Source of the DNA: Solirubrobacterales bacterium
GTDB lineage: Bacteria > Actinomycetota > Thermoleophilia > Solirubrobacterales > 70-9
Length of the DNA stretch: 64,000 nt
Assembly (NCBI GenBank): GCA_020438355.1
Contig: JAGQUT010000002.1
Location: 62,001-126,000, forward strand
Direction: 5' to 3'
Shown here: positions 1 through 64,000 of the stretch, one piece after another
Position numbering within the stretch: the first letter of the stretch is position 1
Layout of the letters: each line of letters starts with the position of its first letter
Made by a program: the position numbers and the translations under genes
The notes under the pieces: model-generated
Seen by the model: only the letters and a program-made list of their open reading frames with translations
Told to the model about the DNA's origin: nothing
Database searches by the model: none

Positions 1-523
1 CATCGATCCTTTCCCTGACCAGAGTCGACGAAACATCGACTCGTGGCATCTCGAAGAACTCGACCCGGTCGCCGGCCCCGAGGCTCTCGAAGGCTTCGGT
101 TACGGCTTCCCGGGCGGCCTCCGACCTCGGTGCCACGCCGAAGCGGGCAAGTTCAAGGACCCGGTCAGGTCGATGCCATTTCCCGATCCCGAGGGCAGCG
201 TCGGAGCCCGCGAGAAAGTAGATCTGGCTGTCCGGGTTCAGGGAATGGATCTCCTCAAGGGTGTCACACGTGTAGGACGGACCGTCCCGTGAGACCTCGC
301 TCGAGGACAACTCGATGCGCTCCAGGTTCCCGAAGGCCGCTTCGGCCAGACGCATCCGCTCGGCTGCCGAAGGCGCAAAGCCGGGACGCTTGTGCCAGGC
401 CTCGCCGGTCGGGACCACAATGACCTTTTCGAGTTCGAGTTGCCAGCCTGCTTCGGCCAGCAGGACGGCATGACCCAGGGTCGGCGGATTGAATGAAGAG
501 CCGAAGACCCCGATCCGACTCAC
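1..523 (-). CDS. nadD: nicotinate-nucleotide adenylyltransferase (3' end cut by window edge)
   Basis: Transfers AMP from ATP to nicotinate mononucleotide to make deamido-NAD, in the cytosol. I read 174 codons from a GTG at 523-521. The nucleotidyltransferase signature GVFGSSFNPPTLGH is at residues 5-18, with the catalytic TLGH at 15-18. The family's C-terminal ISSTxIR motif appears as SSTLVRER at about 165-172, right at the window edge, so probably only a short helix is missing. The GTG starts one base after the proA TGA, so the two genes are translationally coupled at the end of the obgE-proB-proA row. Identification is firm. The start codon is the only in-frame choice that keeps the P-loop-like motif near the N-terminus. 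Confidence 0.93.
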   Translation of the reverse strand, partial: MSRIGVFGSSFNPPTLGHAVLLAEAGWQLELEKVIVVPTGEAWHKRPGFAPSAAERMRLAEAAFGNLERIELSSSEVSRDGPSYTCDTLEEIHSLNPDSQIYFLAGSDAALGIGKWHRPDRVLELARFGVAPRSEAAREAVTEAFESLGAGDRVEFFEMPRVDVSSTLVRERID

Positions 524-524
524 G

Positions 525-1790
525 TCAGCCGCGGACCTGACCGTCGCCGCGCACCACGTACTTGGTGGTCGTTAGCTCCCGGAGACCGACCGGTCCGCGG
601 GCGTGAAGCTTCTGGGTGGATACGCCGATCTCCGCCCCCATCCCGAACTCGAAGCCGTCTGTGAATCGGGTCGAGGCATTCACATAAACCGCCGCCGAAT
701 CGACCCCCTGGGTGAACAGTTCGGCTGCCTGGGCGTTCTCGGTGACGATTGCGTCGGAGTGGCCGCTGCCGTGAAGGTTGATGTGTTCGATTGCCTCTTC
801 GACTCCATCGACCACCTTCACCGCAAGCTTGAGATCAAGGTATTCGGTGTCCCAGTCCTCTGCCGTGGCCTCGCCGACCGGCGTGTCACCGGCGTTCTCC
901 CGGGCAATCTCATCGCCGACCAGCTCCACCCCGCCCCCGGCCAGGCTTTCCAGCGCCGGCGGCAGGAACGCGGCCGCGACTTCCGAGTCGACCAGCAGGG
1001 TCTCGGCGGCGTTGCAGACGCCGGGCCGCTGGACTTTGGCGTTGTAGGCGATCGCTCTCGCCATCTCGAGGTCGGCATCGGAGTGGACATATACGTGGCA
1101 GATGCCGGCCGCGGCGAAAATCACCGGTACGGTCGCGACTTCTTCAAGGGTCTTTTTCAGGCCCTCCCCGCCGCGGGGAATGAGCAGGTCGACCACTCCG
1201 TCCTGGGTGGCGAGTTCGGAGATCGACTCCCGGCCGCCACCAACGGACATCACGACGGCGTCCTGGGGAAGGCCCGACTCGGCAAGACCGGCGCGGACGA
1301 CTTCGGCCAGTGCGGTGTTGGTCTTTTCGGCGTAGCTGGAGCCCTTGAGGAGTATCGAGTTCCCGGATTTGATCGTCAGGGCGGCACAGTCGATGGTCAC
1401 GTTGGGCCGGGCCTCATAGACGACCGCGACAACGCCGAGCGGAACCCGGACCTTGTTCATTTCAAGGCCGTTTTCGAGCGTCTTCGTCTCCAGCAGTTCG
1501 CCGACCGGATCCTCCAGCGCTGCGACCTCGAGCACCCCGGCTGCCATGGCCTCGATCCGCTCGCGAGTGAGTGTGAGGCGGTCAATCAGGGCTGTGCTGA
1601 GACTCTGGGCCCTTTCGTCGGCAAGATCGGCCTGATTGGCCTCAAGGATGGCGTCGACCGACTCTCCAAGTCCGCGGGCTATTACTTCGAGCGCCTGATT
1701 CTTGACCGCGGTTGGAGCAGCGCCCATCGCCCGGGCGGCTCCTTTGGCCCTGAGTGTGTCTGCGGCTATGTCAGAGGCGATCGCTTCCAT
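525..1790 (-). CDS. proA: gamma-glutamyl phosphate reductase
   Basis: Second step of proline synthesis: NADPH-dependent reduction of L-glutamyl-5-phosphate to glutamate semialdehyde. The protein is 421 residues, normal for ProA. The aldehyde-dehydrogenase-like fold shows VYEARPNVTID at 124-134 and the catalytic cysteine in RPGVCNAAE (Cys259). The reading frame is open 30 codons further upstream, but those residues are unlike ProA. The ATG at 1790 also has a TACCCT box exactly six bases before it, so I place the start there. It follows proB after a 138-base gap that contains a hairpin, and it leads directly into nadD. Confidence 0.95.
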   Translation of the reverse strand: MEAIASDIAADTLRAKGAARAMGAAPTAVKNQALEVIARGLGESVDAILEANQADLADERAQSLSTALIDRLTLTRERIEAMAAGVLEVAALEDPVGELLETKTLENGLEMNKVRVPLGVVAVVYEARPNVTIDCAALTIKSGNSILLKGSSYAEKTNTALAEVVRAGLAESGLPQDAVVMSVGGGRESISELATQDGVVDLLIPRGGEGLKKTLEEVATVPVIFAAAGICHVYVHSDADLEMARAIAYNAKVQRPGVCNAAETLLVDSEVAAAFLPPALESLAGGGVELVGDEIARENAGDTPVGEATAEDWDTEYLDLKLAVKVVDGVEEAIEHINLHGSGHSDAIVTENAQAAELFTQGVDSAAVYVNASTRFTDGFEFGMGAEIGVSTQKLHARGPVGLRELTTTKYVVRGDGQVRG

Positions 1791-1802
1791 GCGCCAAGGG
1801 TA
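1791..1802 (-). promoter_or_regulatory. putative leaderless promoter of proA (-10 TACCCT)
   Basis: Hexamer TACCCT (1802-1797) ends six bases before the proA ATG, placing transcription start at or next to the start codon. No convincing -35 box is seen. It suggests that proA-nadD can be transcribed separately from proB. Confidence 0.45.
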
Positions 1803-1816
1803 CCTAACCGCCGGTA

Positions 1817-1850
1817 GCCGGCCCGACCATTCATGGTGATGCGGGCCGGC
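1817..1850. repeat. perfect 9-bp inverted repeat with inner stem between proB and proA
   Basis: The arms GCCGGCCCG (1817-1825) and CGGGCCGGC (1842-1850) pair perfectly. Inside them ACCAT/ATGGT forms a second 5-bp stem closed by two bases, with a 4-base bulge. There is no U-tract on either strand. It may be an intercistronic RNA hairpin that tunes or protects the proB and proA messages. Function is not shown. Confidence 0.6.
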
Positions 1851-1928
1851 GGGACTCTGCTCCGACCCGAGCCGGACCAACCGGTGTCAAAGCTATTGGA
1901 GCGCCGGCGAAGGTCGGCGCGACTGCAG

Positions 1929-3017
1929 TCACGCAAGGACGAAGTAATCGCGGTGGATCAGCTCTTCCGCCGCCTGCGGCATCAGTTCGAGCACTTCGGC
2001 GCTCTTCATGCCCTTTATTCGGTCAGCCTCGCCAGCCGAGTAGTTGACGATTCCCTTTCCGATCACCTGGCCTTCCGCAACGACCTCGACCGCATCGCCG
2101 GCCTCGAACCTGCCCTCGATCGAGGTGACTCCGACCGGAAGCAGGCTGGATCCGCTCTTTCTGAGAACCCTGGCAGCGCCTTCGTCGACGAGGATGCGGC
2201 CGGCAACGGGCTTCGCGTGGCGGAGCCACTGCTTGAAGGCCGGTGCGTCACTGCCCATCGCGCTGAATGCGGTGCCCGACGGCTCGCCGGCTGCCGCGCG
2301 GGCGAGGGTGCCGTCAATCGTGCCGTTGCAGATCCGCACCTCTATTCCCGAACCGCTGGCCATCCCGGCGGCCGCGACCTTGCTGCGCATGCCCCCGGTA
2401 CCGAACGCGGAAGTCCGGTCGCCGATCTCCATCGCGTCCAGTTCCGCCGGATCGGAGACCTGCTCGATCAGCCTCGCCTCCGGATCGTGGGACGGGTCTG
2501 CCGTATAGACCCCGTCCGTGTTGGTGAGCAGCACAAGCAGCCGGGCTTCGAGCATGATCGCGACCTGCGCCGCAAGAAAGTCGTTGTCACCAAAGGTGAT
2601 TTCGTCGGTGGCGGTGGTGTCGTTCTCGTTGATTACCGGAATCACGCCCCAGTCGAGCAGGCGGCGCAGGGTCTGCCGGGCGTTCACATAGGAGGTGCGG
2701 TTGGCGACGTCGCTTGCGGTCAGGAGAACCTGCGCCGCGGCCGCCTCTCCCCTCTCCAGCCTGGTCTCGTACTCGCGGAAGAGCGAGCCCTGCCCTACGG
2801 CCGATGCGGCCTGCAGCTCGTCTATCGCCCGCGGCCTGGCCTCAAGCCCCAGCAGCCGGATCCCGCGCGCGATCGACCCGGAGGTGACCATGACCAGCGA
2901 TTCGCCCGCCCTCCTCAGATCCGCGGCCTGCGCACAGACGGAGTCCAGCACCTCCTCCCGAAGGCTGCCATCGTCGGCCGAGACGATCGAGGATCCAAGT
3001 TTCACAACAAGAGTCAT
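1929..3017 (-). CDS. proB: glutamate 5-kinase
   Basis: Phosphorylates L-glutamate with ATP, the committed step of proline synthesis. The protein has 362 residues. It has an N-terminal amino-acid-kinase domain beginning VVKLGSSIVS, with the substrate-binding NENDTTATDEI stretch near residue 140 and the FGTGGMRSKV segment near 205. This is followed by a C-terminal PUA domain of about 80 residues, as in long-form bacterial ProB. That form is usually feedback-inhibited by proline, which is family knowledge. It starts at ATG 3017, downstream of obgE across a 152-base gap with a long inverted repeat. Confidence 0.95.
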   Translation of the reverse strand: MTLVVKLGSSIVSADDGSLREEVLDSVCAQAADLRRAGESLVMVTSGSIARGIRLLGLEARPRAIDELQAASAVGQGSLFREYETRLERGEAAAAQVLLTASDVANRTSYVNARQTLRRLLDWGVIPVINENDTTATDEITFGDNDFLAAQVAIMLEARLLVLLTNTDGVYTADPSHDPEARLIEQVSDPAELDAMEIGDRTSAFGTGGMRSKVAAAGMASGSGIEVRICNGTIDGTLARAAAGEPSGTAFSAMGSDAPAFKQWLRHAKPVAGRILVDEGAARVLRKSGSSLLPVGVTSIEGRFEAGDAVEVVAEGQVIGKGIVNYSAGEADRIKGMKSAEVLELMPQAAEELIHRDYFVLA

Positions 3018-3031
3018 GGCCCACCAGCCTA
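3018..3031 (-). promoter_or_regulatory. possible proB promoter (-10 TAGGCT, 8-base spacer)
   Basis: TAGGCT (3031-3026) lies eight bases before the proB ATG. The spacing is slightly longer than the 6-7 bases common in this window, so this is a weaker candidate for a leaderless or very short-leader start. Confidence 0.3.
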
Positions 3032-3102
3032 AATCGCCGAGCCAGATCCTGTCGGGGACCGTTCAGGCTTGAGGGAAGGCACCCGCTCCACAACGGTCGC
3101 GA

Positions 3103-3165
3103 GCGGGGTTCGGTGATGGTGCCGACGACGTTTCGGGCCGAGGAGGCGGAATCACCGAACCCCGC
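3103..3165. repeat. perfect 15-bp inverted repeat just downstream of obgE
   Basis: GCGGGGTTCGGTGAT (3103-3117) is mirrored without mismatch by ATCACCGAACCCCGC (3151-3165), with a 33-base spacer. The second arm ends five bases before the obgE stop codon. Transcribed from the minus strand it would give a very stable long stem. No U-run follows, so a classical intrinsic terminator is unlikely. RNA processing, attenuation between obgE and proB, or a mobile palindromic repeat are all possible. Confidence 0.75.
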
Positions 3166-3169
3166 CCAC

Positions 3170-4462
3170 TCAGTAAAGCTCGAACTCGTAATCCCCGACG
3201 CGGATCTCGTCACCGGACTCGAAACCGGCGCGCTTCAGTTCGGCCATGACTCCGATCTCGGTCAGGCGAGTCTCGAGGTAGGCCAGTGCCTCGTCATTGG
3301 AAAGATCGAAACGCTCGAACAGGACCTCGATTCCGTGACCGTGTATCCGGAATGCCCCCTCATCTTCTTCCTCGACCGAGTAGCCGCCCTCGCCCTTAGG
3401 GCGGTAGGTCAGGTGTTCGGCCTCGAAATCGACTTCCACCCCGTCGGCGGCAGCGACGATCGGCACTTCGACGTGGTCGGGAACGAACCTGACTATTGCT
3501 TCCTTCAGCTGGTCGAGCCCGGCGCCGGTTGCTGAGGAAACGGGGATGATCCCGAGGACGGATTCTCCGAGTTCCCGGTCCCATTCCTCAACCTGGTCCT
3601 CGATGTCGGCAGCGGTCCAGAGGTCGGACTTGGAGAGCACCAGCAGTTCCGGAAGGTCCTCCAGTCCAGTGCTGTGGGCCGCAAGTTCGGACCGCACCGC
3701 CCTGTAGTTGGCGAGCGGCTCGCCCTCGGAAGGTGCAAGTTCGACCACGTGAACCAGCATCGCGCAGCGCTCGACGTGAGCGAGGAATTCGTGCCCCAGA
3801 CCGGCACCGTCTGCCGCGCCTTCGATCAGGCCCGGGATGTCAGCCAGAACCACCTGTCGGTCGGGAGTCTCGATCGTCCCGAGCGCAGGTTCCAGTGTCG
3901 TAAATGGATAATCGGCCACCTTGGGATCGGCCCGGGTAAGGCGGGAAAGGAGTGAAGACTTTCCTGCGTTGGGAAGCCCGATAAGACCGGCATCGGCCAG
4001 CAGCTTGAGGCGAAGTTCGACCCAGCCCGCTTCACCGGAGGTTCCGTTTTCGGCGAACCTGGGCGCCTGACGGACCGACGTCGAAAACCGTTTGTTGCCG
4101 TGGCCTCCCCGGCCACCTCGGGCGAGTACGGCGGTCTGTCCCGGCTCGGTCAGGTCAATCAGGGCACCATCGACCGATGTCGCCTGGGTCCCCGGGGGAA
4201 CGGGAATGACGAGATCCTCTCCCCTGGCTCCCTGCTTGTTGGAGCCTTCACCGTGGTGACCTCTCTCGGCCCGGAAGTGCTTGGAACGAAGCGCGCCAAG
4301 ATCGCGCCTGGAGGGATCGCATTTGAGCACGACTCCGCCACCATGCCCGCCATCACCACCGTCGGGGCCTCCACGCGGCACGTGGGCCTCCCGGCGGAAG
4401 GAGATGCTGCCGTTACCGCCGGCGCCACCTTCCACGTAGATCTTTGCCTTGTCGTAAAGCAC
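3170..4462 (-). CDS. obgE: Obg-family GTPase (50S ribosome assembly)
   Basis: Essential GTPase linked to 50S maturation and stress signalling. It has 430 residues and the complete three-part architecture. A glycine-rich Obg fold occupies 1-158 (for example GGPDGGDGGHGGGV near 31-44). The G domain follows, with P-loop GLPNAGKSS at 162-170, DIPGLIEGA near 208 and the NKxD-like LSKSD near 290. A C-terminal OCT domain covers about 340-420. The start is GTG at 4462, four bases after the stop of the DUF6544 gene, with TACCCT six bases upstream. This is the usual actinobacterial neighbourhood (rplU, rpmA, obgE, proB, proA). Confidence 0.96.
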   Translation of the reverse strand: MLYDKAKIYVEGGAGGNGSISFRREAHVPRGGPDGGDGGHGGGVVLKCDPSRRDLGALRSKHFRAERGHHGEGSNKQGARGEDLVIPVPPGTQATSVDGALIDLTEPGQTAVLARGGRGGHGNKRFSTSVRQAPRFAENGTSGEAGWVELRLKLLADAGLIGLPNAGKSSLLSRLTRADPKVADYPFTTLEPALGTIETPDRQVVLADIPGLIEGAADGAGLGHEFLAHVERCAMLVHVVELAPSEGEPLANYRAVRSELAAHSTGLEDLPELLVLSKSDLWTAADIEDQVEEWDRELGESVLGIIPVSSATGAGLDQLKEAIVRFVPDHVEVPIVAAADGVEVDFEAEHLTYRPKGEGGYSVEEEDEGAFRIHGHGIEVLFERFDLSNDEALAYLETRLTEIGVMAELKRAGFESGDEIRVGDYEFELY

Positions 4463-4474
4463 CCGCCTAGGGTA
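4463..4474 (-). promoter_or_regulatory. putative leaderless promoter of obgE (-10 TACCCT)
   Basis: TACCCT (4474-4469) ends six bases before the obgE GTG and runs into the TAG stop of the preceding gene. It would give obgE a second promoter besides read-through from the DUF6544 gene. Confidence 0.45.
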
Positions 4475-5132
4475 CGGACAAGGCCTCCAGCGAGGTGATC
4501 CGGGCCTTGAAGAAGGGTTCGAACTTCTCGCGGACCCAGCCGGCGGTGAGTTGAACCGGGATCTGCTGATGCGCCATCTCCCCGAATCTTTCGAGCCGGC
4601 AGCGGAATGGCACCAGTGATCCGGGCCCCTTCTTCTCCTTCAACCAGCGCATCGCCTCGACCTCAACGGGAAGACCATCTCCGTCCAGCCTGATGGTGAC
4701 CTCTTCCGCCAGTGGCACGCCCGGGCGCCGGAAACGGATTTCCGTCTCGGAAGAGGCGGCCCACTCGGCACCGGTACCCGGGAGCAGCGTCGCGGGCACC
4801 ATGGTGGACTCCATTACGGCCCTTGTTGCGGCTGATCTGCAGGCGTCCTGACCTGTATCAGCGAACAGTTGGCGCCCGGCAATGCGCCCGACCATCCCTC
4901 CCTTCGAACCGGTGAACGAGTCGGTGACTTCGAGAATGCCGAATCGGTCAGAAGGCACCCGCGCGCGCCAGATGAAGCTGCTCCCGTCAAGTTCCTGCCG
5001 GGCCTCGAAGGGGAGCCACATGCCGACCTTGATTCGACCCTTCATCCCGATCGACCAGCTGCTGGCCGGAGGGCACCCGTCGAGGACGGATTGCCCCAGG
5101 TATCGACTCACCGGGTCAGGGAGATCAGCCAT
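4467..5132 (-). CDS. DUF6544 family protein, unknown function
   Basis: A 221-residue protein that matches my recollection of the DUF6544 family. It begins with a PVSRYLGQSV stretch, then GRIKVGMWLPFEARQ (about 32-46), an alternating hydrophobic beta-rich middle, and RSAATRAVMESTMVPATLLPG near 99-119 followed by W residues. There is no signal peptide or membrane segment. It sits between rpmA and obgE, after an intrinsic terminator, and has its own TATATT box, so it heads a DUF6544-obgE(-proB-proA-nadD) transcript. The biochemical role of the family is not known to me. The association with obgE may be only positional. Confidence 0.75.
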   Translation of the reverse strand: MADLPDPVSRYLGQSVLDGCPPASSWSIGMKGRIKVGMWLPFEARQELDGSSFIWRARVPSDRFGILEVTDSFTGSKGGMVGRIAGRQLFADTGQDACRSAATRAVMESTMVPATLLPGTGAEWAASSETEIRFRRPGVPLAEEVTIRLDGDGLPVEVEAMRWLKEKKGPGSLVPFRCRLERFGEMAHQQIPVQLTAGWVREKFEPFFKARITSLEALSVP

Positions 5133-5144
5133 CGCCGAAATATA
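5133..5144 (-). promoter_or_regulatory. putative leaderless promoter of the DUF6544-obgE unit (-10 TATATT)
   Basis: TATATT (5144-5139) is the best -10 box in the window and ends exactly six bases before ATG 5132. A TTTTCA lies 17 bases further upstream as a weak -35. It follows immediately after the rpmA terminator, so it marks the start of a new transcription unit. Confidence 0.6.
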
Positions 5145-5162
5145 GGTACCGCCCCTGCAAAT

Positions 5163-5191
5163 GAAAAGGGCCCGCCGTGGCGGGCCCTTTC
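5163..5191 (-). terminator. intrinsic terminator after rplU-rpmA
   Basis: AAAGGGCCCGCC and GGCGGGCCCTTT form a perfect 12-bp stem around a 3-base loop, followed on the minus strand by a short T-rich run. It lies 15 bases downstream of the rpmA stop. Confidence 0.85.
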
Positions 5192-5205
5192 AGAGTCTGG
5201 TTCAG

Positions 5206-5460
5206 CTACTCCGCGGGAGTGACCGAGATGGTCCGGCCGCGGCGGCCGGGCTTGAACTCGACCGTGCCGGCGCGGGTGGCGAAGATGGTGTGGTCGCGGC
5301 CGAGGCCGGTCCCGTCGCCGGGCCAGAACCTGGTTCCGCGCTGGCGGACGATGATCTCGCCGCCGGAAACTTCCTGTCCGGCGAAGACCTTCACCCCGAG
5401 CATCTTCGGGTTCGAGTCACGACCGTTCCTCGAGGAGCCGAGTCCCTTCTTATGCGCCAT
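5206..5460 (-). CDS. rpmA: 50S ribosomal protein L27
   Basis: Ribosomal protein whose N-terminus reaches the peptidyl-transferase centre. It has 84 residues, beginning [16 protein letters not shown] and with the core motif [16 protein letters not shown], typical of L27. There is no N-terminal extension of the type cleaved by Prp protease in Firmicutes. The ATG overlaps the rplU stop by 11 bases, so translation is coupled and L21 and L27 should be made in equal amounts. Confidence 0.97.
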
Positions 5461-5992
5461 CGGTGTCCTCCTTCTTGGCCGCCGGCTTCTTCGCGGCAGG
5501 CTTCTTGGCGGCCGGCTTCTTCGCGGCGGCCTTGGTTTCAGTCTTGGTCTCGGCCTTGGCGGCGGGCTTCTTGGCCGCCGGCTTCTTGGCCGGGGTCTTC
5601 TTCTCGGCGGTCTCTGCCTTGGCCTCGGCCTTCGGCTTCTCTTCCGCCTTGTCGGCGGCAGCCTTCTTCGGCGCGGCCTTCTTCTTCGCGCCGCCGAGTG
5701 AGGTCACTTCCAGTTTGGTCAGCTCGGCGCGATGGCCGGCCCTGCGGCTGTAGCCCTTCTTCGGCTTGTACTTGAAGACCTTGATCTTGTCTCCGCGCAG
5801 GTGCTCGGTGACCTTGGCCTCGATCTTGACCTTCTCGAGGCCCTTGGCGTCTACAACGACGTCGTCACCGCTGAACATGACCGGACGGAGCGCGACCTTG
5901 TCGCCCTCTTCGGCCTTCAGGCGGTCAACGACCAGCACGGTGCCTTCCTCGACCCGGTACTGCTTGCCACCACTTTCAACTACCGCGTACAT
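5450..5992 (-). CDS. rplU: 50S ribosomal protein L21 with long Lys/Ala/Pro tail
   Basis: Residues 1-100 are a normal L21 beta-barrel ([14 protein letters not shown], then [18 protein letters not shown] near 71-88). The protein continues for about 80 residues of low-complexity sequence built from AKKPAAKK and KAE-type units, almost doubling the usual length of about 103. The tail is in frame, ends in DTDGA, and its last codons overlap the rpmA start, so it is not a frameshift artefact. Similar lysine/alanine/proline repeats occur in nucleoid proteins such as mycobacterial HupB (family knowledge), suggesting nucleic-acid binding. That role is inference. Confidence 0.95.
5475..5605 (-). repeat. 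short in-frame repeats coding (A)KKPA units in the L21 tail
   Basis: Units of about 15 bases of the form GCCGGCTTCTTGGCG (plus-strand view), with C/G wobble changes, recur in two blocks (about 5475-5535 and 5566-5605). They encode the [11 protein letters not shown] segments. Tandem units like this can expand or contract by slippage. Confidence 0.7.
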
Positions 5993-6049
5993 GTCTTTAA
6001 CTCGAATCCTTGTCTGGTCTTCTCAGCCGGAAGTCGGCGGGACTGAGGA

Positions 6050-8065
6050 TCAACTGCCGGCGTCGGCCTTCTTGCGGCCACGCCTGCGTCGTCCGCGCCT
6101 CAGGCCGAACGGACCCGATTTTACCGGTTTGTCCGCATTTTCACCGTCTTCGTCCTCTTTAGGGGCGGATTCGGCTTTGGGCTTGGCCTCGGCACCGTTG
6201 TTCGAGATTCCCGATCGCTGCTTTGGAGCTGAATCGGCGGCGCGTTCGTTCCCGTTTTCCTGTTTCGGCTTGCGATTCTGGTTGCCGCCTCCACCGGACT
6301 GGTTCGGCTTCTTCCGGGCGGCTGGCTTCTTCTTCGCCTCTTCGGGCTGGGCCTCCTCAGGCAGCAGTTCGGCGACGGCGGAAGCCCTCTCCACCGATTC
6401 AATTCGAACCATCTTGCGTTCGCCGACCACGTTTGCCGCACCCGTGATGCTGATGATGTACGAGTCGATCCGGGCGATCGCGTCGTCGGCGTTGTACATG
6501 TGGGGTTCCTCGACCTTGACGAATACCTCTTCGCCGGGCCGGAACGGCAGCGCCCGCTCCTCGATCGCGGACTTCATTCCGGCTTCGATCAGCTCGAAGT
6601 TGTCGATCGCGAGGGCCTCACCGCCTTCGAAGTGGAACTGCTTGCCGGTTTCCTCTTCGAGTTCGAGCAGGCCGGAGTCGGAATCGTTGAGCAACGCCGC
6701 AACCTTCGGATGGACGCGGATGAGGAATGCTTCGTCGTCCGGGTGGTCGGCGGCTATCTCCTTCATCTTGCGAAGGCCTTCGAGCGCGACAGTCTCGGCC
6801 GAGAGCACGACGCCCTCGCCCTCGCAGGTGGGGCACTGGACGGTGAGGATTTCGCGTACGCCATCAGTGATGTTCTGCCTGGTCATCTCGACCAGACCGA
6901 GCGGTGAGATCTCGACCAGGTAACTCTTCGACTTGTCGGCGTCGAGCGCGTCGCGGAGGGTGCCCAGCACCTTGTCGCGGTTCTTGCCCTTGGCCATGTC
7001 GATGAAGTCGATGACGATGATGCCGCCGATGTCACGCAGCCGGAGCTGGCGAACCACCTCGGCTGCCGCTTCGGTGTTGACCTTGGTGATCGTCTCTTCG
7101 AGGCCGCCCTTGCCGCGACCGGTGAAGGAGCCGGAGTTGACATCGATCACGGTCAGTGCTTCCGTGTAATCGATGATCAGGTAGCCGCCTGAAGGCAAGT
7201 CGATGCGGTGACCCAGGGTCGACTGGATCGCCTTTTCTATCTCCCACTTCTCGAACAGGGGCTTCTTGCCCTGGTAGTGCTCGACCCCTTCGACGAGTTC
7301 CGGGGCGGTGCGCTGGAAGAAGCTGGTGACCCGGTCGAACTGCTTCTGGTCGTCGATGATCGCCTTGTCGAACTCGTTCAGGAAGACGTCCCTGAGCACC
7401 CGGACCGGAAGGTCCTGCTCCTGGAAGACCAGCGAGGGAGCCTTGGCATCCTTCTGTCTCTTCTCGAGCACGTCGTTGAGCCTGTGGAGATACGCGATCT
7501 CGCGGGTGAAGTCCGCCTTCTTGGCCCCGTGGGCCGCGGTCCGGACGATCAGTCCGCCCGGCCCGTCGTAGGTGCGGCTGACCATGCGACGAAGGCGGTC
7601 ACGCTCCTTGTCGGCCAGCCGCCGGCTGACGCCGACACCGGAGCCGTGGGGAGCGAAGACGAGGTAACGCCCGGCAATTGTGACGTTCATCGAGAGGCGG
7701 GCGCCCTTCGACTTGATCGGGTCCTTGATCACCTGGACCAGGATCTCCTGCTTGGGCTTGATCAGCTCGTCGATCCTCCGGCCCTGTCCCCGGCCGCGGC
7801 GTGGTGCCTGCTGGCCGTCAGGGAGAAGGATCTCGTCAACGTGGAGGAAGCCGTTCCGCTCCAGCCCGATGTCGACGAATGCCGCTTCCATTCCGGGCAG
7901 GACGTTGTCGACCTTGCCCAGGTAGATGTTTCCGACCAGGGAGCGGCCGCCCCGGCGTTCGATGTAGACCTCGGCGACCTCGCGCTTTGACTTGACCGTC
8001 TTGGCCTCGAGAACGGCCACGCGGGTCTCGCCGCGGTCGGCCGATACAACAATCGTTTTTTTCAT
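6050..8065 (-). CDS. rng: RNase E/G-family endoribonuclease
   Basis: Processes rRNA and starts mRNA decay. It has 671 residues. The N-terminal S1-like region runs from VGNIYLGKVDNVLPGMEAAFVDIG (about 45-68), interrupted by a small basic RRGRGQGRR insert near 90. The catalytic DNase-I-like core follows, with IDVNSGSFTG near 314 and IIVIDFIDM near 350 supplying the metal-binding aspartates. The zinc-link motif is CPTCEGEG. The final ~110 residues are a disordered lysine/proline/glutamine-rich tail ending RRGRRRRGRKK, a possible RNA- or partner-binding scaffold. No strong Shine-Dalgarno is visible. It is upstream of rplU, the usual actinobacterial position. The symbol could also be rne. Confidence 0.93.
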   Translation of the reverse strand: MKKTIVVSADRGETRVAVLEAKTVKSKREVAEVYIERRGGRSLVGNIYLGKVDNVLPGMEAAFVDIGLERNGFLHVDEILLPDGQQAPRRGRGQGRRIDELIKPKQEILVQVIKDPIKSKGARLSMNVTIAGRYLVFAPHGSGVGVSRRLADKERDRLRRMVSRTYDGPGGLIVRTAAHGAKKADFTREIAYLHRLNDVLEKRQKDAKAPSLVFQEQDLPVRVLRDVFLNEFDKAIIDDQKQFDRVTSFFQRTAPELVEGVEHYQGKKPLFEKWEIEKAIQSTLGHRIDLPSGGYLIIDYTEALTVIDVNSGSFTGRGKGGLEETITKVNTEAAAEVVRQLRLRDIGGIIVIDFIDMAKGKNRDKVLGTLRDALDADKSKSYLVEISPLGLVEMTRQNITDGVREILTVQCPTCEGEGVVLSAETVALEGLRKMKEIAADHPDDEAFLIRVHPKVAALLNDSDSGLLELEEETGKQFHFEGGEALAIDNFELIEAGMKSAIEERALPFRPGEEVFVKVEEPHMYNADDAIARIDSYIISITGAANVVGERKMVRIESVERASAVAELLPEEAQPEEAKKKPAARKKPNQSGGGGNQNRKPKQENGNERAADSAPKQRSGISNNGAEAKPKAESAPKEDEDGENADKPVKSGPFGLRRGRRRRGRKKADAGS

Positions 8066-8107
8066 GTTCTAAGTCGTTTTCCGTTCAGATAGATGCCCTA
8101 TGGATTC

Positions 8108-9292
8108 TCAGTCGATCCATTGGCTCCTCTGTGTGGCGTGCGACTCGATGTGAATGCTCTGCAGGACCCCGATCATCAGGAGCGTCGAGATAATCGCCGA
8201 CCCTCCGTAGCTCACCAGCGGCAATGGAATGCCGGTGATCGGCATGATGCCGAGGTTCATTCCCACGTTTACGAAGACCTGGAAGATGATCGCGGCGGCA
8301 ATTCCGGCCGCGACCAGGGTTCCGTAGAAGTTCTTCGAGAGCGTCATCAGACGCAGCGCCCGCCAGAAGAGCAGGGCGAAAAGGGATAAGACCAGTGCCG
8401 CGCCAACGAATCCGTAACGCTCGGCGACCACGGCGAAAATGAAGTCCGTGTGCCGCTCGGGTACGAATCCGAAACGGGACTGGGTTGCCTGGTCGCCTCG
8501 GCCGGTGGTTCCACCGGCTCCGATTCCGACCTTGGCCTGATTCTGTTGATAGCCCGCATCTCCGATGTCGGATGACGGGCTGAGGAACGACGTGAGTCGT
8601 TCCTGCTGATACTCCTTGAGGACCGGCATTCCGGCCGCCGGAAGGGCGACCAGCACGACGGCGACAAAAGCTGTGAGGACGACACCGATCGTGGCCAGGT
8701 GCGACCAGCGAATACCGGCAGCAACCATGATCGCGAAGGTGATCGCCGCGAAAACGAGTGACGTTCCAAGGTCCTGAAGCAGGACCAGGCCCGTCGGCAC
8801 GAGTCCGAGGCAGAGAATCCGGATCGTCCGTTGACCTTCGGAACCCTTGCGGGCCCCGTCGATCACGAATCCGGCCAGCGCGAGAATGAGCAGCAATTTG
8901 CCTAGCTCAGCCGGCTGGAAGGTGAAGAAAGGCAGTTCGAGTGAGTTCGTCGACCCGCGTGCGGCCACGCCGAACGCGAACACCGCGAAGATCGAGGCGC
9001 ACAGGAACGTGTAGATACCGACACGTAGTTCCCGAAAGCGGGAATAGTCGATGCGGGAGACGGCAATCATTCCGATGATTCCGACCAAACCATAGAGAGA
9101 CTGCCGCTGTACGTACTGCTCGGGTGCCCCGACGATGCTGGAACCCGATGCTTCGTAGAGGGTGAAAAGAGAGCAGGCAAGCAGTCCGAGAGCCGAGAAG
9201 GCGAGCCACCCGTCCATGCCGGCAAGGCCCACACGCTCGAGCATGCCGATTCGGGGTTCGGGGGCCTGACGGGGAAGCCGGGAGGATTCCAT
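8108..9292 (-). CDS. rodA: RodA/FtsW-family peptidoglycan glycosyltransferase
   Basis: SEDS polymerase that builds lateral-wall glycan strands together with a class B PBP. It has 394 residues and about ten hydrophobic segments. The conserved periplasmic loop KVGIGAGGTTGRGDQATQ with FVPERHTDFIFAVVAERYGF is followed by the C-terminal PITGIPLPLVSYGGSAI signature. The ATG at 9292 overlaps the PBP2 TGA by one base (TGATG). A GTG one codon upstream is an alternative. Location next to PBP2 rather than ftsZ genes argues for RodA over FtsW. Confidence 0.93.
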   Translation of the reverse strand: MESSRLPRQAPEPRIGMLERVGLAGMDGWLAFSALGLLACSLFTLYEASGSSIVGAPEQYVQRQSLYGLVGIIGMIAVSRIDYSRFRELRVGIYTFLCASIFAVFAFGVAARGSTNSLELPFFTFQPAELGKLLLILALAGFVIDGARKGSEGQRTIRILCLGLVPTGLVLLQDLGTSLVFAAITFAIMVAAGIRWSHLATIGVVLTAFVAVVLVALPAAGMPVLKEYQQERLTSFLSPSSDIGDAGYQQNQAKVGIGAGGTTGRGDQATQSRFGFVPERHTDFIFAVVAERYGFVGAALVLSLFALLFWRALRLMTLSKNFYGTLVAAGIAAAIIFQVFVNVGMNLGIMPITGIPLPLVSYGGSAIISTLLMIGVLQSIHIESHATQRSQWID

Positions 9293-11163
9293 CACTCGAC
9301 GCTCCCGGTGCCGCCAGAGACCGCCCTGGCCTGCTTGCCGAAGTACTCCTGGAGGATCTGGAGGGTGACTGGTGCCGCGGTGTCGGCTCCGAATCCACCG
9401 CGTTCCACGGTGACGACCACGGCGATCTCGGGGTCGTCATATGGCGCCAGGGCCGCGTACCAGGACTGGTCCGGTTCGTTCGTCCGCTCCGAGGTGCCGG
9501 TCTTGCCTGCGATTTTGACCGGGAAACCACCAAAGACCTTGTAGGAAGTTCCTTCTGGCGACTGTGCAGCGTCGTGCAGGCCCTCCATGATCACCTGACG
9601 GTCAGCCGGATCCATCGGCACTTCCCCGGTGACTTCCGGCTCGGACTCGCTGACCACCCTGCCTGCCGCATCCTCGGTCTGGAGCATCAGCTTCGGCCTG
9701 AGGACCGTGCCACCGTTACCAAGGGCGGAATACGCCACAGCCATCTGGAGCGGACTGGCCTGGAAGTAGCCCTGGCCGATCGCGAACTGGACGTTCTGGC
9801 CGATCGCCCAGCGGTCGTAGAACTCGGGCTGCTCGGCGTGGGCCTCGTTGACCCATTTCGGAGTCGGTATCAGGCCCTCCGACTCTCCCGGGATGTCAAT
9901 ACCGGTTGCCCTCCCGAAACCGAAGTCTCCGGCCCAGTTCTGGAGCTGCCGGGTTCCGTTCATGTCTCGGCCGAGGATGTAGTAGTAGACGTCCGAGGAA
10001 ACCTCAAGCGAGCGTCGCAGGTCAACCGGTCCGTGCGGGGTCTTGCCGGCGTTGTCGAAAGGCTGGTCGGCGATCGTGATCGTGCCGGCGTCGTTGACCA
10101 CGGTCGAAGGGGTGATCAGCCCGGCGTCGAGTCCGGCGAGGGCAGTCACCGGCTTGAAGATCGAGCCGACCGCGTACTGACCTCCGATCGCCCGGTCGAA
10201 GAGCGGTGCGTCCAGATCCTCGTCGTAGAGATCATCGACCTGCTGCTGGGTCAGCGGCTTCGTGAATATCGACGGATCGAAGGTCGGGTTCGACCCGAGA
10301 CCGAGCACCTCGCCGGTCTTCACGTCCATCACCACGAAGGCACCGGGCAGACCGATGCTCTGAAGCGAGCTCTCGCCTGCCAGCTGGACACCCTGGTCGA
10401 TCGAGAGCCGGACCGAGTCGCCGGGTTCGGGAAGGCTGGACGGAAGCTGGCTGATGATCCTGCCGGTCGAATCAACCTGCAGACGGGTGAGCCCCGGGCT
10501 CCCACGCAATTCGTCGTCGTAGGTCATCTCGATGCCGGTCTGCCCGAGAGTGTCTCCGGCGGCGAGATCCTTGTCCGGGTTCTCTTCGAGATCCTCCGCG
10601 GTGACTTCCCCGACGCTGCCCAGGATGTGGGCACCGAGCAGCCCCTGCGGGTACTTGCGCACGAAGATCCTGTTGATCTGGACTTCCGGGAAGTCCGCCT
10701 GGTGCTCCTGCAGGTAGTAGACGATCTCGTCGTCGACGTCCTGATCGAGGGTGATCGGGCTTCCCGGGGGATCGTTCTCGATCGAATCCCTGTACTTGCG
10801 TCGGACCCATTCGGCATCGTGACCGAGCACCTCGCCGACCCGGGTGAAGAGTTCACGCCTGGCGGCCGGCTCGGTCGGGATCTCGATCGGATCGAGCTGG
10901 AGGGCCATGCTGGTCCGGTTGTCGACCAGCACGTTGCCTTCGCGATCGAGGATGCGGCCCCGCGGCGCGGGGACGCGGATCTCCCGTGTCCTGTTCTGGT
11001 TGGCCTCGGCCAGGTACTTGTCTCCGGTCACGATCTGCAGCGACCAGAGCCGGAAGAAGAGAATCCCGAGCAGGACCAAACCGATGCCGCCGATGACCGC
11101 ATAGCGGCGGGACGGAAGATTCCGCTTCTTTCTCGGTCTGGGTACTACGGGTTCGATTCTCAT
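9292..11163 (-). CDS. mrdA: penicillin-binding protein 2 (class B transpeptidase of the elongasome)
   Basis: Cross-links nascent peptidoglycan as RodA's partner. It has 623 residues: a basic cytoplasmic N-terminus, one membrane anchor (about 23-43), a PBP dimerisation domain with RGRILDREGNVLVDN (about 68-82), then the transpeptidase domain. The domain has serine motif GSIFKP (S-x-x-K), SSD as the second motif, and KTGT near the C-terminus. I start at ATG 11163, which overlaps the mreD stop (ATGA). The 16 codons further upstream would lie inside mreD and do not look like a PBP. Confidence 0.94.
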   Translation of the reverse strand: MRIEPVVPRPRKKRNLPSRRYAVIGGIGLVLLGILFFRLWSLQIVTGDKYLAEANQNRTREIRVPAPRGRILDREGNVLVDNRTSMALQLDPIEIPTEPAARRELFTRVGEVLGHDAEWVRRKYRDSIENDPPGSPITLDQDVDDEIVYYLQEHQADFPEVQINRIFVRKYPQGLLGAHILGSVGEVTAEDLEENPDKDLAAGDTLGQTGIEMTYDDELRGSPGLTRLQVDSTGRIISQLPSSLPEPGDSVRLSIDQGVQLAGESSLQSIGLPGAFVVMDVKTGEVLGLGSNPTFDPSIFTKPLTQQQVDDLYDEDLDAPLFDRAIGGQYAVGSIFKPVTALAGLDAGLITPSTVVNDAGTITIADQPFDNAGKTPHGPVDLRRSLEVSSDVYYYILGRDMNGTRQLQNWAGDFGFGRATGIDIPGESEGLIPTPKWVNEAHAEQPEFYDRWAIGQNVQFAIGQGYFQASPLQMAVAYSALGNGGTVLRPKLMLQTEDAAGRVVSESEPEVTGEVPMDPADRQVIMEGLHDAAQSPEGTSYKVFGGFPVKIAGKTGTSERTNEPDQSWYAALAPYDDPEIAVVVTVERGGFGADTAAPVTLQILQEYFGKQARAVSGGTGSVE

Positions 11164-11750
11164 GGGAGTGCTTCGGGTCCGTTGCCTGGCGGTTCGAGCT
11201 CGTCGGCCCATCGATCGATGTCGACGGGACGCCGGCGCGGGGTTGACTCGCTTATCAGCGCTGGTCTCAGAACACGCCGGACCAGGCCATAGAGCGGAAT
11301 TGCCAGCAACACACCATAGAAAGCCTGCAGGATGAGGTCGGGAACAAGCGAAGCGCTTACGTAACCGTCGAAGCCGACGAGGACTGTGTAGATGCCGAGC
11401 AGGAGGTTGGATCCGAGGGTCGCGAGACCCGCCGCCACCATTACGGTCGGCCGGTCGACCTCTCCCCCTCGTTCGCGGTATGTACCGGCCAGGTAGCCAA
11501 CCGCCATGAAGATGAGGCAGGCGCTTCCGAGCGGGCCGTCGGTCAGGGCGTCACCGAGGAACCCGAAGGCGAAGCCGACCGTGGCTCCGACCAGGCTCCC
11601 GCCGAGCAGGCCGAAGATGACCGCGCAGGCCGGCAGGATCCACATCGAAGTACCGAGGAGTTCGACCTGTGAGAAGAAAGCAACCTGAAGGATCGTGAAG
11701 AGCAGGATCAGCCCCGCGATCCGGGCGGCGGAATTGCTGGTGATGATCAT
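11160..11750 (-). CDS. mreD: rod shape-determining protein MreD
   Basis: Small polytopic membrane subunit of the rod complex. It has 196 residues with about five to six hydrophobic helices, including a conserved-type GLLGGSLVGATVGFAFGFLGD stretch near 48-68. It has four-base ATGA overlaps with both mreC upstream and PBP2 downstream, so the four genes are a tightly coupled operon. The sequence is weakly conserved in general, so the call relies equally on topology and position. Confidence 0.9.
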   Translation of the reverse strand: MIITSNSAARIAGLILLFTILQVAFFSQVELLGTSMWILPACAVIFGLLGGSLVGATVGFAFGFLGDALTDGPLGSACLIFMAVGYLAGTYRERGGEVDRPTVMVAAGLATLGSNLLLGIYTVLVGFDGYVSASLVPDLILQAFYGVLLAIPLYGLVRRVLRPALISESTPRRRPVDIDRWADELEPPGNGPEALP

Positions 11751-12595
11751 CCGCGGTTGCCTCCGGTGAGGATCTGGAGGGTGTCCAGGTTTCGCAGGTC
11801 CGCGAAGGGCCGGAGGTCCACCGTCTGGATCGCTTCACGCTGGTCGATCGGGGCACGACTGATCTCGCCGATCGGAATCCCCCGGGGGTAGAGCGACGAG
11901 AGCCCCTCTCCCCTCCAGCCCGAGGTGACGACGGTCTGACCAGGTTTCACGTCGCGGGTTTCGTCGAGGAACTCGAGGACGAGCGTTTCCGGATCACCAA
12001 CTTTCGACCGCATGACCCCCTGGGCGCCGCCGGGCAGAATCATCGCGCTGACCGCGCTGGAGCTGTCGGAGATCAGGCTTACGACCGAGCCTGAACGACT
12101 CGTCGAGCTGATCCGACCGACCAGTCCGTCCCCGCTGATCACCGGGTCGTTGACTGTCACGCCGTCCGAGGTTCCCGCGTTGACGTTCACGGTTGTGAAC
12201 CAGACCGTGGGAGACCGTCCGGTTACGTTGACCGTGACCGGGTCGTAGGCGTCTGGAATTCGGCCGGCCTCTTCGAGCCCGACCAGTTTGCGCAGTTGCG
12301 AGTTCTCCTCGAGTGCGACCTGTCCGGCAACCGCCTGCCCCCGTGCTTCCTCGAGTTCGCGTTGGAGCCGGTCACGCTCTCCCCTCGCCGCCAAGGTTTC
12401 GTCGAACCAGTTGACGAGGTCGCGGGCGGGCTTCAGGGCCTTTGAGGCCACGTTCGTGACCGGGTCAAGGACGGTTCCCAGCGCACCTCCGGCGCCGCCT
12501 GACCCGCTGCCGAAGGTGAAGGTGAGCAGGATGAAGCCCAGCACAATGAGGCCGATAAGGACGGCTCTGCGGCGTCGGACTTGCTTGCGGTACAC
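11747..12595 (-). CDS. mreC: rod shape-determining protein MreC
   Basis: Membrane-anchored scaffold that activates the RodA-PBP2 pair. It has about 282 residues from GTG 12595: a basic tail (YRKQVRRRR), one transmembrane helix, a coiled coil (about 65-105), then the double beta-barrel with VTGRSPTVWFTTVNVNAG and VISGDGLVGRI. The frame stays open to an ATG at 12697, which would add 34 proline-rich residues. Neither start has a good Shine-Dalgarno, so this boundary is uncertain. mreB is not next to it: maf lies upstream instead. A TAGGGT at 12742-12737 could be a promoter with a leader. Confidence 0.9.
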   Translation of the reverse strand: MYRKQVRRRRAVLIGLIVLGFILLTFTFGSGSGGAGGALGTVLDPVTNVASKALKPARDLVNWFDETLAARGERDRLQRELEEARGQAVAGQVALEENSQLRKLVGLEEAGRIPDAYDPVTVNVTGRSPTVWFTTVNVNAGTSDGVTVNDPVISGDGLVGRISSTSRSGSVVSLISDSSSAVSAMILPGGAQGVMRSKVGDPETLVLEFLDETRDVKPGQTVVTSGWRGEGLSSLYPRGIPIGEISRAPIDQREAIQTVDLRPFADLRNLDTLQILTGGNRG

Positions 12596-12761
12596 GGTGG
12601 GCTCGGGGTCGGTTCGAGGGAAGGGCGCGGCGGGGAATCCGGGAGCGGGATTGCTCCGGACAGGCGACTTTCTCACCTCGGCAGGAAAGCCGCACATCCA
12701 GGCCGGTCGCTGCGGGAAGGATTGCAGCGTCAGACAACCCTAGCGAGGGCGACTCAGCGGT

Positions 12762-13328
12762 TCATAAATCCAGTTCTGGAGCCAGATCCAGCAATAATCC
12801 GACCGGAAGCCCGATCACGTTGGAGATATCCCCTTCGACACCGGCAACCAGTGCGGAGCCCCGTCCCTGGATCGCGTAGCCGCCCGCCCGGCCCTCCCAC
12901 TCACCGCTGGCCAGATAGCGGTCAATCTCCTGCGCGGTCAGATCCCTGAAGGCAACCGTCGACCGTGAGACTCCGGTACGGACCTGACCCGGATCCGGTC
13001 CGACCAGCGCCAGGCCACTGAAAACCTCATGGCCGCGACCGGAAAGGCGCTCCAGGTACTCCCTGGCGGCCGCTTCGCTTGCGGGCTTCCCGATCACCTG
13101 ATCTTCAAGTACGACATCGGTGTCACAGCCAACGACCAGGCTGTCCCTGAACCGGGCGGCAACGGCCTTGGCCTTGAGCAGGGCGTTCTCGAGCACAACC
13201 TCCGACGGGACACCATCAACGATCTCTTCCACGCCGGACACTCCGACTTCGAACCTGATTCCGAGACGCTCGAGGATTTCCCGACGCTGGGGAGACCCGG
13301 AGGCGAGAATGACCCTCGGTCGTTTCAT
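12762..13328 (-). CDS. maf: Maf-family nucleotide pyrophosphatase
   Basis: House-cleaning pyrophosphatase acting on dTTP, UTP or modified nucleotides. It has 188 residues with the N-terminal signature ILASGSPQRREILERLG (8-24), VGCDTDVVLEDQVIGKP near 66-82 and GYAIQGRGSALV near 149-160, all standard for Maf. The middle aspartate region matches the YhdE-like subgroup, but substrate cannot be assigned from sequence. It sits between a secreted hydrolase (17 bases upstream) and mreC. maf next to mre genes is common in bacteria. Confidence 0.93.
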   Translation of the reverse strand: MKRPRVILASGSPQRREILERLGIRFEVGVSGVEEIVDGVPSEVVLENALLKAKAVAARFRDSLVVGCDTDVVLEDQVIGKPASEAAAREYLERLSGRGHEVFSGLALVGPDPGQVRTGVSRSTVAFRDLTAQEIDRYLASGEWEGRAGGYAIQGRGSALVAGVEGDISNVIGLPVGLLLDLAPELDL

Positions 13329-13345
13329 CCACCCAGATTTCCAGA

Positions 13346-15067
13346 TCAGGCCGAGCGGCGTACCCTGAGCACGCGAACCGAGGTCCGGCCACCAACTGTG
13401 GCCTTGATCCTGACTCTCCCGCGAGCGCTGGCGAGGGCCCTCAGCCTGATCTTCGCGACCGAGGTTGACCGTGGACGAACCTTCGGAAGGACCCGGGGAC
13501 CGGAAACCCGGACCCGACTGTTCGATGAGGCCAGTCGCACCCGGACCTGATTCGCCGCCACCTTACCCCTGTTGGTGACCCTCAGGCGAAGGATCAGCGA
13601 CCGCCCCGGGCGGATCTTCCGCGGGCCAGTCAGAACGGGACTACCCAAATCAGGGAACGCCTGCTGGAAGGAAGCAAAGCTGGTCGAGCAATCTGATTCC
13701 TGCCCGTGGGTCGGGTTGACTGCGCGGGCGAAGAACCTGTTGCTGGATCCCTTCCTGACCCTGACTGTCAATCCGCCGGAGTTGAAGCGTGAACCGGAGC
13801 CTGTCGCTATTGCTTCACCTGAGCAGTTGCGATTGTCGAATATCGAGATCCTTGCCTCCGGATTGGCGTTTCCGCGGACCTTTGGAGAGACTGAAACCGC
13901 GGGGGATCCGCCCACTACCCTCAGACCGGTCGGGCGTTCAGGAGTCTGGCAGTCACCGAGCACATTCCGGTTCGAAGCGGGATCGTTGCCCGCCAGCCAT
14001 GCGGCGTAGTCATCGGTGTTCACTGGCCCGAGACAGACTCCCGAGAGAAACTGGCTGCTGAGGAGGGTCGACGTGCTCTGGCTGTTGACTGTGCGGGCGA
14101 GGATCTCCTGTTCGAGTCCAGGCTGGGACTTCAGCCAGCGGTCGTACCAGCGCTTGGTCCAGTGGGCCATGATCAGCCGCTGGTTCTCATCGCCGTTATG
14201 TGAGAAGTCCGTGTGTTCGAAATCCTTGAGAACGAGACTCAGGCTCGGGATGCCGCTGTCGCGCCACCATCTCCACCCGTACTGCTTCAAGTCCGGGTCA
14301 AGCCTCGACGGGTTGCCCTTGCAGGGCGCGTCCATCGCGAAGCTAAGTGCCGGCACCCTGGGAATCACCGGCAGGGCCGGATCGCCCGTACATTCGTTCG
14401 CTGCCGCGCCCGGGTCTCCGGTCACCCAGCGGCGAAGGCTGTCGTAGGCGATGATCGCGTCGACGTCGAGTTGGCTCAGGTCCAGACCGGCGGCGATGGA
14501 AAGGCCATCTGTGACCGGCGGGTTGCCCTGGATGTAGCTGGAGACGATCGAGCCCATTGAGCTGCCACCAACTCCCACCCTTTCGACATCGGTGATGGCG
14601 GCGTAGGGGTTGGCTGGAGACCGGAGGAACTCGACCGCCGATGCGGTGGCCCTCACCCCGTTCAGGAACTGGCCGCCCTGTCCAGCGGCGTCGGGAGCCT
14701 GATGGATCTCGGTGATGTAGCCGTGTCCGGCCAGGTACTTGGCCGCCCATGACATCGCGCAGATCGTGCTGTCTGTCTCCCCGGCACCATGTTGCAGGAC
14801 CACGACTGGCAGCTTCGGGCCCGAGGGTTCGATCGATTCGGGTGCCGCCGGACCAAACACGACGCCGTTGAATGACCCGGGCCCGCTGGAGGCCACCGAC
14901 GGAACCTCAACCTGGACTCCGTACATGTCACCCATCCATTCATAGGTCGGATGGTTCGGGCCGTCGCAGGGGTTGTATCCGCTGAGCCCCGCCTGAGCCG
15001 GCGACGCACAGACGAGAGCAATCGCGATACCCGTGATGCCGACGATGGATCTGAGGATGGTTTTCAT
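13346..15067 (-). CDS. secreted alpha/beta-hydrolase with basic beta-sandwich tail
   Basis: It has 573 residues. A signal peptide (basic start, hydrophobic 8-22, cleavage near AQA-G) is followed by an alpha/beta-hydrolase domain with VVVLQHGAG (oxyanion region, about 88-96) and the nucleophile elbow GGSSMGS near 168-174, resembling the dienelactone/PET-hydrolase-like group. A D-x-E-H-T/DFSHNGD region near 300 may supply the histidine. From about 395 there is a cysteine-containing beta region, and from about 475 a CARDB-like domain very rich in Arg, Val and Ser, ending RVLRVRRSA. It has a good Shine-Dalgarno (AGGGAA). It lies 100 bases downstream of a TetR gene that may control it. Substrate unknown; esters or polyesters are plausible. 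Confidence 0.75.
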   Translation of the reverse strand: MKTILRSIVGITGIAIALVCASPAQAGLSGYNPCDGPNHPTYEWMGDMYGVQVEVPSVASSGPGSFNGVVFGPAAPESIEPSGPKLPVVVLQHGAGETDSTICAMSWAAKYLAGHGYITEIHQAPDAAGQGGQFLNGVRATASAVEFLRSPANPYAAITDVERVGVGGSSMGSIVSSYIQGNPPVTDGLSIAAGLDLSQLDVDAIIAYDSLRRWVTGDPGAAANECTGDPALPVIPRVPALSFAMDAPCKGNPSRLDPDLKQYGWRWWRDSGIPSLSLVLKDFEHTDFSHNGDENQRLIMAHWTKRWYDRWLKSQPGLEQEILARTVNSQSTSTLLSSQFLSGVCLGPVNTDDYAAWLAGNDPASNRNVLGDCQTPERPTGLRVVGGSPAVSVSPKVRGNANPEARISIFDNRNCSGEAIATGSGSRFNSGGLTVRVRKGSSNRFFARAVNPTHGQESDCSTSFASFQQAFPDLGSPVLTGPRKIRPGRSLILRLRVTNRGKVAANQVRVRLASSNSRVRVSGPRVLPKVRPRSTSVAKIRLRALASARGRVRIKATVGGRTSVRVLRVRRSA

Positions 15068-15167
15068 GGGGTTCCCTGGCCGGCCGAAGGACCGTTCAAT
15101 GGACGAAACAGGCGCCTTATCCCGGAGTTGCGGCCTGCCTGGCTCCCCGTCGGGCCAGGGTCGCGCT

Positions 15168-15725
15168 CTACGCGGCTGAGCGGAGCATGCGCTCCATTGC
15201 GCGCAGGGCGCGATCGATCTCGGGAGGCGAGTGCGTCGCGATGTTGCCCCAGACGTAGGCCATGCCGATCTGGGTCAGGTCGCCCGCGAGTTCCCTTGCC
15301 TCATTGGGTGACCAGCCCTGGCCGGCGTCGGCCAGTTCCTGCCCGAGACCCTCAGCGATCGCCTTTGACACCACAGATCCAGGTGCGATCATCACCCTCA
15401 GGCCGAGTTCCGGTTCGGCCTGGACCAGATGCCTCAGCGGCTCAAAGCTCGCGGTCGTCTCCATGAATCGCCGCATCTCGTCGACGATCCTGTCCAGTCC
15501 CTGACCCCTCGCCTCTTCGCTCGACTGCCGAAGCGAAATCCTGACCAGACCGACCAGGACTTCGGAGATCAGCGACTCCCTGTCTCCGACCCAGCGATAG
15601 AGGGTGGTCCGGCCGATCCCCAGCTCGGAGGCAAGCGACTGCATGTCGATTCGCTCGAGCGCCAGGTAATGGCTGCGCGCCAGCCTGACCGCATCCTCAC
15701 GCCCGACTTTTTCGGAAACACCCAC
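15168..15725 (-). CDS. TetR-family transcriptional regulator, QsdR-like
   Basis: It has 185 residues. The N-terminal helix-turn-helix reads IDMQSLASELGIGRTTLYRWVGDRESLISEVL (27-58 as one segment), with the RTTLYRWVG recognition helix typical of the QsdR subgroup. The remaining helices form the ligand-binding and dimer domain. The start is GTG 15725, with TAGGAT six bases upstream. Because it lies immediately upstream of, and in line with, the secreted hydrolase gene, autoregulation and control of that gene is the simplest guess (inference). Confidence 0.87.
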   Translation of the reverse strand: MGVSEKVGREDAVRLARSHYLALERIDMQSLASELGIGRTTLYRWVGDRESLISEVLVGLVRISLRQSSEEARGQGLDRIVDEMRRFMETTASFEPLRHLVQAEPELGLRVMIAPGSVVSKAIAEGLGQELADAGQGWSPNEARELAGDLTQIGMAYVWGNIATHSPPEIDRALRAMERMLRSAA

Positions 15726-15737
15726 CAGGCAATCCTA
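15726..15737 (-). promoter_or_regulatory. putative leaderless promoter of the TetR gene (-10 TAGGAT)
   Basis: TAGGAT (15737-15732) ends six bases before the GTG start. No operator palindrome is evident around it. Confidence 0.45.
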
Positions 15738-15761
15738 GAGACGGAGCGGTGGGATTAAGTG

Positions 15762-15796
15762 GGAAGGCCCGCCCCGACAGGCGGGACGGGCCTTCC
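15762..15796 (-). terminator. terminator hairpin after ndk
   Basis: GGAAGGCCCG pairs with CGGGCCTTCC around a GC-rich inner stem, 25 bases past the ndk stop. The U-tract is short on both strands, so termination may be partial. Confidence 0.65.
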
Positions 15797-15820
15797 GAAC
15801 AACAGATCTGGCCTGGTTGC

Positions 15821-16228
15821 CTAGATGCCCTCGGGGAACCAGATGGCGATCTCACGAGCGGCCGACTCGTCGGAGTCGGAACCGTGAACCATGTTGAAAG
15901 TCACTTCGAGGGCGAAGTCGCCGCGGATCGAGCCCGGGGCAGCCTCCACCGGATTGGTCGCGCCGATCAGCTGACGAGCGGCCTTCACGGCTTCAGGTCC
16001 CTCGAGGACGGCGGCAACCAGCGGGCCTCCGGTGATGAAGTCGACCAGCTCGCCAAAGAAGGGCTTCTCCTTGTGCTCGGCGTAGTGCTCGTTGGCGATC
16101 TGCTCGGTGGCAGTCATCTTCTTGAGGGCGGCGATTCGAAGGCCCTTGCGCTCGAAGCGGGCGAGAACCTCGCCGGTGAGGGAGCGCTCGAAGGCGTCAG
16201 GCTTAACCAGGATCAGGGTCTGGGACAT
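15821..16228 (-). CDS. ndk: nucleoside diphosphate kinase
   Basis: Equalises NTP and dNTP pools by gamma-phosphate transfer through a phosphohistidine. It has 135 residues, beginning [14 protein letters not shown]. The active-site histidine lies in [17 protein letters not shown] near 112-128, where NxxHGSD is the family signature. A GGAG Shine-Dalgarno lies about eight bases before ATG 16228. It has its own terminator hairpin, so it is probably a single-gene unit or the end of the folC transcript. Confidence 0.96.
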
Positions 16229-16292
16229 TGGTGGTACTCCGTGTGGTTGGGGTTTGTTTCAGGGCGCGGAGGGTCCGGGGACCCGGCCCGGT

Positions 16293-17075
16293 TCATTCTT
16301 CGCCGCGATTGATCGGCTCGGACTGCTCGTCGCCGTCAACGGTAATCCTGCGCCGAGAGGAGCGCGGGGTACGGGTCTTTTCTGAAGACTCTCCATCGGA
16401 AGCGGAACGGGATGACCGACGCGTCGGTTCCTCGCTCCGGGACTCCTTGCCCGAAGAGCGGGCTTCCTTCGACGAACTCCGGCTCTCGCGGCTTGAAGAT
16501 TCGGCGGCAGACTTGCTCGAGCGGCGCCTGGGCTCGCTGGCGCTTCCATCCGGGCGACTTGCCCGGGATGAGGAGCGTCCTGAAGATTCGCCCTTGGGCC
16601 GCTTCGAGCTGCTGCGGGAACTGCGCTTGGGGGCGATCAGGGTCGTCTCGCAGTAGGGACAGACCTTCCAGCCGAGACCGACCGGCTTCGAACAGGTCGG
16701 GCAGGGCTCCTTGAGGCGGGTGCGGCAGGCGGGACAGCGGATGAAGTCACTCTCGACCGGCGAGCCGCATTTGTGGCAGGAAGAGTGCTTGAGGTGACGG
16801 AGCCTCACTTCGGATTCCTTGATCTCGGTCTCGCGCTCGCGGATGTCGTCGAGGAACTCCGGCGGCCGGAGGATCGTGTAGACGAGCGTCCCGACGTAAG
16901 GGAAGAACGAGGCTGCAGTGGCGCAGCCCACCAGGAACGGGTCGGCGATTCGCCGGCGTGCGTCGGTGAAGGTGAACACGATGAGGGCGATCCAGATCGC
17001 AACCAGAATCAGGATCACCAGCGTCGCGGCCAGGTTCAGTCCAGTGTTTTCAATTCCGAAGATGGCGAGAGGCAT
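16293..17075 (-). CDS. membrane protein with four-CxxC zinc ribbon and Ser/Arg-rich tail
   Basis: It has 260 residues. Two hydrophobic helices (about 13-35 and 46-68) are followed by a charged helix and a double zinc ribbon (DZANK-like) with CxxC pairs at 100/103, 114/117, 125/128 and 139/142. The last ~110 residues (150-260) are disordered and dominated by serine, arginine, glutamate and lysine in RS/SR dipeptides, ending DGDEQSEPINRGEE. The zinc-ribbon membrane part resembles uncharacterised actinobacterial proteins. The SR-rich tail is unusual in bacteria. It starts seven bases after the stop of a 39-residue membrane peptide. Function unknown. Confidence 0.8.
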   Translation of the reverse strand: MPLAIFGIENTGLNLAATLVILILVAIWIALIVFTFTDARRRIADPFLVGCATAASFFPYVGTLVYTILRPPEFLDDIRERETEIKESEVRLRHLKHSSCHKCGSPVESDFIRCPACRTRLKEPCPTCSKPVGLGWKVCPYCETTLIAPKRSSRSSSKRPKGESSGRSSSRASRPDGSASEPRRRSSKSAAESSSRESRSSSKEARSSGKESRSEEPTRRSSRSASDGESSEKTRTPRSSRRRITVDGDEQSEPINRGEE

Positions 17076-17081
17076 GGCGGG

Positions 17082-17201
17082 CTAAAGGAACATCCTTCCG
17101 AATAGGTACCCAATGCCGAAGAAGACGAGGATCACGATCGCCACGACCGCAGCGACCAGCGCCATCATCGACAGCAATTGGGAGCCAGTCTGACGATTCA
17201 C
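17082..17201 (-). CDS. 39-residue single-pass membrane peptide
   Basis: From GTG 17201 the frame encodes MNRQTGSQLLSMMALV followed by a strongly hydrophobic helix and the C-terminus GYLFGRMFL: one transmembrane segment with a short polar N-terminus. It ends seven bases before the SR-rich zinc-ribbon gene, so the two are probably cotranscribed and may interact. There is no clear Shine-Dalgarno. Support is the hydrophobic composition, tight spacing and complete use of the intergenic gap. No function is recognised. Confidence 0.5.
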   Translation of the reverse strand: MNRQTGSQLLSMMALVAAVVAIVILVFFGIGYLFGRMFL

Positions 17202-17277
17202 CTGCTAATCGTCGCATAACCGGCGGCGTCCCAACCCCCCGGTTGTGGTTCTGACAGGCCTTGCCCGTCGGTCGCGG

Positions 17278-18537
17278 TCAGTCGGTTGTCTTTCCGGCAG
17301 GCGCGAACAGGTAGTGCGATCCCGTCATGAGCACCGCGCCACCGTTCTGCAGCGCCAGTTCCCGTGCCCTTTCGAGGGCCGTTCCGGGGTCGGGGGCCGT
17401 CTCTGCGCTCAGACCGGTCTGTCGGGCCAGATCGACCAGTTCATCCGGATCCCAGGCGCTTGCTCCCGGGCGTCCCCAGGCCTCGAGCGCCTCAAGCGGC
17501 AGTCTCGTGAAAATCGCGCTGTCAAGCGAACCGGCCAGTTCCGAGAGCATTCCGGGAGCATCCTTGTCCCGAAGGATCCCGATCACGGCGACGACGGGAA
17601 GGTTTCCGGTGACCTCGGGCAGCGACGAGGCGAGCGCCCCGGCCCCCGCCGGGTTGTGGGCGACGTCAGCCAGTACGAGCGGGTCCTCGCCGACCTTCTC
17701 CAGACGACCGTGAATGGTCAGAGCAGCCACTGCATCTTCTGCCTTGGTTCGGGACACCTCCCCGAGAAAGCATCCCGCCGCCGCTTCGGCGACGGCGAAG
17801 TTGGTTCGCTGGAATCCGCCTGGAACTCCAGGCAGGGAACCTGGTGAAACAGCTGCAGCGGTCACCTCCCTGACCTCACAGTCTCTCTCGTCCGCGGTGG
17901 CCAGGGCGAGTTCCCGCACCTCGGTTGAAACGGGCCCGATTACCAGCACTGTCCCGGGCCTCAGAACCGCCAGCTTCTCGCCGGCGATCTCGAGTTCGGT
18001 GTCGCCCAGGTACTCGGTGTGGTCAAGCCCGATCGATGTGAGAACCGTGGCGATCGAAGGGATCGAGTTCGTCGCGTCCAGCCTGCCGCCCAGACCGGCC
18101 TCGATCGCCGCAACCTGGACCCCGGCCTCAGCGAGGGTCAGGAATGCCGCCGCGGTGGCCAGCTCGAACTGGGTTATCTCCTCGCCTTCCAGTCCAGCGT
18201 TGACAGTCTCCGCAGCTTCGGCTGCTCGCCTGACACACCGGTCGAACAGCTCCCCTGTCTCCCGGCCGGAGACGACGACCCGCTCCGACCAGCGCCTCAG
18301 ATGGGGTGAAAGCGAACAGCCGGCCCGGTAGCCATGGGCTTCGCAGATCGCAGCGATCATCCGGGAAACAGATGACTTCCCGTTGGTCCCGACCACGTGG
18401 ATCGAAGTGAACGAGTCCTGCGGTCGGCCGAGCTCGTCGCTGAGGAGCTCCATTCGCTCGAGACCCAGCTTCCAGCCGATCGGCTCAAGCGAATTCAGGA
18501 AGGCATCGGCATCGAACTCATCGGCCGCGCCGGGCAT
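17278..18537 (-). CDS. folC: folylpolyglutamate synthase / dihydrofolate synthase
   Basis: Adds glutamate to folates, and in many bacteria also to dihydropteroate. It has 419 residues of the Mur-ligase fold. The P-loop VGTNGKSS is at 49-56, SPHLRRWSERV near 77-87, and EAGLGGRLDATN near 146-157 is the canonical FolC block. The C-terminal domain starts with HGRLEKVGEDPLVLADVAHNP. It begins eight bases after the valS stop with a GAGG Shine-Dalgarno, the common valS-folC pair. Confidence 0.95.
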   Translation of the reverse strand: MPGAADEFDADAFLNSLEPIGWKLGLERMELLSDELGRPQDSFTSIHVVGTNGKSSVSRMIAAICEAHGYRAGCSLSPHLRRWSERVVVSGRETGELFDRCVRRAAEAAETVNAGLEGEEITQFELATAAAFLTLAEAGVQVAAIEAGLGGRLDATNSIPSIATVLTSIGLDHTEYLGDTELEIAGEKLAVLRPGTVLVIGPVSTEVRELALATADERDCEVREVTAAAVSPGSLPGVPGGFQRTNFAVAEAAAGCFLGEVSRTKAEDAVAALTIHGRLEKVGEDPLVLADVAHNPAGAGALASSLPEVTGNLPVVAVIGILRDKDAPGMLSELAGSLDSAIFTRLPLEALEAWGRPGASAWDPDELVDLARQTGLSAETAPDPGTALERARELALQNGGAVLMTGSHYLFAPAGKTTD

Positions 18538-18544
18538 CGAAACC

Positions 18545-21091
18545 TCAGCCGAGCTCGTCGAGTTCGCGCTGCATACGCTCCAGCTTCTCGCGTTCCTCCG
18601 CGACGACTTCTGCCGGAGCGTTCTCGACGAATCGCTCGTTGGCGAGCTTGGCCTCGATCTTTCGGAACTCGGTCTCGATCTTGGCGCGTCTGGCGGCGAT
18701 CCGCTCGGTTATCGCCCCCATGTCAAGTTCTTCCGACGAGAGGATCCCGAATCCGGCGATGGTGGCCACGACTTCGCCGTCGTGGGCTCCGATGTCAACC
18801 CGGCCCAGCCGGGATACGAACTCGGGAATGGCGGAGGCGTCGCCCTTTGCCTGAAGCACGATCTTCGGCGGGACGCCGGCCATGTCACGCCACCCCCGCA
18901 GCTGCCGTGTCAGAGCGATTGCTCCGCCGACTTCCTCCTCTACGACCTCGCTGATCCGGCTTTCATCCGTTTCGGGGAAGGGGTGAATGACGAGGTGACC
19001 CTCGCGGTACGGGTGGTATGCCCAGATCGCCTCGGTCACGAAAGGCATCACCGGATGCGCCAGAGCCAGGGTGCGCTCCAGCGTGTGAAGCAGCACCTGG
19101 GCTATCTCGGGGTCACCGTCGTAGATGCGCGGCTTGGCTATCTCCAGGTACCAGTCGCAGAGATCCGAGAAAACGAAGGAATAAAGCTCCTGTGCCGCGT
19201 GAGCGAAGTCGTACTCGTTCACCAGTCGTGTGTAGGTGGCGACGGTGGATTCAAGCCGCGACAGTATCCAGCGGTCTTCAAGCGCGATGGGCGTCACCGG
19301 AACGGACCGGTCCTCGGGCGCCTCGGTGTTGAGGAGGATCAGCCGCGATGCGTTCCAGAGCTTCGTGGCGAGATCCCGGCCCTGCTGGACCTTGGCATCC
19401 GAATAGCGGACGTCCTGGGTGGAGGACATCGCAAGAAGCCCGAATCGGAGGGCGTCGGCGCCATGCTCCTCAATTTCGCCGAGCGGGTCGATCCCCGTAC
19501 CGAGGCTCTTCGACATGCGCCTGCCGTCACGGGCCTGGATCACCGAGTGGACGTAAACATCCCTGAAGGGCACATCTCCGGCGAACTCGATTCCGGTCAT
19601 GATCATCCGGGCCACCCAGAGAAAGAGAATCTCTCTGGCGGTGGTCAGAAAGTCGGTCGGGTAAAAGGCCTTCATCTCCGGCGTTTCTTCCGGCCAGCCG
19701 AGCGTCGCGAAGGGCCAGATCGCCGAGGAGAACCAGGTGTCAAGGACGTCCTCGTCCTGGACCCAGCCCTCGCCCTCCGGCGGCTCCTCGCCAACGTACG
19801 TCTCGTCGCCCCGGTACCAGACCGGGATCCTGTGACCCCACCAGAGCTGGCGGGAAACACACCATGGGCGGATCTCCCGCATCCAGTTGAGATAGACCCG
19901 GGTCCACTGCTCGGGGGCGATGTTGACCCGGCCATCCTCGACCGCCTTGATCGCAGGTTCGGCCAGCTTGTCCATCTGGCAGAACCACTGGAGGGAAATC
20001 AACGGCTCAATCCGCTCGCCGGATCGCTCGGAGAACGGGACCGAGTGAACGTACTCCTCTTCACCACTGAGCACGCCCTCTTCTTTCAGGGCCTTCACGA
20101 CCTCGACCTGGGCTTCGGCGACAGACATTCCTTCGAATCGCTCACCGGCCGCCGCCGTCATCCGGCCGTCCTCGCCGATCACGGAGATCTCCTCCAGTCC
20201 GTGACGGCGGCCGATCTCGAAATCGTTGACGTCATGACCGGGAGTGATCTTCAGGGCGCCGGTCCCGAACTCGATGTCGACGTGGTCGTCGGCGATGATC
20301 GGCAGTCGCCGGCCGACCAGGGGCAGGATGCAGTGGCCACCGATCAGGTCCGCATAGCGCTCGTCCTTCGGATTCACCGCGACGGCGGTGTCGGCCATCA
20401 TCGTCTCCGGACGGACCGTAGCCACGGTCAGGACCCGGTCGGTCCCCTCCACCGGATAGTCGATCGAGAAGAGGGTGTCGGTCATCTCTTCGTTGACGAC
20501 CTCGAGGTCCGAGATCGCCGACTGCGAACCCGGATCCCAGTTGACCATGTAATTGTCGCGGTAGATGTAGCCCTTCTCGTAGAGCGCGGTGAAGACCTTC
20601 CGGACCGCGAGAGCGTAGCCCTCATCAAGGGTGAACCGCTCCCGTTCATAGTCAACGGATGCGCCGAGACGCTGGTACTGCTCGCGAATCGACCCGCCGT
20701 ACTGTTCCTTCCACTCCCAGACCTTCTCGGTGAATGCTTCCCGGCCGATTTCATGGCGGCTTATGCCCTCCGACTTCAGCTTCTTCTCGACCACTGTCTG
20801 GGTGGCGATTCCGGCATGGTCCATGCCGAGAATCCAGAGAGTGTTCTTTCCGCTCATCCGGTTCATCCGGATCAGGGCATCCTGCATCGAGCCGTTGAGG
20901 GCGTGCCCCATGTGCAGGACCCCTGTGACGTTGGGTGGCGGGATCGCGATCGAGTAGTTCTCGTCCGCCGTGCCGGTGGCTTCAGGATGGAAGTAGCCGC
21001 CCTCCATCCACTCGGCAAAAATCCGTGCCTCGGTCTCGGCGGGCTCCCACCGCGTGGTTTCTTCCAGCTTCTTTCGGGCCGCTTCGTCCAA
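18545..21091 (-). CDS. valS: valyl-tRNA synthetase
   Basis: Charges tRNA-Val and edits mischarged threonine. It has 848 residues with the HIGH-type motif HMGHALNG near 60, KMSKS-type RMSKSLGTG near 530, an editing (CP1) domain between them, an anticodon-binding domain, and a C-terminal coiled coil (AARRAKIETEFRKIEAKLANERFV). Start is TTG 21091, with TAAGAT eight bases upstream. No ATG/GTG lies close enough to replace it without losing the N-terminal helix. I looked for a T-box leader and found none. It heads valS-folC. Confidence 0.96.
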   Translation of the reverse strand: MDEAARKKLEETTRWEPAETEARIFAEWMEGGYFHPEATGTADENYSIAIPPPNVTGVLHMGHALNGSMQDALIRMNRMSGKNTLWILGMDHAGIATQTVVEKKLKSEGISRHEIGREAFTEKVWEWKEQYGGSIREQYQRLGASVDYERERFTLDEGYALAVRKVFTALYEKGYIYRDNYMVNWDPGSQSAISDLEVVNEEMTDTLFSIDYPVEGTDRVLTVATVRPETMMADTAVAVNPKDERYADLIGGHCILPLVGRRLPIIADDHVDIEFGTGALKITPGHDVNDFEIGRRHGLEEISVIGEDGRMTAAAGERFEGMSVAEAQVEVVKALKEEGVLSGEEEYVHSVPFSERSGERIEPLISLQWFCQMDKLAEPAIKAVEDGRVNIAPEQWTRVYLNWMREIRPWCVSRQLWWGHRIPVWYRGDETYVGEEPPEGEGWVQDEDVLDTWFSSAIWPFATLGWPEETPEMKAFYPTDFLTTAREILFLWVARMIMTGIEFAGDVPFRDVYVHSVIQARDGRRMSKSLGTGIDPLGEIEEHGADALRFGLLAMSSTQDVRYSDAKVQQGRDLATKLWNASRLILLNTEAPEDRSVPVTPIALEDRWILSRLESTVATYTRLVNEYDFAHAAQELYSFVFSDLCDWYLEIAKPRIYDGDPEIAQVLLHTLERTLALAHPVMPFVTEAIWAYHPYREGHLVIHPFPETDESRISEVVEEEVGGAIALTRQLRGWRDMAGVPPKIVLQAKGDASAIPEFVSRLGRVDIGAHDGEVVATIAGFGILSSEELDMGAITERIAARRAKIETEFRKIEAKLANERFVENAPAEVVAEEREKLERMQRELDELG

Positions 21092-21202
21092 GAGTGGCGA
21101 TCTTATTGAGGGGGCCGCGCAGGTGCGTCTATCCGGCAGGCGGCAGGTTCATCCGGTCAGGGTGATTGCCGAACACCGGCCGGTTTGCCAGAGTTACGCC
21201 AA

Positions 21203-23272
21203 ATGGAGGGTCTGAACCAGCCGGACGCGCACCGGCACCCGTGGCGACTCGCGTCGCGAATAATCGTCGTCGTTCTGATCGATGCCCTTGCCCTGCTTCT
21301 CCTTGAAGCGGTACTCCCGGGTTTCGACATGCACGGCCGGGGCGCGGCCCTGCCGACCGCTCTCGGGGTCGGCCTGGTCAACGCACTGATCTGGCCGGTC
21401 CTCTCCCGATTCACCCTCAAACTCAGCGTCCTGACCCTCGGGCTCTGGGGGCTCTTCCTGAACGCCCTGCTGGTCGGGCTCGCCCTGATGGCGATGCCGT
21501 GGGTGCAGATCGACGGGATCGGCGAAGGAATCGTCATCTCGCTCTGCATGGCGATCCTGACGTCACTGATCTCCTCGCTCTTCGCGATCGACGAGGACAG
21601 CACCTGGTACTACAACGTCGTCCGGGCCCAGCTCAAGCGGCGCGGCCAGGTGATCCAGACCGACGAGCCGGGAATCCTCTTCCTCGAGATCGACGGGCTC
21701 GCTCACGACGTCCTGCGGCGGGCGATGACCAACGGCAATGCGCCGGCGATGGCCTCATGGGTGCGGGAAGGCAGCCACAAACTCGAAAGCTGGGAAACCG
21801 ACTGGTCATCCCAGACCGGAGCCTGCCAGGCCGGGATCCTTCACGGCAATAACCACGACATGCCTGCCTTCCGCTGGTGGGAGAAGGACACGAGCCGTGC
21901 CCTGGTCACCAACCATCCGAAGGATGCAGCCGAGATGGAAGCCCGGCAGTCGGATGGCAACGGACTGCTCTCGGAGGATGGTGCCAGCCGGGCCAACATC
22001 CTCTCCGGTGACGCTCCCCACTCGATGCTCACGATGAGCACCGTGATGAAGCCGCGAGGCCAGCTCGGCAAGGACTACGCCGCGTACTTTGCCCGCCCGT
22101 ACGGTGTGGTCAAGACTGCGATCCACACGGTCGCCGAGATCGTTCGCGAGCGGCGGGACAACATGCGCCAGGAGCGGACCGGGATCGAACCCAAGATCGA
22201 ACGCTCGCGGGTCTACGCCGTGATGCGGGCCTGGGCGACCGTAATCCAACTGGACCTTCAGATCGCCGCAGTGGTCGGGGACATTCTCTCCGGCAGGCCT
22301 GCCATCTACACCACCTTCCTCGCCTATGACGAGGTCGCCCACCATTCAGGTATCGAGCGTCCCGAGAGTCTCTACACGCTGACCAAGGTCGACCGGGAGA
22401 TCGACCGGATCCGCCGGGTTGTGGCGGAGTCCCCGAGGCCCTACCACCTGGTGGTCCTTTCAGATCACGGCCAGTCGCAGGGAGCGACCTTCCTTCAGCG
22501 GTACGGGGTAACTCTTGAACAGGTCGTCGAGCAGGCGACCGGAGCCGAGGCGATCGGCACCGGCGAAGAAGGCGAGCAGAACCCGCGGGCCTACATCACG
22601 GCCAGCGCCGAAGAGGCAAGCCATGAGGAAGGCCCGGTCGGCACGGCAGCAAAGGCAGTGGTAAAGCGGGACTCGAAGCGTGACGACATCGGACTCGACG
22701 GCGGACAGGCACAGATCGAGAAGCCGGCAGAAGATGGTGACGAGATCCCGGCCCTCTCGGTGATGGCTTCCGGCTGTCTCGGGCTGATTACCTTTCCCCG
22801 CGAGCCGGGCAGGCTGACCAGGGAACGCATCGACGACCTCTACCCGAGCCTGCTCGACACCCTCCGCCAGCACCCGGGTGTCGGCTTCGTGATGGTCGAT
22901 TCAGAGAACGGTGGCGTCGTGCTCGGCGCTGACGGTCTGTGCTGGATCGAGACCGGCGAGGTGGAAGGCGAGGATCCGCTGGCGCCTTTCGGACCAAACG
23001 CAGCCGCGCACGTGCTTCGGACCCACCGTTTTTCCAACTGTCCGGACATCATGGTGAACAGCACCTGGTGGCGAGACATGGATGAGGTGGCTGCCTTCGA
23101 GGAACTCGTTGGCTCACACGGAGGCATGGGCGGAACCCAGAGCCACCCCTTCGTCCTCCACCCGGTTGATCTTCCCTGGCCCGATCATCCGGTGATCGGA
23201 GCCGAGGAGGTGCACCGAATCCTCAAGAGCTGGCTGCCGCCGGCGGACGCGAAAGCGTCTCTCCCGGCCTGA
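21203..23272 (+). CDS. four-helix holin-like membrane domain fused to alkaline-phosphatase-superfamily phosphodiesterase
   Basis: About 689 residues. The N-terminal ~125 residues carry four hydrophobic helices of the phage-holin-4-2 type (DUF/PF04020-like; no phage context here). The rest belongs to the type I phosphodiesterase/nucleotide pyrophosphatase group: LFLEIDGLAHD gives the first metal aspartate, with TGACQAG as the nucleophile region, YDEVAHHSG, LVVLSDHGQSQG and a late GSHGGMGG. The catalytic part is probably cytoplasmic, since the fourth helix is followed by basic residues; this is uncertain. An in-frame TTG at 21185 is an alternative start. The 3' end overlaps the convergent metallo-beta-lactamase-fold gene by 50 bases. 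Likely acts on lipid head groups or nucleotides (inference). Confidence 0.8.
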   Translation: MEGLNQPDAHRHPWRLASRIIVVVLIDALALLLLEAVLPGFDMHGRGAALPTALGVGLVNALIWPVLSRFTLKLSVLTLGLWGLFLNALLVGLALMAMPWVQIDGIGEGIVISLCMAILTSLISSLFAIDEDSTWYYNVVRAQLKRRGQVIQTDEPGILFLEIDGLAHDVLRRAMTNGNAPAMASWVREGSHKLESWETDWSSQTGACQAGILHGNNHDMPAFRWWEKDTSRALVTNHPKDAAEMEARQSDGNGLLSEDGASRANILSGDAPHSMLTMSTVMKPRGQLGKDYAAYFARPYGVVKTAIHTVAEIVRERRDNMRQERTGIEPKIERSRVYAVMRAWATVIQLDLQIAAVVGDILSGRPAIYTTFLAYDEVAHHSGIERPESLYTLTKVDREIDRIRRVVAESPRPYHLVVLSDHGQSQGATFLQRYGVTLEQVVEQATGAEAIGTGEEGEQNPRAYITASAEEASHEEGPVGTAAKAVVKRDSKRDDIGLDGGQAQIEKPAEDGDEIPALSVMASGCLGLITFPREPGRLTRERIDDLYPSLLDTLRQHPGVGFVMVDSENGGVVLGADGLCWIETGEVEGEDPLAPFGPNAAAHVLRTHRFSNCPDIMVNSTWWRDMDEVAAFEELVGSHGGMGGTQSHPFVLHPVDLPWPDHPVIGAEEVHRILKSWLPPADAKASLPA

Positions 23273-24032
23273 GAACCCGCGACTCGAGCTCCGGAGCAAT
23301 CTCGACCATCTGCCGGTCAAAGGCGACGACCGGCTTCTCGAGCAGGCGACCCCTGATGCCCTTCATGCCGATAGGGAAATAGGTCCCCCAGTGGATCGGG
23401 ACTGTCAGTTCCGGCCGCAGCATCGCGGCGGCCTGGGCAGCTCCCCTCGGGTCCATGTGGCCCGGACCGAGCTTGTGTCCCCATCCCCAGATCGGAAGCA
23501 GGGCGATCTCTAGTCCGCCCGCCTGCTCGGTCACTTCCGGCAGGCCGGGGTGAAGGTCGGTATCGCCGGCAAAGTAGATCTGGCGTTTCGACCCGACGAC
23601 GAATCCAAGGGCATCCGCCTCCACGCCGAGCGGGTGACGACGACCGTCGTGTTCGGCGTTGACCGCGAGTACCCTGACGCCGCCGATGTTCGTCTCCTCG
23701 CCAGCGAGCATCTCGACCACGTCGCCGAAACCCGCGCGCCGGATCATCGGACCAGCTCCTGCCGGAACCACGATCCGGGTGTTCCGGTCGTAACGCTTCA
23801 GGGTGGGCAGGTCGAGATGGTCGAAGTGGAGATGCGAAATCAGGATGCCGTCCACGCCGTGGACGAAGTCCGGCCCGGGGTCAGGCGCGTGTCGCCGCAG
23901 ATGGATGACCCGGCTGCGGAGAACGGGATCGGTGACGATCCGGGCGCCCTCGAGCTCGATCAGGACAGTCGCATGCCCGCCCCACGTTATGTGGAGGCCG
24001 TTCGGGTCCCTTTCCAGGAGAGGTACGCCCAC
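23223..24032 (-). CDS. metallo-beta-lactamase-fold hydrolase (UlaG/NAPE-PLD-like)
   Basis: It has 269 residues. The metal-binding motif HLHFDHLD is at 67-74, preceded by GGHATVLIELEGARIVTDPVL, the start of the UlaG/NAPE-PLD-like branch. Further metal ligands are seen in YFAGDTDLHPG and PIHWGTYFP. There is no signal peptide. The start is GTG 24032, with GATACT six bases upstream. Its last 50 bases are antisense to the end of the phosphodiesterase gene. Substrate cannot be read from sequence. A phosphodiester or lactone is typical of relatives. Confidence 0.87.
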   Translation of the reverse strand: MGVPLLERDPNGLHITWGGHATVLIELEGARIVTDPVLRSRVIHLRRHAPDPGPDFVHGVDGILISHLHFDHLDLPTLKRYDRNTRIVVPAGAGPMIRRAGFGDVVEMLAGEETNIGGVRVLAVNAEHDGRRHPLGVEADALGFVVGSKRQIYFAGDTDLHPGLPEVTEQAGGLEIALLPIWGWGHKLGPGHMDPRGAAQAAAMLRPELTVPIHWGTYFPIGMKGIRGRLLEKPVVAFDRQMVEIAPELESRVLRPGETLSRPPAAASS

Positions 24033-24044
24033 GCGGGGAGTATC
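24033..24044 (-). promoter_or_regulatory. putative leaderless promoter of the metallo-hydrolase gene (-10 GATACT)
   Basis: GATACT (24044-24039) ends six bases before the GTG. It matches the window-wide spacing, with a mismatch in the first base of TANNNT. Confidence 0.35.
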
Positions 24045-24053
24045 TCGCTCAGG

Positions 24054-25352
24054 TCAGGCAGTCTGCTCTTCGCCGAAGATGTCGTCTTCCGCGTGAGGGT
24101 CGACAGCGGCAGGTCCCGTGACCAGCATCGGCGCCTGCCCCTTCTCGATCGACTCCCGAGTGACGACGCATTTGCTCACGTCCTCGCGAGATGGGAGTTC
24201 GAACTGAACGTCCATCAGGGAGTCCTCGATGATCGACCTGAGGCCACGGGCACCGGTCTGGCGGGCGAGTGCCTTGTCGGCGATAGCTTCGAGCGAGTCA
24301 TCGGCGAAAACAAGCTCTATGCCATCGAACTCGAAGAAGCGCTGGAACTGGCGGACCAGGGCATGCTTCGGCTCGGTCAGGATCCGGACCAGGTCAGCCT
24401 GGTCGAGCTGATGGAGGGCGGCAACGACCGGCAGGCGGCCGATGAACTCGGGAATCAGTCCGTATTCGACGAGATCTTCCGGCAGAACCTGTTCGAAGAG
24501 CTCTCCGGGGTCGTCGTGGCCTTCCTCGTTCACGACGGCGCCGAAGCCGATTCCCTTGTTGTCGACGCGCCTTTCGATCACCCGTTCCAGCTCGGCGAAC
24601 GAACCTCCGCAGATGAAAAGGATGTTAGTCGTGTCGATGGTCAGGAATTCCTGATGGGGATGCTTGCGGCCACCCTGCGGTGGCACCGACGCAGTGGTTC
24701 CCTCAAGGATCTTGAGCAGTGCCTGCTGAACGCCTTCGCCGGAGACGTCACGGGTCAGCGACGGGTTGTCGGCCTTGCGGGTGATCTTGTCGATCTCGTC
24801 GATGTAGATGATCCCGGTCTCGGCCTTGGCGAGGTCGTAATCGGCGGCCTGGATCAGCTTCAGCAGGATGTTCTCCACGTCCTCACCGACGTAGCCGGCT
24901 TCCGTCAGGGCGGTCGCATCAGCGATCGCGAAAGGCACGTTCAGGATCCGGGCGAGCGTCTGGGCGAGGAGGGTCTTGCCGCAACCGGTAGGTCCGAGGA
25001 GCATGATGTTCGACTTCTGGAGTTCGACGTCGCCGTCGCCCTCTTCAGCCATGCGGACCCGCTTGTAGTGGTTGTAAACAGCAACGGAAAGTGCCCGCTT
25101 GGCGGTTTCCTGGCCGACCACGTACTCGTCAAGGACCGAGTTGATCTCCTGGGGACGGGGAAGCCGGTCGAGGTCGAGACCGGCCGGCGCAGTGGCTGAA
25201 ACCGACTCCTCGTCGATGATCTCGTTGCAGAGGTCGATGCACTCGTCACAGATGTAGACGCCCGGGCCGGCGATCAACTTCTTGACCTGCCTCTGCGACT
25301 TGCCGCAGAAGCTGCAGAGCAATTGCTCGTTCGTGTCGGTCGGACCTGCCAT
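24054..25352 (-). CDS. clpX: ATP-dependent Clp protease ATP-binding subunit ClpX
   Basis: AAA+ unfoldase that feeds substrates into ClpP. It has 432 residues. The N-terminal zinc-binding domain has cysteines 13, 16, 35 and 38. Walker A is GPTGCGKT (120-127) and Walker [11 protein letters not shown] follows. The IGF-type ClpP-docking loop reads KGIGFGAV. An SD of GGAGGG lies four bases before ATG 25352. Here clpX is about 7 kb away from clpP-tig rather than next to them. The gene stops 21 bases before the metallo-hydrolase start. Confidence 0.97.
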
Positions 25353-25496
25353 TTACCCTCCGGGATCGTGAATGGGCTCGCCTTGGCCCACTCTAGAAGA
25401 AGCGCCGCCGCGGCCTGGAACTCCGGTCGCCGGCGACGTTGATCCTTCTTACGGCGACCTTACCCTTCTCCCTCCCCAAGCAACACTTTTTGCCGT

Positions 25497-25508
25497 TACG
25501 CTCGTCGC
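25497..25508 (+). promoter_or_regulatory. putative leaderless promoter of the GNAT gene (-10 TACGCT)
   Basis: TACGCT (25497-25502) ends six bases before ATG 25509. It lies in the 156-base divergent gap shared with clpX. Confidence 0.45.
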
Positions 25509-25955
25509 ATGATCGAGATCAGGGCTGTCACCTCAGAGGAGTTTCCGAAGTTCGAGCCGCTTTTCGTTCTCTATCAGGAGTTCTACGAGGTCGAGGACAT
25601 AGACGCGGAAAGGAACCGGGCCTTTTTTTCGCGCTTCGTCGGGGGCACCGATGACGGCTGGCTGCTGGGAGCATTCGAAGGTGGCGAGCCGGTCGGTTTC
25701 GGCTGTTTCTACCGTCACAAGAGTTCCCTTTCGGCAACCGACATCGTTCTGATGAACGATCTCTATGTGTCGGAGGGAACGCGCGGCCAGGGCACGGGCC
25801 GGGCCCTGATCGAGGCAGGGGTCGAACTCGCCCGGGATTGGGGCGCTTCTCATCTGTCGTGGGCAACCGCCCCCGACAACCACACCGCACAGCGCCTTTA
25901 TGACTCGACCGGAGCCCACAAGTCGACCTGGCTCGAATACGAGATCGAGGTCTGA
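25509..25955 (+). CDS. GNAT-family N-acetyltransferase
   Basis: It has 148 residues with the acetyl-CoA-binding pattern VLMNDLYVSEGTRGQGTGRALIEAG (motif A with RGQGTG near 97-102) and a C-terminal SWATAPDNHTAQRLYDSTGA, which is motif B of the GNAT fold. The acceptor substrate is unknown. It reads away from clpX and ends before a bidirectional terminator. Confidence 0.9.
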   Translation: MIEIRAVTSEEFPKFEPLFVLYQEFYEVEDIDAERNRAFFSRFVGGTDDGWLLGAFEGGEPVGFGCFYRHKSSLSATDIVLMNDLYVSEGTRGQGTGRALIEAGVELARDWGASHLSWATAPDNHTAQRLYDSTGAHKSTWLEYEIEV

Positions 25956-25987
25956 CCCCACGACCGGCAACGACTGTCGCCAAAGAA

Positions 25988-26019
25988 AAAGGCCGCGGCG
26001 CGATTGCGCCACGGCCTTT
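25988..26019. terminator. bidirectional intrinsic terminator
   Basis: AAAGGCCG-GGCGC and GCGCC-CGGCCTTT form a long stem with one mismatch and a GATT loop. On the minus strand it is followed by TTCTTTG after the stem's own T-run, on the plus strand by TTTCCC. It separates the convergent GNAT gene and the polytopic membrane protein gene. Confidence 0.85.
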
Positions 26020-26076
26020 CCCTGAAGTGCGCTGGACCGGGGGCTCCCACCCGGGCCGGCGCAAGTTCACCGCCCG

Positions 26077-26823
26077 CTAGACAGCGGGCGGGGGACCGGC
26101 GTCCTCCTCGACGATCACGGTCTCTTCGACCGCAACCACGCCGCCCTCCTTCAGCTCGACGAGCCGGAAGTAAAGAACCGCGGTGAGCATGTACAGGTAC
26201 GGGTAAAGCAGGATCCCGAGTACCAGACCGGCGAGTGCGCCGAGGATCGGGGTGATCGCGGTCAGCACACCCACGAGGATGGCGACACCGAAGACGATCA
26301 GGATGACCAGGATTCCGATGCCAAGAATCCGCATGCGGTTTTCCTTGGTCAGCTCGGCGCTGCGTGACATGGACGCGAACACGCCGATGCCTTCAGCGAT
26401 CAGGGCCGGCAGGGCGACGGCCAGGATCAGCGCCAGGATGATTCCCGGAATTACGAAGAAGATCAGGCCGACGAAGATGACGATGCCGAGCACGATCTGA
26501 AGACCAACGATCGACAGCAGTCGTGGCCACACGGATCCGAGCAGCTCACCGACCGTGTAATCGACCTGACCGTCATTCTCGACGTCCTGGACGATCCGGA
26601 CCACCGACCCGGCCAGCCAGGCCACGGCGAAGATCTGGAGAATGTTGACGATCAGCGACCCGCCCGAGTTTCCTCCGAGAAGCCACTGGAGAATCGCGAT
26701 CGGAACCAGCAGGATCAGCGCGACGATCCAGAACGTCCCGAAAGCCTTCTTGTAGATGTCACCGGTCGCCTCGAACACCCCTCCGATGTCGAGATGACTT
26801 CCGGTACCGCTTGCACCGCTCAT
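26077..26823 (-). CDS. polytopic membrane protein, unknown function
   Basis: It has 248 residues with about six hydrophobic helices. The first ~25 residues (HLDIGGVFEATGDIYKKAF) are soluble and amphipathic, as in glycerophosphodiester-phosphodiesterase membrane-domain or DUF975/YciC-like proteins. The acidic C-terminus is EETVIVEEDAGPPPAV. ATG 26823 is preceded by a textbook AAGGAGG eight bases upstream, so I reject the 32-codon upstream extension. It is divergent from DUF2252 and ends at a strong terminator. Family membership is tentative. Confidence 0.72.
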   Translation of the reverse strand: MSGASGTGSHLDIGGVFEATGDIYKKAFGTFWIVALILLVPIAILQWLLGGNSGGSLIVNILQIFAVAWLAGSVVRIVQDVENDGQVDYTVGELLGSVWPRLLSIVGLQIVLGIVIFVGLIFFVIPGIILALILAVALPALIAEGIGVFASMSRSAELTKENRMRILGIGILVILIVFGVAILVGVLTAITPILGALAGLVLGILLYPYLYMLTAVLYFRLVELKEGGVVAVEETVIVEEDAGPPPAV

Positions 26824-26953
26824 TGCAGATTCCTCCTTGGAGTTACGTGGTGGGGAAAGCCCCTCTTGCGCCATTACACACGAACCGACGGATACCTCCT
26901 GACGGGAAATACGGTTCACCCGGTTTGAATGACCCTTCTGCTGCCGCTGCGAC

Positions 26954-26965
26954 TATCTTGAATCC
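26954..26965 (+). promoter_or_regulatory. putative leaderless promoter of the DUF2252 gene (-10 TATCTT)
   Basis: TATCTT (26954-26959) ends six bases before ATG 26966. There is no Shine-Dalgarno, which agrees with a leaderless message. Confidence 0.5.
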
Positions 26966-28381
26966 ATGAACAGCACGACCGGTCCCTCGACCCTCACACA
27001 GGACTCCCTGAAACTGACCGGGAAGGCACTTCGGAAGAAGGCCCCCCGGGAAAGTCACGCCGAATGGACCCCCGCCCCCGGGCGCGATCCGGTCGGAATC
27101 CTGCTCGAGCAGGGCGAAAGTCGTGTTCAGGAGCTGCTGCCGATCCGTTACGGAAGGATGTCGGCTTCGCCGTTCGCCTTCTACCGGGGTGGTGCAGCGA
27201 TCATGGCCGCGGATCTGGCCCCCACTCCGGCTACCGGTGTCCGCGTGCAGGCTTGTGGCGATGCCCACATCTCGAATTTCGGAGGCTATGCAGCACCCGA
27301 CCGCCGCCTGGTTTTCGATCTGAACGACTTCGACGAGACCCTCCCGGCACCCTGGGAGTGGGATGTGAAGAGGATGGCTGCGAGCGTCGTAATCGCAGCG
27401 CGGCACAACGGTGCGAGCAAGAAAGTGGCCCGAAAGATCGTGATCGCTGCGATGGCCGAGTACCGGGACGCCATGAGGCGTCTGGCAGACATGAGCTACC
27501 TGGACGTCTGGTACACGCGCCTGGACGTCGAGCAGATTGCGGAAATGCTTGAGGGAGCACATGGCGCCGACGCGGGCGTAAACCTTCGCAAGGACATAGC
27601 GAAGGCTTCCCGCAAGGACAGCAACCGGGCCACCAGGAAGCTGACCGACGAAAGCAGCGGCGAGCCCCGCTTCGCAAGCAGGCCCCCCTTGCTGGTTCCA
27701 GCCCGGGAGCTTGCTGCAGGCCTCGGCGTATCTGACGCCGATGCGGTTCGGGATCTGATTCGCTCCTTGATGCACCAGTACGCCGAGACTCTGCCACCGG
27801 ACCGGCAGCACCTGTTCGGCCACTACCAGTTGGTGGACCTCGCCCGAAAGGTCGTCGGAGTCGGCTCGGTCGGGACCCGGGCATGGGTGATGCTCTTCCT
27901 CTCCAATCGCCGGAAGGACCCGCTCGTCCTGCAGGTAAAGGAGGCCCAGAACTCGGTGCTTGCTCCATACGCAGGTGCCTCGAAGTTCAGGCTGCAGGGT
28001 CGCCGCGTGGTCGAGGGCCAGCGTTTGACCCAGGCCGCCTCGGACCTCTTCCTCGGCTGGATTCGTGCCGAGGCACCGGATGGCGTCACCCGCGACTTTT
28101 ACGTCCGTCAGCTCTGGGATGGAAAGATGTCCATTGACATCGACTCCCTTGGGGAAACCGGGCTCACCGAGTTCGTTCGGGTCTGCGCAGGAGCCCTGGC
28201 CCTCGCTCATGCGAGGACCGGCGATCGGGTTGCGATCTCGCAGTACCTCGGGAAGAAAGACACTTTCGATCAGGCGATTGCCGAGTTCAGCATTCGCTAC
28301 GCGAAGCAGAACCAGGAGGACTTCGACGCCTTCACCGCCGAGATAGAAGCGGGCAAAATAGAAGCGACACCGGGCATCTAG
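26966..28381 (+). CDS. DUF2252 family protein
   Basis: It has 471 residues with the family's hallmark blocks: RYGRMSASPFAFYRGGA (about 61-77), CGDAHISNFGGY (about 97-108) and LNDFDETLPAPWEWDVKRMAAS (about 119-140). GDxHxxNFG and DFDxT resemble the catalytic loop of protein-kinase-like/aminoglycoside phosphotransferase folds, so a small-molecule kinase activity has been suspected. This is inference and the family is uncharacterised to my knowledge. It converges with the cyclase gene, which ends five bases away. Confidence 0.9.
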   Translation: MNSTTGPSTLTQDSLKLTGKALRKKAPRESHAEWTPAPGRDPVGILLEQGESRVQELLPIRYGRMSASPFAFYRGGAAIMAADLAPTPATGVRVQACGDAHISNFGGYAAPDRRLVFDLNDFDETLPAPWEWDVKRMAASVVIAARHNGASKKVARKIVIAAMAEYRDAMRRLADMSYLDVWYTRLDVEQIAEMLEGAHGADAGVNLRKDIAKASRKDSNRATRKLTDESSGEPRFASRPPLLVPARELAAGLGVSDADAVRDLIRSLMHQYAETLPPDRQHLFGHYQLVDLARKVVGVGSVGTRAWVMLFLSNRRKDPLVLQVKEAQNSVLAPYAGASKFRLQGRRVVEGQRLTQAASDLFLGWIRAEAPDGVTRDFYVRQLWDGKMSIDIDSLGETGLTEFVRVCAGALALAHARTGDRVAISQYLGKKDTFDQAIAEFSIRYAKQNQEDFDAFTAEIEAGKIEATPGI

Positions 28382-28386
28382 GCAAC

Positions 28387-29148
28387 TCAGTCGAGGATCG
28401 CGACTACCCGGGCCGGCGCGGCGCTGCCTCCGACCAGTTTGAGGGGGAAGCAGGCCACGGTGAAGCCGGTCGACGGCAACTGGTCGAGGTTCGCGAGCCT
28501 TTCGATCTGCGAGTAGGGGATGTCGGCCTGATGGGCTTCCCAGAAGATGCCGGCCTCTCCCTTCTCCTTTGCTTCCTCCGCCTGCATCCAGAGGGGGCGG
28601 TCCCAGCCCCAGGCGTCGATACCCATCACGCGGATACCGCGGTCGTAGAGCCAGCGGGTGGCTTCAGCGCTGACTCCGGGCCCGTGCGCCATGTACTCGA
28701 CGGTGCCGAGGTACTGGTCGCAACCCGTCCTGACCAGACAGATGTCCCTTTCTTCTATCTGGTGGCCGATCCTTCCGAGCTCACTCTCGATGTCCGAGAC
28801 TCCGATCACCTCTCCGTCACCCCGTTCATGGAAGTCGAGCAGAAACCCCGGTCGGTAGAACCAGTCGAGAGGAAGCTGGTCGATCGTCTCGGCGGGACGG
28901 CCCTGGATGGTCGAGTTGTAGTGCCAGGGAGCGTCCACGTGAGTTGAGCTGTGGGTGCCGAGCAGGGTGAACGTGTCGACGGCCCACCCTTCTCCGTCAC
29001 GCAGCAGTTCGGAGCCGACGCCGAAGAGGGCTTCGATCTGCTTCGCGCCCTCTTCATGGGGGGTGAATTCCACGTCGACGCGCACAACATCAGGCGCACC
29101 TTCGGGGCCGGGCTCGATCGGTGCCGAAATATCGATCAATCTGCTCAT
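28387..29148 (-). CDS. cyclase-family (kynurenine formamidase-like) metal hydrolase
   Basis: It has 253 residues. The metal-binding signature GTHSSTHVDAPWHY lies near 64-77 (HxGTHxDxPxH type), and the C-terminal CFPLKLVGGSAAPARVVAIL is standard for this family, which includes KynB and isatin hydrolase. It probably opens an amide or cyclic ester, but the exact substrate is unknown because no tryptophan-catabolism genes are nearby. It shares a 23-base divergent promoter with the NAD(P)-dependent reductase gene. Confidence 0.87.
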   Translation of the reverse strand: MSRLIDISAPIEPGPEGAPDVVRVDVEFTPHEEGAKQIEALFGVGSELLRDGEGWAVDTFTLLGTHSSTHVDAPWHYNSTIQGRPAETIDQLPLDWFYRPGFLLDFHERGDGEVIGVSDIESELGRIGHQIEERDICLVRTGCDQYLGTVEYMAHGPGVSAEATRWLYDRGIRVMGIDAWGWDRPLWMQAEEAKEKGEAGIFWEAHQADIPYSQIERLANLDQLPSTGFTVACFPLKLVGGSAAPARVVAILD

Positions 29149-29171
29149 GGCAGGCAGACTAGAGTGCCACC
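29149..29171. promoter_or_regulatory. divergent promoter with overlapping -10 boxes
   Basis: The whole intergenic gap is 23 bases. Leftward TAGTCT (29161-29156) ends seven bases before the cyclase ATG. Rightward TAGAGT (29160-29165) ends six bases before the reductase ATG. The two hexamers share the TA at 29160-29161. Both genes would be leaderless, and the -35 regions would lie inside each other's coding sequence. Confidence 0.55.
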
Positions 29172-30194
29172 ATGACCATTAGTGAGGGTTCGAAGGGGAC
29201 GGTCCTGGTGACCGGGGGCTCCGGCTTCCTTGGCGGTCGGGCGATCGTCGATCTGCTCGAGAAGGGTTACGACGTACGGACGACAGTCCGGGACAAGTCG
29301 AAGGGCCCGAGAATCGAGGAGAACGTTTCAGACGAGATCGGCAGGCCAGCGGGGATCGAGTTCTTCGAGGCGGACCTTTCCGCCGACGATGGCTGGAGCG
29401 AAGCCGTCGACGGCTGCCGTTACGTGCTCCACATCGCCTCGCCCTTCCCTCCCGCGAAACCGAAGGATCCTCAGGAGCTGATCGGGCCGGCGGTCGCAGG
29501 GGCGACCAGGGTGATCGGCGCCGCGCTGGATGCCGGTGCCGAGCGCATCGTCATGACTTCTTCAGTCGCTGCAATCAGAGGCAGCGGGGAACCGAAAGGG
29601 TCCCCCTACACCGAGGATGACTGGACCGACGTTGAAACGGTCGACGCATACCCGCAGTCAAAGACCCTGGCCGAAGACGCCGCCTGGGACCTGGTCGATC
29701 AAAGGGGCGAGCGGGAAAAGCTTGCGGTGATCAACCCGAGCGCGATTCTCGGTCCGGTGATGCCGGATGACGATTCCTTTTCTCTTGAGGCGATCCAGAG
29801 GATGCTCGACGGAATGCCGGGAGCCCCGAAGATCGGGTTCAGCTGGGTCGATGTCCGGGATGTGTCCGCGGCCCACCTCGCGGCGATGGAGAAGCCCGAG
29901 GCTGGCGGGCAGAGGTTCATCGCTTCCGGACCTTTTCTCTGGTTGAGCGAGGTCGCAGAGATTCTTCGCCGGGAGGAACCGGAACTGGCAAAGAAGGCAC
30001 CGACGCGGACCGTGCCGAAACCGGTTCTGAGGGTCATGGCCCTCTTCGATCCAGGCATACGGGCGCTGCTTGGCAACATCGGAATCCGATCCGATTTCGA
30101 CATCACCAGGGCGAAGGAGGTCCTCGGCATCGAGGCCCGTCCGGTCGAGCAGACGATCGTCGACTGCGCCAGGTCGCTGGCAGCGAGGAGCTGA
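29172..30194 (+). CDS. NAD(P)-dependent epimerase/dihydroflavonol-4-reductase-like
   Basis: It has 340 residues of the extended short-chain dehydrogenase type. The Rossmann motif VTGGSGFLGGR is at 13-23, VRTTVRDKSK near 35-44 suggests NADP preference, and catalytic TSS...YPQSK sits near 121-162 (the lysine of YxxxK). It resembles dihydroflavonol reductase/cinnamoyl-CoA reductase-like enzymes. The real substrate is open. It ends four bases before the TTG of the trypsin-like gene. Confidence 0.88.
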   Translation: MTISEGSKGTVLVTGGSGFLGGRAIVDLLEKGYDVRTTVRDKSKGPRIEENVSDEIGRPAGIEFFEADLSADDGWSEAVDGCRYVLHIASPFPPAKPKDPQELIGPAVAGATRVIGAALDAGAERIVMTSSVAAIRGSGEPKGSPYTEDDWTDVETVDAYPQSKTLAEDAAWDLVDQRGEREKLAVINPSAILGPVMPDDDSFSLEAIQRMLDGMPGAPKIGFSWVDVRDVSAAHLAAMEKPEAGGQRFIASGPFLWLSEVAEILRREEPELAKKAPTRTVPKPVLRVMALFDPGIRALLGNIGIRSDFDITRAKEVLGIEARPVEQTIVDCARSLAARS

Positions 30195-30198
30195 CCCG

Positions 30199-31392
30199 TT
30201 GCGTCCCGGCTTCAGGGGGAGAGTGCTCGCGGCCTTCGCTGCCGGAGTCCTGCTGCTGATTACCGCAGGCGCGGCAGGCAGTGCTTCGGGCGCCGCAGAG
30301 CTTCGCCCGAGCCCGGAACCGAACGCTGGCGCGAGCGTAATCGGCGGATCTGCGACACCGATATCGCGGGTGCCCTGGCAGGTGGCGCTGGTTCGCAACG
30401 GGCGCGGATCGACCTGGCAACGTCAGTTCTGTGGCGGAACCCTGGTCGCGCCGACGATTGTCGTTACAGCTGCCCACTGCGTGCTGGAGCGAGGCAAGCA
30501 GATACCTGTTTCTTCCTACCGGGTTGTCTCCGGCCGAAGTGCCCTGAACGACACCGGGAGCGGCAGCAGCACCGCTGTCGGGGACTCGGTCATCTGGGTT
30601 GATGACTTCGGAGAGCCGCTTTATGACGGCGACCAGCAGTGGGATGTCGCGCTAGTCGTGCTCACTTCGCCGGCTTCCGGTACACCGATCTCGATCGCCG
30701 GACCCGATGAGCGTGCGCTCTGGGCTCCGGGAAGGCTGGCGAGGGTGAGCGGGTGGGGAGTAACCGAGACAGCGCCCTACGGAACCAACTATCTGCGGTC
30801 GACCTCGGTGGCGCGGCTCCCCGACTCGGCCTGCAAGCGCGCGTATCGCGGCCACGGGGGTTTCCGTTCGGCAACCCAGACCTGTGGCGGCCGTGCTCTG
30901 GGCCGACACGACACCTGCCAGGGGGATAGCGGCGGGCCACTGGTTGCCTACTCCGCCGATGGCACCCCGCGGCTGGTCGGAGTCACGTCATTCGGGGAGG
31001 GCTGCGCAGGGAAGTACTTCCCGGGCGTGTACGCGAGGGTGGCCGCCGACCCGATCAGGTCAACCGTGGAGGACTTCATCAACGCCGAGTATGGAATCTC
31101 CGTGGTCGGATCCGGAGAATCGGCACCGGGTCGCCTTTCGGCCCTCGCTGCCAGAGAGAACGCGTGGATTTATCTCGAGCCGGACTGCTTTGGCTGGCGT
31201 CCCTGCGACAGCTACGACGTCGAATGGTGCCGGCCAGCTGATCCGGGGCACCGCTGCCTGGTCTCCGAGAATGCGTTTACGTTCCGCGACGGTCGCTTCA
31301 ACTGTGTCAGGCAGATCCTTGTCGGCGTGTCCGGGGGTTCGATCTTCAGGGAGCCGGCCACGAAGTGGACCTGTCGCCGGGGCTGGCGCTGA
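30199..31392 (+). CDS. secreted trypsin-like serine protease (S1) with C-terminal extension
   Basis: It has 397 residues from TTG 30199, which has GAGGAG nine bases upstream and gives a proper signal peptide (RPGFRGR then hydrophobic). A GTG 8 codons later lacks the basic end. Activation site V-IGG is near 47-50. The triad is His93 (TAAHC), Asp149 (WDVALVVL) and Ser244 (GDSGGPL). Asp238 six residues before the serine predicts cleavage after Arg or Lys, as in trypsin. About 100 residues follow the protease domain, with cysteine pairs (CFGWRPCDSYDVEWC) and no recognised domain. Confidence 0.9.
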   Translation: MRPGFRGRVLAAFAAGVLLLITAGAAGSASGAAELRPSPEPNAGASVIGGSATPISRVPWQVALVRNGRGSTWQRQFCGGTLVAPTIVVTAAHCVLERGKQIPVSSYRVVSGRSALNDTGSGSSTAVGDSVIWVDDFGEPLYDGDQQWDVALVVLTSPASGTPISIAGPDERALWAPGRLARVSGWGVTETAPYGTNYLRSTSVARLPDSACKRAYRGHGGFRSATQTCGGRALGRHDTCQGDSGGPLVAYSADGTPRLVGVTSFGEGCAGKYFPGVYARVAADPIRSTVEDFINAEYGISVVGSGESAPGRLSALAARENAWIYLEPDCFGWRPCDSYDVEWCRPADPGHRCLVSENAFTFRDGRFNCVRQILVGVSGGSIFREPATKWTCRRGWR

Positions 31393-31399
31393 GCAGCAA

Positions 31400-32242
31400 C
31401 TACCAGGATTCGAGCAGTGGTTTCGGGTCGAGGAGCATTCCCCTAGCGCGTACCTCGAAGTGGAGGTGGCAGGGAGTGCCGGCCGCGTTTCCGGTCTGAC
31501 CGACCGAACCCAGCCTGCGCCCGGCCCGGACTTTCTGTCCCTTGCGTACCGGTGCGGGACGGATCAGGTGGGAGTACTTGTAGGTGCGCCTCTCCCCCTC
31601 GCCCTTCAGCACGACGTAGTTTCCGTAAAGCTCGGGGTCGAAGGCCTTCTTGAGGATGGTGCCTGCCCGTACCGCCACCAGCGGAGTGCGACAGGCAGCC
31701 GTTATGTCGAATCCCTCATGGGTGCGGCCGTCCACCCTCGGGGCCCCGAACTCGCCGATGTAGCCACGAGTCCCGTGGGGACCGTCCACGGGAAAGAGAT
31801 GACCGTGAATCCGGATTCGGCCCAGGCTGAAGAATGGCCCGCCGATCCGGCCGAGCAGAACCCGGTACTTGCCGGAGGGAGCCAGGCGCCCTCGCTGGGT
31901 CCGGCCATCCCAGGGCAGGTGTTGCCATCGATCCCGCTTGAGCCGGCCGGTCACGATCCGGCGGATCGTCTTGCCGCTGCCAAGCCGGTTGACCCGGATC
32001 GCAAGGCGGGTCGCGCTCGGAGCGTCGTAGCGGAAGTGGAACCGGATCGGATCTACCGATGAAGGGACCGCATCAGCCGGAGTAACTCCGTATTTGCCGA
32101 TCAGCGAGAAGGTTGCCTGGTTGTCGGGCAGCCCGGGACCGGTTGCGGCCCGGGCGGGCCCTGAAACGAACAGAGCCGCCGCCACAATGGCGACGGCTCC
32201 GATCAAACTGGTTCTGGTTCGCCTACCGGTGCTCGATGACAC
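31400..32242 (-). CDS. secreted M23 (LytM) metallopeptidase with FlgD-like Ig domain
   Basis: It has 280 residues from a GTG that lies inside the clpP 3' end (20-base overlap). Signal peptide about 1-33. A FlgD-Ig-like domain ([18 protein letters not shown] near 112-130) precedes the LytM peptidase: HEGFDI carries the first zinc ligands, YSHL lies between, and HLHFEVR near the end carries the catalytic/zinc histidines. It should cut peptidoglycan cross-bridges or act as an amidase activator. It is probably translated from the tig-clpP-side transcript. Confidence 0.9.
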
Positions 32243-32807
32243 GGTCGATCAGACCGTACTTAGCGGCTTCCTCGGCACTCATGAAGTAGTCACGTTCGGT
32301 GTCGTGAGTGATCTTCTCGAGGTCCTGGCCGGTGTGCTTGGCGAGGATCTTGTCGAGCCTGCTGCGGGTATCGATGATCTCGTTGGCGTGGATCTCGATG
32401 TCGGTCGCCTGTCCCTGGAACCCGGAGGAAACCTGGTGGATCAGAATCTTCGAGTTCGGCAGTGACATCCGCTTGCCTGCGGCTCCGCCAGCAAGGAGCA
32501 GCGCGCCCATGCTCATCGCGATGCCGACGCAGATGGTCTGAACGTCGGGCTTGATGAACTGCATCGTGTCGTAGATGGCCAGTCCTGCGTACACGGAACC
32601 GCCGGGCGAGTTGATGTAGAGGCTGATGTCCTTCTCGGGATCCTCAGCGTCAAGGTGAAGCAGCTGTGCCACCACCAGGTTGGCGATGTCCTCGTTCACG
32701 CCGGTGCCGAGGAAGATGATGCGCTCGTTGAGGAGCCGGGAATAGATGTCGAACGAACGCTCTCCGCGAGAGGTCTGTTCAACGACCATGGGGACAAGTG
32801 GACTCAT
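32223..32807 (-). CDS. clpP: ATP-dependent Clp protease proteolytic subunit
   Basis: It has 194 residues from ATG 32807. The triad is Ser99 (GIAMSMG), His124 (ILIHQVSSG) and Asp173 (ERDYFM). The N-terminus [18 protein letters not shown] is typical for ClpP. The frame is open upstream but unlike ClpP, and a TATAGGAT box sits seven bases before this ATG. It is the only clpP in the window. Many actinobacteria carry clpP1P2 pairs, so a second copy may lie elsewhere. Neighbours are tig (upstream) and an M23 peptidase (overlapping). Confidence 0.96.
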
Positions 32808-32820
32808 GCGGGCAATCCTA
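32808..32820 (-). promoter_or_regulatory. putative leaderless promoter of clpP (-10 TAGGAT)
   Basis: TAGGAT (32820-32815), within TATAGGAT, ends seven bases before the clpP ATG. It lies in the 132-base tig-clpP gap. No ClgR or HspR palindrome was recognised. Confidence 0.45.
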
Positions 32821-32911
32821 TAGAGCCGAGCCTCCGGGCCGATGCGGCGGCTACTCGGACAGAGCCGACCCATCCATCATTTTTCACTGTGGGTCGGCGG
32901 GTTGATCCGGG

Positions 32912-32933
32912 AGGGCGGGTCGGACCCCGCCCG
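32912..32933 (-). terminator. GC-rich hairpin after tig, weak terminator
   Basis: GGGCGGG and CCCGCCC pair around a short GGTCCGA-type loop, seven bases beyond the tig stop. No U-tract follows, so it may attenuate rather than stop transcription into clpP. Confidence 0.4.
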
Positions 32934-32939
32934 ACTTGC

Positions 32940-34313
32940 TTATTCCGACGAGGATTCGGTTTCCGAATCCTCGTCGTCCTCGATGCCCCAGAGCTTCTTC
33001 GCCGTGTCCTTCGCGGACATCTCGACCGACTTTGCCGATTCCGCGATCACGTCCATCGCCTTGCGGACCTTGATGTCGGCGGCGACCATCTCGTGGCGTC
33101 CGTCGCGCTTCAGACGCTCGAGGAGCTTGGCTCCGGTGGTGCGTTCGTGAGAGGCGGCATGCTCGAGTTCCTCGGCCATTTCCTCGTCGGTTACCTCGAC
33201 CCCTTCGGCGTCGGCAACTGCGACGAGCACGGCTTCGCGGCGGATCTCCTGGTCAGCGTCATCGAGTGACTCGTCGATGATCTCGTCGCGGGTCTTGCCC
33301 TGCATCTGGAGGTAGGTGTCCGGGTTCATGCCCTGCTGGGCCATCTGCCGTTCAACCCGGTCCCAGCGCTCTTCGCCACGGGCCCGGAGGATGTCCTCGG
33401 GAATGCCGACCTTCGCGTTCTTGACCGCGGCGTCCACGGCGGCCATCCGGAATTCCTGTTCGATTCGCTGGTCGACCGACTCGCCGAGCTTCTCGGCAAT
33501 GTCCGCCCGCAGCTCTTCGAGAGTGTCGAACTCGGATGCCTCCGACGCGAAATCGTCATCGGCCTCGGGCATCTGCTTGACCCGGACTTCCTTGACGGTC
33601 ACGGCGAAGTCGGCGTTCTGGCCGGCGAGCTCCGCAGCACCGTAGTCCTCGGGGAAGTTGACGTTCACCGCGACTTCGTCACCGGCCTTGGCACCGATTA
33701 TCTGTTCCTCGAAGTCGTCGATCAGCTGGCCGGAGCCGATCTCGATGGTGTGGTCGTTGGCGCTGCCGCCTTCGAACTCGACTCCGTCGAGAGAACCGAC
33801 GAAATCAACCAGCACGAGATCGCCTTCCTCGGCGGCCCGGTCGACGACCTCAAGGCTTGAGTTCGCCTCGAGCATGCGGTCGATCTCGCGATCGATCACT
33901 TCGTCCGGAACCTCGCTGCCGGCCTTCTCCACTTGGAGTCCCTTGTACTCACCGAGCTCGGCGACCGGTCGCACACCGACTTCGAACTTGAACTCGACTG
34001 TTTCGCCTTCGGCGGTGGGCGCCTTGGTGATCTCGACTTCGGGGGAACCGATCGGCACCACTCCGGACGAGTAAACGGCCCGCTGGTACCACTCGGGGAG
34101 AGCCTCCTGGATGGCCTCCTGGAAAACGGTGTCGAAGCCGAGACGCTGGATCGCGAGCGAGGGCGGCGCCTTGCCCTTGCGGAATCCGGGCATGCGCATC
34201 TCGCGGGCAAGCGCCCGGGCGGCCCGCTGGACCTGGACGGACACTTCGTCGGCCGGAACCTCGACCTCGACTCGTGCCCTCGAATCTTCTAGTTCAGTAA
34301 CGGTGGTCTTCAA
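32940..34313 (-). CDS. tig: trigger factor (ribosome-associated chaperone)
   Basis: Binds nascent chains at the L23 exit site and isomerises prolyl bonds. It has 457 residues. The ribosome-binding domain contains MPGFRKGKAPPSLAIQRLG (GFRxGxxP signature, near 42-60). The FKBP-like domain covers about 160-245 (EEGDLVLVDFVGSLDG), followed by a long helical C-domain and an acidic tail DDEDSETESSSE. The start is TTG 34313. TAGGCT nine bases upstream includes the stop codon of the preceding 48-residue gene. Confidence 0.95.
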   Translation of the reverse strand: MKTTVTELEDSRARVEVEVPADEVSVQVQRAARALAREMRMPGFRKGKAPPSLAIQRLGFDTVFQEAIQEALPEWYQRAVYSSGVVPIGSPEVEITKAPTAEGETVEFKFEVGVRPVAELGEYKGLQVEKAGSEVPDEVIDREIDRMLEANSSLEVVDRAAEEGDLVLVDFVGSLDGVEFEGGSANDHTIEIGSGQLIDDFEEQIIGAKAGDEVAVNVNFPEDYGAAELAGQNADFAVTVKEVRVKQMPEADDDFASEASEFDTLEELRADIAEKLGESVDQRIEQEFRMAAVDAAVKNAKVGIPEDILRARGEERWDRVERQMAQQGMNPDTYLQMQGKTRDEIIDESLDDADQEIRREAVLVAVADAEGVEVTDEEMAEELEHAASHERTTGAKLLERLKRDGRHEMVAADIKVRKAMDVIAESAKSVEMSAKDTAKKLWGIEDDEDSETESSSE

Positions 34314-34325
34314 GGTCGAATGAGC

Positions 34326-34472
34326 CTAGCGAGGAGTGACGCGACGGGACTTCCGGTGCGCTCTCAGGGCTCGGGCGAAGTCGATGATGAATCCGACCAG
34401 GCGGCCGACCGGTCCGGTCACAAGCCAGGCCCTGAACGGTGCCCTTTTCAGACCCTGATTCCGGTCACTCAC
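34326..34472 (-). CDS. 48-residue basic membrane-associated protein
   Basis: From GTG 34472, which overlaps the end of the spermidine-synthase-like gene by eight bases (GTGAGTGA), the frame encodes SDRNQGLKRAPFRAW, then a moderately hydrophobic stretch LVTGPVGRLVGFIIDFARAL, then RAHRKSRRVTPR. The stop is 12 bases before tig. A basic N-terminus, one short helix and a basic C-terminus suggest a peripheral or single-pass membrane peptide. The VTGPxGxLxGFxxDxAxAL pattern looks conserved-type to me in actinobacteria, but I cannot check that here. Function unknown. Confidence 0.6.
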   Translation of the reverse strand: MSDRNQGLKRAPFRAWLVTGPVGRLVGFIIDFARALRAHRKSRRVTPR

Positions 34473-35994
34473 TTGCGTAGTCCAGGAGTGAGAGGTCGAC
34501 CAGCCATTCGACCGGGGCGTGGTCATCGGTCCAAACGTCTCCCCCGGTCAGCGGCGGCTCTGTCCTCAGTGCTGTCTCAAGGGCGAGCCAGTCGAGATCG
34601 GCCGGGATCGGGGCGCCCTGGCCGCGAGTGGCCATGATGATGTTCGAAGCGTCGATCGGATACATGGATCCGACCAGCATTGTGTTGGTCTCGGTGACCG
34701 GATCCCGCAGAACGTTGGGCATCGACGTTTCGAGAGTCGCGGTCAGGTTCTTCTCGAGAGCTTCGCTGTTTTCGGGGTGACCGACGTTGATCAGAACCAC
34801 CCCACCCGGCTTCAGCCGGTCCCTGACCAGGTCGAAGAACTCGCTGGTCGCCATGTAGAAGGGGATGTAGGGCTGGTGGTAGGCGTCGACCATGATCACG
34901 TCGTAGACCGGGTCCGCTGCCCTCAGCCAGGGGCGGGCGTCCTCACTGAAGACCTCCATGTTCGGGTTCTCCATGTCGAAGTACTCGCGGCCGACCTCGC
35001 TCACCTTGGGGTCTATCTCGACCGCGTCGACCCGGGTCTCGGGGAAATAGCGCCCGTAGGCCCGGGCGACCGTACCGGCCGCATTCCCGAGGATCGCGAC
35101 CCTCCGAGGCCACTCCGGGTCCCCTTTCGGTTCGTCGGATACGAAGGGAAGAACCAGGTGCTCATCCCAGTAGTCACCGACCAGGTACTGGCCAGGGCGA
35201 TAAACCGAGTGGGTCGCCTGACCCTCGTTGAGCTCGAGAGTGCGCTCGCCATCCTCCATCTCGACCACCCGGATGTACTGATGAGGGGTTTCGGCTTCGT
35301 AGATCACCTGACCGTCACTGGCTGCCTTGATCGTCCCGACGGGAATCAGCGCCGCGCAGGCCACCGCCGCAGGAATCAGGGCAGGCCAGACCTTCCGGTA
35401 GCCGATCGATGCAACGATCGCGACCAGCAGCGCAAAGAAGATGAAAGTGCGCTGAGTGCCGATCAGGGGAATCGTCACCATCGCCGAAGCGAGAGTGCCG
35501 ATCAGTGAGCCAGCGGTCGAAAGGGCGTAGAGCCGGCCCGCAATATGACCGGCATGTTCGACGTCGGAGTTGTCCATCGCGACCCTCAAGGCCCAGGGCG
35601 AGACAGCGCCAAAGATCATCACCGGGATCGCCAGAAGGACCAGCACGCCGACCAGCGAGCCGGCAAATACACCCACCGAGAGCTCGTCAAAGGCGTCAAC
35701 CGATGCGCCAAGGAAAGGCCGGGCAAAGAACGGGATCAGCGTCACCAGAACTGCGCCGATCAGGACGGTGCCACAAAGCGAGCGGAGGTCGGGACGGCGG
35801 TCCGCAAGCTTGCCGCCCAGCCAGTAACCGATCGAAAGGGCGACCAGCACGATGGCGATCGTGTTCGCCCAGACGATGGTGGAGTCACCGAAGTAAGGGG
35901 CGAGCATGCGTGCACCGGCGATCTCGGCACCCATGATGCAGGCGCCCGTCGTGAAGACCAGAAGCCCGAGGTAGCGGCTACCTGGCTGACTCAT
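34465..35994 (-). CDS. membrane-fused spermidine-synthase-like protein
   Basis: It has 509 residues. The N-terminal ~220 residues carry about seven hydrophobic helices (GACIMGAEIAGARMLAPYFG, then repeated LVALSIGYWLGGKLADR). The C-terminal Rossmann methyltransferase-like domain has AILGNAAGTVARAYGRYFP (in place of the GGGDGG of true spermidine synthases), VDAVEIDPKVSEVGREYF, and DVIMVDAYHQPYIPFYM where aminopropyltransferases have D-x-T/S-D-P. The usual catalytic aspartates are therefore not intact, and polyamine synthesis is doubtful. I start at ATG 35994, which overlaps the ctaG end by 17 bases. Confidence 0.85.
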   Translation of the reverse strand: MSQPGSRYLGLLVFTTGACIMGAEIAGARMLAPYFGDSTIVWANTIAIVLVALSIGYWLGGKLADRRPDLRSLCGTVLIGAVLVTLIPFFARPFLGASVDAFDELSVGVFAGSLVGVLVLLAIPVMIFGAVSPWALRVAMDNSDVEHAGHIAGRLYALSTAGSLIGTLASAMVTIPLIGTQRTFIFFALLVAIVASIGYRKVWPALIPAAVACAALIPVGTIKAASDGQVIYEAETPHQYIRVVEMEDGERTLELNEGQATHSVYRPGQYLVGDYWDEHLVLPFVSDEPKGDPEWPRRVAILGNAAGTVARAYGRYFPETRVDAVEIDPKVSEVGREYFDMENPNMEVFSEDARPWLRAADPVYDVIMVDAYHQPYIPFYMATSEFFDLVRDRLKPGGVVLINVGHPENSEALEKNLTATLETSMPNVLRDPVTETNTMLVGSMYPIDASNIIMATRGQGAPIPADLDWLALETALRTEPPLTGGDVWTDDHAPVEWLVDLSLLDYASE

Positions 35995-36907
35995 CTGCAC
36001 CTGCGTCGCCGGCCAAAATCCGCTTCTCGAGCAGATCGGCATGACCCGCCTTCACCGCCCTCGCGATCCGCGCCTCGTCGATGTCGACTCCGCGGTCATA
36101 GGCCAGGTCCATCAGATCCTGCTTCTGGTTGCTCTGCTTGGCAGCCTCGAAAAATGTCCAGGCCAGGATTCCCAGGATCAGGAACGTCCCTTCGACCATC
36201 ATGATCACCCCGGCCGTACTCTGATCCTGTATTGCCGATATCCCCCACTTCGCCTGTCCCTCCGCGTACTTGTCATAGAGGGTGAACTGGGTCCACATGA
36301 GGATGTTTCCGAGGATCGCCGCAGCGAAGCGGACCACCACCACATAGACCACCTTCCAGCCCGGCCCGAACCAGGTCGGAGTCGGAAGCGGTCCGAAGAC
36401 CGGCATCCACACGAGGCAGCCGAAGAAGAGGAAGGTGAAGTGCTCGACCCCGTGGATGAAGGCACCACCGTAGGCGGTGTCGTAGATCGCGGGAATGTGC
36501 CAGAAGAAGAGGTTGATCGCCCAGAGCGGCATCGCGACCAGCGGATTGGTCAGAACCTGCAGCCGGTCGAAGAACTTGATCGCGAGAATCGGCTGGAGCA
36601 GCGAACGGGTCAGCCCCATGACGATGAAAAGGCTGGCGATGTCACCGATGATCAGGTGCTCGACCATGTGGCCGATCACCAGCTCCTCGGCCAGATATCC
36701 CCAGGGATTGAAGAGAACGAAGCAGGCGAGGAACAGTCCGAAACCGAACGAGACCTGCCGCCATACCGGGACCGGCCGGCCAGCCCATGAAAGGGTCATG
36801 GCCCGGTGCCAGTAGAACACGACAGCCGCCGTCAGGGGAATCAGTTCGAGCATGGCCACGAATGCCGGACTCAGTTCGGCGATCGGAGCTGTGAAAAGCA
36901 GATTCAC
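35978..36907 (-). CDS. ctaG: cytochrome c oxidase assembly protein, CtaG (caa3) type
   Basis: It has 309 residues with about seven transmembrane helices and the family's conserved histidines: HMVEHLIIGDIASLF near 80, FFWHIPAIYD near 134 and HGVEHFTFLFFGCLVWMPV near 152. These are thought to help copper insertion into subunit I (family knowledge). A soluble helical tail of about 45 residues follows the last helix. The start is GTG 36907 with GGAAGG just upstream. No oxidase subunits are in the window. It overlaps the next gene and is divergent from the GH15 gene. Confidence 0.88.
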   Translation of the reverse strand: MNLLFTAPIAELSPAFVAMLELIPLTAAVVFYWHRAMTLSWAGRPVPVWRQVSFGFGLFLACFVLFNPWGYLAEELVIGHMVEHLIIGDIASLFIVMGLTRSLLQPILAIKFFDRLQVLTNPLVAMPLWAINLFFWHIPAIYDTAYGGAFIHGVEHFTFLFFGCLVWMPVFGPLPTPTWFGPGWKVVYVVVVRFAAAILGNILMWTQFTLYDKYAEGQAKWGISAIQDQSTAGVIMMVEGTFLILGILAWTFFEAAKQSNQKQDLMDLAYDRGVDIDEARIARAVKAGHADLLEKRILAGDAGADESAR

Positions 36908-36921
36908 GGCCTTCCAGCGTA
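36908..36921 (-). promoter_or_regulatory. possible ctaG promoter (-10 TACGCT, 8-base spacer)
   Basis: TACGCT (36921-36916) lies eight bases before the ctaG GTG. A GGAAGG between them could also act as a Shine-Dalgarno, so the case is ambiguous. Confidence 0.3.
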
Positions 36922-36949
36922 CCGGCGCGAGGATCTCGGGTAGCGCTGG

Positions 36950-36962
36950 TAGGTTGCCCGCG
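36950..36962 (+). promoter_or_regulatory. putative leaderless promoter of the GH15 gene (-10 TAGGTT)
   Basis: TAGGTT (36950-36955) ends seven bases before ATG 36963, in the 55-base gap divergent to ctaG. Confidence 0.45.
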
Positions 36963-38864
36963 ATGACTCCAGAAGCCGGTGCGATCCACTTTCCCGCGAT
37001 TGGAAGCTACGGCTTTCTCTCCGACTGTCACACCTCCGCCCTGATTTCTCCGAACGGCTCGGTCGAGTGGTTCTGTGCTCCGCGCTTTGATTCGCCGAGC
37101 ATGTTCGGCTCTCTCCTCGACCGGACGGCCGGTCACTTCCGCTTCGGCCCGAAAGACGAGACAGCCCCGCTCAGCCGCCGCTACGAACCGGGGACCCTTG
37201 TTCTGGAGACGACCTGGTCGACCGAAACCGGCTGGATCGTCGTCCGCGATGCCCTCTCGATATCGGCCTGGGCCGAACAGGGTGGCCCCAAGGAACTGAT
37301 GACCGGGCAGGAGAGCGACCGATGCCTCGTCCGGCTGGTCAAGTGCATCGATGGCGAGGTCGACATGGAACTGGTCTGCCAGCCCCGTTTCGACTATGGC
37401 AGGGAAGCCGCGGTCTGGAGCGAGCAGGGGATGGGCGAAGCGATCGCCGAAGGCGGTGGCGAGAGAGTCGCGCTCGCCACCGATCTCAACCTCACCCTCG
37501 AGCAGGGCCAGGCGACAGGCCACCTGAAAATGAAGCAGGGCGACAGCGCGTTCGTCTGCCTCTCCTGGGAGGACGGTATCGGACCCCACCCCCGCAGCTA
37601 CCCGGAGGCCAAGGAACGGATCGAAGCTTCCCGCGACCTCTGGCGCGACTGGCTCGCCCAGGGCAGGTTTCCGGATCATCCATGGCGGATCCACCTGCAG
37701 CGCTCGGCGCTGGTATTGAAGGGGCTCACCTATACGCCGACCGGCGCAATCCTCGCTGCGGCCACGACTTCGCTGCCTGAGACCCCCGGCGGCGAAAGGA
37801 ACTGGGACTACCGCTACTCGTGGATCCGTGACTCGACCTTCGCTCTCTGGTCGCTCCACTCACTCGGATTCGAGCAGGAAGCGCGGGACTTCATGCGATT
37901 CGTCCGTGACCGCGCACTCGAAGCGGACGGCGACCTGCAGATCATGTACGGAATCGGCGGGGAGCATGACCTGACCGAAAGCACGCTTGATCACCTTTCC
38001 GGATACGGCGGCGCGAAGCCGGTCCGGATCGGAAACGGGGCCTTCGACCAGCGCCAGAACGACGTCTGGGGTGCGCTGCTCGATTCGGTGTACGTACACC
38101 GGATGGCGCTGGGAACGGAAGCGATCTCAGAGAAGACACGGGATCTGGTCCGCCGCCTGGTCGAGAACGCGCTCGAAGCCTGGCCGAAGCCGGATCAGGG
38201 CATCTGGGAGGCCCGCGGCGAGCCGCAGCATTACGTTTCCTCGAAGCTGATGATCTGGGTCGCCGTGGATCGTGGCGCCCGGCTTGCCGCCGAGTTCGGG
38301 CGCCCGGAAGTGGCCGATGAACTGGCCGAAAAAGCCGAGGAGATCAAGGCGGAGATAATCGAGAAAGGACTCAAGGACGGTGTCTTCCGCCAGCACTACG
38401 ACACGATGGCTCTCGACGCGTCGGTCCTGCTGATGCCGCTGGTGCGCTTTCTTCCGCCGGACGACCCGCGCATACGGGACACGGTCCTGGCGATCCGTGA
38501 TGGTCTCGATGACCAGGGCCTCATCCTCAGATATGTGACCGACGAAACCGATGACGGTCTCCACGGCGAAGAGGGAACCTTCCTGATCTGCTCTTTCTGG
38601 ATGGTCGCGGCGCTCTCGGAGATCGGCGAAGCGACCGCAGCAAAGAAGCTTTGCGAGAGGCTGCTCGCCGCCTCGGGAGACCTCGACCTCTACGCAGAGG
38701 AGCTCGAGGCGTCGAGCAACCGCCACCTCGGGAACTTCCCCCAGGCCTTCACCCACCTTGCCCTGATCAATGCTGTCTCCCATGTGATTGCGGACGAGCG
38801 ACGGGCCGAAACCGACCCGTGGACTCCGACCGGGGTCTTCTCCGAACTGATGGATCAGGAATGA
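36963..38864 (+). CDS. glycoside hydrolase family 15 protein (glucoamylase/trehalase-like)
   Basis: It has 633 residues: an N-terminal beta-sandwich beginning FPAIGSYGFLSDCHTSALISPNGSVEWFC, typical for actinobacterial GH15, then the (alpha/alpha)6 barrel with NWDYRYSWIRDSTFALWSL near 279-297. The catalytic acid glutamate is in IWEARGEPQHYV and the base glutamate in GEEGTFLICSFW. There is no signal peptide, so it is intracellular. Relatives include trehalases and glucodextranases, so trehalose or maltodextrin turnover is likely. The in-frame upstream extension to 36852 would overlap ctaG and is not GH15-like. The stop overlaps the YggS start (ATGA). Confidence 0.92.
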   Translation: MTPEAGAIHFPAIGSYGFLSDCHTSALISPNGSVEWFCAPRFDSPSMFGSLLDRTAGHFRFGPKDETAPLSRRYEPGTLVLETTWSTETGWIVVRDALSISAWAEQGGPKELMTGQESDRCLVRLVKCIDGEVDMELVCQPRFDYGREAAVWSEQGMGEAIAEGGGERVALATDLNLTLEQGQATGHLKMKQGDSAFVCLSWEDGIGPHPRSYPEAKERIEASRDLWRDWLAQGRFPDHPWRIHLQRSALVLKGLTYTPTGAILAAATTSLPETPGGERNWDYRYSWIRDSTFALWSLHSLGFEQEARDFMRFVRDRALEADGDLQIMYGIGGEHDLTESTLDHLSGYGGAKPVRIGNGAFDQRQNDVWGALLDSVYVHRMALGTEAISEKTRDLVRRLVENALEAWPKPDQGIWEARGEPQHYVSSKLMIWVAVDRGARLAAEFGRPEVADELAEKAEEIKAEIIEKGLKDGVFRQHYDTMALDASVLLMPLVRFLPPDDPRIRDTVLAIRDGLDDQGLILRYVTDETDDGLHGEEGTFLICSFWMVAALSEIGEATAAKKLCERLLAASGDLDLYAEELEASSNRHLGNFPQAFTHLALINAVSHVIADERRAETDPWTPTGVFSELMDQE

Positions 38865-39565
38865 GCGAAGCCGATCAGATCCGGTCGAATATCGCGAAGG
38901 TCAGATCGCGGATGGCAGACGCCTGCGAGAGATCGGGAAGGGACCCGGGGTCGGTTCGACTACTTCTGGCCACCAAGACAGTTGAGCCCGAGAGGATCAG
39001 GATCGCGATCGAGGCGGGCGAGACCCTGGTCGCCGAGAACCGGGTTCAGGAGGTCCGACCGAAGTTCGAGGTGTTGAGCGACCTCAACTATGAACGGCAC
39101 TTCATCGGGCATCTGCAGTCGAACAAGGTGAATGCCCTGGTGCCTTATGTGAGCTGCCTTCAGACCCTTGATCGACTCTCGCTGGCCCGAAAGCTCCAGA
39201 ACCGCCTCGAACGTGAAGGCGAACAGCTCGAGGTGCTGATCCAGGTCAATACTTCGGGAGAGGAGACCAAGGCCGGACTCGATCCTGACGAGGTAGAGCC
39301 TTTCATCAGGACGATCAGTTCCTTCGACGCGCTGAAGATCCGAGGGCTGATGACCATCGGCCTGAATGCCGACCCCGAAACCGCGCGTCCCTCCCTGGCC
39401 AGCCTGAGGGAGATAGCCGACCGGATCCGCGAGCAGAACCTGGAAGGCGTCTACATGGACGAGCTGTCCATGGGGATGACCGGCGACCTCGAGGTTGCGA
39501 TCGAGGAAGGGTCGACGATAGTGCGGGTCGGAAGCGCGATTTTCGGCTCCCGACCCGCTGCCTGA
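38861..39565 (+). CDS. YggS-family pyridoxal-phosphate-binding protein
   Basis: It has 234 residues in a single TIM-barrel. The PLP lysine lies in LLLATKTVEPERI (about 32-44, VxKtK/vs region). GENRVQE-like VAENRVQEV follows near 56, then RHFIGHLQSNKVNAL (hallmark IGxLQxNK) and the C-terminal LSMGMTGDLEVAIEEGSTIVRVGSAIFG. Homologues keep PLP and amino-acid pools balanced and show no known enzymatic activity. It is usually near sepF/ftsZ in Gram-positives, but here it is coupled to a GH15 gene by an ATGA overlap. Confidence 0.95.
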   Translation: MSEADQIRSNIAKVRSRMADACERSGRDPGSVRLLLATKTVEPERIRIAIEAGETLVAENRVQEVRPKFEVLSDLNYERHFIGHLQSNKVNALVPYVSCLQTLDRLSLARKLQNRLEREGEQLEVLIQVNTSGEETKAGLDPDEVEPFIRTISSFDALKIRGLMTIGLNADPETARPSLASLREIADRIREQNLEGVYMDELSMGMTGDLEVAIEEGSTIVRVGSAIFGSRPAA

Positions 39566-39712
39566 TCAGACTCTGTTCCCGGAAGACCTTCCGGAGATCG
39601 CCGGCCAGACAAGCAAGACCAGTCCGATGAGGATGCAGGCGAGTCCCAGCCCCCAGTGGACGAGTACGGCGAGAACAATTCCAATGACTATGAGTAGCAG
39701 TGCGAGTGGCAT
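39566..39712 (-). CDS. 48-residue hydrophobic membrane protein
   Basis: ATG 39712 opens a frame encoding MPLALLLIVIGIVLAVLV, then HWGLGLACILIGLVLLVW and the polar end PAISGRSSGNRV: two short hydrophobic helices separated by HWGLG, like the small two-helix membrane proteins common in actinobacteria. The stop abuts the convergent YggS stop. No Shine-Dalgarno is seen, and TACTTG six bases upstream is only a partial match to the local -10 pattern. The amino-acid composition is the main support. Confidence 0.5.
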   Translation of the reverse strand: MPLALLLIVIGIVLAVLVHWGLGLACILIGLVLLVWPAISGRSSGNRV

Positions 39713-39741
39713 GCGACTCAAGTACCCGGGAAAGTGCGCTG

Positions 39742-40272
39742 CTAACCCGAGGGCTTCAGGCGAAGCTCGCTCAGCACATGCGGAAGACCCGCGTGTGAGA
39801 TCTCGCCAACTTCACTGAGACCGATCTTCTCCATGACCCGGCGGGAAGCATGGTTCGTTGGCAAGGTCAGCGAAACGACCCTCTCGAGGCCCACCTCGCG
39901 GGCCACTTCGATTGCCGCCAGGGCCATTTCTGTCGCATAACCCCGTCCCTGGAGGCCGGGCATGACGGCCCAGGGAAGTTCGACCTCCCGCTCACCGGCG
40001 ACGGTTGCCCAGGCGAGACCTCCCCTTCCGACAAAGGCTCCCCCGTCCCGCTCGCGGACCGCCCACGGGCCGAAACCATGCTGGTCCCAGTGGGCCCGAT
40101 CCCTCCTCGCCATCTTCTCCAGGTCATGCCGGCTGAAAGGCCTCATCGGCTCGGGCCGCAGCCATCTCTCCACCGCCGGGTCGGTGAACAGGTTCTCGTA
40201 GTCGGATGCCGTTCCGACCCCCGGCTGGAGGCAGAGCAGGCGTTCGGTTACTGCCTCTTTCGAACCGACCAA
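39742..40272 (-). CDS. GNAT acetyltransferase, RimJ/RimL type
   Basis: It has 176 residues, beginning TERLLCLQPG and carrying WAVRERDGGAFVGRGGL, the acetyl-CoA loop MPGLQGRGYATEMALAAIEVA (QGRGYA near 109-114) and TLPTNHASRRVMEKIGL, the standard RimJ/RimL end motif. It may acetylate a protein N-terminus or a small amine. It starts at TTG 40272, eight bases after the NTF2-like gene, so it probably follows it on one transcript. Confidence 0.88.
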   Translation of the reverse strand: MVGSKEAVTERLLCLQPGVGTASDYENLFTDPAVERWLRPEPMRPFSRHDLEKMARRDRAHWDQHGFGPWAVRERDGGAFVGRGGLAWATVAGEREVELPWAVMPGLQGRGYATEMALAAIEVAREVGLERVVSLTLPTNHASRRVMEKIGLSEVGEISHAGLPHVLSELRLKPSG

Positions 40273-40279
40273 GCCGGCC

Positions 40280-40738
40280 TTAGCCGGCCCCGGCCAGCAG
40301 CAGCGCCGACTGCTTCCTGATCTTGCCCTGGACGATCGGGCTCCAGCCGAGCAGCACTCCCGGAGCGCCGAGCGCCATCCTCGTCCACTTCCAGAAGTCG
40401 AAGCTGTCCCGGTGGTCGATGATCAGGCCATCCTCGAACTTGAATGAAGCGTCGATCTCGTTGTGCACGACCCGCCCGGTCTGGCTGAAGGTGTAGACGG
40501 CCGACCAATGTGCTGAACCGGTGTCCCCGTCGGCCTGATGATTGCCGAGCGAGATCTTCAGGTCGTCCGACCTGCCGAGGAGCAGCCGCCACATTCGCAT
40601 CACGTCCGGTCCGTCGAGATCCTGAAAGACGGGGTCATGAAAGTGGATCTGCTCGTGGTAGCAGGAGGCCATCGTGTCCAGATCGCCAGCGGCGAAGGCT
40701 TCGTAGAAACGGACGATCACATCGTCGTTCGAACTCAT
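40280..40738 (-). CDS. NTF2/SnoaL-like domain protein
   Basis: It has 152 residues of the cone-shaped NTF2 fold: a helix with VIVRFYEAFAAGDLDTMASCYHEQ (7-30), IHFHDPVFQDLDG and a beta sheet with HNEIDASFKFEDGLIIDHRDSFDFWKW. The C-terminal 30 residues contain GAPGVLLGWSPIVQGKIRKQ, common in actinobacterial ketosteroid-isomerase-like proteins. Could be an isomerase, a dehydratase or a binding protein. ATG 40738 has TAGGAT six bases upstream, part of which is the stop codon of the CNNM gene. Confidence 0.82.
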   Translation of the reverse strand: MSSNDDVIVRFYEAFAAGDLDTMASCYHEQIHFHDPVFQDLDGPDVMRMWRLLLGRSDDLKISLGNHQADGDTGSAHWSAVYTFSQTGRVVHNEIDASFKFEDGLIIDHRDSFDFWKWTRMALGAPGVLLGWSPIVQGKIRKQSALLLAGAG

Positions 40739-40750
40739 GTTCCGATCCTA
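40739..40750 (-). promoter_or_regulatory. putative leaderless promoter of the NTF2-like gene (-10 TAGGAT)
   Basis: TAGGAT (40750-40745) ends six bases before ATG 40738. Its first three bases are the TAG stop of the upstream CNNM gene. Confidence 0.45.
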
Positions 40751-41809
40751 TCCCGCCGATTCGATCTGCTGCGCGGCATCCCGTACTTCGCCGATAAGTT
40801 CCTCGAGCACGTCCTCGAGGGCCACGACTCCGACCGTCTTGCCACGGCCGCGACCGCTGCGGACCACGACCCTCGCGAGGTGGGCGCCCGAGCTCTGCAT
40901 CGCCTCGAGGACCTCGCGCAGCGGATCGCTCAGCCTGACCGTGGGCAACGGACGCACCCACGATTCGGCGATCGGCCGGTTGCGGTGCTTGTCCTTTACC
41001 TCCAGCGCATCCTTCATGTGGAGGTAACCGATCATCTCGCCGTCCCGGGTGACCGGGAAGCGCGAGTAGCCGGTACGCCCGGCCGTCTCCTCGACCTCGG
41101 CGGGCGTCACCGTGATCGGAAGCGAGACGATCGTCTCGAGCGGCAGCAGCACCGAGCTGGCATCCCGCTCGTGGAAGGCGAGGGCCCCGGTGAGCAACCG
41201 AGTCTCATCCGCGTCGAGCATCCCTTCACGACGTGACTCCTCGACCAGGCCAGCCACCTCATCCCGGGTGAAGGCGCTCGTCACCTCGTCTGAGGGTGTC
41301 ACCCCGATCATTCTGAGAATTCGGTTCGCTGTGATGTTCAACAACCAGATAACCGGCTTGATTAATGTCACCACCGCAACCATCAGCGGACCAAGGGTGA
41401 GAGCAGAGCGGTCCGGGCGCGCGAGAGCGATGTTCTTCGGCACCATCTCTCCAAGCACGACGTGTAGGCCGCCAACGATCACGAGCGCAACTGCCACGGA
41501 CAGTGGGTAAACAAGTGATGTCGGGATACCCCAGTTCTCGAAAGGCACTTCGACCGCGTGGGCGATTGCGGGTTTGGCCAGGGCTCCGAGACCGAGTGTG
41601 CAGAGGGTGATTCCGAGTTGAGCGCCGGCCATCATCAAAGAGACCTGCTCCATTGCTCCGAGGGTCACCCGTGCCGGCCATCCTCCATCCTCGGCCCGCG
41701 GCTCTATGACCGATCTCCTGGCGGAGATGAGCGCAAACTCGGCCCCGACGAAGAACGCGTTGGCGAACAGCAAGAAGATCGACACGAGAATGGCGAGTTC
41801 AGTGTTCAC
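40748..41809 (-). CDS. CNNM/HlyC-CorC-like membrane protein, short form
   Basis: It has 353 residues. A DUF21/CNNM transmembrane domain (LLFANAFFVGAEFALISARRS, and GGLHVVLGEMVPKNIALARPD near 110) is followed by a pair of CBS domains (VLLPLETIVSLPITV..., LHMKDALEV, TVGVVALEDVLEELIGEVRD). It ends right after the second CBS domain, so the C-terminal CorC/HlyC domain present in its neighbour is absent. Relatives are implicated in Mg2+ or Co2+ export. It overlaps the upstream paralogue by four bases, suggesting a hetero-oligomer. Confidence 0.9.
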   Translation of the reverse strand: MNTELAILVSIFLLFANAFFVGAEFALISARRSVIEPRAEDGGWPARVTLGAMEQVSLMMAGAQLGITLCTLGLGALAKPAIAHAVEVPFENWGIPTSLVYPLSVAVALVIVGGLHVVLGEMVPKNIALARPDRSALTLGPLMVAVVTLIKPVIWLLNITANRILRMIGVTPSDEVTSAFTRDEVAGLVEESRREGMLDADETRLLTGALAFHERDASSVLLPLETIVSLPITVTPAEVEETAGRTGYSRFPVTRDGEMIGYLHMKDALEVKDKHRNRPIAESWVRPLPTVRLSDPLREVLEAMQSSGAHLARVVVRSGRGRGKTVGVVALEDVLEELIGEVRDAAQQIESAG

Positions 41810-43161
41810 CGGTTCTCACCGTCACCCTGTGGGGCTTCCGGCTTTGACACCGAAAGTCGAACCCGATCGACGCGAAGTCCGTCCATCCTAAGGACGTTCA
41901 GATCGACGTTGACCGGCTCCCTGTCTTCGTTTCTGGCTTCGATCTGAACGGAGTCGCCCCGGCCCGGCACCCGGCCAAGCTCGAAGCCGATCAGACCGGC
42001 GATCGTTTCGTAATCCTCGTCTTCCGGTAGCGAAATGCCGATCTGGTCTTCGATCTCATCGGGGCGGAGCAGGCCCGACACAGCCCAGATGCCCTGGGCG
42101 ATTCCACGGATTGGAGCTTCGTCCCGGTCGTGCTCGTCACGGACCTCGCCCACGATCTCCTCGATCAGGTCCTCCAGGGTCACGATCCCGTCGAAGCTGC
42201 CGAACTCGTCGACGACGACCGCGATCTGCAGACCCACTTTTCGAAGCTCCGCCAGCAGCGGGTCAAGCTCGATCGTCGAAGGGACGAGAACCGGCGCGGC
42301 CATTACCTCGCGAATCGGCACCGCGTCCCTCTCTTCTCTCGGGACGGCCACCGCATGCTTGATGTGAACGATGCCCTCCACTATCTCCGACCCTTCGCTG
42401 ACCACGGGAAAGCGGGAGAAGCCTCCGGCCCGGGCGGCTTCAACGACAGCACTGACGGGCTGCTCCGGCGAGAGGGTCTTCACCTTTACCCGCGGAGTCA
42501 TCACGTCGTCAGCGCGGAGTTCACCGAACTCAAGTGACTTCTCCAGAAGCTCAGCGGTCTCTTCCTCGAGGGTTCCCTTCGCTGCCGAGCGCCGGACCAG
42601 GGAAGTGAGTTCCTCAGGCGAGCGGGCGGAGGCCAGCTCTTCCTGCGGCTCGATTCCGAGCATCCGGAGAATGCCGTTGGCCGCCCCGTTGGTCAGCCTT
42701 ACCAGGGGATGGATCACCGTCGTGAAGCCGCGTTGGAACCCCTGGACCGCCTTTGCGGTCGGGAGGGGCCGGGCGATCGCGAGATTCTTCGGAACCAGCT
42801 CGCCGAAGATCATGGTCAGCCCGTTCGCGAGGATGAAGGCAATCAGCACCGATACACCCGTGACCGCTCCGGACGAGACACCGATCGACTCCAGGGGACC
42901 GTCGATCAGCTTCGATATCGACGGTTCCGCGAGGAAACCGATGATCAGGTTGGTGACGGTGATGCCGACCTGCGCAGCGGAAAGCTGGGTGGAGAGGCTC
43001 TTGAGGGCAGCGCGTACGCCTCGCGCGCGACGGTCGCCAGCCTCTGCGTCGCGGTCGACACTGGAGCGATCAACCGTGACGAAGGCGAATTCGGCTGCAA
43101 CGAAAAGGCCGCAGCCCACGATCATGACCACAGAGATGAGGACGAGCAGAAGCTCGATCAT
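41806..43161 (-). CDS. CNNM/HlyC-CorC family membrane protein, full length
   Basis: It has 451 residues: CNNM domain with four helices (about 1-175, including GLTMIFGELVPKNLAIARPLP), two CBS domains (DDVMTPRVKVKTLS to IVTLEDLIEEIVGEVRDEHD) and a C-terminal CorC/HlyC transporter-associated domain (IWAVSGLLRPDEIEDQIGISLPEDEDYETIAGL, then VQIEARN). It precedes and overlaps the shorter paralogue, a tandem arrangement common in actinobacteria. Possible divalent-cation exporter. TAGTCT at 43227-43222 could be its -10 box with a ~60-base leader. Confidence 0.92.
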   Translation of the reverse strand: MIELLLVLISVVMIVGCGLFVAAEFAFVTVDRSSVDRDAEAGDRRARGVRAALKSLSTQLSAAQVGITVTNLIIGFLAEPSISKLIDGPLESIGVSSGAVTGVSVLIAFILANGLTMIFGELVPKNLAIARPLPTAKAVQGFQRGFTTVIHPLVRLTNGAANGILRMLGIEPQEELASARSPEELTSLVRRSAAKGTLEEETAELLEKSLEFGELRADDVMTPRVKVKTLSPEQPVSAVVEAARAGGFSRFPVVSEGSEIVEGIVHIKHAVAVPREERDAVPIREVMAAPVLVPSTIELDPLLAELRKVGLQIAVVVDEFGSFDGIVTLEDLIEEIVGEVRDEHDRDEAPIRGIAQGIWAVSGLLRPDEIEDQIGISLPEDEDYETIAGLIGFELGRVPGRGDSVQIEARNEDREPVNVDLNVLRMDGLRVDRVRLSVSKPEAPQGDGENR

Positions 43162-43334
43162 TGAGGCAGCGCCCCCCGATAGCGGCCCGGAACGGCTCCG
43201 GAACGCATCAAGGTGCGCCTGAGACTAGAGCCGGGGTCGTCGTCCATCCAGGTTCCTGCGAAGGGTCATTCGTCAGGAATATATCCGTCCCGGTCAGACG
43301 GCCGGGCGCTGACGTTTCCTTAAGGACCGGCGGA

Positions 43335-43346
43335 TACCCTTCGTGG
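43335..43346 (+). promoter_or_regulatory. putative leaderless promoter of the GH5 gene (-10 TACCCT)
   Basis: TACCCT (43335-43340) ends six bases before GTG 43347. Upstream, CGTCAG (43271-43276) and CTGACG (43309-43314) form a spaced inverted pair that could be an operator, but this may be chance. Confidence 0.45.
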
Positions 43347-44822
43347 GTGAGATCCGTGCTCACACGTCTCGTCCCGACGCTCGTCGCGGCCTTCCTGCTG
43401 GTCACCGCCAGTGCCTCTGCTGCTGCGCCGCAGCCGGTAGTCGAGGGCGACTCGATCATTGACTCCGTAACCGGAAAGGTCTTTGTTCCTCATGGAGTGA
43501 ACTTCCCCGGGTATGAATACACCTGCCAGCAGGGCCATGGCTACGGCGAGGATGGAACCGAACCTGGCGAAATGGCTTCGACGGTGGCGGCAATGGCCGA
43601 CTGGAAGATCAACACCGTTCGACTGCCCCTGAACCAGGACTGCTGGCTGGGCGATGACGGCCTACCCGCGGGCGGACTGACCGTGAACGGCTACCGGAAC
43701 TCGGTCGAGGACTTCGTGAACATGCTCGGAACGTTCGGGATAGTCGCCATTCTGGATCTTCACTGGTCCGGCCCGAACGGGGTCGTGGCCAACGGCCTGC
43801 GGCCGATGCCCGACGACCGCACCCCCGCGTTCTGGAACTCGGTAGCCAGCCGGTTCAGGGAAAACCGGTCGGTGATCTTCGACCTCTTCAACGAACCTCA
43901 TTCCCGCTGGAACATTGATGACGTCAAGGTCTTTGGCCTGAGCTGGGATTGCTGGGCGAACGGAGGGTGCCTGGCCCCTTCCGAGCCCGACACCGTCGAC
44001 TTCAGCGGCCTGCTGCCCCGATACAGAACCGTCGGGCTGAAGACGCTTCTGAATGTGGTCAGGGCGGCCGGTGCCACGCAGCCGATCCTTCTTTCGGGCA
44101 CCGATTACGCGAACGATCTCAGGGGCTGGCTGGCCAGCGCGCCGAAGGACGATCAGCTGATCGCCGGCTTCCACAACTACCTGGTCCAGCGGTGCCGCAC
44201 TGTCAGATGCTGGGATGAGGAAATCGAACCTCTGAGCCGGAAGGTTCCGGTGCTCACGGCCGAGATCGGCCAGAACGACTGCGGACGTCCCGACCACCTG
44301 AACCGCTTCATGAACTGGGCCGATGAGCGAAGGATCGGTTACCTGGTATGGGCCTGGTGGGACCTGCCAAAACTGGGCTGCACCAACTTCGCCCTCGTAT
44401 CGGACCTCGTCGATGGCACGCCGCTGCCGCCGGTCGGGACGGCTTTCCACGACCATCTGGCCAGCCTTCCGGACACCCTTCCCGAGCCACCGAGACCGGT
44501 CAACCCGGGTATCTCGTTCCGAAGCGCCTGGTGGAACGGGCGGATTCTGGGCATCGAGGTGAAAATCAACCGGCAGGTTTCGACCAGGCTTCGAGTCAAC
44601 GTCCGCCTCTCCAGAGACCGCCGCTCGAAGATTCCGCCGCGCACCACGAGTCGCAAGATGATCCGCGAAATTCGTGTGATGTCTGGTGTGGCAACAACCA
44701 GATTCCGCATTCCCCGCGGGCTGAAACCGGTTCTGGTTACAGCGAGCTACCCCGGTGACCGACTGTTCAAGGCGGCCAGCGTCAAGCGAAAGCCGTCCTC
44801 TGTGCGCAAACTCACCCGTTAG
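43347..44822 (+). CDS. secreted GH5-type glycoside hydrolase with basic C-terminal domain
   Basis: It has 491 residues from GTG 43347: signal peptide to about residue 27 (VRSVLTRLVPTLVAAF...). The (beta/alpha)8 domain shows the N-terminal GVNFPGYEY loop, the acid/base glutamate in FDLFNEPH (Glu183) and the nucleophile in VLTAEIGQND (Glu306). WAWWDLPKLGC closes the barrel, the endo-beta-glucanase/cellulase pattern. After about 385 comes a beta-rich region with many Arg/Lys, ending SVKRKPSSVRKLTR. I reject 62 extra upstream codons because a signal peptide and a -10 box coincide at this GTG. Polysaccharide substrate unknown. Confidence 0.88.
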   Translation: MRSVLTRLVPTLVAAFLLVTASASAAAPQPVVEGDSIIDSVTGKVFVPHGVNFPGYEYTCQQGHGYGEDGTEPGEMASTVAAMADWKINTVRLPLNQDCWLGDDGLPAGGLTVNGYRNSVEDFVNMLGTFGIVAILDLHWSGPNGVVANGLRPMPDDRTPAFWNSVASRFRENRSVIFDLFNEPHSRWNIDDVKVFGLSWDCWANGGCLAPSEPDTVDFSGLLPRYRTVGLKTLLNVVRAAGATQPILLSGTDYANDLRGWLASAPKDDQLIAGFHNYLVQRCRTVRCWDEEIEPLSRKVPVLTAEIGQNDCGRPDHLNRFMNWADERRIGYLVWAWWDLPKLGCTNFALVSDLVDGTPLPPVGTAFHDHLASLPDTLPEPPRPVNPGISFRSAWWNGRILGIEVKINRQVSTRLRVNVRLSRDRRSKIPPRTTSRKMIREIRVMSGVATTRFRIPRGLKPVLVTASYPGDRLFKAASVKRKPSSVRKLTR

Positions 44823-44838
44823 AGCTGGCCAAAGCGGG

Positions 44839-44850
44839 GATACTGGGATC
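44839..44850 (+). promoter_or_regulatory. putative leaderless promoter of the alpha/beta-hydrolase gene (-10 GATACT)
   Basis: GATACT (44839-44844) ends six bases before ATG 44851. It lies in the 28-base gap after the GH5 gene. Confidence 0.35.
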
Positions 44851-45768
44851 ATGGCCGTGCGGCAGACGATCGAAATCCATGGTCAGCCGGTGACCTACCA
44901 CAAGATGGGTGAAGGTCCACCGGTACTTCTGGTTCACGGGATCACCTCGAGTTCGCGGACCTGGAAATCCGTGATGCCGCGGCTCGCCGAGAAGCACACG
45001 GTCATCGCCCCGGACCTGCTGGGTCACGGTCGCTCCGCCAAACCGCAGGGCGACTACTCGCTGGGCGCCTACGCCAGCGGCATGCGCGACCTGCTTGTCG
45101 CGCTCGATGTTCCCAAGGCAACCGTGGTTGGCCACTCGCTCGGCGGCGGTATCGCCATGCAGTTCGGCTACCAGTTCCCTGACCGGATCTCCCGGCTGAT
45201 CCTGGTGGACACCGGGGGAATCGGGCGCGAGGTCAACCCGGCGCTGAGGGCTGCTGCGTTGCCGGGTGCCGAGCTGGTGCTGCCCTTCCTCTTCAGCCCG
45301 ACCCTTCATGATGCCGGGCTCAAGGTCCGGAATCTCCTTGCCGGGATCGGCCTTCACGGCAGCGCCGACGTGGAAGGAGTCGCCGAAGGCTTTGCCTCGC
45401 TGACCGAGGCCGACGCCCGCCGCGCCTTCGTCAACACGGTCCGTTCGGTTATCGATCCGACCGGCCAGCGGGTATCGGCCGCCGATCGCCTGTACCTGAC
45501 GGCTGACATCCCCTCGATGATCATCTGGGGTGACCGCGACCGGATCATCCCGGTTGCCCATGCCGACCTCGCCCACGAGTTGATGCCGGGCAGTCGCCTG
45601 GAGATCTTCCCTGGCGCCGGCCATTTCCCCTTCAACGACGACCCGGACCGTTTCATCAGCCTCGTGGAGGACTTCATCGCCACCACCGAAGAGGCGAACC
45701 TCGACCAGGATCACATCCGCCGAATGTTGCTCCGAAGGCAGCAGGAAGACAGCGCTGCTGCTGCCTGA
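44851..45768 (+). CDS. alpha/beta-hydrolase fold enzyme
   Basis: It has 305 residues: oxyanion strand VLLVHGITSSSRTW (25-38), PDLLGHGRS, nucleophile elbow VVGHSLGGG (Ser96), acid in IWGDRDRIIP and histidine in GAGHFPFNDDP. It is close in style to epoxide hydrolases, haloperoxidase-like esterases and meta-cleavage hydrolases. No cap-domain features allow a substrate call. Intracellular. It is followed after 29 bases by a TetR-like ligand-binding domain and an amidohydrolase, suggesting a small catabolic operon. Confidence 0.87.
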   Translation: MAVRQTIEIHGQPVTYHKMGEGPPVLLVHGITSSSRTWKSVMPRLAEKHTVIAPDLLGHGRSAKPQGDYSLGAYASGMRDLLVALDVPKATVVGHSLGGGIAMQFGYQFPDRISRLILVDTGGIGREVNPALRAAALPGAELVLPFLFSPTLHDAGLKVRNLLAGIGLHGSADVEGVAEGFASLTEADARRAFVNTVRSVIDPTGQRVSAADRLYLTADIPSMIIWGDRDRIIPVAHADLAHELMPGSRLEIFPGAGHFPFNDDPDRFISLVEDFIATTEEANLDQDHIRRMLLRRQQEDSAAAA

Positions 45769-45785
45769 GGTGGTACCGCGTCCGG

Positions 45786-45797
45786 CATACTCGTGCC
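45786..45797 (+). promoter_or_regulatory. putative leaderless promoter of the TetR-like gene (-10 CATACT)
   Basis: CATACT (45786-45791) ends six bases before ATG 45798: the first base differs from TANNNT, but spacing is exact. Confidence 0.35.
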
Positions 45798-46253
45798 ATG
45801 AGTGAAGAGCTGCCGGTCGACGAGGTGATCGAAGCGCTGGAGGATTACCAGCAGCGCACGATCTCCATCTACCAGCAGCACGCGGATGACCCGGAGCAAT
45901 GCATCAAGGCGCTGGTCCGGCTTCACCTTTACTGGACCGAGGAAGACCCGGACCGGGCGAGAATGGTCTCCCGGTACAGGGGTGAAGTCATGGCGGGTCC
46001 GGGCCGGGAACGGCTCTCGACGTCGAATGCGGCCTACTTCCAGCAGTCAAAGGAATGGATGGAAGCTGCCAGGTCAAGCGGAGAAATGCCGTCCGTGTCG
46101 TTCAACGTCCTTCACGCACTTGTCTTCGCTCCGACCCAGGAACTCGCGAAACACTGGCTCGGGGGAAGACTGAAAAAGAATCCGACTGAATACGCGGAGC
46201 GTATGGGTGCCGCAGCCTGGGCGGGCATCCTTGCGGCAGGAGAAGAGAAATGA
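45798..46253 (+). CDS. stand-alone TetR-type ligand-binding domain, no helix-turn-helix
   Basis: The 151 residues match the C-terminal half of TetR/AcrR regulators: VDEVIEALEDYQQ, DPEQCIKALVRLHLYWTEEDPDRARMVSRYRGEVMAG and the late VSFNVLHALVFAPTQELAKHWLGGR. The usual ~45-residue N-terminal helix-turn-helix is missing. The preceding 29 bases are non-coding and then the alpha/beta-hydrolase gene begins, so there is no hidden HTH nearby. Either a decayed regulator, or a co-repressor/ligand-sensing partner, or an enzyme subunit. It ends in an ATGA overlap with the amidohydrolase, which argues that translation is maintained. Confidence 0.75.
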   Translation: MSEELPVDEVIEALEDYQQRTISIYQQHADDPEQCIKALVRLHLYWTEEDPDRARMVSRYRGEVMAGPGRERLSTSNAAYFQQSKEWMEAARSSGEMPSVSFNVLHALVFAPTQELAKHWLGGRLKKNPTEYAERMGAAAWAGILAAGEEK

Positions 46254-47068
46254 CGATCGATGCCTGGATGCAGCATCCCACCCCGGGCTTCCTTTCCCAC
46301 CGGGCGTTCGAATCACTGATGCGCTGGACCGGGCAGGAACCGCCGAAGGACCCGATTCCGATCGAGGCCTCGGTAGCAGCGATGGACGCCGCCGGTGTCA
46401 AGGCCGGGATACTCAGCGCCTGGCATGCCCCGTCCGGGCCGATGATCGGGAACGACGAAGTAGCTGAGTGGGTTTCCGCCCACCCGGACCGGTTCTTCGG
46501 TCTGGCTTCGGTTGACCTGGCCCGCCCCATGGAAGCTGTCAGGGAGCTTCGAAGGCGCGTCGAAGAGGACGGCTTCAAGGGCCTTCGCCTCCTTCCATGG
46601 CTCTGGGAGACCCCGCCGACGGACCGGCGCTTCTACCCCCTGTACGCCGCCTGCGTGGAACTCGGCGTTCCGTTCTGCACCCAGGTTGGTCATACCGGCC
46701 CGCTTATGCCTTCGGATGTTGGTCGCCCGATCCCTTACATCGATCAGATCGCCATCGACTTTCCCGAGCTGGTCATCGTCGGAGGACACATCGGCTACCC
46801 GTGGACTGAAGAGATGGTCGCCGTCTGCCGGAAGCACGAGAACGTCTACATCGACACTTCTGCCTACACCCCGAAACGCTACCCGCCCGAGCTCGTCGAA
46901 TACATGAAGTCCCGCTCCGGTCGCCGCAAGGTGCTCTGGGGTTCGAACTATCCGATGATCGGACCGTCGGCCGCCCTGGAAGGGGTCGAACAGCTCGGTC
47001 TCGACGATGAAACCCGGGAGCTTTTCCTGTCCGGGAACTCCCGTCGGGTCTTTTCGCTGCCCGACTGA
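46250..47068 (+). CDS. amidohydrolase-2 family TIM-barrel protein with altered metal site
   Basis: It has 272 residues of the ACMSD-related amidohydrolase-2 type. The N-terminal DxHxH metal motif is replaced by IDAWMQHP (only His9). TQVGHTG (His148) and IVGGHIGYPWTEE (His180) keep later ligands. The final WGSDYP-type aspartate is asparagine in VLWGSNYPMIG (Asn233). The barrel is otherwise complete, so the protein is probably folded and may belong to a subgroup with different chemistry, decarboxylase or lactonase-like. Starts by ATGA overlap with the TetR-like gene. Confidence 0.83.
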   Translation: MTIDAWMQHPTPGFLSHRAFESLMRWTGQEPPKDPIPIEASVAAMDAAGVKAGILSAWHAPSGPMIGNDEVAEWVSAHPDRFFGLASVDLARPMEAVRELRRRVEEDGFKGLRLLPWLWETPPTDRRFYPLYAACVELGVPFCTQVGHTGPLMPSDVGRPIPYIDQIAIDFPELVIVGGHIGYPWTEEMVAVCRKHENVYIDTSAYTPKRYPPELVEYMKSRSGRRKVLWGSNYPMIGPSAALEGVEQLGLDDETRELFLSGNSRRVFSLPD

Positions 47069-47092
47069 AAGCCGGGGCTCCCGGGGATCCGC

Positions 47093-47893
47093 TCAGACCT
47101 CGACCGGCGAAAGCTCGGGTCGCTTCGGCATTCTTCCGTCGCCTGACGACTTGCCGGCGAGCCTCCTGTAGATCCATGGAGCGAGAAAGGCCCCGGCCCA
47201 GCGGACTTCCGCCATCGCACGCTCGGGAAACCCCCGGAATGCCGCCGGGGTAAGGTCGCCGAGCCACGTCTGGCCCTCCGGAAGAGGCTCGACCAGGGAG
47301 AACATGCCGTTCGCCATGACCTGATGGCCGGCCGAGTTGAGGTGGAGCCGGTCATCACACCAGTGATCGGGATCGGCTACCTCTTCAGACTGCGCAACAT
47401 CGAGAATCAGCGTTCCATGCCGCTCCGCAATCCGTCGGAGGCCGCGGTTGAACTCCGCCATCGTGTCCGAGAGAAGCTTGCCCAGAGGCATCATCAGGGC
47501 CGGGTCGGGATAAGTAATGGTCATTACCGTGGCCCCGTTCCGGCTCAGGCGCTCCTGCATTGCGTCCATGCGGGCCAGGATCAGGTCGATGTCACAGCCT
47601 GGCCGCAGAACGTCATTGAGTCCGCCGATCAAACTGACCAGATCAGGGTTCATCGAGATCGCCCGATCCATCTGGTCTTCGTCGATCTGGGCGAGCAGCT
47701 TTCCCCGCACCGCAAGGTTGGCGTAGAGGAGTTCGCCCCCACCCTCGGCTGCCTGGGTCAGCGCCAGTCTCTCGGCGAACCGGTCGGCCCAGCCACGTTC
47801 GGTTCCGTCCGGGCCGGTCGGATCACCGACACCCTCCGTCTGGCTGTCCCCGATCGCGACGAAGCGTTCGTAATGCCCCCTGCTATCTGCCAT
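47093..47893 (-). CDS. SGNH/GDSL-type esterase
   Basis: It has 266 residues. Block I is FVAIGDSQTEGVGD with Ser17, block III is SLIGGLNDVLRPG (GxND) and block V is CDDRLHLNSAGHQVMANGM (DxxH). There is no signal peptide, so it is intracellular, like several actinobacterial SGNH esterases. The C-terminal ~50 residues (FRGFPERAMAEVRWAGAFLAPWIYRRLAGKSSGDG) are amphipathic and basic. ATG 47893 has TAGGGT six bases upstream. Confidence 0.9.
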   Translation of the reverse strand: MADSRGHYERFVAIGDSQTEGVGDPTGPDGTERGWADRFAERLALTQAAEGGGELLYANLAVRGKLLAQIDEDQMDRAISMNPDLVSLIGGLNDVLRPGCDIDLILARMDAMQERLSRNGATVMTITYPDPALMMPLGKLLSDTMAEFNRGLRRIAERHGTLILDVAQSEEVADPDHWCDDRLHLNSAGHQVMANGMFSLVEPLPEGQTWLGDLTPAAFRGFPERAMAEVRWAGAFLAPWIYRRLAGKSSGDGRMPKRPELSPVEV

Positions 47894-47905
47894 GCCGAAA
47901 CCCTA
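47894..47905 (-). promoter_or_regulatory. putative leaderless promoter of the SGNH esterase gene (-10 TAGGGT)
   Basis: TAGGGT (47905-47900) ends six bases before ATG 47893, in the 29-base gap after the sulfatase gene. Confidence 0.45.
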
Positions 47906-47922
47906 CCGCTGGTTTTTGGTGC

Positions 47923-49539
47923 CTAGGCAGGCATCCGCTCGATGTTGGCCGGCAGCGCTGGAACGCGGCAGCGCCGCATCTCGGCCTTCAGGCCCTCCCT
48001 CATCTTCAGGAGGAGTTCCCGGTCTGCCGGGCTGAGGGCGCGGCCGGTGTCACGGTCCACGAGATTCCTGACCTGGTCGGGATCTCGGGTCCGGTCGTAG
48101 AGCTCGAACTCGGGTGGGCCGCCATGCGGGTTCAGGTATACCGCGTAGGTTGCCTCGGGGGTCCGCCATGCGCGGATCCGGTTGGCTCCTGGGGTGACAT
48201 CGCGGTAGGCCGTTCCCGACTGATGGTCATCGAAGGTGAACAGAGTTCCTTCCTGAACCGAGTCTGCTTCTTCCCGAAGGACCGGGAGCAGGCTGCGACC
48301 CCGGAGCTCGAGCCCGTCGGTGTCCACCCCGGCCATCTCGGCCATGGTCGGCAGCACGTCACAGAGCGATGCCGGCGCCGTCGTGCGGCGAGGCTCGGGA
48401 AACATCTGCGGATTGGAGACGATCAGCGGCACGTTCACGGTCTCCTCGTAGGCGTTGAACATCTTCTGCCTGAGGCCACCGTGGGACATTCCCATGTCGC
48501 CGTGGTCCGAGGTCCGGAAGATCACGGTCTTCGACCGCAGGGACCCTGGATCTTCGGGGTCGCCGAGGGCCTCGAGAACGCGCCCGATCTTGGAATCGGC
48601 AAGCCGGTGAAGATGGGCGTAGAAGCGGCAATACTCGCGACGCTGCTCGCCCTCGACGGGTCCGAGGAAACCAAGCTGGCCCATCTTCAGCAGCGAATGG
48701 GCGCGCGGTTTGTTGACCAGGGTCTCGTCGACAGTCGGGGGGAGCTGGACGGCATCGAGGTCGGACCACTCGTCATCCGAGTATCCACCCTCCTTGTATG
48801 AGGACGGGTAACCGAGCACGTCGTGAGGGTTGACCAGCGAAAAGATGAGAGCCCACGGCTCCTCCGGCGGGTTGGCGAGAAACTCCTCGGCCTGACGGGT
48901 GAAGTCCTCGTCGTAGCCTTCCTTGCTCTTGCCGGCACCGTGGCCGCCGCCGAAGTGGCTCGGCTCGATGTTCTCGCCGGCGTCCGGCGGAACCCAGCCC
49001 TCGAAGCCGTACTCGGAGGCGAGCCTCTCCGCATCGGCGTGTGACCAGTCTTCCCCGACCGGCTGCGTCAGGTGCCACTTGCCCTTCAGGACGGTCTTGT
49101 AGCCGGCCCTCTTCAGGACGCTCGGCAGGTTCTCCATTTCGGGATCCAGTTCCCGTTCGTCGGTGCCACCGTTCGGCCTACGAAGCGCACCCTTGAGCGA
49201 GTTGGTGAGCATCTCGACCGGCCCCATCTCTCCCGAACGCACGGAATCGATGCCCTTGCGAAGGGCGTGCTTGCTGTGGGCAGGGTCGATCTTCGCGCCG
49301 CCCCTGGTCAGGGTCAGGTCCACCCCGTGCTCGGCCGGCCACCGGCCGGTAAAGAGCGAAGCGCGGCTGGGGGAACACATGCATGAGGCGATGCAGGTCT
49401 CCTCGAAGGTCACTCCGGTGCGGGCCAGTTCGGCATCGGCCGGCATCAGGTTGTCCAGCCACTCCTGATCCTCAGGCCAGTGCATCGGGTAGCGCTGCTG
49501 GTCGGTGATGATCAGCAGCAGGTTCGGTGGCTTTGCCAC
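47923..49539 (-). CDS. arylsulfatase-type sulfatase
   Basis: It has 538 residues from GTG 49539, chosen because AAGGGGGAA sits just upstream. An in-frame GTG at 49566 is also possible. LLLIITDQQR (7-16) begins the fold, and the formylglycine motif is CSPSR (Cys55-Arg59) in CIASCMCSPSRASLFTGR. Metal and sulfate ligands lie in LKGKWHL and TSDHGDMGMSHGG. The cysteine-type site needs a formylglycine-generating enzyme elsewhere in the genome. No signal peptide, so it is cytoplasmic despite the secreted neighbours, unless an upstream extension is used. Substrate: sulfate ester or phosphonate ester, unresolved. Confidence 0.88.
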   Translation of the reverse strand: MAKPPNLLLIITDQQRYPMHWPEDQEWLDNLMPADAELARTGVTFEETCIASCMCSPSRASLFTGRWPAEHGVDLTLTRGGAKIDPAHSKHALRKGIDSVRSGEMGPVEMLTNSLKGALRRPNGGTDERELDPEMENLPSVLKRAGYKTVLKGKWHLTQPVGEDWSHADAERLASEYGFEGWVPPDAGENIEPSHFGGGHGAGKSKEGYDEDFTRQAEEFLANPPEEPWALIFSLVNPHDVLGYPSSYKEGGYSDDEWSDLDAVQLPPTVDETLVNKPRAHSLLKMGQLGFLGPVEGEQRREYCRFYAHLHRLADSKIGRVLEALGDPEDPGSLRSKTVIFRTSDHGDMGMSHGGLRQKMFNAYEETVNVPLIVSNPQMFPEPRRTTAPASLCDVLPTMAEMAGVDTDGLELRGRSLLPVLREEADSVQEGTLFTFDDHQSGTAYRDVTPGANRIRAWRTPEATYAVYLNPHGGPPEFELYDRTRDPDQVRNLVDRDTGRALSPADRELLLKMREGLKAEMRRCRVPALPANIERMPA

Positions 49540-49568
49540 ACTTTCCCCCTTCTTTTTCTTGGCCACGC

Positions 49569-50924
49569 TCAGATACCGGCTTTCGGACAACCGAGCTTCT
49601 GGAATCCGGACTTGCTGCTGTAGGTGCCACGCGGGTAGTAGCGGCCCATCACCTCGGCGGCGTTGTAGGGGGAGGTGACGTTCTGGATCGCCTGCTTGAA
49701 GCTGGCAGCCGGAATCACGTTCCTCGTCAGCAGCAGCCCGGAGTCGGTCCGACCCACTCCGTCGCCATCCGGATCGGCCGGCAGCCAGGCGACCCCGCAC
49801 TTGCGCTTCGCGTTCCAGGGCCGGTCTTCGGCCTTGGAAACGACGATCGTGTAGCGGCGCTGTTTGCCCTTCAATGGCACCTGCTCGTCAAACAGGCAGC
49901 GATGCGTGCGGGTGGTGGCCGGAGACTCGACGGTGCACATGTCCCACTCGACCAGCTGGGCGGCCTTGGCGCGACGGTTTCCGTTCCACGTCTTCGGGGT
50001 CGTCGGCATGCTTCCCTTGAGAACGAGGACCTTGCCGAACCGCGTACTGAACGACCCGGTCATGTAGCGGGCGTCGTTGTTTGCGTAGAGAGTTCCGACC
50101 TCGTTCGGGTTGGCCTCCCAGGCGGCATCAAATTCAGCCGCGGTGCGGTACCTGGCCAGAGAAAGCGGCAGGCTGAAGAACTTGACGAAACTGAACTTCG
50201 GCTCGGCCGGGTTGGTCAGCGGGTCCTTGCCCGGCCAGTTGACCAGGGAGTTGTAGAGACCGAGCGGCACGTTGTTCGCCTTGTAGTAGTGGTTCGAGTT
50301 GAGCGCCGCGCAAAGTGCCTTGCCCTTGAGGATGTTGCCGCCGGGAAGGAGCAACTCGGGGGTGGGGATTGGCACTCCGCCGGAGCGGCTGCGTCCCTTG
50401 TCCGGGACGTATACGCGGTAGAGGATGTCCTGATACGACTCGCTTGAGGGAGCGGCGTACAGGGTGTTGCGGGCCGGTTTCTCGGGAGCGGCAGTTCCCA
50501 CGATGCCGACCGTCCAGGAACGCTTCTTCGCCTTGCGGTCCTTGCCAGGAAGGCTGGTGTTTACCGAACCCTTGTCGGGCCGGATCTGACGGTCCGGAAT
50601 CGAACCGGTGGGAGTGCCGCCACTCGACTCGTACGCGTTCAGCGAGGAGTAGCGGGCGTGCGGGTACTGGCCACGCAGCCTAAGCACGGCGCCTTCGGGC
50701 GTCCGGAACTTAGCGCCCCAGTAGGTGATCTCGGTGCCGGGGTATGCAGTGTTGGTCTTCTCGTTGTCGGCGGTGAAGGGGCCGGTCCAGAAGCAGCCTG
50801 CGGTCGGCAGGCCGTCCGGGTTGTAGCCGTCGGGCACCAGTTCGGCGCTGGCCGCAGGACTTATCGCCAGCAACCCCATGGTTGCCGCGATGCCTGCCAG
50901 AAGAGTCTTTTTCACTGCCTTCAT
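49569..50924 (-). CDS. secreted protein of unknown function (DUF1214-like style)
   Basis: It has 451 residues with a signal peptide (MKAVKKTLLAGIAATMG..., cleavage near ASA-E). The body is beta-rich with repeated hallmarks: TEITYWGAKFRTPEGA, YPHARYSSLNAYESSGG, DRQIRPDKGSVN, NTLYAAPSSESYQDILYRVYVPDKG, and late MTGSFSTRFGKVLVLKGSMPTTPKT. It resembles uncharacterised secreted proteins, and the PHARY-S-N-Y style recalls DUF1214, but I am not certain of the family. A strong GGAGG Shine-Dalgarno precedes ATG 50924. It lies between a sulfatase and a glycosidase-like gene on the same strand. Function unknown. Confidence 0.7.
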   Translation of the reverse strand: MKAVKKTLLAGIAATMGLLAISPAASAELVPDGYNPDGLPTAGCFWTGPFTADNEKTNTAYPGTEITYWGAKFRTPEGAVLRLRGQYPHARYSSLNAYESSGGTPTGSIPDRQIRPDKGSVNTSLPGKDRKAKKRSWTVGIVGTAAPEKPARNTLYAAPSSESYQDILYRVYVPDKGRSRSGGVPIPTPELLLPGGNILKGKALCAALNSNHYYKANNVPLGLYNSLVNWPGKDPLTNPAEPKFSFVKFFSLPLSLARYRTAAEFDAAWEANPNEVGTLYANNDARYMTGSFSTRFGKVLVLKGSMPTTPKTWNGNRRAKAAQLVEWDMCTVESPATTRTHRCLFDEQVPLKGKQRRYTIVVSKAEDRPWNAKRKCGVAWLPADPDGDGVGRTDSGLLLTRNVIPAASFKQAIQNVTSPYNAAEVMGRYYPRGTYSSKSGFQKLGCPKAGI

Positions 50925-50947
50925 GCCTGTCCTCCTGCCCGTTGGGC

Positions 50948-52162
50948 TCAGCCGCGCTGCTGGCCCTTGCCAGTCGCGGATTTCCTCGCGCCAAGTTTAC
51001 TGACGCGCGTCAAGTATTCATAAAACCCCGGTTTCGGCGAATAGTTGTCCCGCAGCAGGCCGAAGTAGGACTGATAGTCCGGGCCGTCGCTGTTGTTGTC
51101 CCTGAGGCCGAACCAGCGGAAGTCGGTCACGTTGTAAGTGCCGCGGTAGCGATGAGCCGTGTTGACGAACTGGCGGAGGATCTCCTTCTGTTCGGCTTCG
51201 GTTCGCCCGGGACCGGTCGGCCATCCGGTTTCTTCGATCCGGATCGGGAAACGCGGGCCGAAACCGGCCTTCGGCATGTAGCACTCACGCATCTGGGCGA
51301 TGGCTTCCAGATAGGTGTCCGCGTAATTCTCGATTGCGGCCGCCGGAGGCAGGTAGGTGCCCGGGTACAGGTCGAGTCCGACCCACTCCGTCGCCTGGCG
51401 GAGTTCCTTGCCTCCCATCTCGCGAAGGTCGTTCCAGAAGTCGGCATCTGCCTGGGTACCAAACCTCCAGGCGAAGTTGAACCCGATCTCCAGCCGACCG
51501 TAGCCGAGCCGGTCGGAGTATCGCTTCGCTGTCTTTACTCCCGAGACCAGCGACTGCTTCGAGTTCTTCCAGGCTCCGTCAGAGGTATTCGGCGAAAAGG
51601 CGATGTTGACTTCGTTGGTGATCTGCAGGGCCCGGACGGACCGGATCGGACCGAAAGCCCTGACCACCTTCCTCACATATTCAAGCCAGGCCGGGATGTC
51701 TCCATCCAGTTCGGGTCCCGGGTGGTATCGGACCTGAAGCTCGACCCCGAGGCCGAGACGGCCGTAGTGTCGAGCCATTTTCTGGAACTTCCGGATGCCC
51801 GCCTCGCCGTCAGACATGAACAGGCGATTGAGCCTGACGCTGAAGTCACGGTCGCCCGCCAGCCGTTTCAGTGCCCGGTCACGCTTGCGCCAGTCTTCGG
51901 GCACCAGCGGCGTGCTTTGGCCGGTTCCGATCTCGCCCGCGAGCCTCGGGCCGATACCGAAGTGGATTCTCGGGCCGCCGTCAGGCGCGTCGTTGGCGTA
52001 ACTCTCGAGGCAAAGCGGGTCCGGCAGGGTTGGTGCCGGAGTTTCTGAAGGTGGCACCCGACCGCCGACATCCCAGGGGATGGCCGATGCCGGCGAGACC
52101 CATACGGCCAGTAACAGCAAGGAAAAAGCAAATGAAGAAGCCACGACCGCACGTGCGTTCAT
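50948..52162 (-). CDS. secreted clan-A glycosidase-like (beta/alpha)8 protein
   Basis: It has 404 residues with a signal peptide ending near SASA-I. The barrel has the two glutamates expected for clan GH-A enzymes: ALQITNEVN (Glu184, acid/base position) and FPIRIEETGWPTGPG (Glu310 or 311, nucleophile position), plus WVGLDLYPGTYLP. It resembles GH5/GH39/GH53-like proteins, but I cannot assign a family. GAGGGGA Shine-Dalgarno before ATG 52162. It is followed on the same strand by the unknown secreted protein and the sulfatase. Confidence 0.75.
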   Translation of the reverse strand: MNARAVVASSFAFSLLLLAVWVSPASAIPWDVGGRVPPSETPAPTLPDPLCLESYANDAPDGGPRIHFGIGPRLAGEIGTGQSTPLVPEDWRKRDRALKRLAGDRDFSVRLNRLFMSDGEAGIRKFQKMARHYGRLGLGVELQVRYHPGPELDGDIPAWLEYVRKVVRAFGPIRSVRALQITNEVNIAFSPNTSDGAWKNSKQSLVSGVKTAKRYSDRLGYGRLEIGFNFAWRFGTQADADFWNDLREMGGKELRQATEWVGLDLYPGTYLPPAAAIENYADTYLEAIAQMRECYMPKAGFGPRFPIRIEETGWPTGPGRTEAEQKEILRQFVNTAHRYRGTYNVTDFRWFGLRDNNSDGPDYQSYFGLLRDNYSPKPGFYEYLTRVSKLGARKSATGKGQQRG

Positions 52163-52302
52163 TCGATCCCCTCATCCTCGTTGTCATTTTCAGCGAACAA
52201 CTTCAACCCATCCCTCTCAACACCGGCGACCAGACTTGGCTCCGGTCCGACCCGGCGAGATTCTCCCATTGAAACTGAATGCGGTGACGACTGATGGCCA
52301 TG

Positions 52303-52316
52303 CGAACATGAGTTCG
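52303..52316 (+). promoter_or_regulatory. LexA (SOS) operator overlapping the dinB start
   Basis: CGAACATGAGTTCG contains a perfect GAAC-N4-GTTC palindrome with flanking C/G, matching the Gram-positive/actinobacterial SOS box. It ends on the first base of the dinB GTG, so LexA binding would cover the likely transcription start. GAACAT within it would be the hexamer six bases before the start codon. Confidence 0.75.
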
Positions 52317-53536
52317 TGACCGCTGCCTCCATCCTGCACGCAGACCTTGACGCCTTCTACGCGTCGGTCGAGCAGCGGGACAACCCGAAACTGCGGGGCC
52401 GCCCGGTGATCGTTGGCTCAGGTGTGGTTCTGGCTTCCAGCTACGAAGCGCGTGCGGTCGGCATCTACACGACCATGAGTGGCCGCGACGCCCGCAGGAT
52501 CTGCCCGGAGGCGGTCTTTGTCTCGCCGAGAATGGAGGCGTACTCCGAGTCGAGCAAGGCGGTCTACGAAATCTTCAACGACACTGCTCCCGTGGTCGAA
52601 GGAATCTCGATCGACGAGGCCTTCCTTGACGTGACAGGCATGGAACACATCGCCGGGTCGCCGGCCGAGATCGCTGCCGGCCTTCGACGACGGGTCCTCG
52701 AGGAGGCGAAGCTGCCGATCTCCGTCGGGGTGGCGAGGACCAAGTTCCTGGCCAAGGTTGCGAGTGGCGCCGCAAAGCCGGATGGCCTGCTCGTTGTCGA
52801 GCCCGACGCCGAGGTCGACTTCCTGCATCCTCTTCCGATCCAGGCCCTCTGGGGTGTCGGCAAGGTGACCACCCGAAAGCTCAACGAGATGGGGATCAGG
52901 AAAGTCGGGGATCTCGCTTCCACGAGCCGCGTGATCCTGGCTTCGGCGGTCGGTGAGTCCTCGGCCGACCACCTGCTTGACCTCGCCAACGGCCGCGACC
53001 CGCGGCGGGTGAAGCCGCGTGAGCGTCGCAAGTCGATCGGGGCCCAGAGCGCGTTCCCCCGCGGTTCAAGGAGTGGTGACCAGATCGATTCCCTGGCGGC
53101 AGCTCTGGTCGACCGGACTTCGAAAAGGTTGAGGGAGGCCGGGCGGGCTTGCCGGACCGTGACGATCAGCATGCGCTTCGGCGATTTCTCGAGATCGACC
53201 AGGGCCCATTCTCTGCCTTTCCCGACCGACAGCACCGAGTCGATTCTGGCGGCAGTCCGGGATCTGATTGATCAGTCGCGGCCCCGTATCGAGGAGAAAG
53301 AGCTGACCCTTATCGGTGTCTCGCTGGGCAACCTCGCCCGGGCGGACACCGTCCAGATGGAGCTACCGATCGGTGAGCAGGAAGAGCGCGGTGGTCGCGA
53401 CCAGGCGGCTCTCGATCAGGCCGTCGACGTCGTCCGGTCCAGGTTCGGAGACGGAGTGATCAAGCGCGCTTCGATGATCGATGCCGACCAGGGTGTCCCG
53501 GTCCCGACCCTCCCGGACTCTGACAACTCAGCCTGA
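52316..53536 (+). CDS. dinB: DNA polymerase IV (Y-family translesion polymerase)
   Basis: It has 406 residues. Metal-binding aspartate Asp10 is in ILHADLDAFYASVEQ, and Asp100/Glu101 are in GISIDEAFLDVTG. The thumb has ALWGVGKVTTRKLNEMGI, a little-finger domain follows, and a clamp-binding-like QMELPI lies near 353. It copies past damaged bases with low fidelity. GTG 52316 is the first start that keeps the N-terminal strand, and a LexA box overlaps it. The 3' end overlaps the convergent subtilase gene by nine bases. Confidence 0.95.
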   Translation: MTAASILHADLDAFYASVEQRDNPKLRGRPVIVGSGVVLASSYEARAVGIYTTMSGRDARRICPEAVFVSPRMEAYSESSKAVYEIFNDTAPVVEGISIDEAFLDVTGMEHIAGSPAEIAAGLRRRVLEEAKLPISVGVARTKFLAKVASGAAKPDGLLVVEPDAEVDFLHPLPIQALWGVGKVTTRKLNEMGIRKVGDLASTSRVILASAVGESSADHLLDLANGRDPRRVKPRERRKSIGAQSAFPRGSRSGDQIDSLAAALVDRTSKRLREAGRACRTVTISMRFGDFSRSTRAHSLPFPTDSTESILAAVRDLIDQSRPRIEEKELTLIGVSLGNLARADTVQMELPIGEQEERGGRDQAALDQAVDVVRSRFGDGVIKRASMIDADQGVPVPTLPDSDNSA

Positions 53537-56500
53537 GATCCGGGTGCGGAAACGCAGGACCCGGGTGTTACCCGCCCGGTCGGTGGCCCTGGCCGAGTAG
53601 GTCACGAATCGGCCTCGCCGGAGCCAGCCGGTCACGCAGCGAAGCACTCCGGAAGTGCGGTCGCGAGCAACGCAGACCGGTTGCCTGACGCGCGGGTAAC
53701 TGCCACCGCGCCGGAGGCCCTTCAGCCTGACTACGGGCGGTGTGCGGTCGATGTTGATTCCCTTCACGGTGACACTTGCCTTGCCGCCGTCGAAGGCGAC
53801 GATTGTCCGGCTGAGCTTCTGGCCACGACCGTCACCTGCGAGCCTGCGCGGATAGGGGCAGTCTTCGGTGAGGTCGTCGGTGCCGAGCGTGCACTTGAAG
53901 CTGACTGTCACCGGTTTGCGGTACCAGCCGAAGCGGTTCTTTCCCCCTGGGCTGCTCACCTTCGCGGTCAGCACGGGATCGGTTCTGGTGGCCGAATCCG
54001 AGGAAGGTTCGAAGTCGGCATTGCCGAGGTACGTGGCGACGACTTCCCTGGTCTCACCATGGGCAACTTCGTGCTCGAGCGTCGCTACTCCGTCCTCGAG
54101 CTGGACCGTGCCGACCTCCTGGCCGTCCACCGAGAAGCTGACTTCGCCCGACACAGGCGGGAGGCCGCTCCCGACTGCATTCACCCGGGCGGTCAGGGAC
54201 CCCGGCCCCAGGTAAAGGTCGGTTGAACTGTCAGCGCCTTCGAGGTCGATGCGCTGTGCCTTGTCACCGACCTTGTTGTGGAAATGCACCATCATCACAC
54301 CAAGCCCGGAATCGGCCTCCCATGAGGCGATGTTCCTTGTCAGCGTGAGTGAATCTCCCGGCTGATCGGAGACGAGAGGGCCCGATCCGCCCTGGCTGGT
54401 CACCTCGATTCCTGGTTCGTAGAGATTGGCGCTCAACGGGTCGACAAGGTCGCCGGATTCCGGGTCGACTGAAACAACGTCGATCGGCTCATCTGTGAAG
54501 TACGAGTAGCCCTCCACCCCGTACTCGATCCTCGGGTTCCCGGGGTCAACTCCGTAGTCGGCCAAGACCTCGAGGGAGACCGGCAGCATCATCACGTCGC
54601 TGTCGTAGAGGGCCGTGTCGACGTTGCCCAGGCGACCGTTCAATGCGATCTGGCTGACTACCCGCTGCCCGGCAGGCTTCGACGGGTCGTAAAGCTCGCT
54701 GATGTAGACGTCCTCCTCGCCCAGCCTGTCGTTGTAGAGCAGCAGGTCGGGCTTGGCGTCACCGTTCAGGTCCAGATCAAACTGGATCACCGACTTGCTG
54801 GCGGGAATCGCCGCAGGCTGATGGACTGCGGCGGCAAAGTAGGCACGCCGCTTGGTCGGATCGCTGACGAAGCCGGCGTTGGAGGTGTAGCCGATCATCT
54901 TGAGGTCTGCGTAACGCTCTTCGGGCAGCCGCCAGCATGAGGTCTGGACTGCGCCGCCACAGGCAGGTGTCTGGCCACTGACGGCCTGGAGTTCGAACCC
55001 GGCAGCGATCGACTCGACGTTGTTCAGCGGGTCTGCATCACCGACCCCGTTGTCGCCATCTTCGCTGCCGACGCCGGTTCCGGTCAGTTCGAAAGTCGTG
55101 ACCTGTTCCGGGGCGGTTGATGTCGCTGCCGTGCGGTGGATCTTGAGAGTCTCGGCCTGTGACATCTCCGAAGCAGGTCTCGGCGACGCGTAGACGGGAA
55201 CCCGCAGGGTGGGTCCGGCACCGTTGTCATCGAGCAGGATCCGACCGAAGGCCTCGGCGAGAGTTTCCCTTGGGTTACCCGAGGCGGCGACATGCCCGAG
55301 GGTCGGGTCCACCGCCTTGGTGAGCTCCGATGGATCCGCAACCTCGAGACTCACGGTGACCGTTGCCGCCTCTCCGGGATCCACCGAGACCTGGGCGGGG
55401 CTCGTGCTGAACTCGGCGCCGGGAACCTCGTTGATCGGGTCGTAGCTGACATCAAAGGTGACCGGAGAGGCCGACTTGTTCTCGACCGTCACTTCACGGC
55501 TCAGGTTCACCGGAGCAGTCACTTCCACCGGGCCGAAGGAAGCACTCACGGCACCGTTCAGGGGGTCGTAGGCGAGGACCTTGCCGGTAGAGGCGAGGGC
55601 CGCATCTATCCGTCCGGCTCCTACCCGGGGTGGGCCGTACTGTCCGCTGGCCGGATCAACCGAGCCTTCGACGAAGAGGTCATGGGTGGCGGTGTTCATG
55701 ATCGCTGCCTTGACCTGAAGCGGAGTCCACGAAGGGTTTGCCTGCCTCACGAGGGCCGCGAGCCCCGCGACCATTGGTGAGGCCATCGAGGTTCCCGAAA
55801 GGCCGGTGCCGCCGCTGCCCGCACCGACATCGACCGAGAAGACGGAGCTGCCGACCGCAGATACGTCCGGCTTCACATTGCCGGTGGCATGGATGCCACG
55901 GGAGCTGAACGAGGAAACCTTGTCGTTGTCGTCGGTGAATGTCTGGGTGACCCCGTTCACCTCGGTTCCGTCAACCATGACCGCCAGATCAGCCGCAAGG
56001 GCATCCCGGATCGCATCGGCACCGGAGGCCACCATCAGAACACCCGGGATCACGTCATCCCCGTTGATGCCGGCGGAGAAGGCCTCGGCGTTGCTGCCAA
56101 AGATGAAGCCGGTCGCGCCGGCCGCGGCGAGATTGTCTCCCCTCGTCGCTGAAGCACACTCGGGCGACGCGTCGTTCCACTTGACCAGCACCACCTTCCC
56201 GGTAAACGGGGTTCCGTCATAGGGGGTGCAGGCCGTGTCGTTCTCGGGCGGGGCAGCCACGACGGGGCCGCTCAGGTCAGGTGAGGTATCCCAGCTGTAG
56301 CGGGCGGAACGGATTACCCCGAAGATGTCCTGAGTCCCGTCGATCGTCACCTCGGCCCCGTCCACCTTCGACTCCGCGTCGACCGAGCTGGCGACGCTCA
56401 GTACCCGCGATGCGTCCCCGGGGGAACCCGAGATGTCTGTCACGTCACCGGAGTTTCCGGCCGCCGCCACGACGCTGACACCCATCGCGGCCGCCGAGTT

Positions 56501-57538
56501 TGCTGCCAGCGAGTCGGCATCCTGGACCGATCCGAAGGTGGAGCCAAGCGAGAGGTTGATCACGTCGACCCGGTCCGAGGGGTCGCCGTCGCCGTTCGGA
56601 TCGACCGCGTGGTCAATCGCCTCTGTGACGACATCCGTGCTGCCATCACAACCGAAGACCTTGATCGCATAGATGGCTGCCGCGGGAGCCATTCCGGGAC
56701 CGATCTTCAGTCCCGCAAAGTCGGTCGATTCGTCGTATGGACCGGCGTAGGTTGAGCCGTCGGCAGCTACGCCGTAACCGGCCGCAGAGCCGGCGACGTG
56801 TGAACCGTGCCCGCCGCAGTCCAGAGGGTTGGGGTCGGGGTTTGCGTCCGGCTGGTAACCGGGATCATCGGGGTCGGTGTTGTAGTTGTCTCCGACGAGG
56901 TCAACCCCGCCAATCACTTTCGCGTTGGGGAAAACAAGGGGGTCGGGCGCCGATGCTTCATCGGCGTGGGCCTGCTCGTAGGCGAGCACTGTGCCGGGAC
57001 CGCCAAAGTCGGAATGGGTGTAATCGATTCCTGTGTCAATTACCGCGATCGTCTGCCCCTGGCCAAGGAACCCCGTGCTCTGCCAGGCCACCGCGCCTGC
57101 CTGGAACGGGACCGCGTAGCTGTTGTCGGGACGCTTCGGAGCGACCGGGTAGACCGCAGCAACCCCGTTGATCGCTTCGAGCTGGTCCTTCTCCGAGGCT
57201 TCCGCCCTTACCCCGATGCCGGCCAGGACCGCGTGGGTCCGGTAGACCGGCTCGGCGCCCGCCGGAAGGGAGGCGACTACGTCTGACTGCGTTTCGGAGA
57301 CTTCGCTCTTTTGCTGGCGCGCCGCAGACCTCGCCGTCCCAAGGCCTTCGTCGCGGTTCCTCCGGAAGGCTGAAGCAGTCGAGGCCTCGTCGAGCTTCAG
57401 GAACCAGGTCTGTGCGACATCGCCATCAGTCTCACCCCGGACCGGACCTCCGCTGGCTCCGGCCACGAGCCCCAGGGCAGCGGTCAACGCGGCCAGGCCT
57501 GCGACAATCGCCTTCGCACCCCACCCACTGATTTTCAT
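53528..57538 (-). CDS. large secreted subtilisin-family (S8) protease
   Basis: It has 1336 residues: signal peptide (about 1-30), inhibitor-I9-like propeptide (to about 140), catalytic domain with Asp168 (AVIDTGIDYTHSD), His244 (CGGHGSHVAG) and Ser584 (LSGTSMASPMVAG), and a PA-domain insertion around 400-540. Then come a Fn3-like beta domain, an FG-GAP-like aspartate-rich stretch (FDLDLNGDAKPDLLLYND near 920-940) and an Ig-like repeat (GEVSFSVDGQEVGTVQL). A basic C-terminal beta domain ends RVLRFRTRISG. AAGGGG Shine-Dalgarno before ATG 57538. TAGACT at 57608-57603 is a possible -10. Likely a major extracellular protease, perhaps wall-retained. Confidence 0.92.
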   Translation of the reverse strand: MKISGWGAKAIVAGLAALTAALGLVAGASGGPVRGETDGDVAQTWFLKLDEASTASAFRRNRDEGLGTARSAARQQKSEVSETQSDVVASLPAGAEPVYRTHAVLAGIGVRAEASEKDQLEAINGVAAVYPVAPKRPDNSYAVPFQAGAVAWQSTGFLGQGQTIAVIDTGIDYTHSDFGGPGTVLAYEQAHADEASAPDPLVFPNAKVIGGVDLVGDNYNTDPDDPGYQPDANPDPNPLDCGGHGSHVAGSAAGYGVAADGSTYAGPYDESTDFAGLKIGPGMAPAAAIYAIKVFGCDGSTDVVTEAIDHAVDPNGDGDPSDRVDVINLSLGSTFGSVQDADSLAANSAAAMGVSVVAAAGNSGDVTDISGSPGDASRVLSVASSVDAESKVDGAEVTIDGTQDIFGVIRSARYSWDTSPDLSGPVVAAPPENDTACTPYDGTPFTGKVVLVKWNDASPECASATRGDNLAAAGATGFIFGSNAEAFSAGINGDDVIPGVLMVASGADAIRDALAADLAVMVDGTEVNGVTQTFTDDNDKVSSFSSRGIHATGNVKPDVSAVGSSVFSVDVGAGSGGTGLSGTSMASPMVAGLAALVRQANPSWTPLQVKAAIMNTATHDLFVEGSVDPASGQYGPPRVGAGRIDAALASTGKVLAYDPLNGAVSASFGPVEVTAPVNLSREVTVENKSASPVTFDVSYDPINEVPGAEFSTSPAQVSVDPGEAATVTVSLEVADPSELTKAVDPTLGHVAASGNPRETLAEAFGRILLDDNGAGPTLRVPVYASPRPASEMSQAETLKIHRTAATSTAPEQVTTFELTGTGVGSEDGDNGVGDADPLNNVESIAAGFELQAVSGQTPACGGAVQTSCWRLPEERYADLKMIGYTSNAGFVSDPTKRRAYFAAAVHQPAAIPASKSVIQFDLDLNGDAKPDLLLYNDRLGEEDVYISELYDPSKPAGQRVVSQIALNGRLGNVDTALYDSDVMMLPVSLEVLADYGVDPGNPRIEYGVEGYSYFTDEPIDVVSVDPESGDLVDPLSANLYEPGIEVTSQGGSGPLVSDQPGDSLTLTRNIASWEADSGLGVMMVHFHNKVGDKAQRIDLEGADSSTDLYLGPGSLTARVNAVGSGLPPVSGEVSFSVDGQEVGTVQLEDGVATLEHEVAHGETREVVATYLGNADFEPSSDSATRTDPVLTAKVSSPGGKNRFGWYRKPVTVSFKCTLGTDDLTEDCPYPRRLAGDGRGQKLSRTIVAFDGGKASVTVKGINIDRTPPVVRLKGLRRGGSYPRVRQPVCVARDRTSGVLRCVTGWLRRGRFVTYSARATDRAGNTRVLRFRTRISG

Positions 57539-57655
57539 ACCGCCAGGCCCCTTCTCGGAAGTCTCATCGCCCGGCCGGAAATGAGTTAACCGGGTCGCTG
57601 GGAGTCTAAACCCGAGCCCTCCCCGAAAGTGGCGGTGCTCCGGCCCCGATCAGGC

Positions 57656-58132
57656 TCAGCGACCGGCCGATTGAAGGGGCCTCAGCTTGCGGACTCCCTT
57701 CACCGCGTAGCTGATCTCGTCGTCAACGGCCAGCGCGATGTAGTCGATCGAAACTCTGGCGGGGAATCCGAGCCGGCCGTTGTAGGTCACGTCGAGAATG
57801 GCGACCCGTCGCTTGATCGCGTCGGCCACGACCTTGAACATTCCCGGCACCGTACGGGGGCCGTACCAGAGCCTTTCAGAGAGCTTCACCGGCTTCCCTG
57901 CCCTGACTGTGATCGTGGTCTGAAACGGTCCGACGCAGAAGCAGCCCCGCTGGACGGTCATCCGGTAATCCCTGATCCCCTGCTCCAGCCAGATCGCCCT
58001 TGCCTGTTTGAACTCACGGGCGGCGCTGCCGTCCTCGATGGCGGGGTCCACCGGCGCTTCATCCAGCGCCAGGGCCGAGGATGGAACCAGCAAGGTGGCA
58101 AGCACAGAGAGGAGCACGAGCAGCTTCTTCAT
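57656..58132 (-). CDS. secreted DUF6174-family protein
   Basis: It has 158 residues with a clear signal peptide (MKKLLVLLSVLATLLVPSSALA). The mature part shows IRDYRMTVQRGCFCVGPFQTTITVRAG with the paired cysteines of the CFC motif, TVPGMFKVVADAI, and LDVTYNGRLGFPARVSIDYIALAVDDEISYAV, which fits DUF6174. Function unknown. The frame continues far upstream but that part lies antisense to the PLP-enzyme gene, so ATG 58132 is the start. AGAGAT six bases upstream is a partial -10. Divergent from the PLP enzyme. Confidence 0.82.
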   Translation of the reverse strand: MKKLLVLLSVLATLLVPSSALALDEAPVDPAIEDGSAAREFKQARAIWLEQGIRDYRMTVQRGCFCVGPFQTTITVRAGKPVKLSERLWYGPRTVPGMFKVVADAIKRRVAILDVTYNGRLGFPARVSIDYIALAVDDEISYAVKGVRKLRPLQSAGR

Positions 58133-58165
58133 GGGCCTATCTCTACTACATACGGGACCATGGGT

Positions 58166-58177
58166 CAGAATCGCTGA
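58166..58177 (+). promoter_or_regulatory. putative leaderless promoter of the PLP-enzyme gene (-10 CAGAAT)
   Basis: CAGAAT (58166-58171) ends six bases before ATG 58178, in the 45-base divergent gap. Confidence 0.35.
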
Positions 58178-59164
58178 ATGCCGTACCTGCACCAGAGGTG
58201 GCCCGCCCTCGCGAAGAGCCTTCCCCATCTCGAGCTGGGCCAGACCCCGACCCCTGTTCGCCAGCTGGATGAACTCAACGCCGGACCGGTCGAAGTCTGG
58301 CTGAAAGACGAGAGTGGGTTCGGCGACGGAGGCTGGGGTGGCAACAAGGTGCGCAAGCTGGAGTGGCTCCTTCCCGACGTCAGGAAGCGGAACCGGAAAA
58401 CCATCCTTACCTTCGGCGGCATCGGGACCAACTGGGGTCTGGCCACCGCCCTTTACGCCCGGGAACAGGGCACAAGCACCGCTCTCGCCCTGATCGACCA
58501 GCCGGAAGATGACCATGTCCGGGCCCAGTTGGCCCGGCTCGAGGCTTCTGGCGCGACGATCCACAGGACCCGGACGAAGAACCGGACGATCGCCCTGGCA
58601 CCATGGCTGATCGCCAGGCACAGCAGCGGTTTCAGACCGCCGTACGTCCTGCCATCCGGTGGCTCCTCACCGCTTGGCGCGCTCGGGTACGTGGAGACGG
58701 CGTTCGAGATCGCGGCCCAGGTAGATGAGGGCGATCTGCCGGAACCCGGCTGGGTCATCGTGCCGACCGGGTCCGGAGGCACCGCGGCCGGGCTCGCCCT
58801 GGGCCTCGCCCTGGCCGGGCTCCGGACCCGGGTCCTGGGGGTCATCGTGACCGAGCACCTGAGGCTGGACGAGACCGCGATCAGCAGGCTCGCGCGCAAG
58901 AGCGCGGATCTCCTCCGAAAGCGGGGGGCCGAGTTCGAGGACCCGACACTGAACCTGGAGATGACCGCCGACTGGCTCGGCGAGACTTATGGCGTGCCCA
59001 CTCCCGCGTCCGGGCAAGCCGCGCTTGAGGCCCGCCCCGCCGGCCTTGAGCTCGACCCTGTCTACACCTCGAAGGCAATGGCGGCTCTCCTCGCAACCGG
59101 CCGCCGCGGCGAGCTCGGCTCGGGCCCGGTCCTGTTCATCAACACGAACGGCCCCCGCCCCTGA
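58178..59164 (+). CDS. PLP-dependent enzyme, D-cysteine desulfhydrase/ACC-deaminase-like
   Basis: It has 328 residues of fold-type II PLP enzymes: WLKDESGFGDGGWGGNKVRKLEWLL with the PLP lysine in GGNKVRK (near 54-60), FGGIGTNWGLATALYAREQG and the phosphate-binding loop VPTGSGGTAAGLALG near 196-210. It belongs with the DcyD/ACC-deaminase group by the GGNKxRKLE motif. Substrate (D-cysteine, ACC or other) cannot be fixed. Intracellular. It converges with nucS. Confidence 0.9.
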   Translation: MPYLHQRWPALAKSLPHLELGQTPTPVRQLDELNAGPVEVWLKDESGFGDGGWGGNKVRKLEWLLPDVRKRNRKTILTFGGIGTNWGLATALYAREQGTSTALALIDQPEDDHVRAQLARLEASGATIHRTRTKNRTIALAPWLIARHSSGFRPPYVLPSGGSSPLGALGYVETAFEIAAQVDEGDLPEPGWVIVPTGSGGTAAGLALGLALAGLRTRVLGVIVTEHLRLDETAISRLARKSADLLRKRGAEFEDPTLNLEMTADWLGETYGVPTPASGQAALEARPAGLELDPVYTSKAMAALLATGRRGELGSGPVLFINTNGPRP

Positions 59165-59186
59165 ACCGGGTTGACCCGCCCCGGCT

Positions 59187-59876
59187 TCAGCCGAACAGTG
59201 TCAGGTCCGGTTCCCGCTCGCCCCTGAGTACCGCCAGGTCGACCTCGACGCATTCGATGTCCCGGCCCTCGGCCAGCGTCCGGGCCTGCGGCTTGATCGA
59301 CTGTGCGGCCAGAACCCCGCGGCAATCAGCCATCGACGGCTCCCGGTGAATTCTCTCCAGGTAGCGGGTGATCTGTTCGACCGCTTCGATAGTCCCCACG
59401 CGTTTGATCTCGACCGCGACCCAGCGGTCATCGGTGTCCTTGCACATCAGGTCGACCGGGCCGATGTCGGTTGCCCACTCCCGGCGGACCAGCCGGAGGC
59501 CCTCGCCACACCAGGTTGGCTGGTCGGCAAGAAGCTCCTGAAGGTGGGCCTCCACCCCGTCACGCTCGAGGGCCGCAGCCTCTCCCATGTCATGGGTGAC
59601 GTCGGAGAGCACCTCGGTAATCCGGATCTCGACCCGGTCCTCGGTCGCACCCGCACGTTTCGTGACCACGATCATCGCGGGCTCGTCGTCCGCTTCCGGA
59701 ACCTCATCGATGGTGGTCGGCGGCGTCATCCAGTTCTGCGGCTTGTATCCCCCGGTGTCGGCGTGGATCATCACAGAGCCGTCCGACTTGATCATCACCA
59801 GCCGCAGGGCTTCCGGCAGGTAGGTGTCCAGGCGCCCTGTGTAGCGGGCCTCGCATCGGGCAACGATCAAGCGCAT
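59187..59876 (-). CDS. nucS: mismatch-specific endonuclease NucS/EndoMS
   Basis: Cuts both strands at G-T, G-G and T-T mismatches and replaces MutS/MutL in actinobacteria (known biology). It has 229 residues: N-terminal beta domain MRLIVARCEARYTGRL with GGYKPQNWMTPP near 42-53, then the restriction-like nuclease with Asp142 (DIGPVDLMCKD) and Glu156-x-Lys158 (VAVEIKRVG). Then RYLERIHR and SIKPQARTLAEGRDIECV. The C-terminus EPDLTLFG is a plausible beta-clamp-binding peptide. It follows ung with TAGGCT (sharing ung's TAG stop) seven bases before ATG 59876. Confidence 0.95.
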   Translation of the reverse strand: MRLIVARCEARYTGRLDTYLPEALRLVMIKSDGSVMIHADTGGYKPQNWMTPPTTIDEVPEADDEPAMIVVTKRAGATEDRVEIRITEVLSDVTHDMGEAAALERDGVEAHLQELLADQPTWCGEGLRLVRREWATDIGPVDLMCKDTDDRWVAVEIKRVGTIEAVEQITRYLERIHREPSMADCRGVLAAQSIKPQARTLAEGRDIECVEVDLAVLRGEREPDLTLFG

Positions 59877-59889
59877 CCGCGAAAGCCTA
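59877..59889 (-). promoter_or_regulatory. putative leaderless promoter of nucS (-10 TAGGCT)
   Basis: TAGGCT (59889-59884) ends seven bases before the nucS ATG. Its TAG is also the ung stop codon. Confidence 0.45.
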
Positions 59890-60570
59890 GCCAGACGGCA
59901 GGCGCCAGTCGATTGGCTCCGCGCCCTGGTCGGCGAGCAACTGGTTGGCCCGGCTGAAGGGCCGGGACCCGAAGAAGCCGTTGTGTGCGGCCATCGGGCT
60001 GGGATGAGCCGACTCGATGCAAGGGACGGGCCCGAGCATCGGCTTGAGATTGCGGGCGTTGCGTCCCCAGAGGATCGCGACCATCGGACCCCCTCGCTCG
60101 GCGAGGACGGTGATGGCCCGTTCCGTGACCGCTTCCCACCCCTTGCCCTGGTGAGCGTTCGGCCTTCCAGGCTGTACCGAAAGTGAACGGTTCAGCAGCA
60201 GAACGCCCCGATCGAACCAGGGCGAGAGGTCTCCGTTCGCGGGCGTCGGATAGCCCAGGTCGTCGGAGTACTCCCTGAAGATGTTGACGAGGCTCGGTGG
60301 CAGAGGCCTCACGTCTGGCGCTACCGAAAAGCAGAGACCGACCGCGTGGCCCGGCGTCGGATAGGGATCCTGCCCGACGATCAGGACCCGGACTCTCTCG
60401 AGAGGCAACGTGAAAGCCCGAAGGATGTTCTCACCGCTTGGCAGGTACCCCCTGCCCGAAGCTGCTTCCGCTCGAAGAAACTCCCCCATCTCCGAAATCT
60501 GCCCGGAAACCGGCTCAAGCGCCTCCGCCCATCCCGGATCGATTATCTCCTCGAGAGGTCGCGCAGGCAC
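59887..60570 (-). CDS. ung: uracil-DNA glycosylase
   Basis: Removes uracil from DNA, starting base-excision repair. It has 227 residues, with catalytic [13 protein letters not shown] (Asp68), the uracil-stacking [10 protein letters not shown] and the [13 protein letters not shown] loop (His189), all family-1 UDG motifs. I start at GTG 60570 because TATGCT lies exactly six bases before it. A TTG two codons upstream is the alternative. It is ten bases ahead of nucS, pairing two DNA-repair enzymes. Confidence 0.96.
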
Positions 60571-60582
60571 GGCCAAAGCATA
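60571..60582 (-). promoter_or_regulatory. putative leaderless promoter of ung (-10 TATGCT)
   Basis: TATGCT (60582-60577) ends six bases before GTG 60570. The fit decides between GTG and the nearby TTG as start. Confidence 0.5.
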
Positions 60583-60628
60583 CGAGTCTCCAACGCCGGA
60601 TCAACGAGGGCGGAAGCGACATGCCCGG

Positions 60629-61864
60629 CTATCCGACGAACCTGATCGGCTCGACACCCGGTGGCGGCTCCCGACGCGAATAGTCGAAAACGAGATCCTG
60701 GTTCTTCAGCACTTCGTCGCCAACCTTCGGTGTCTGACCGGGCCCGTAGTGCCTGCCATCGAGAGGCCAGTCGTACCCTTCGAGCTCGTCGGTGCCCACC
60801 CCGAGTATCTCGCCGGTCTTCTCGCGGTGCTCGAGGATCGCATCGAGGCCGTATCGCTGCACCGGGCAGACCTTCATGCAGACCGCGCAACCGCTGGCCT
60901 GTGCCACGACGGGCAGACAGCGGGCCGTGTTCAGCTTCGACTTCATGACGCCCCGGTAAGGCTTGCGAGTCTGGGGGATCGCCCCGACCGGACAGTTACG
61001 AACGCATGCCTTGCATTCGTCGCAAATCTTGTGAAGTCCGTAATCGACAGGTTGATCGTGAACCAGCGGCGCGTCAGTGGTCAACATGAGGATCCGGCAA
61101 CGTGAACCTGCCTCGGGAGTGAGCATCTGACCGTTTATGCCCAGCTGGCCCAGGCCTGCCGCGACCCCATAGTGGATCGCAATCGCATCCCCCGGGAACC
61201 CCTGAGGTGCCGCATCGAATCCCAGCCGCTTCAGGAACTCGGTGAGCGCGGCCGTCCTCGTCATTCCTTCCGCGTAGCCGTACATCGCCGCCATCTCTGC
61301 TTCGTCGCTGGGGATCATCTGGGTCAGCTCCCAGTCCTGTTCCACCAGGCATACGACGACGTTGGGCAATTGCTCGGCGTCTGATTCGGGAAAGGTGTAC
61401 TTCGGATCGTTGGGAGCGATGCCGATACGGCTTAGCCCGATCCGTACCGCTTCTTTCCTCAGGAGTTCCGTGAGTTCCTCAGGGCTGTAGGTCGCCCTTC
61501 CGGGCCGGGGTCGCGACCTGGTTGCCTGCCGGATCTGGTGGATCGCGCCGGCAAGTTTCGAGAAGGTTGGCTTGAGGAAGCCGCGACCGTGTTCGACGAT
61601 GAACTCGCTCGCTTCCGGATGCACGCTGAAGAACTCGTGGAGGGGTTCCTCCCGGGCAACCCTCTCCTCTTCTTCCCGGTCCCGGGGTTCGCCCGGACAG
61701 GTCAGAAGCTCCTCGGGTACTTCCCGGCTGAAGGGCTTCCAGGGTGGGGGAACTTCCGGTGCCCCGCTGCGGTCCGGCGTGAATCGAAGAAGGGTCAGCA
61801 CCCTCACCAGATACCTGCGGCGTACTCGGCGGATCAGGTCTGTTCGCGACAAGTTGATTGACAC
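60629..61864 (-). CDS. 4Fe-4S protein related to QueG/reductive dehalogenases
   Basis: It has 411 residues from GTG 61864, which has AAAGGA five bases upstream. The N-terminal ~110 residues are basic then acidic and not assigned. AVRIGLSRIGIAP, then the catalytic-domain stretch HYGVAAGLGQLGINGQMLTPEAG, match the cobalamin-binding part of epoxyqueuosine reductase/RdhA. There are two ferredoxin clusters: CDECKACVRNCP (cysteines 281, 284, 287, 291) and C-x9-CAVCMKVCP (316, 326, 329, 333). There is no Tat signal, so it is cytosolic and unlike respiratory dehalogenases. Substrate unknown. Divergent from chrA. Confidence 0.78.
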   Translation of the reverse strand: MSINLSRTDLIRRVRRRYLVRVLTLLRFTPDRSGAPEVPPPWKPFSREVPEELLTCPGEPRDREEEERVAREEPLHEFFSVHPEASEFIVEHGRGFLKPTFSKLAGAIHQIRQATRSRPRPGRATYSPEELTELLRKEAVRIGLSRIGIAPNDPKYTFPESDAEQLPNVVVCLVEQDWELTQMIPSDEAEMAAMYGYAEGMTRTAALTEFLKRLGFDAAPQGFPGDAIAIHYGVAAGLGQLGINGQMLTPEAGSRCRILMLTTDAPLVHDQPVDYGLHKICDECKACVRNCPVGAIPQTRKPYRGVMKSKLNTARCLPVVAQASGCAVCMKVCPVQRYGLDAILEHREKTGEILGVGTDELEGYDWPLDGRHYGPGQTPKVGDEVLKNQDLVFDYSRREPPPGVEPIRFVG

Positions 61865-61991
61865 CCGGTCCTTTCGTTGAGGGCTCAGGGTCCGACAGAG
61901 GAGGTATACAGGCGTACCTCGCGTTTGTCGATCCCGGCGAGAACGGGGGTAAGCCGGATCCAGCTTCAGTGGGTGCCGGACGAGGTTCACA

Positions 61992-63254
61992 GTGAGTGAT
62001 CATCCCGGCTCCGAGACCCGGGTATCTTGCCCACTTATCAGCACCGGTCCGCCCAGTCCCCAGTCGGTCGAAAGCCCCGTCGAGCCGTCGGGACACCTGG
62101 CGCTGGGCAGGATCCTTCGCGGTTGGGGACGGATTGGCTGCCTCGGATTTGGTGGCCCTCCAGCCCACATCGCGATGCTGCGGGAAATGTGTGTGGTCAG
62201 GGAACGCTGGATCGATGAACGCGAATTCGAGCACGCGATCTCGGTCACCAACCTCCTGCCCGGACCGGCCTCCACCCAGCTCGCGATCTATTGCGCCTGG
62301 CGGCTGAGGGGTCTGGCCGGCGCCATGGTCGGCGGTCTCGCCTTCATCCTTCCGGGACTGATCCTGATCATCGCCCTGGCCGCGCTATTCCTCGGCTCGC
62401 CTCCGGACTGGGTGATCGGCCTGGGCGCCGGCGCGGGCGCCGTCGTGCCAGCGGTGGCGGTACAGGCGGCGCTGGGACTGATCCCGGCGAGCTGGAAGCG
62501 GGCCGAAGGCAGGGCTAAATGGCGCTGGTTTGGCTACGTAACGGCGGGGATCGTTTCCACCGTCCTTCTGGGTGCCTGGCTCGTACTTGTTCTCCTCGCC
62601 TGCGGCTTCATCGAAATGGCTTCCCAGAAGAAGCTCCCCGGCTGGCTCAAGCCGGGCGACCGTAATGGTGCCTCGGCTCTTTCTCCGTGGCCCTTGCTTC
62701 TGGCCGCGGCAGGCACTGGTGGGCTCGCGGCACTCTGCTGGACCGCCTTCAAGGTCGGCGCCCTCTCCTACGGCGGAGGCTTCGTGATCATTCCGATGAT
62801 GGAGGCCGATGCCGTGGACCGTTACCACTGGCTCACGGCCGGGGAGTTCCTGAACGCCGTGGCGCTGGGTCAGGCAACGCCGGGGCCTGTCGTCCAGACA
62901 GTGGCCGTCGTCGGTTACGGAGCCGACGGACTCACAGGCGCGATCATCGCGGCCGTCGTAGCCTTCGCCCCCTCCTTCTGGTTCATCGCCCTGGGGGCCG
63001 ACCGCTTCGAGAAGCTCAGGACCAATCCGTCTCCTCTCGCCTTTCTCGAAGGTGCCGGACCGGCAGCCATCGGGGCCATCCTGGGTGCCGCCATACCTCT
63101 GACCATGGCTCTTTCCGAGACCTGGCAGTTTTTCGTGCTCGCGGCGGGGGCCATCGCCCTGCTGCTCTGGCACCGCTCCGTGATTCTGGTCATCGTCGGC
63201 GGTGCCGTGGCCGGTACCGCCGCGGTGCTGCTTGGCGCTACCCTGCCCGCCTAG
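61992..63254 (+). CDS. chrA: chromate transporter, two-domain (long-chain) ChrA type
   Basis: It has 420 residues with about ten hydrophobic helices in two CHR halves. The first half has LGFGGPPAHIAMLREM (near 51-66) and NLLPGPASTQLAIYCAW. The second half has KVGALSYGGGFVIIPMMEADAV and LGQATPGPVVQTVAVVGY. These repeated GGP and PGP signatures define ChrA exporters, but many members transport other anions. GTG 61992 has GAGG seven bases upstream. The stop overlaps the convergent terC stop by four bases. Confidence 0.92.
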   Translation: MSDHPGSETRVSCPLISTGPPSPQSVESPVEPSGHLALGRILRGWGRIGCLGFGGPPAHIAMLREMCVVRERWIDEREFEHAISVTNLLPGPASTQLAIYCAWRLRGLAGAMVGGLAFILPGLILIIALAALFLGSPPDWVIGLGAGAGAVVPAVAVQAALGLIPASWKRAEGRAKWRWFGYVTAGIVSTVLLGAWLVLVLLACGFIEMASQKKLPGWLKPGDRNGASALSPWPLLLAAAGTGGLAALCWTAFKVGALSYGGGFVIIPMMEADAVDRYHWLTAGEFLNAVALGQATPGPVVQTVAVVGYGADGLTGAIIAAVVAFAPSFWFIALGADRFEKLRTNPSPLAFLEGAGPAAIGAILGAAIPLTMALSETWQFFVLAAGAIALLLWHRSVILVIVGGAVAGTAAVLLGATLPA

Positions 63255-64000
63255 CCCTCCGAGGAATCCTTTGGCGGGTGGCCTCTGAGCGAGCCGGCGT
63301 GAGCCTTGACGGAAGGATCGCGCTTCGACTTGATCAGGCTGGCGATGGTCGTGATCGTCAGGACTACGCCGATCACCGCCAGCGAGAAGGTGGTCGAGAT
63401 CTCCGGCACCGCATCGTTCTGCAGGTGACCCCAGTGGAGCCCCAGCTTGAGACCGATGAAGGCGAGCACGATCGCCAGCCCTGTCGAGAGGTAGACCAGC
63501 CTGTCGAGCAGTCCGGTGACCAGGAAGAAGAGTGCCCGCAGCCCGAGGAGGGCGAAGGCGTTGGCCGCGAAGACGATGAAGACCTCGTCGGTTATTCCGA
63601 AGATCGCGGGTATCGAGTCGAGCGCGAAGAGGATGTCGACGCTGCCGATCGCCAGCAGCACCAGGAAAAGCGGCGTGAAGAAGCGCTTGCCGTCGATCCT
63701 GGTCGTCAGCTTGCCCTCGTGGTATTCGTCGGTGACCGGCAGGTGTTTGCGGGCCACGCTCACCACCACGTTGTCCTCGACTGACGGGTCTTCCTCACGA
63801 TGGCGGAAGAGCTGAATCGCCGTGAAGATCAGCAGAAGGCCGAAGAGAAGGAACATGATCGAGAAGGTCTCGAGCAGGGTCGCGCCCAGCATGATGAACA
63901 CGACCCGGAGCAGCAACGCGGCAAAGATGCCGATCAGGAGCACCTTTTGCTGGTGCTCCTGGGGCACCGCGAAGGTGGTCATGATCACCACGAAGACAAA
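63251..64000 (-). CDS. TerC-family membrane protein (5' end beyond the window)
   Basis: 249 codons are visible and the frame is still open at position 64000, so the N-terminal part is missing. It shows FAVPQEHQQKVLLIGIFAALLLR, then RFFTPLFLVLLAIGSVDILFALDSIPAIFGIT with the conserved DxxFALDS of TerC/Alx, and four to five more helices. TerC proteins are linked to manganese export and tellurite resistance. Compared with typical lengths of 300-330 residues, about 60-80 residues lie outside. No chromate or tellurite gene partners other than chrA are seen. Confidence 0.9.
   Translation of the reverse strand, partial: FVFVVIMTTFAVPQEHQQKVLLIGIFAALLLRVVFIMLGATLLETFSIMFLLFGLLLIFTAIQLFRHREEDPSVEDNVVVSVARKHLPVTDEYHEGKLTTRIDGKRFFTPLFLVLLAIGSVDILFALDSIPAIFGITDEVFIVFAANAFALLGLRALFFLVTGLLDRLVYLSTGLAIVLAFIGLKLGLHWGHLQNDAVPEISTTFSLAVIGVVLTITTIASLIKSKRDPSVKAHAGSLRGHPPKDSSEG

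What the first reader, a model, noticed from the sequence alone, without database searches (positions are those of the whole stretch)
29149..29171. 23-bp divergent promoter with two -10 boxes sharing the same TA
Leftward TAGTCT and rightward TAGAGT overlap by two bases (29160-29161) and are each correctly spaced (7 and 6) from the start codons of two divergent genes, a cyclase and an NAD(P)-dependent reductase. One RNA polymerase footprint would have to choose direction, giving coupled or mutually exclusive transcription. Symmetric bidirectional -10 elements have been described in bacteria, but driving two leaderless genes from a 23-bp gap is remarkably compact.
Basis: partly seen in the sequence, partly recalled or inferred. 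Interest (0 to 1): 0.65.

Follow-up and report, generated by a model that had tools for sequence, protein, structure and literature searches.

The report
Two-way promoter between leaderless genes
A 23-base gap between two oppositely pointing bacterial genes holds two overlapping promoter boxes that share the same TA, is kept by seven related species, and is a conserved, compact case of the already known bidirectional promoter.

Summary
Leftward TAGTCT (29161-29156) and rightward TAGAGT (29160-29165) share the TA at 29160-29161 and lie 7 and 6 nt from the two start codons. These are the two commonest spacings of leaderless TANNNT boxes in this genus (106 and 61 genes against about 3.5 per position background). 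Eight same-genus genomes hold the cyclase/reductase pair; seven keep the shared TA in a 22-23 bp gap. In 29155-29165, 9 of 11 columns are invariant, against 15 of 96 fourfold-degenerate sites (P about 1e-5), and the two variable columns are inner positions of TANNNT. The eighth (G008) has a 47-bp gap without it. Elsewhere both genes usually carry a leaderless box of their own. So this is very probably a real, selected bidirectional promoter for two leaderless mRNAs, made by fusing two boxes. The inference of mutually exclusive or coupled transcription is weak: no -35 or extended -10 is recognisable, and at E. coli bidirectional promoters basal transcription is too low for competition (PMC12825309). 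Kind and precedents are known (bidirectional promoters; divergent leaderless pair Rv1129c/Rv1130 in M. tuberculosis, PMC3898074). Start sites are inferred, not measured.

The parts
28387..29148 (-). cyclase-family (isatin-hydrolase-like metal-dependent hydrolase) gene, 253 aa, predicted leaderless
   Evidence: Pfam PF04199 E 9.5e-35; PDB relatives isatin hydrolase
29149..29171 (.). 23-bp intergenic gap holding the whole bidirectional core promoter
   Evidence: sequence; 23 bp in 6 species and 22 bp in one
29155..29165 (.). conserved core CAGNCTAGANT (9 of 11 columns invariant in 7 species)
29156..29161 (-). leftward -10 box TAGTCT (TANNNT), 7 nt from ATG
29160..29165 (+). rightward -10 box TAGAGT (TANNNT), 6 nt from ATG
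29160..29161 (.). TA shared by both boxes (-12/-11 of each)
29172..30194 (+). NAD(P)-dependent epimerase/reductase (dihydroflavonol-reductase-like) gene, 340 aa, predicted leaderless
   Evidence: Pfam PF01370 E 1.6e-26; best PDB match dihydroflavonol-4-reductase

Best explanation
The gap is a bidirectional core promoter for the housekeeping sigma factor. RNA polymerase can sit on it in either orientation, because TA reads the same on both strands and serves as -12/-11 for each direction. Transcription starts at or one base before the A of each ATG, giving two leaderless mRNAs. It arose when two genes that each already had their own leaderless TANNNT promoter came to lie head to head and the two boxes fused into one, and the fused form has been kept by selection in at least seven species. 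Shown: the sequence, the spacings, the conservation, the leaderless boxes of the separate orthologues. Inferred: that both strands are transcribed, the exact start sites, and that the two directions are independent at normal (low) activity, with interference only if one direction were strongly activated.
For: Leaderless grammar of this genus: among 1165 called genes of G001, TANNNT ends 6 nt before the start in 106 and 7 nt in 61, against 3.5 per position background; the same peaks in 352 genes of the own genome (34 and 18 against 1.3). Both boxes of the finding use exactly these spacings. Conservation: 7 of 8 genomes with the pair keep shared-TA boxes; 9/11 core columns invariant against 15/96 fourfold-degenerate sites of the adjacent gene, P about 1e-5; the two variable columns are inner positions of TANNNT. 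Outside this clade, cyclase orthologues keep a TATAGT/TATGGT/TAGGCT box 6 nt from ATG or GTG (L010-L017, L021), and many reductase orthologues keep TAGGGT/TAGGCT/TAGATT boxes about 6-8 nt from their ATG (L200, L201, L203, L208, L211-L214). Geometry: predicted starts 23-24 bp apart, inside the 7-25 bp that defines bidirectional promoters (PMC10268837). TANNNT about 12 bp upstream of the start codon marks leaderless genes in Actinobacteria (PMC3160421).
Against: No transcript data exist here for this organism (a metagenome-assembled genome), so transcription in either direction is unproven. Nothing like a -35 (best 2-3 of 6 matches to TTGACA, at poor spacing) or a TGN extended -10 is found, so either direction could be very weak. 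The shared arrangement (-12/-11) is not the commonest one (-11/-7, starts 18 bp apart). Five invariant core columns (29155, 29157, 29159, 29162, 29163) are not required by TANNNT, so something more than two minimal boxes may be under selection. G008 keeps the pair with a 47-bp gap and without the shared TA.
Confidence: 0.82

Rival explanations
1. The conserved core is mainly the operator of a transcription factor (a dyad such as GGGCAGNCTAGNCTGCCC) that represses or activates both genes, and its resemblance to two -10 boxes is a by-product.
For: In G004 and G013 the gap is a nearly perfect 18-bp dyad, and invariant columns go beyond what TANNNT needs.
Against: The dyad arms are not conserved (AATCAG...CTCTCC in G010, TTTCAG...CTGCTG in G009). 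The dyad is absent elsewhere in 1.26 Mb of G001 and G000, so there is no regulon in the part examined, and no regulator gene is adjacent. Spacing to both ATGs follows the leaderless rule, which an operator does not need. It does not exclude the promoter: both could be true.
Confidence: 0.1
2. Only one of the two boxes is a working promoter; the other gene is transcribed from elsewhere or hardly at all, and the second box is fortuitous.
For: Boxes are weak (TAGTCT has T at the fourth position, seen in only 4% of the leaderless boxes with spacing 6 and 13% with spacing 7), and TANNNT is a low-information motif.
Against: All four box-defining positions are invariant in 7 species, the spacing is right on both sides, and both genes have leaderless boxes in many relatives where they are not neighbours. 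An upstream promoter for either gene would have to lie inside the opposite coding sequence.
Confidence: 0.1
3. The arrangement acts as a switch: binding of polymerase one way excludes the other, so the two genes are expressed alternately.
For: The footprints necessarily overlap; in E. coli strong activation of one direction can repress the other, and EcoRV and CfrBI restriction-modification genes use overlapping promoters for coupled control (PMC12825309; PMC5333194).
Against: For five E. coli bidirectional promoters basal activity was too low for competition (PMC12825309). No activator site or regulator gene is apparent here; the genes are two metabolic enzymes, not a regulator and its target. 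Divergent leaderless Rv1129c and Rv1130 rise together, not alternately (PMC3898074).
Confidence: 0.08

Closest known systems
Bidirectional promoters with symmetric -10 elements (Warman et al. 2021, as cited in PMC12825309 and PMC10268837)
   Same: Overlapping -10 elements on opposite strands, predicted starts 23-24 bp apart (definition 7-25 bp), placed between divergent genes and giving two mRNAs as in 24% of E. coli cases
   Different: Shares T-12/A-11 (the palindromic TA) instead of the commonest reciprocal -11/-7 pairing with starts 18 bp apart; both mRNAs predicted leaderless; transcription not measured
Leaderless genes with TANNNT about 12 bp upstream of the start codon in Actinobacteria (PMC3160421; PMC3898074)
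   Same: Box, spacing, absence of a Shine-Dalgarno sequence in the gap and no conserved -35
   Different: Two such promoters fused on opposite strands
Divergent leaderless pair prpD (Rv1130) / Rv1129c of M. tuberculosis (PMC3898074)
   Same: Two divergent genes both with mapped leaderless mRNAs; closely juxtaposed divergent promoters are called common in that transcriptome
   Different: Whether the two -10 boxes share bases was not examined here for that pair; one partner is a regulator
tsaE / DUF2520 promoter of the same genus (G001:C11:41313, G000:C111)
   Same: Same shared-TA geometry GGCAGCCTATAAT, conserved in the same clade
   Different: Rightward RNA has a conserved leader of about 100 nt rather than being leaderless

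Membership tests
Bidirectional promoter (shared -10) | -10 elements on opposite strands with key positions overlapping | tested here: met
   TA 29160-29161 is -12/-11 of both boxes, conserved in 7 species
Bidirectional promoter (shared -10) | divergent transcription starts 7-25 bp apart | not testable with these tools
   Predicted 23-24 bp from the leaderless spacing; no RNA data
Bidirectional promoter (shared -10) | transcription in both directions from one short fragment | not testable with these tools
   needs in vitro transcription or reporters
Leaderless promoter of Actinobacteria | TANNNT at the genome's modal distance from the start codon | tested here: met
   distances 6 and 7, the two modes in G001 and G000
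Leaderless promoter of Actinobacteria | start codon is the most upstream possible and has no Shine-Dalgarno sequence | tested here: met
   first start in each open frame; no SD in the 23 bp by reading
Leaderless promoter of Actinobacteria | transcription start at the start codon | not testable with these tools
   needs 5'-end mapping
Transcription-factor operator (dyad) | dyad symmetry conserved between species | tested here: not met
   outer arms vary, clear only in G004 and G013
Transcription-factor operator (dyad) | same site in front of other genes | tested here: not met
   no other copy in 1.26 Mb of two genomes; pattern with both start codons in only 6 of 232 genomes of the order, always this locus
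Mutually exclusive switch | change of one direction alters the other | not testable with these tools
   literature on five E. coli promoters speaks against it at basal level

The most novel reading that the evidence does not exclude
The shared-TA core is held in a nearly fixed form because the relative strength of the two directions is itself selected: the two variable positions (29158 and 29164, one in each box) change together in all seven species (A with G, or C with C), as if a weakening of one box were matched in the other, making this a ratio-setting two-way promoter for two leaderless genes.
Probability: 0.07. Interest if true: 0.6.

Novelty: new member of a known kind. Interest (0 to 1): 0.3.

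Why it matters
It is a clean, selected example of how short a functional divergent promoter can be: two leaderless genes need only 23 bp between their start codons. Comparative evidence alone, without RNA data, shows that a shared -10 element between two protein genes is kept over extensive synonymous change (third-position identity about 0.55-0.73), so it is not just noise. It would make a convenient minimal construct for testing whether polymerase orientation competes at weak promoters in high-GC Actinobacteria.

Tried and rejected
A regulon with the same dyad: no other copy in the sequence examined. A -35 or extended -10 hidden in the opposite coding sequences: at most 3 of 6 matches, not conserved. 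Recent common descent as the reason for conservation: rejected, since only 16% of fourfold sites are invariant in the same seven species. Counting the changes of the two co-varying core positions on a tree: the tree of the eight species is almost a star, so the number of events cannot be decided. The other-genus genome G024 showed no double-box pair within 60 bp in 400 kb (65 divergent pairs, weaker leaderless peaks), so recurrence was only seen within this genus. Warman et al. 2021 itself is not held; its definitions were taken from two later papers of the same group. A Rfam search of the window gave nothing.

Full report
Observation. The gap between the two start codons reads CAT-GGCAGGCAGACTAGAGTGCCACC-ATG at 29149-29171. 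The rightward box TAGAGT occupies 29160-29165 with 6 nt to the ATG at 29172; the leftward box TAGTCT occupies 29161-29156 with 7 nt to the ATG at 29148. The two hexamers share 29160-29161 (TA, its own reverse complement). Both ATGs are the first start codon in their frames. The leftward gene is a PF04199 cyclase-family protein related to isatin hydrolases, the rightward gene an NAD(P)-dependent epimerase/reductase nearest to dihydroflavonol reductases. The window is a piece of an incomplete draft genome (G000, 2.6 Mb, 133 contigs); its closest relatives are metagenome-assembled genomes labelled Solirubrobacterales, Actinomycetota.

Is the grammar real? I wrote a simple gene caller and applied it to 1.28 Mb of the same-genus genome G001 and 0.38 Mb of the own genome. 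TANNNT ends exactly 6 or 7 nt before the start codon in 106 and 61 of 1165 genes in G001, against a background of 3.5 per position; in the own genome 34 and 18 of 352 against 1.3. This is the leaderless signature described for Actinobacteria (PMC3160421; M. tuberculosis, PMC3898074). The boxes of the finding use precisely the two modal spacings. No -35 signal stands out in the aligned leaderless promoters of this genus, and none is recognisable for either direction here, as in M. tuberculosis, where no conserved -35 was found.

Conservation. In the family searched (50 genomes), eight genomes, all of the same genus, carry the cyclase and the reductase head to head. Seven have a gap of 23 bp (22 in G013) with both boxes and the shared TA: G000, G001, G004, G006, G009, G010, G013. 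Column by column, 9 of 11 positions of 29155-29165 are invariant; the two variable ones (29158, 29164) are inner positions of the leftward and the rightward TANNNT respectively. In the same seven species only 15 of 96 fourfold-degenerate sites of the cyclase gene are invariant, so P for at least 8 of 10 in the box region is about 1e-5. The eighth, G008, has a 47-bp gap, TACACT 6 nt from the reductase ATG and only a degenerate CATACT before the cyclase; it is not placed as an outgroup in the trees, so the shared form was probably lost there. A strict pattern with both start codons occurs in 6 of 232 genomes of the order, always at this locus (the 22-bp version of G013 does not fit the pattern).

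Origin. In the other species of the genus, where the reductase is elsewhere or absent, the cyclase still has TATAGT, TATGGT or TAGGCT 6 nt before its ATG or GTG (L010-L017, L021). Many of the reductase orthologues in other genomes likewise have TAGGGT, TAGGCT, TAGATT and similar boxes about 6-8 nt before the ATG; in some the box is further off or not evident. The simplest history is that two leaderless genes came to lie head to head and their boxes fused. Sharing TA costs only four fixed bases instead of six, so it is the easiest close arrangement to evolve (inference); a random 23-bp gap fulfils it in 0.5% of cases.

How unusual is it? In G001, 178 divergent pairs were seen, 39% of the divergent genes carry a leaderless-type box (139 of 356), and 13 box pairs lie within 60-bp gaps; two of these share the TA: this locus and tsaE/DUF2520. 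The second is conserved as GGCAGCCTATAAT in all seven shared-TA species, and also in G011 (in G010 the codon after it is TTG). It differs in that its rightward RNA has a conserved leader of about 100 nt. In 400 kb of another genus (G024) no such pair was found. So the arrangement is uncommon but recurrent in this genus.

Mechanism. Best explanation: a bidirectional core promoter; polymerase with the housekeeping sigma factor binds in either orientation and starts two leaderless mRNAs about 23-24 bp apart. That fits the published definition of bidirectional promoters (starts 7-25 bp apart with overlapping -10 elements, PMC10268837), although the commonest form pairs -11 with -7 at 18 bp. The step from overlapping boxes to coupled or mutually exclusive expression is not supported: five E. 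coli promoters of this kind show no competition at basal activity, only when one direction is strongly activated (PMC12825309). Here the boxes are weak by composition and lack -35 and extended -10 elements, so independence is the expected default. Close precedents are divergent leaderless Rv1129c/Rv1130, induced together in starvation (PMC3898074), and for true competition the overlapping promoters of EcoRV and CfrBI (PMC5333194).

Rival: an operator. In G004 and G013 the gap is close to an 18-bp dyad, and some invariant columns are not demanded by TANNNT. But the dyad arms vary in other species and the motif does not recur. A regulator binding there in addition cannot be excluded.

Verdict. 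Observation confirmed; promoter reading well supported by comparative evidence; exclusivity reading weak. A new member of a known kind, interest about 0.3.

Noticed in passing
G000:C111 about 4990-5560; G001:C11 41311-41435; loci L261-L267, L279-L290 (outside the window): The tsaE/DUF2520 divergent locus has a second conserved shared-TA promoter (GGCAGCCTATAAT). Its rightward RNA carries a leader of about 102-105 nt with two predicted hairpins and the nearly invariant block CCGTCTGGTATCRCCGAAAGGGAACTGGAACGG in 12 genomes of the genus; the leader is not consistently in frame with DUF2520 (stop at codon 12 in G000, other frame in G006) and matches no Rfam family at E up to 1. A candidate undescribed structured leader RNA.
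   Followed up: partly
29158 and 29164: The two variable core positions change together in all seven species (A with G in G000, G001, G006; C with C in G004, G009, G010, G013), although they are not dyad partners; the tree is too star-like to count events.
   Followed up: partly
G001:C2:65396 (locus L224): A divergent gap with boxes overlapping in the TANNNTA form (TAGCGT/TACGCT), the arrangement closest to the commonest E. coli bidirectional promoter, but at an uncertain TTG start.
   Followed up: no
26843-28210 (-): A 455-aa open frame runs antisense through the DUF2252 gene (26966-28381 +); probably only a by-product of high G+C codon use.
   Followed up: no
[quoted passage not shown]
   Followed up: no
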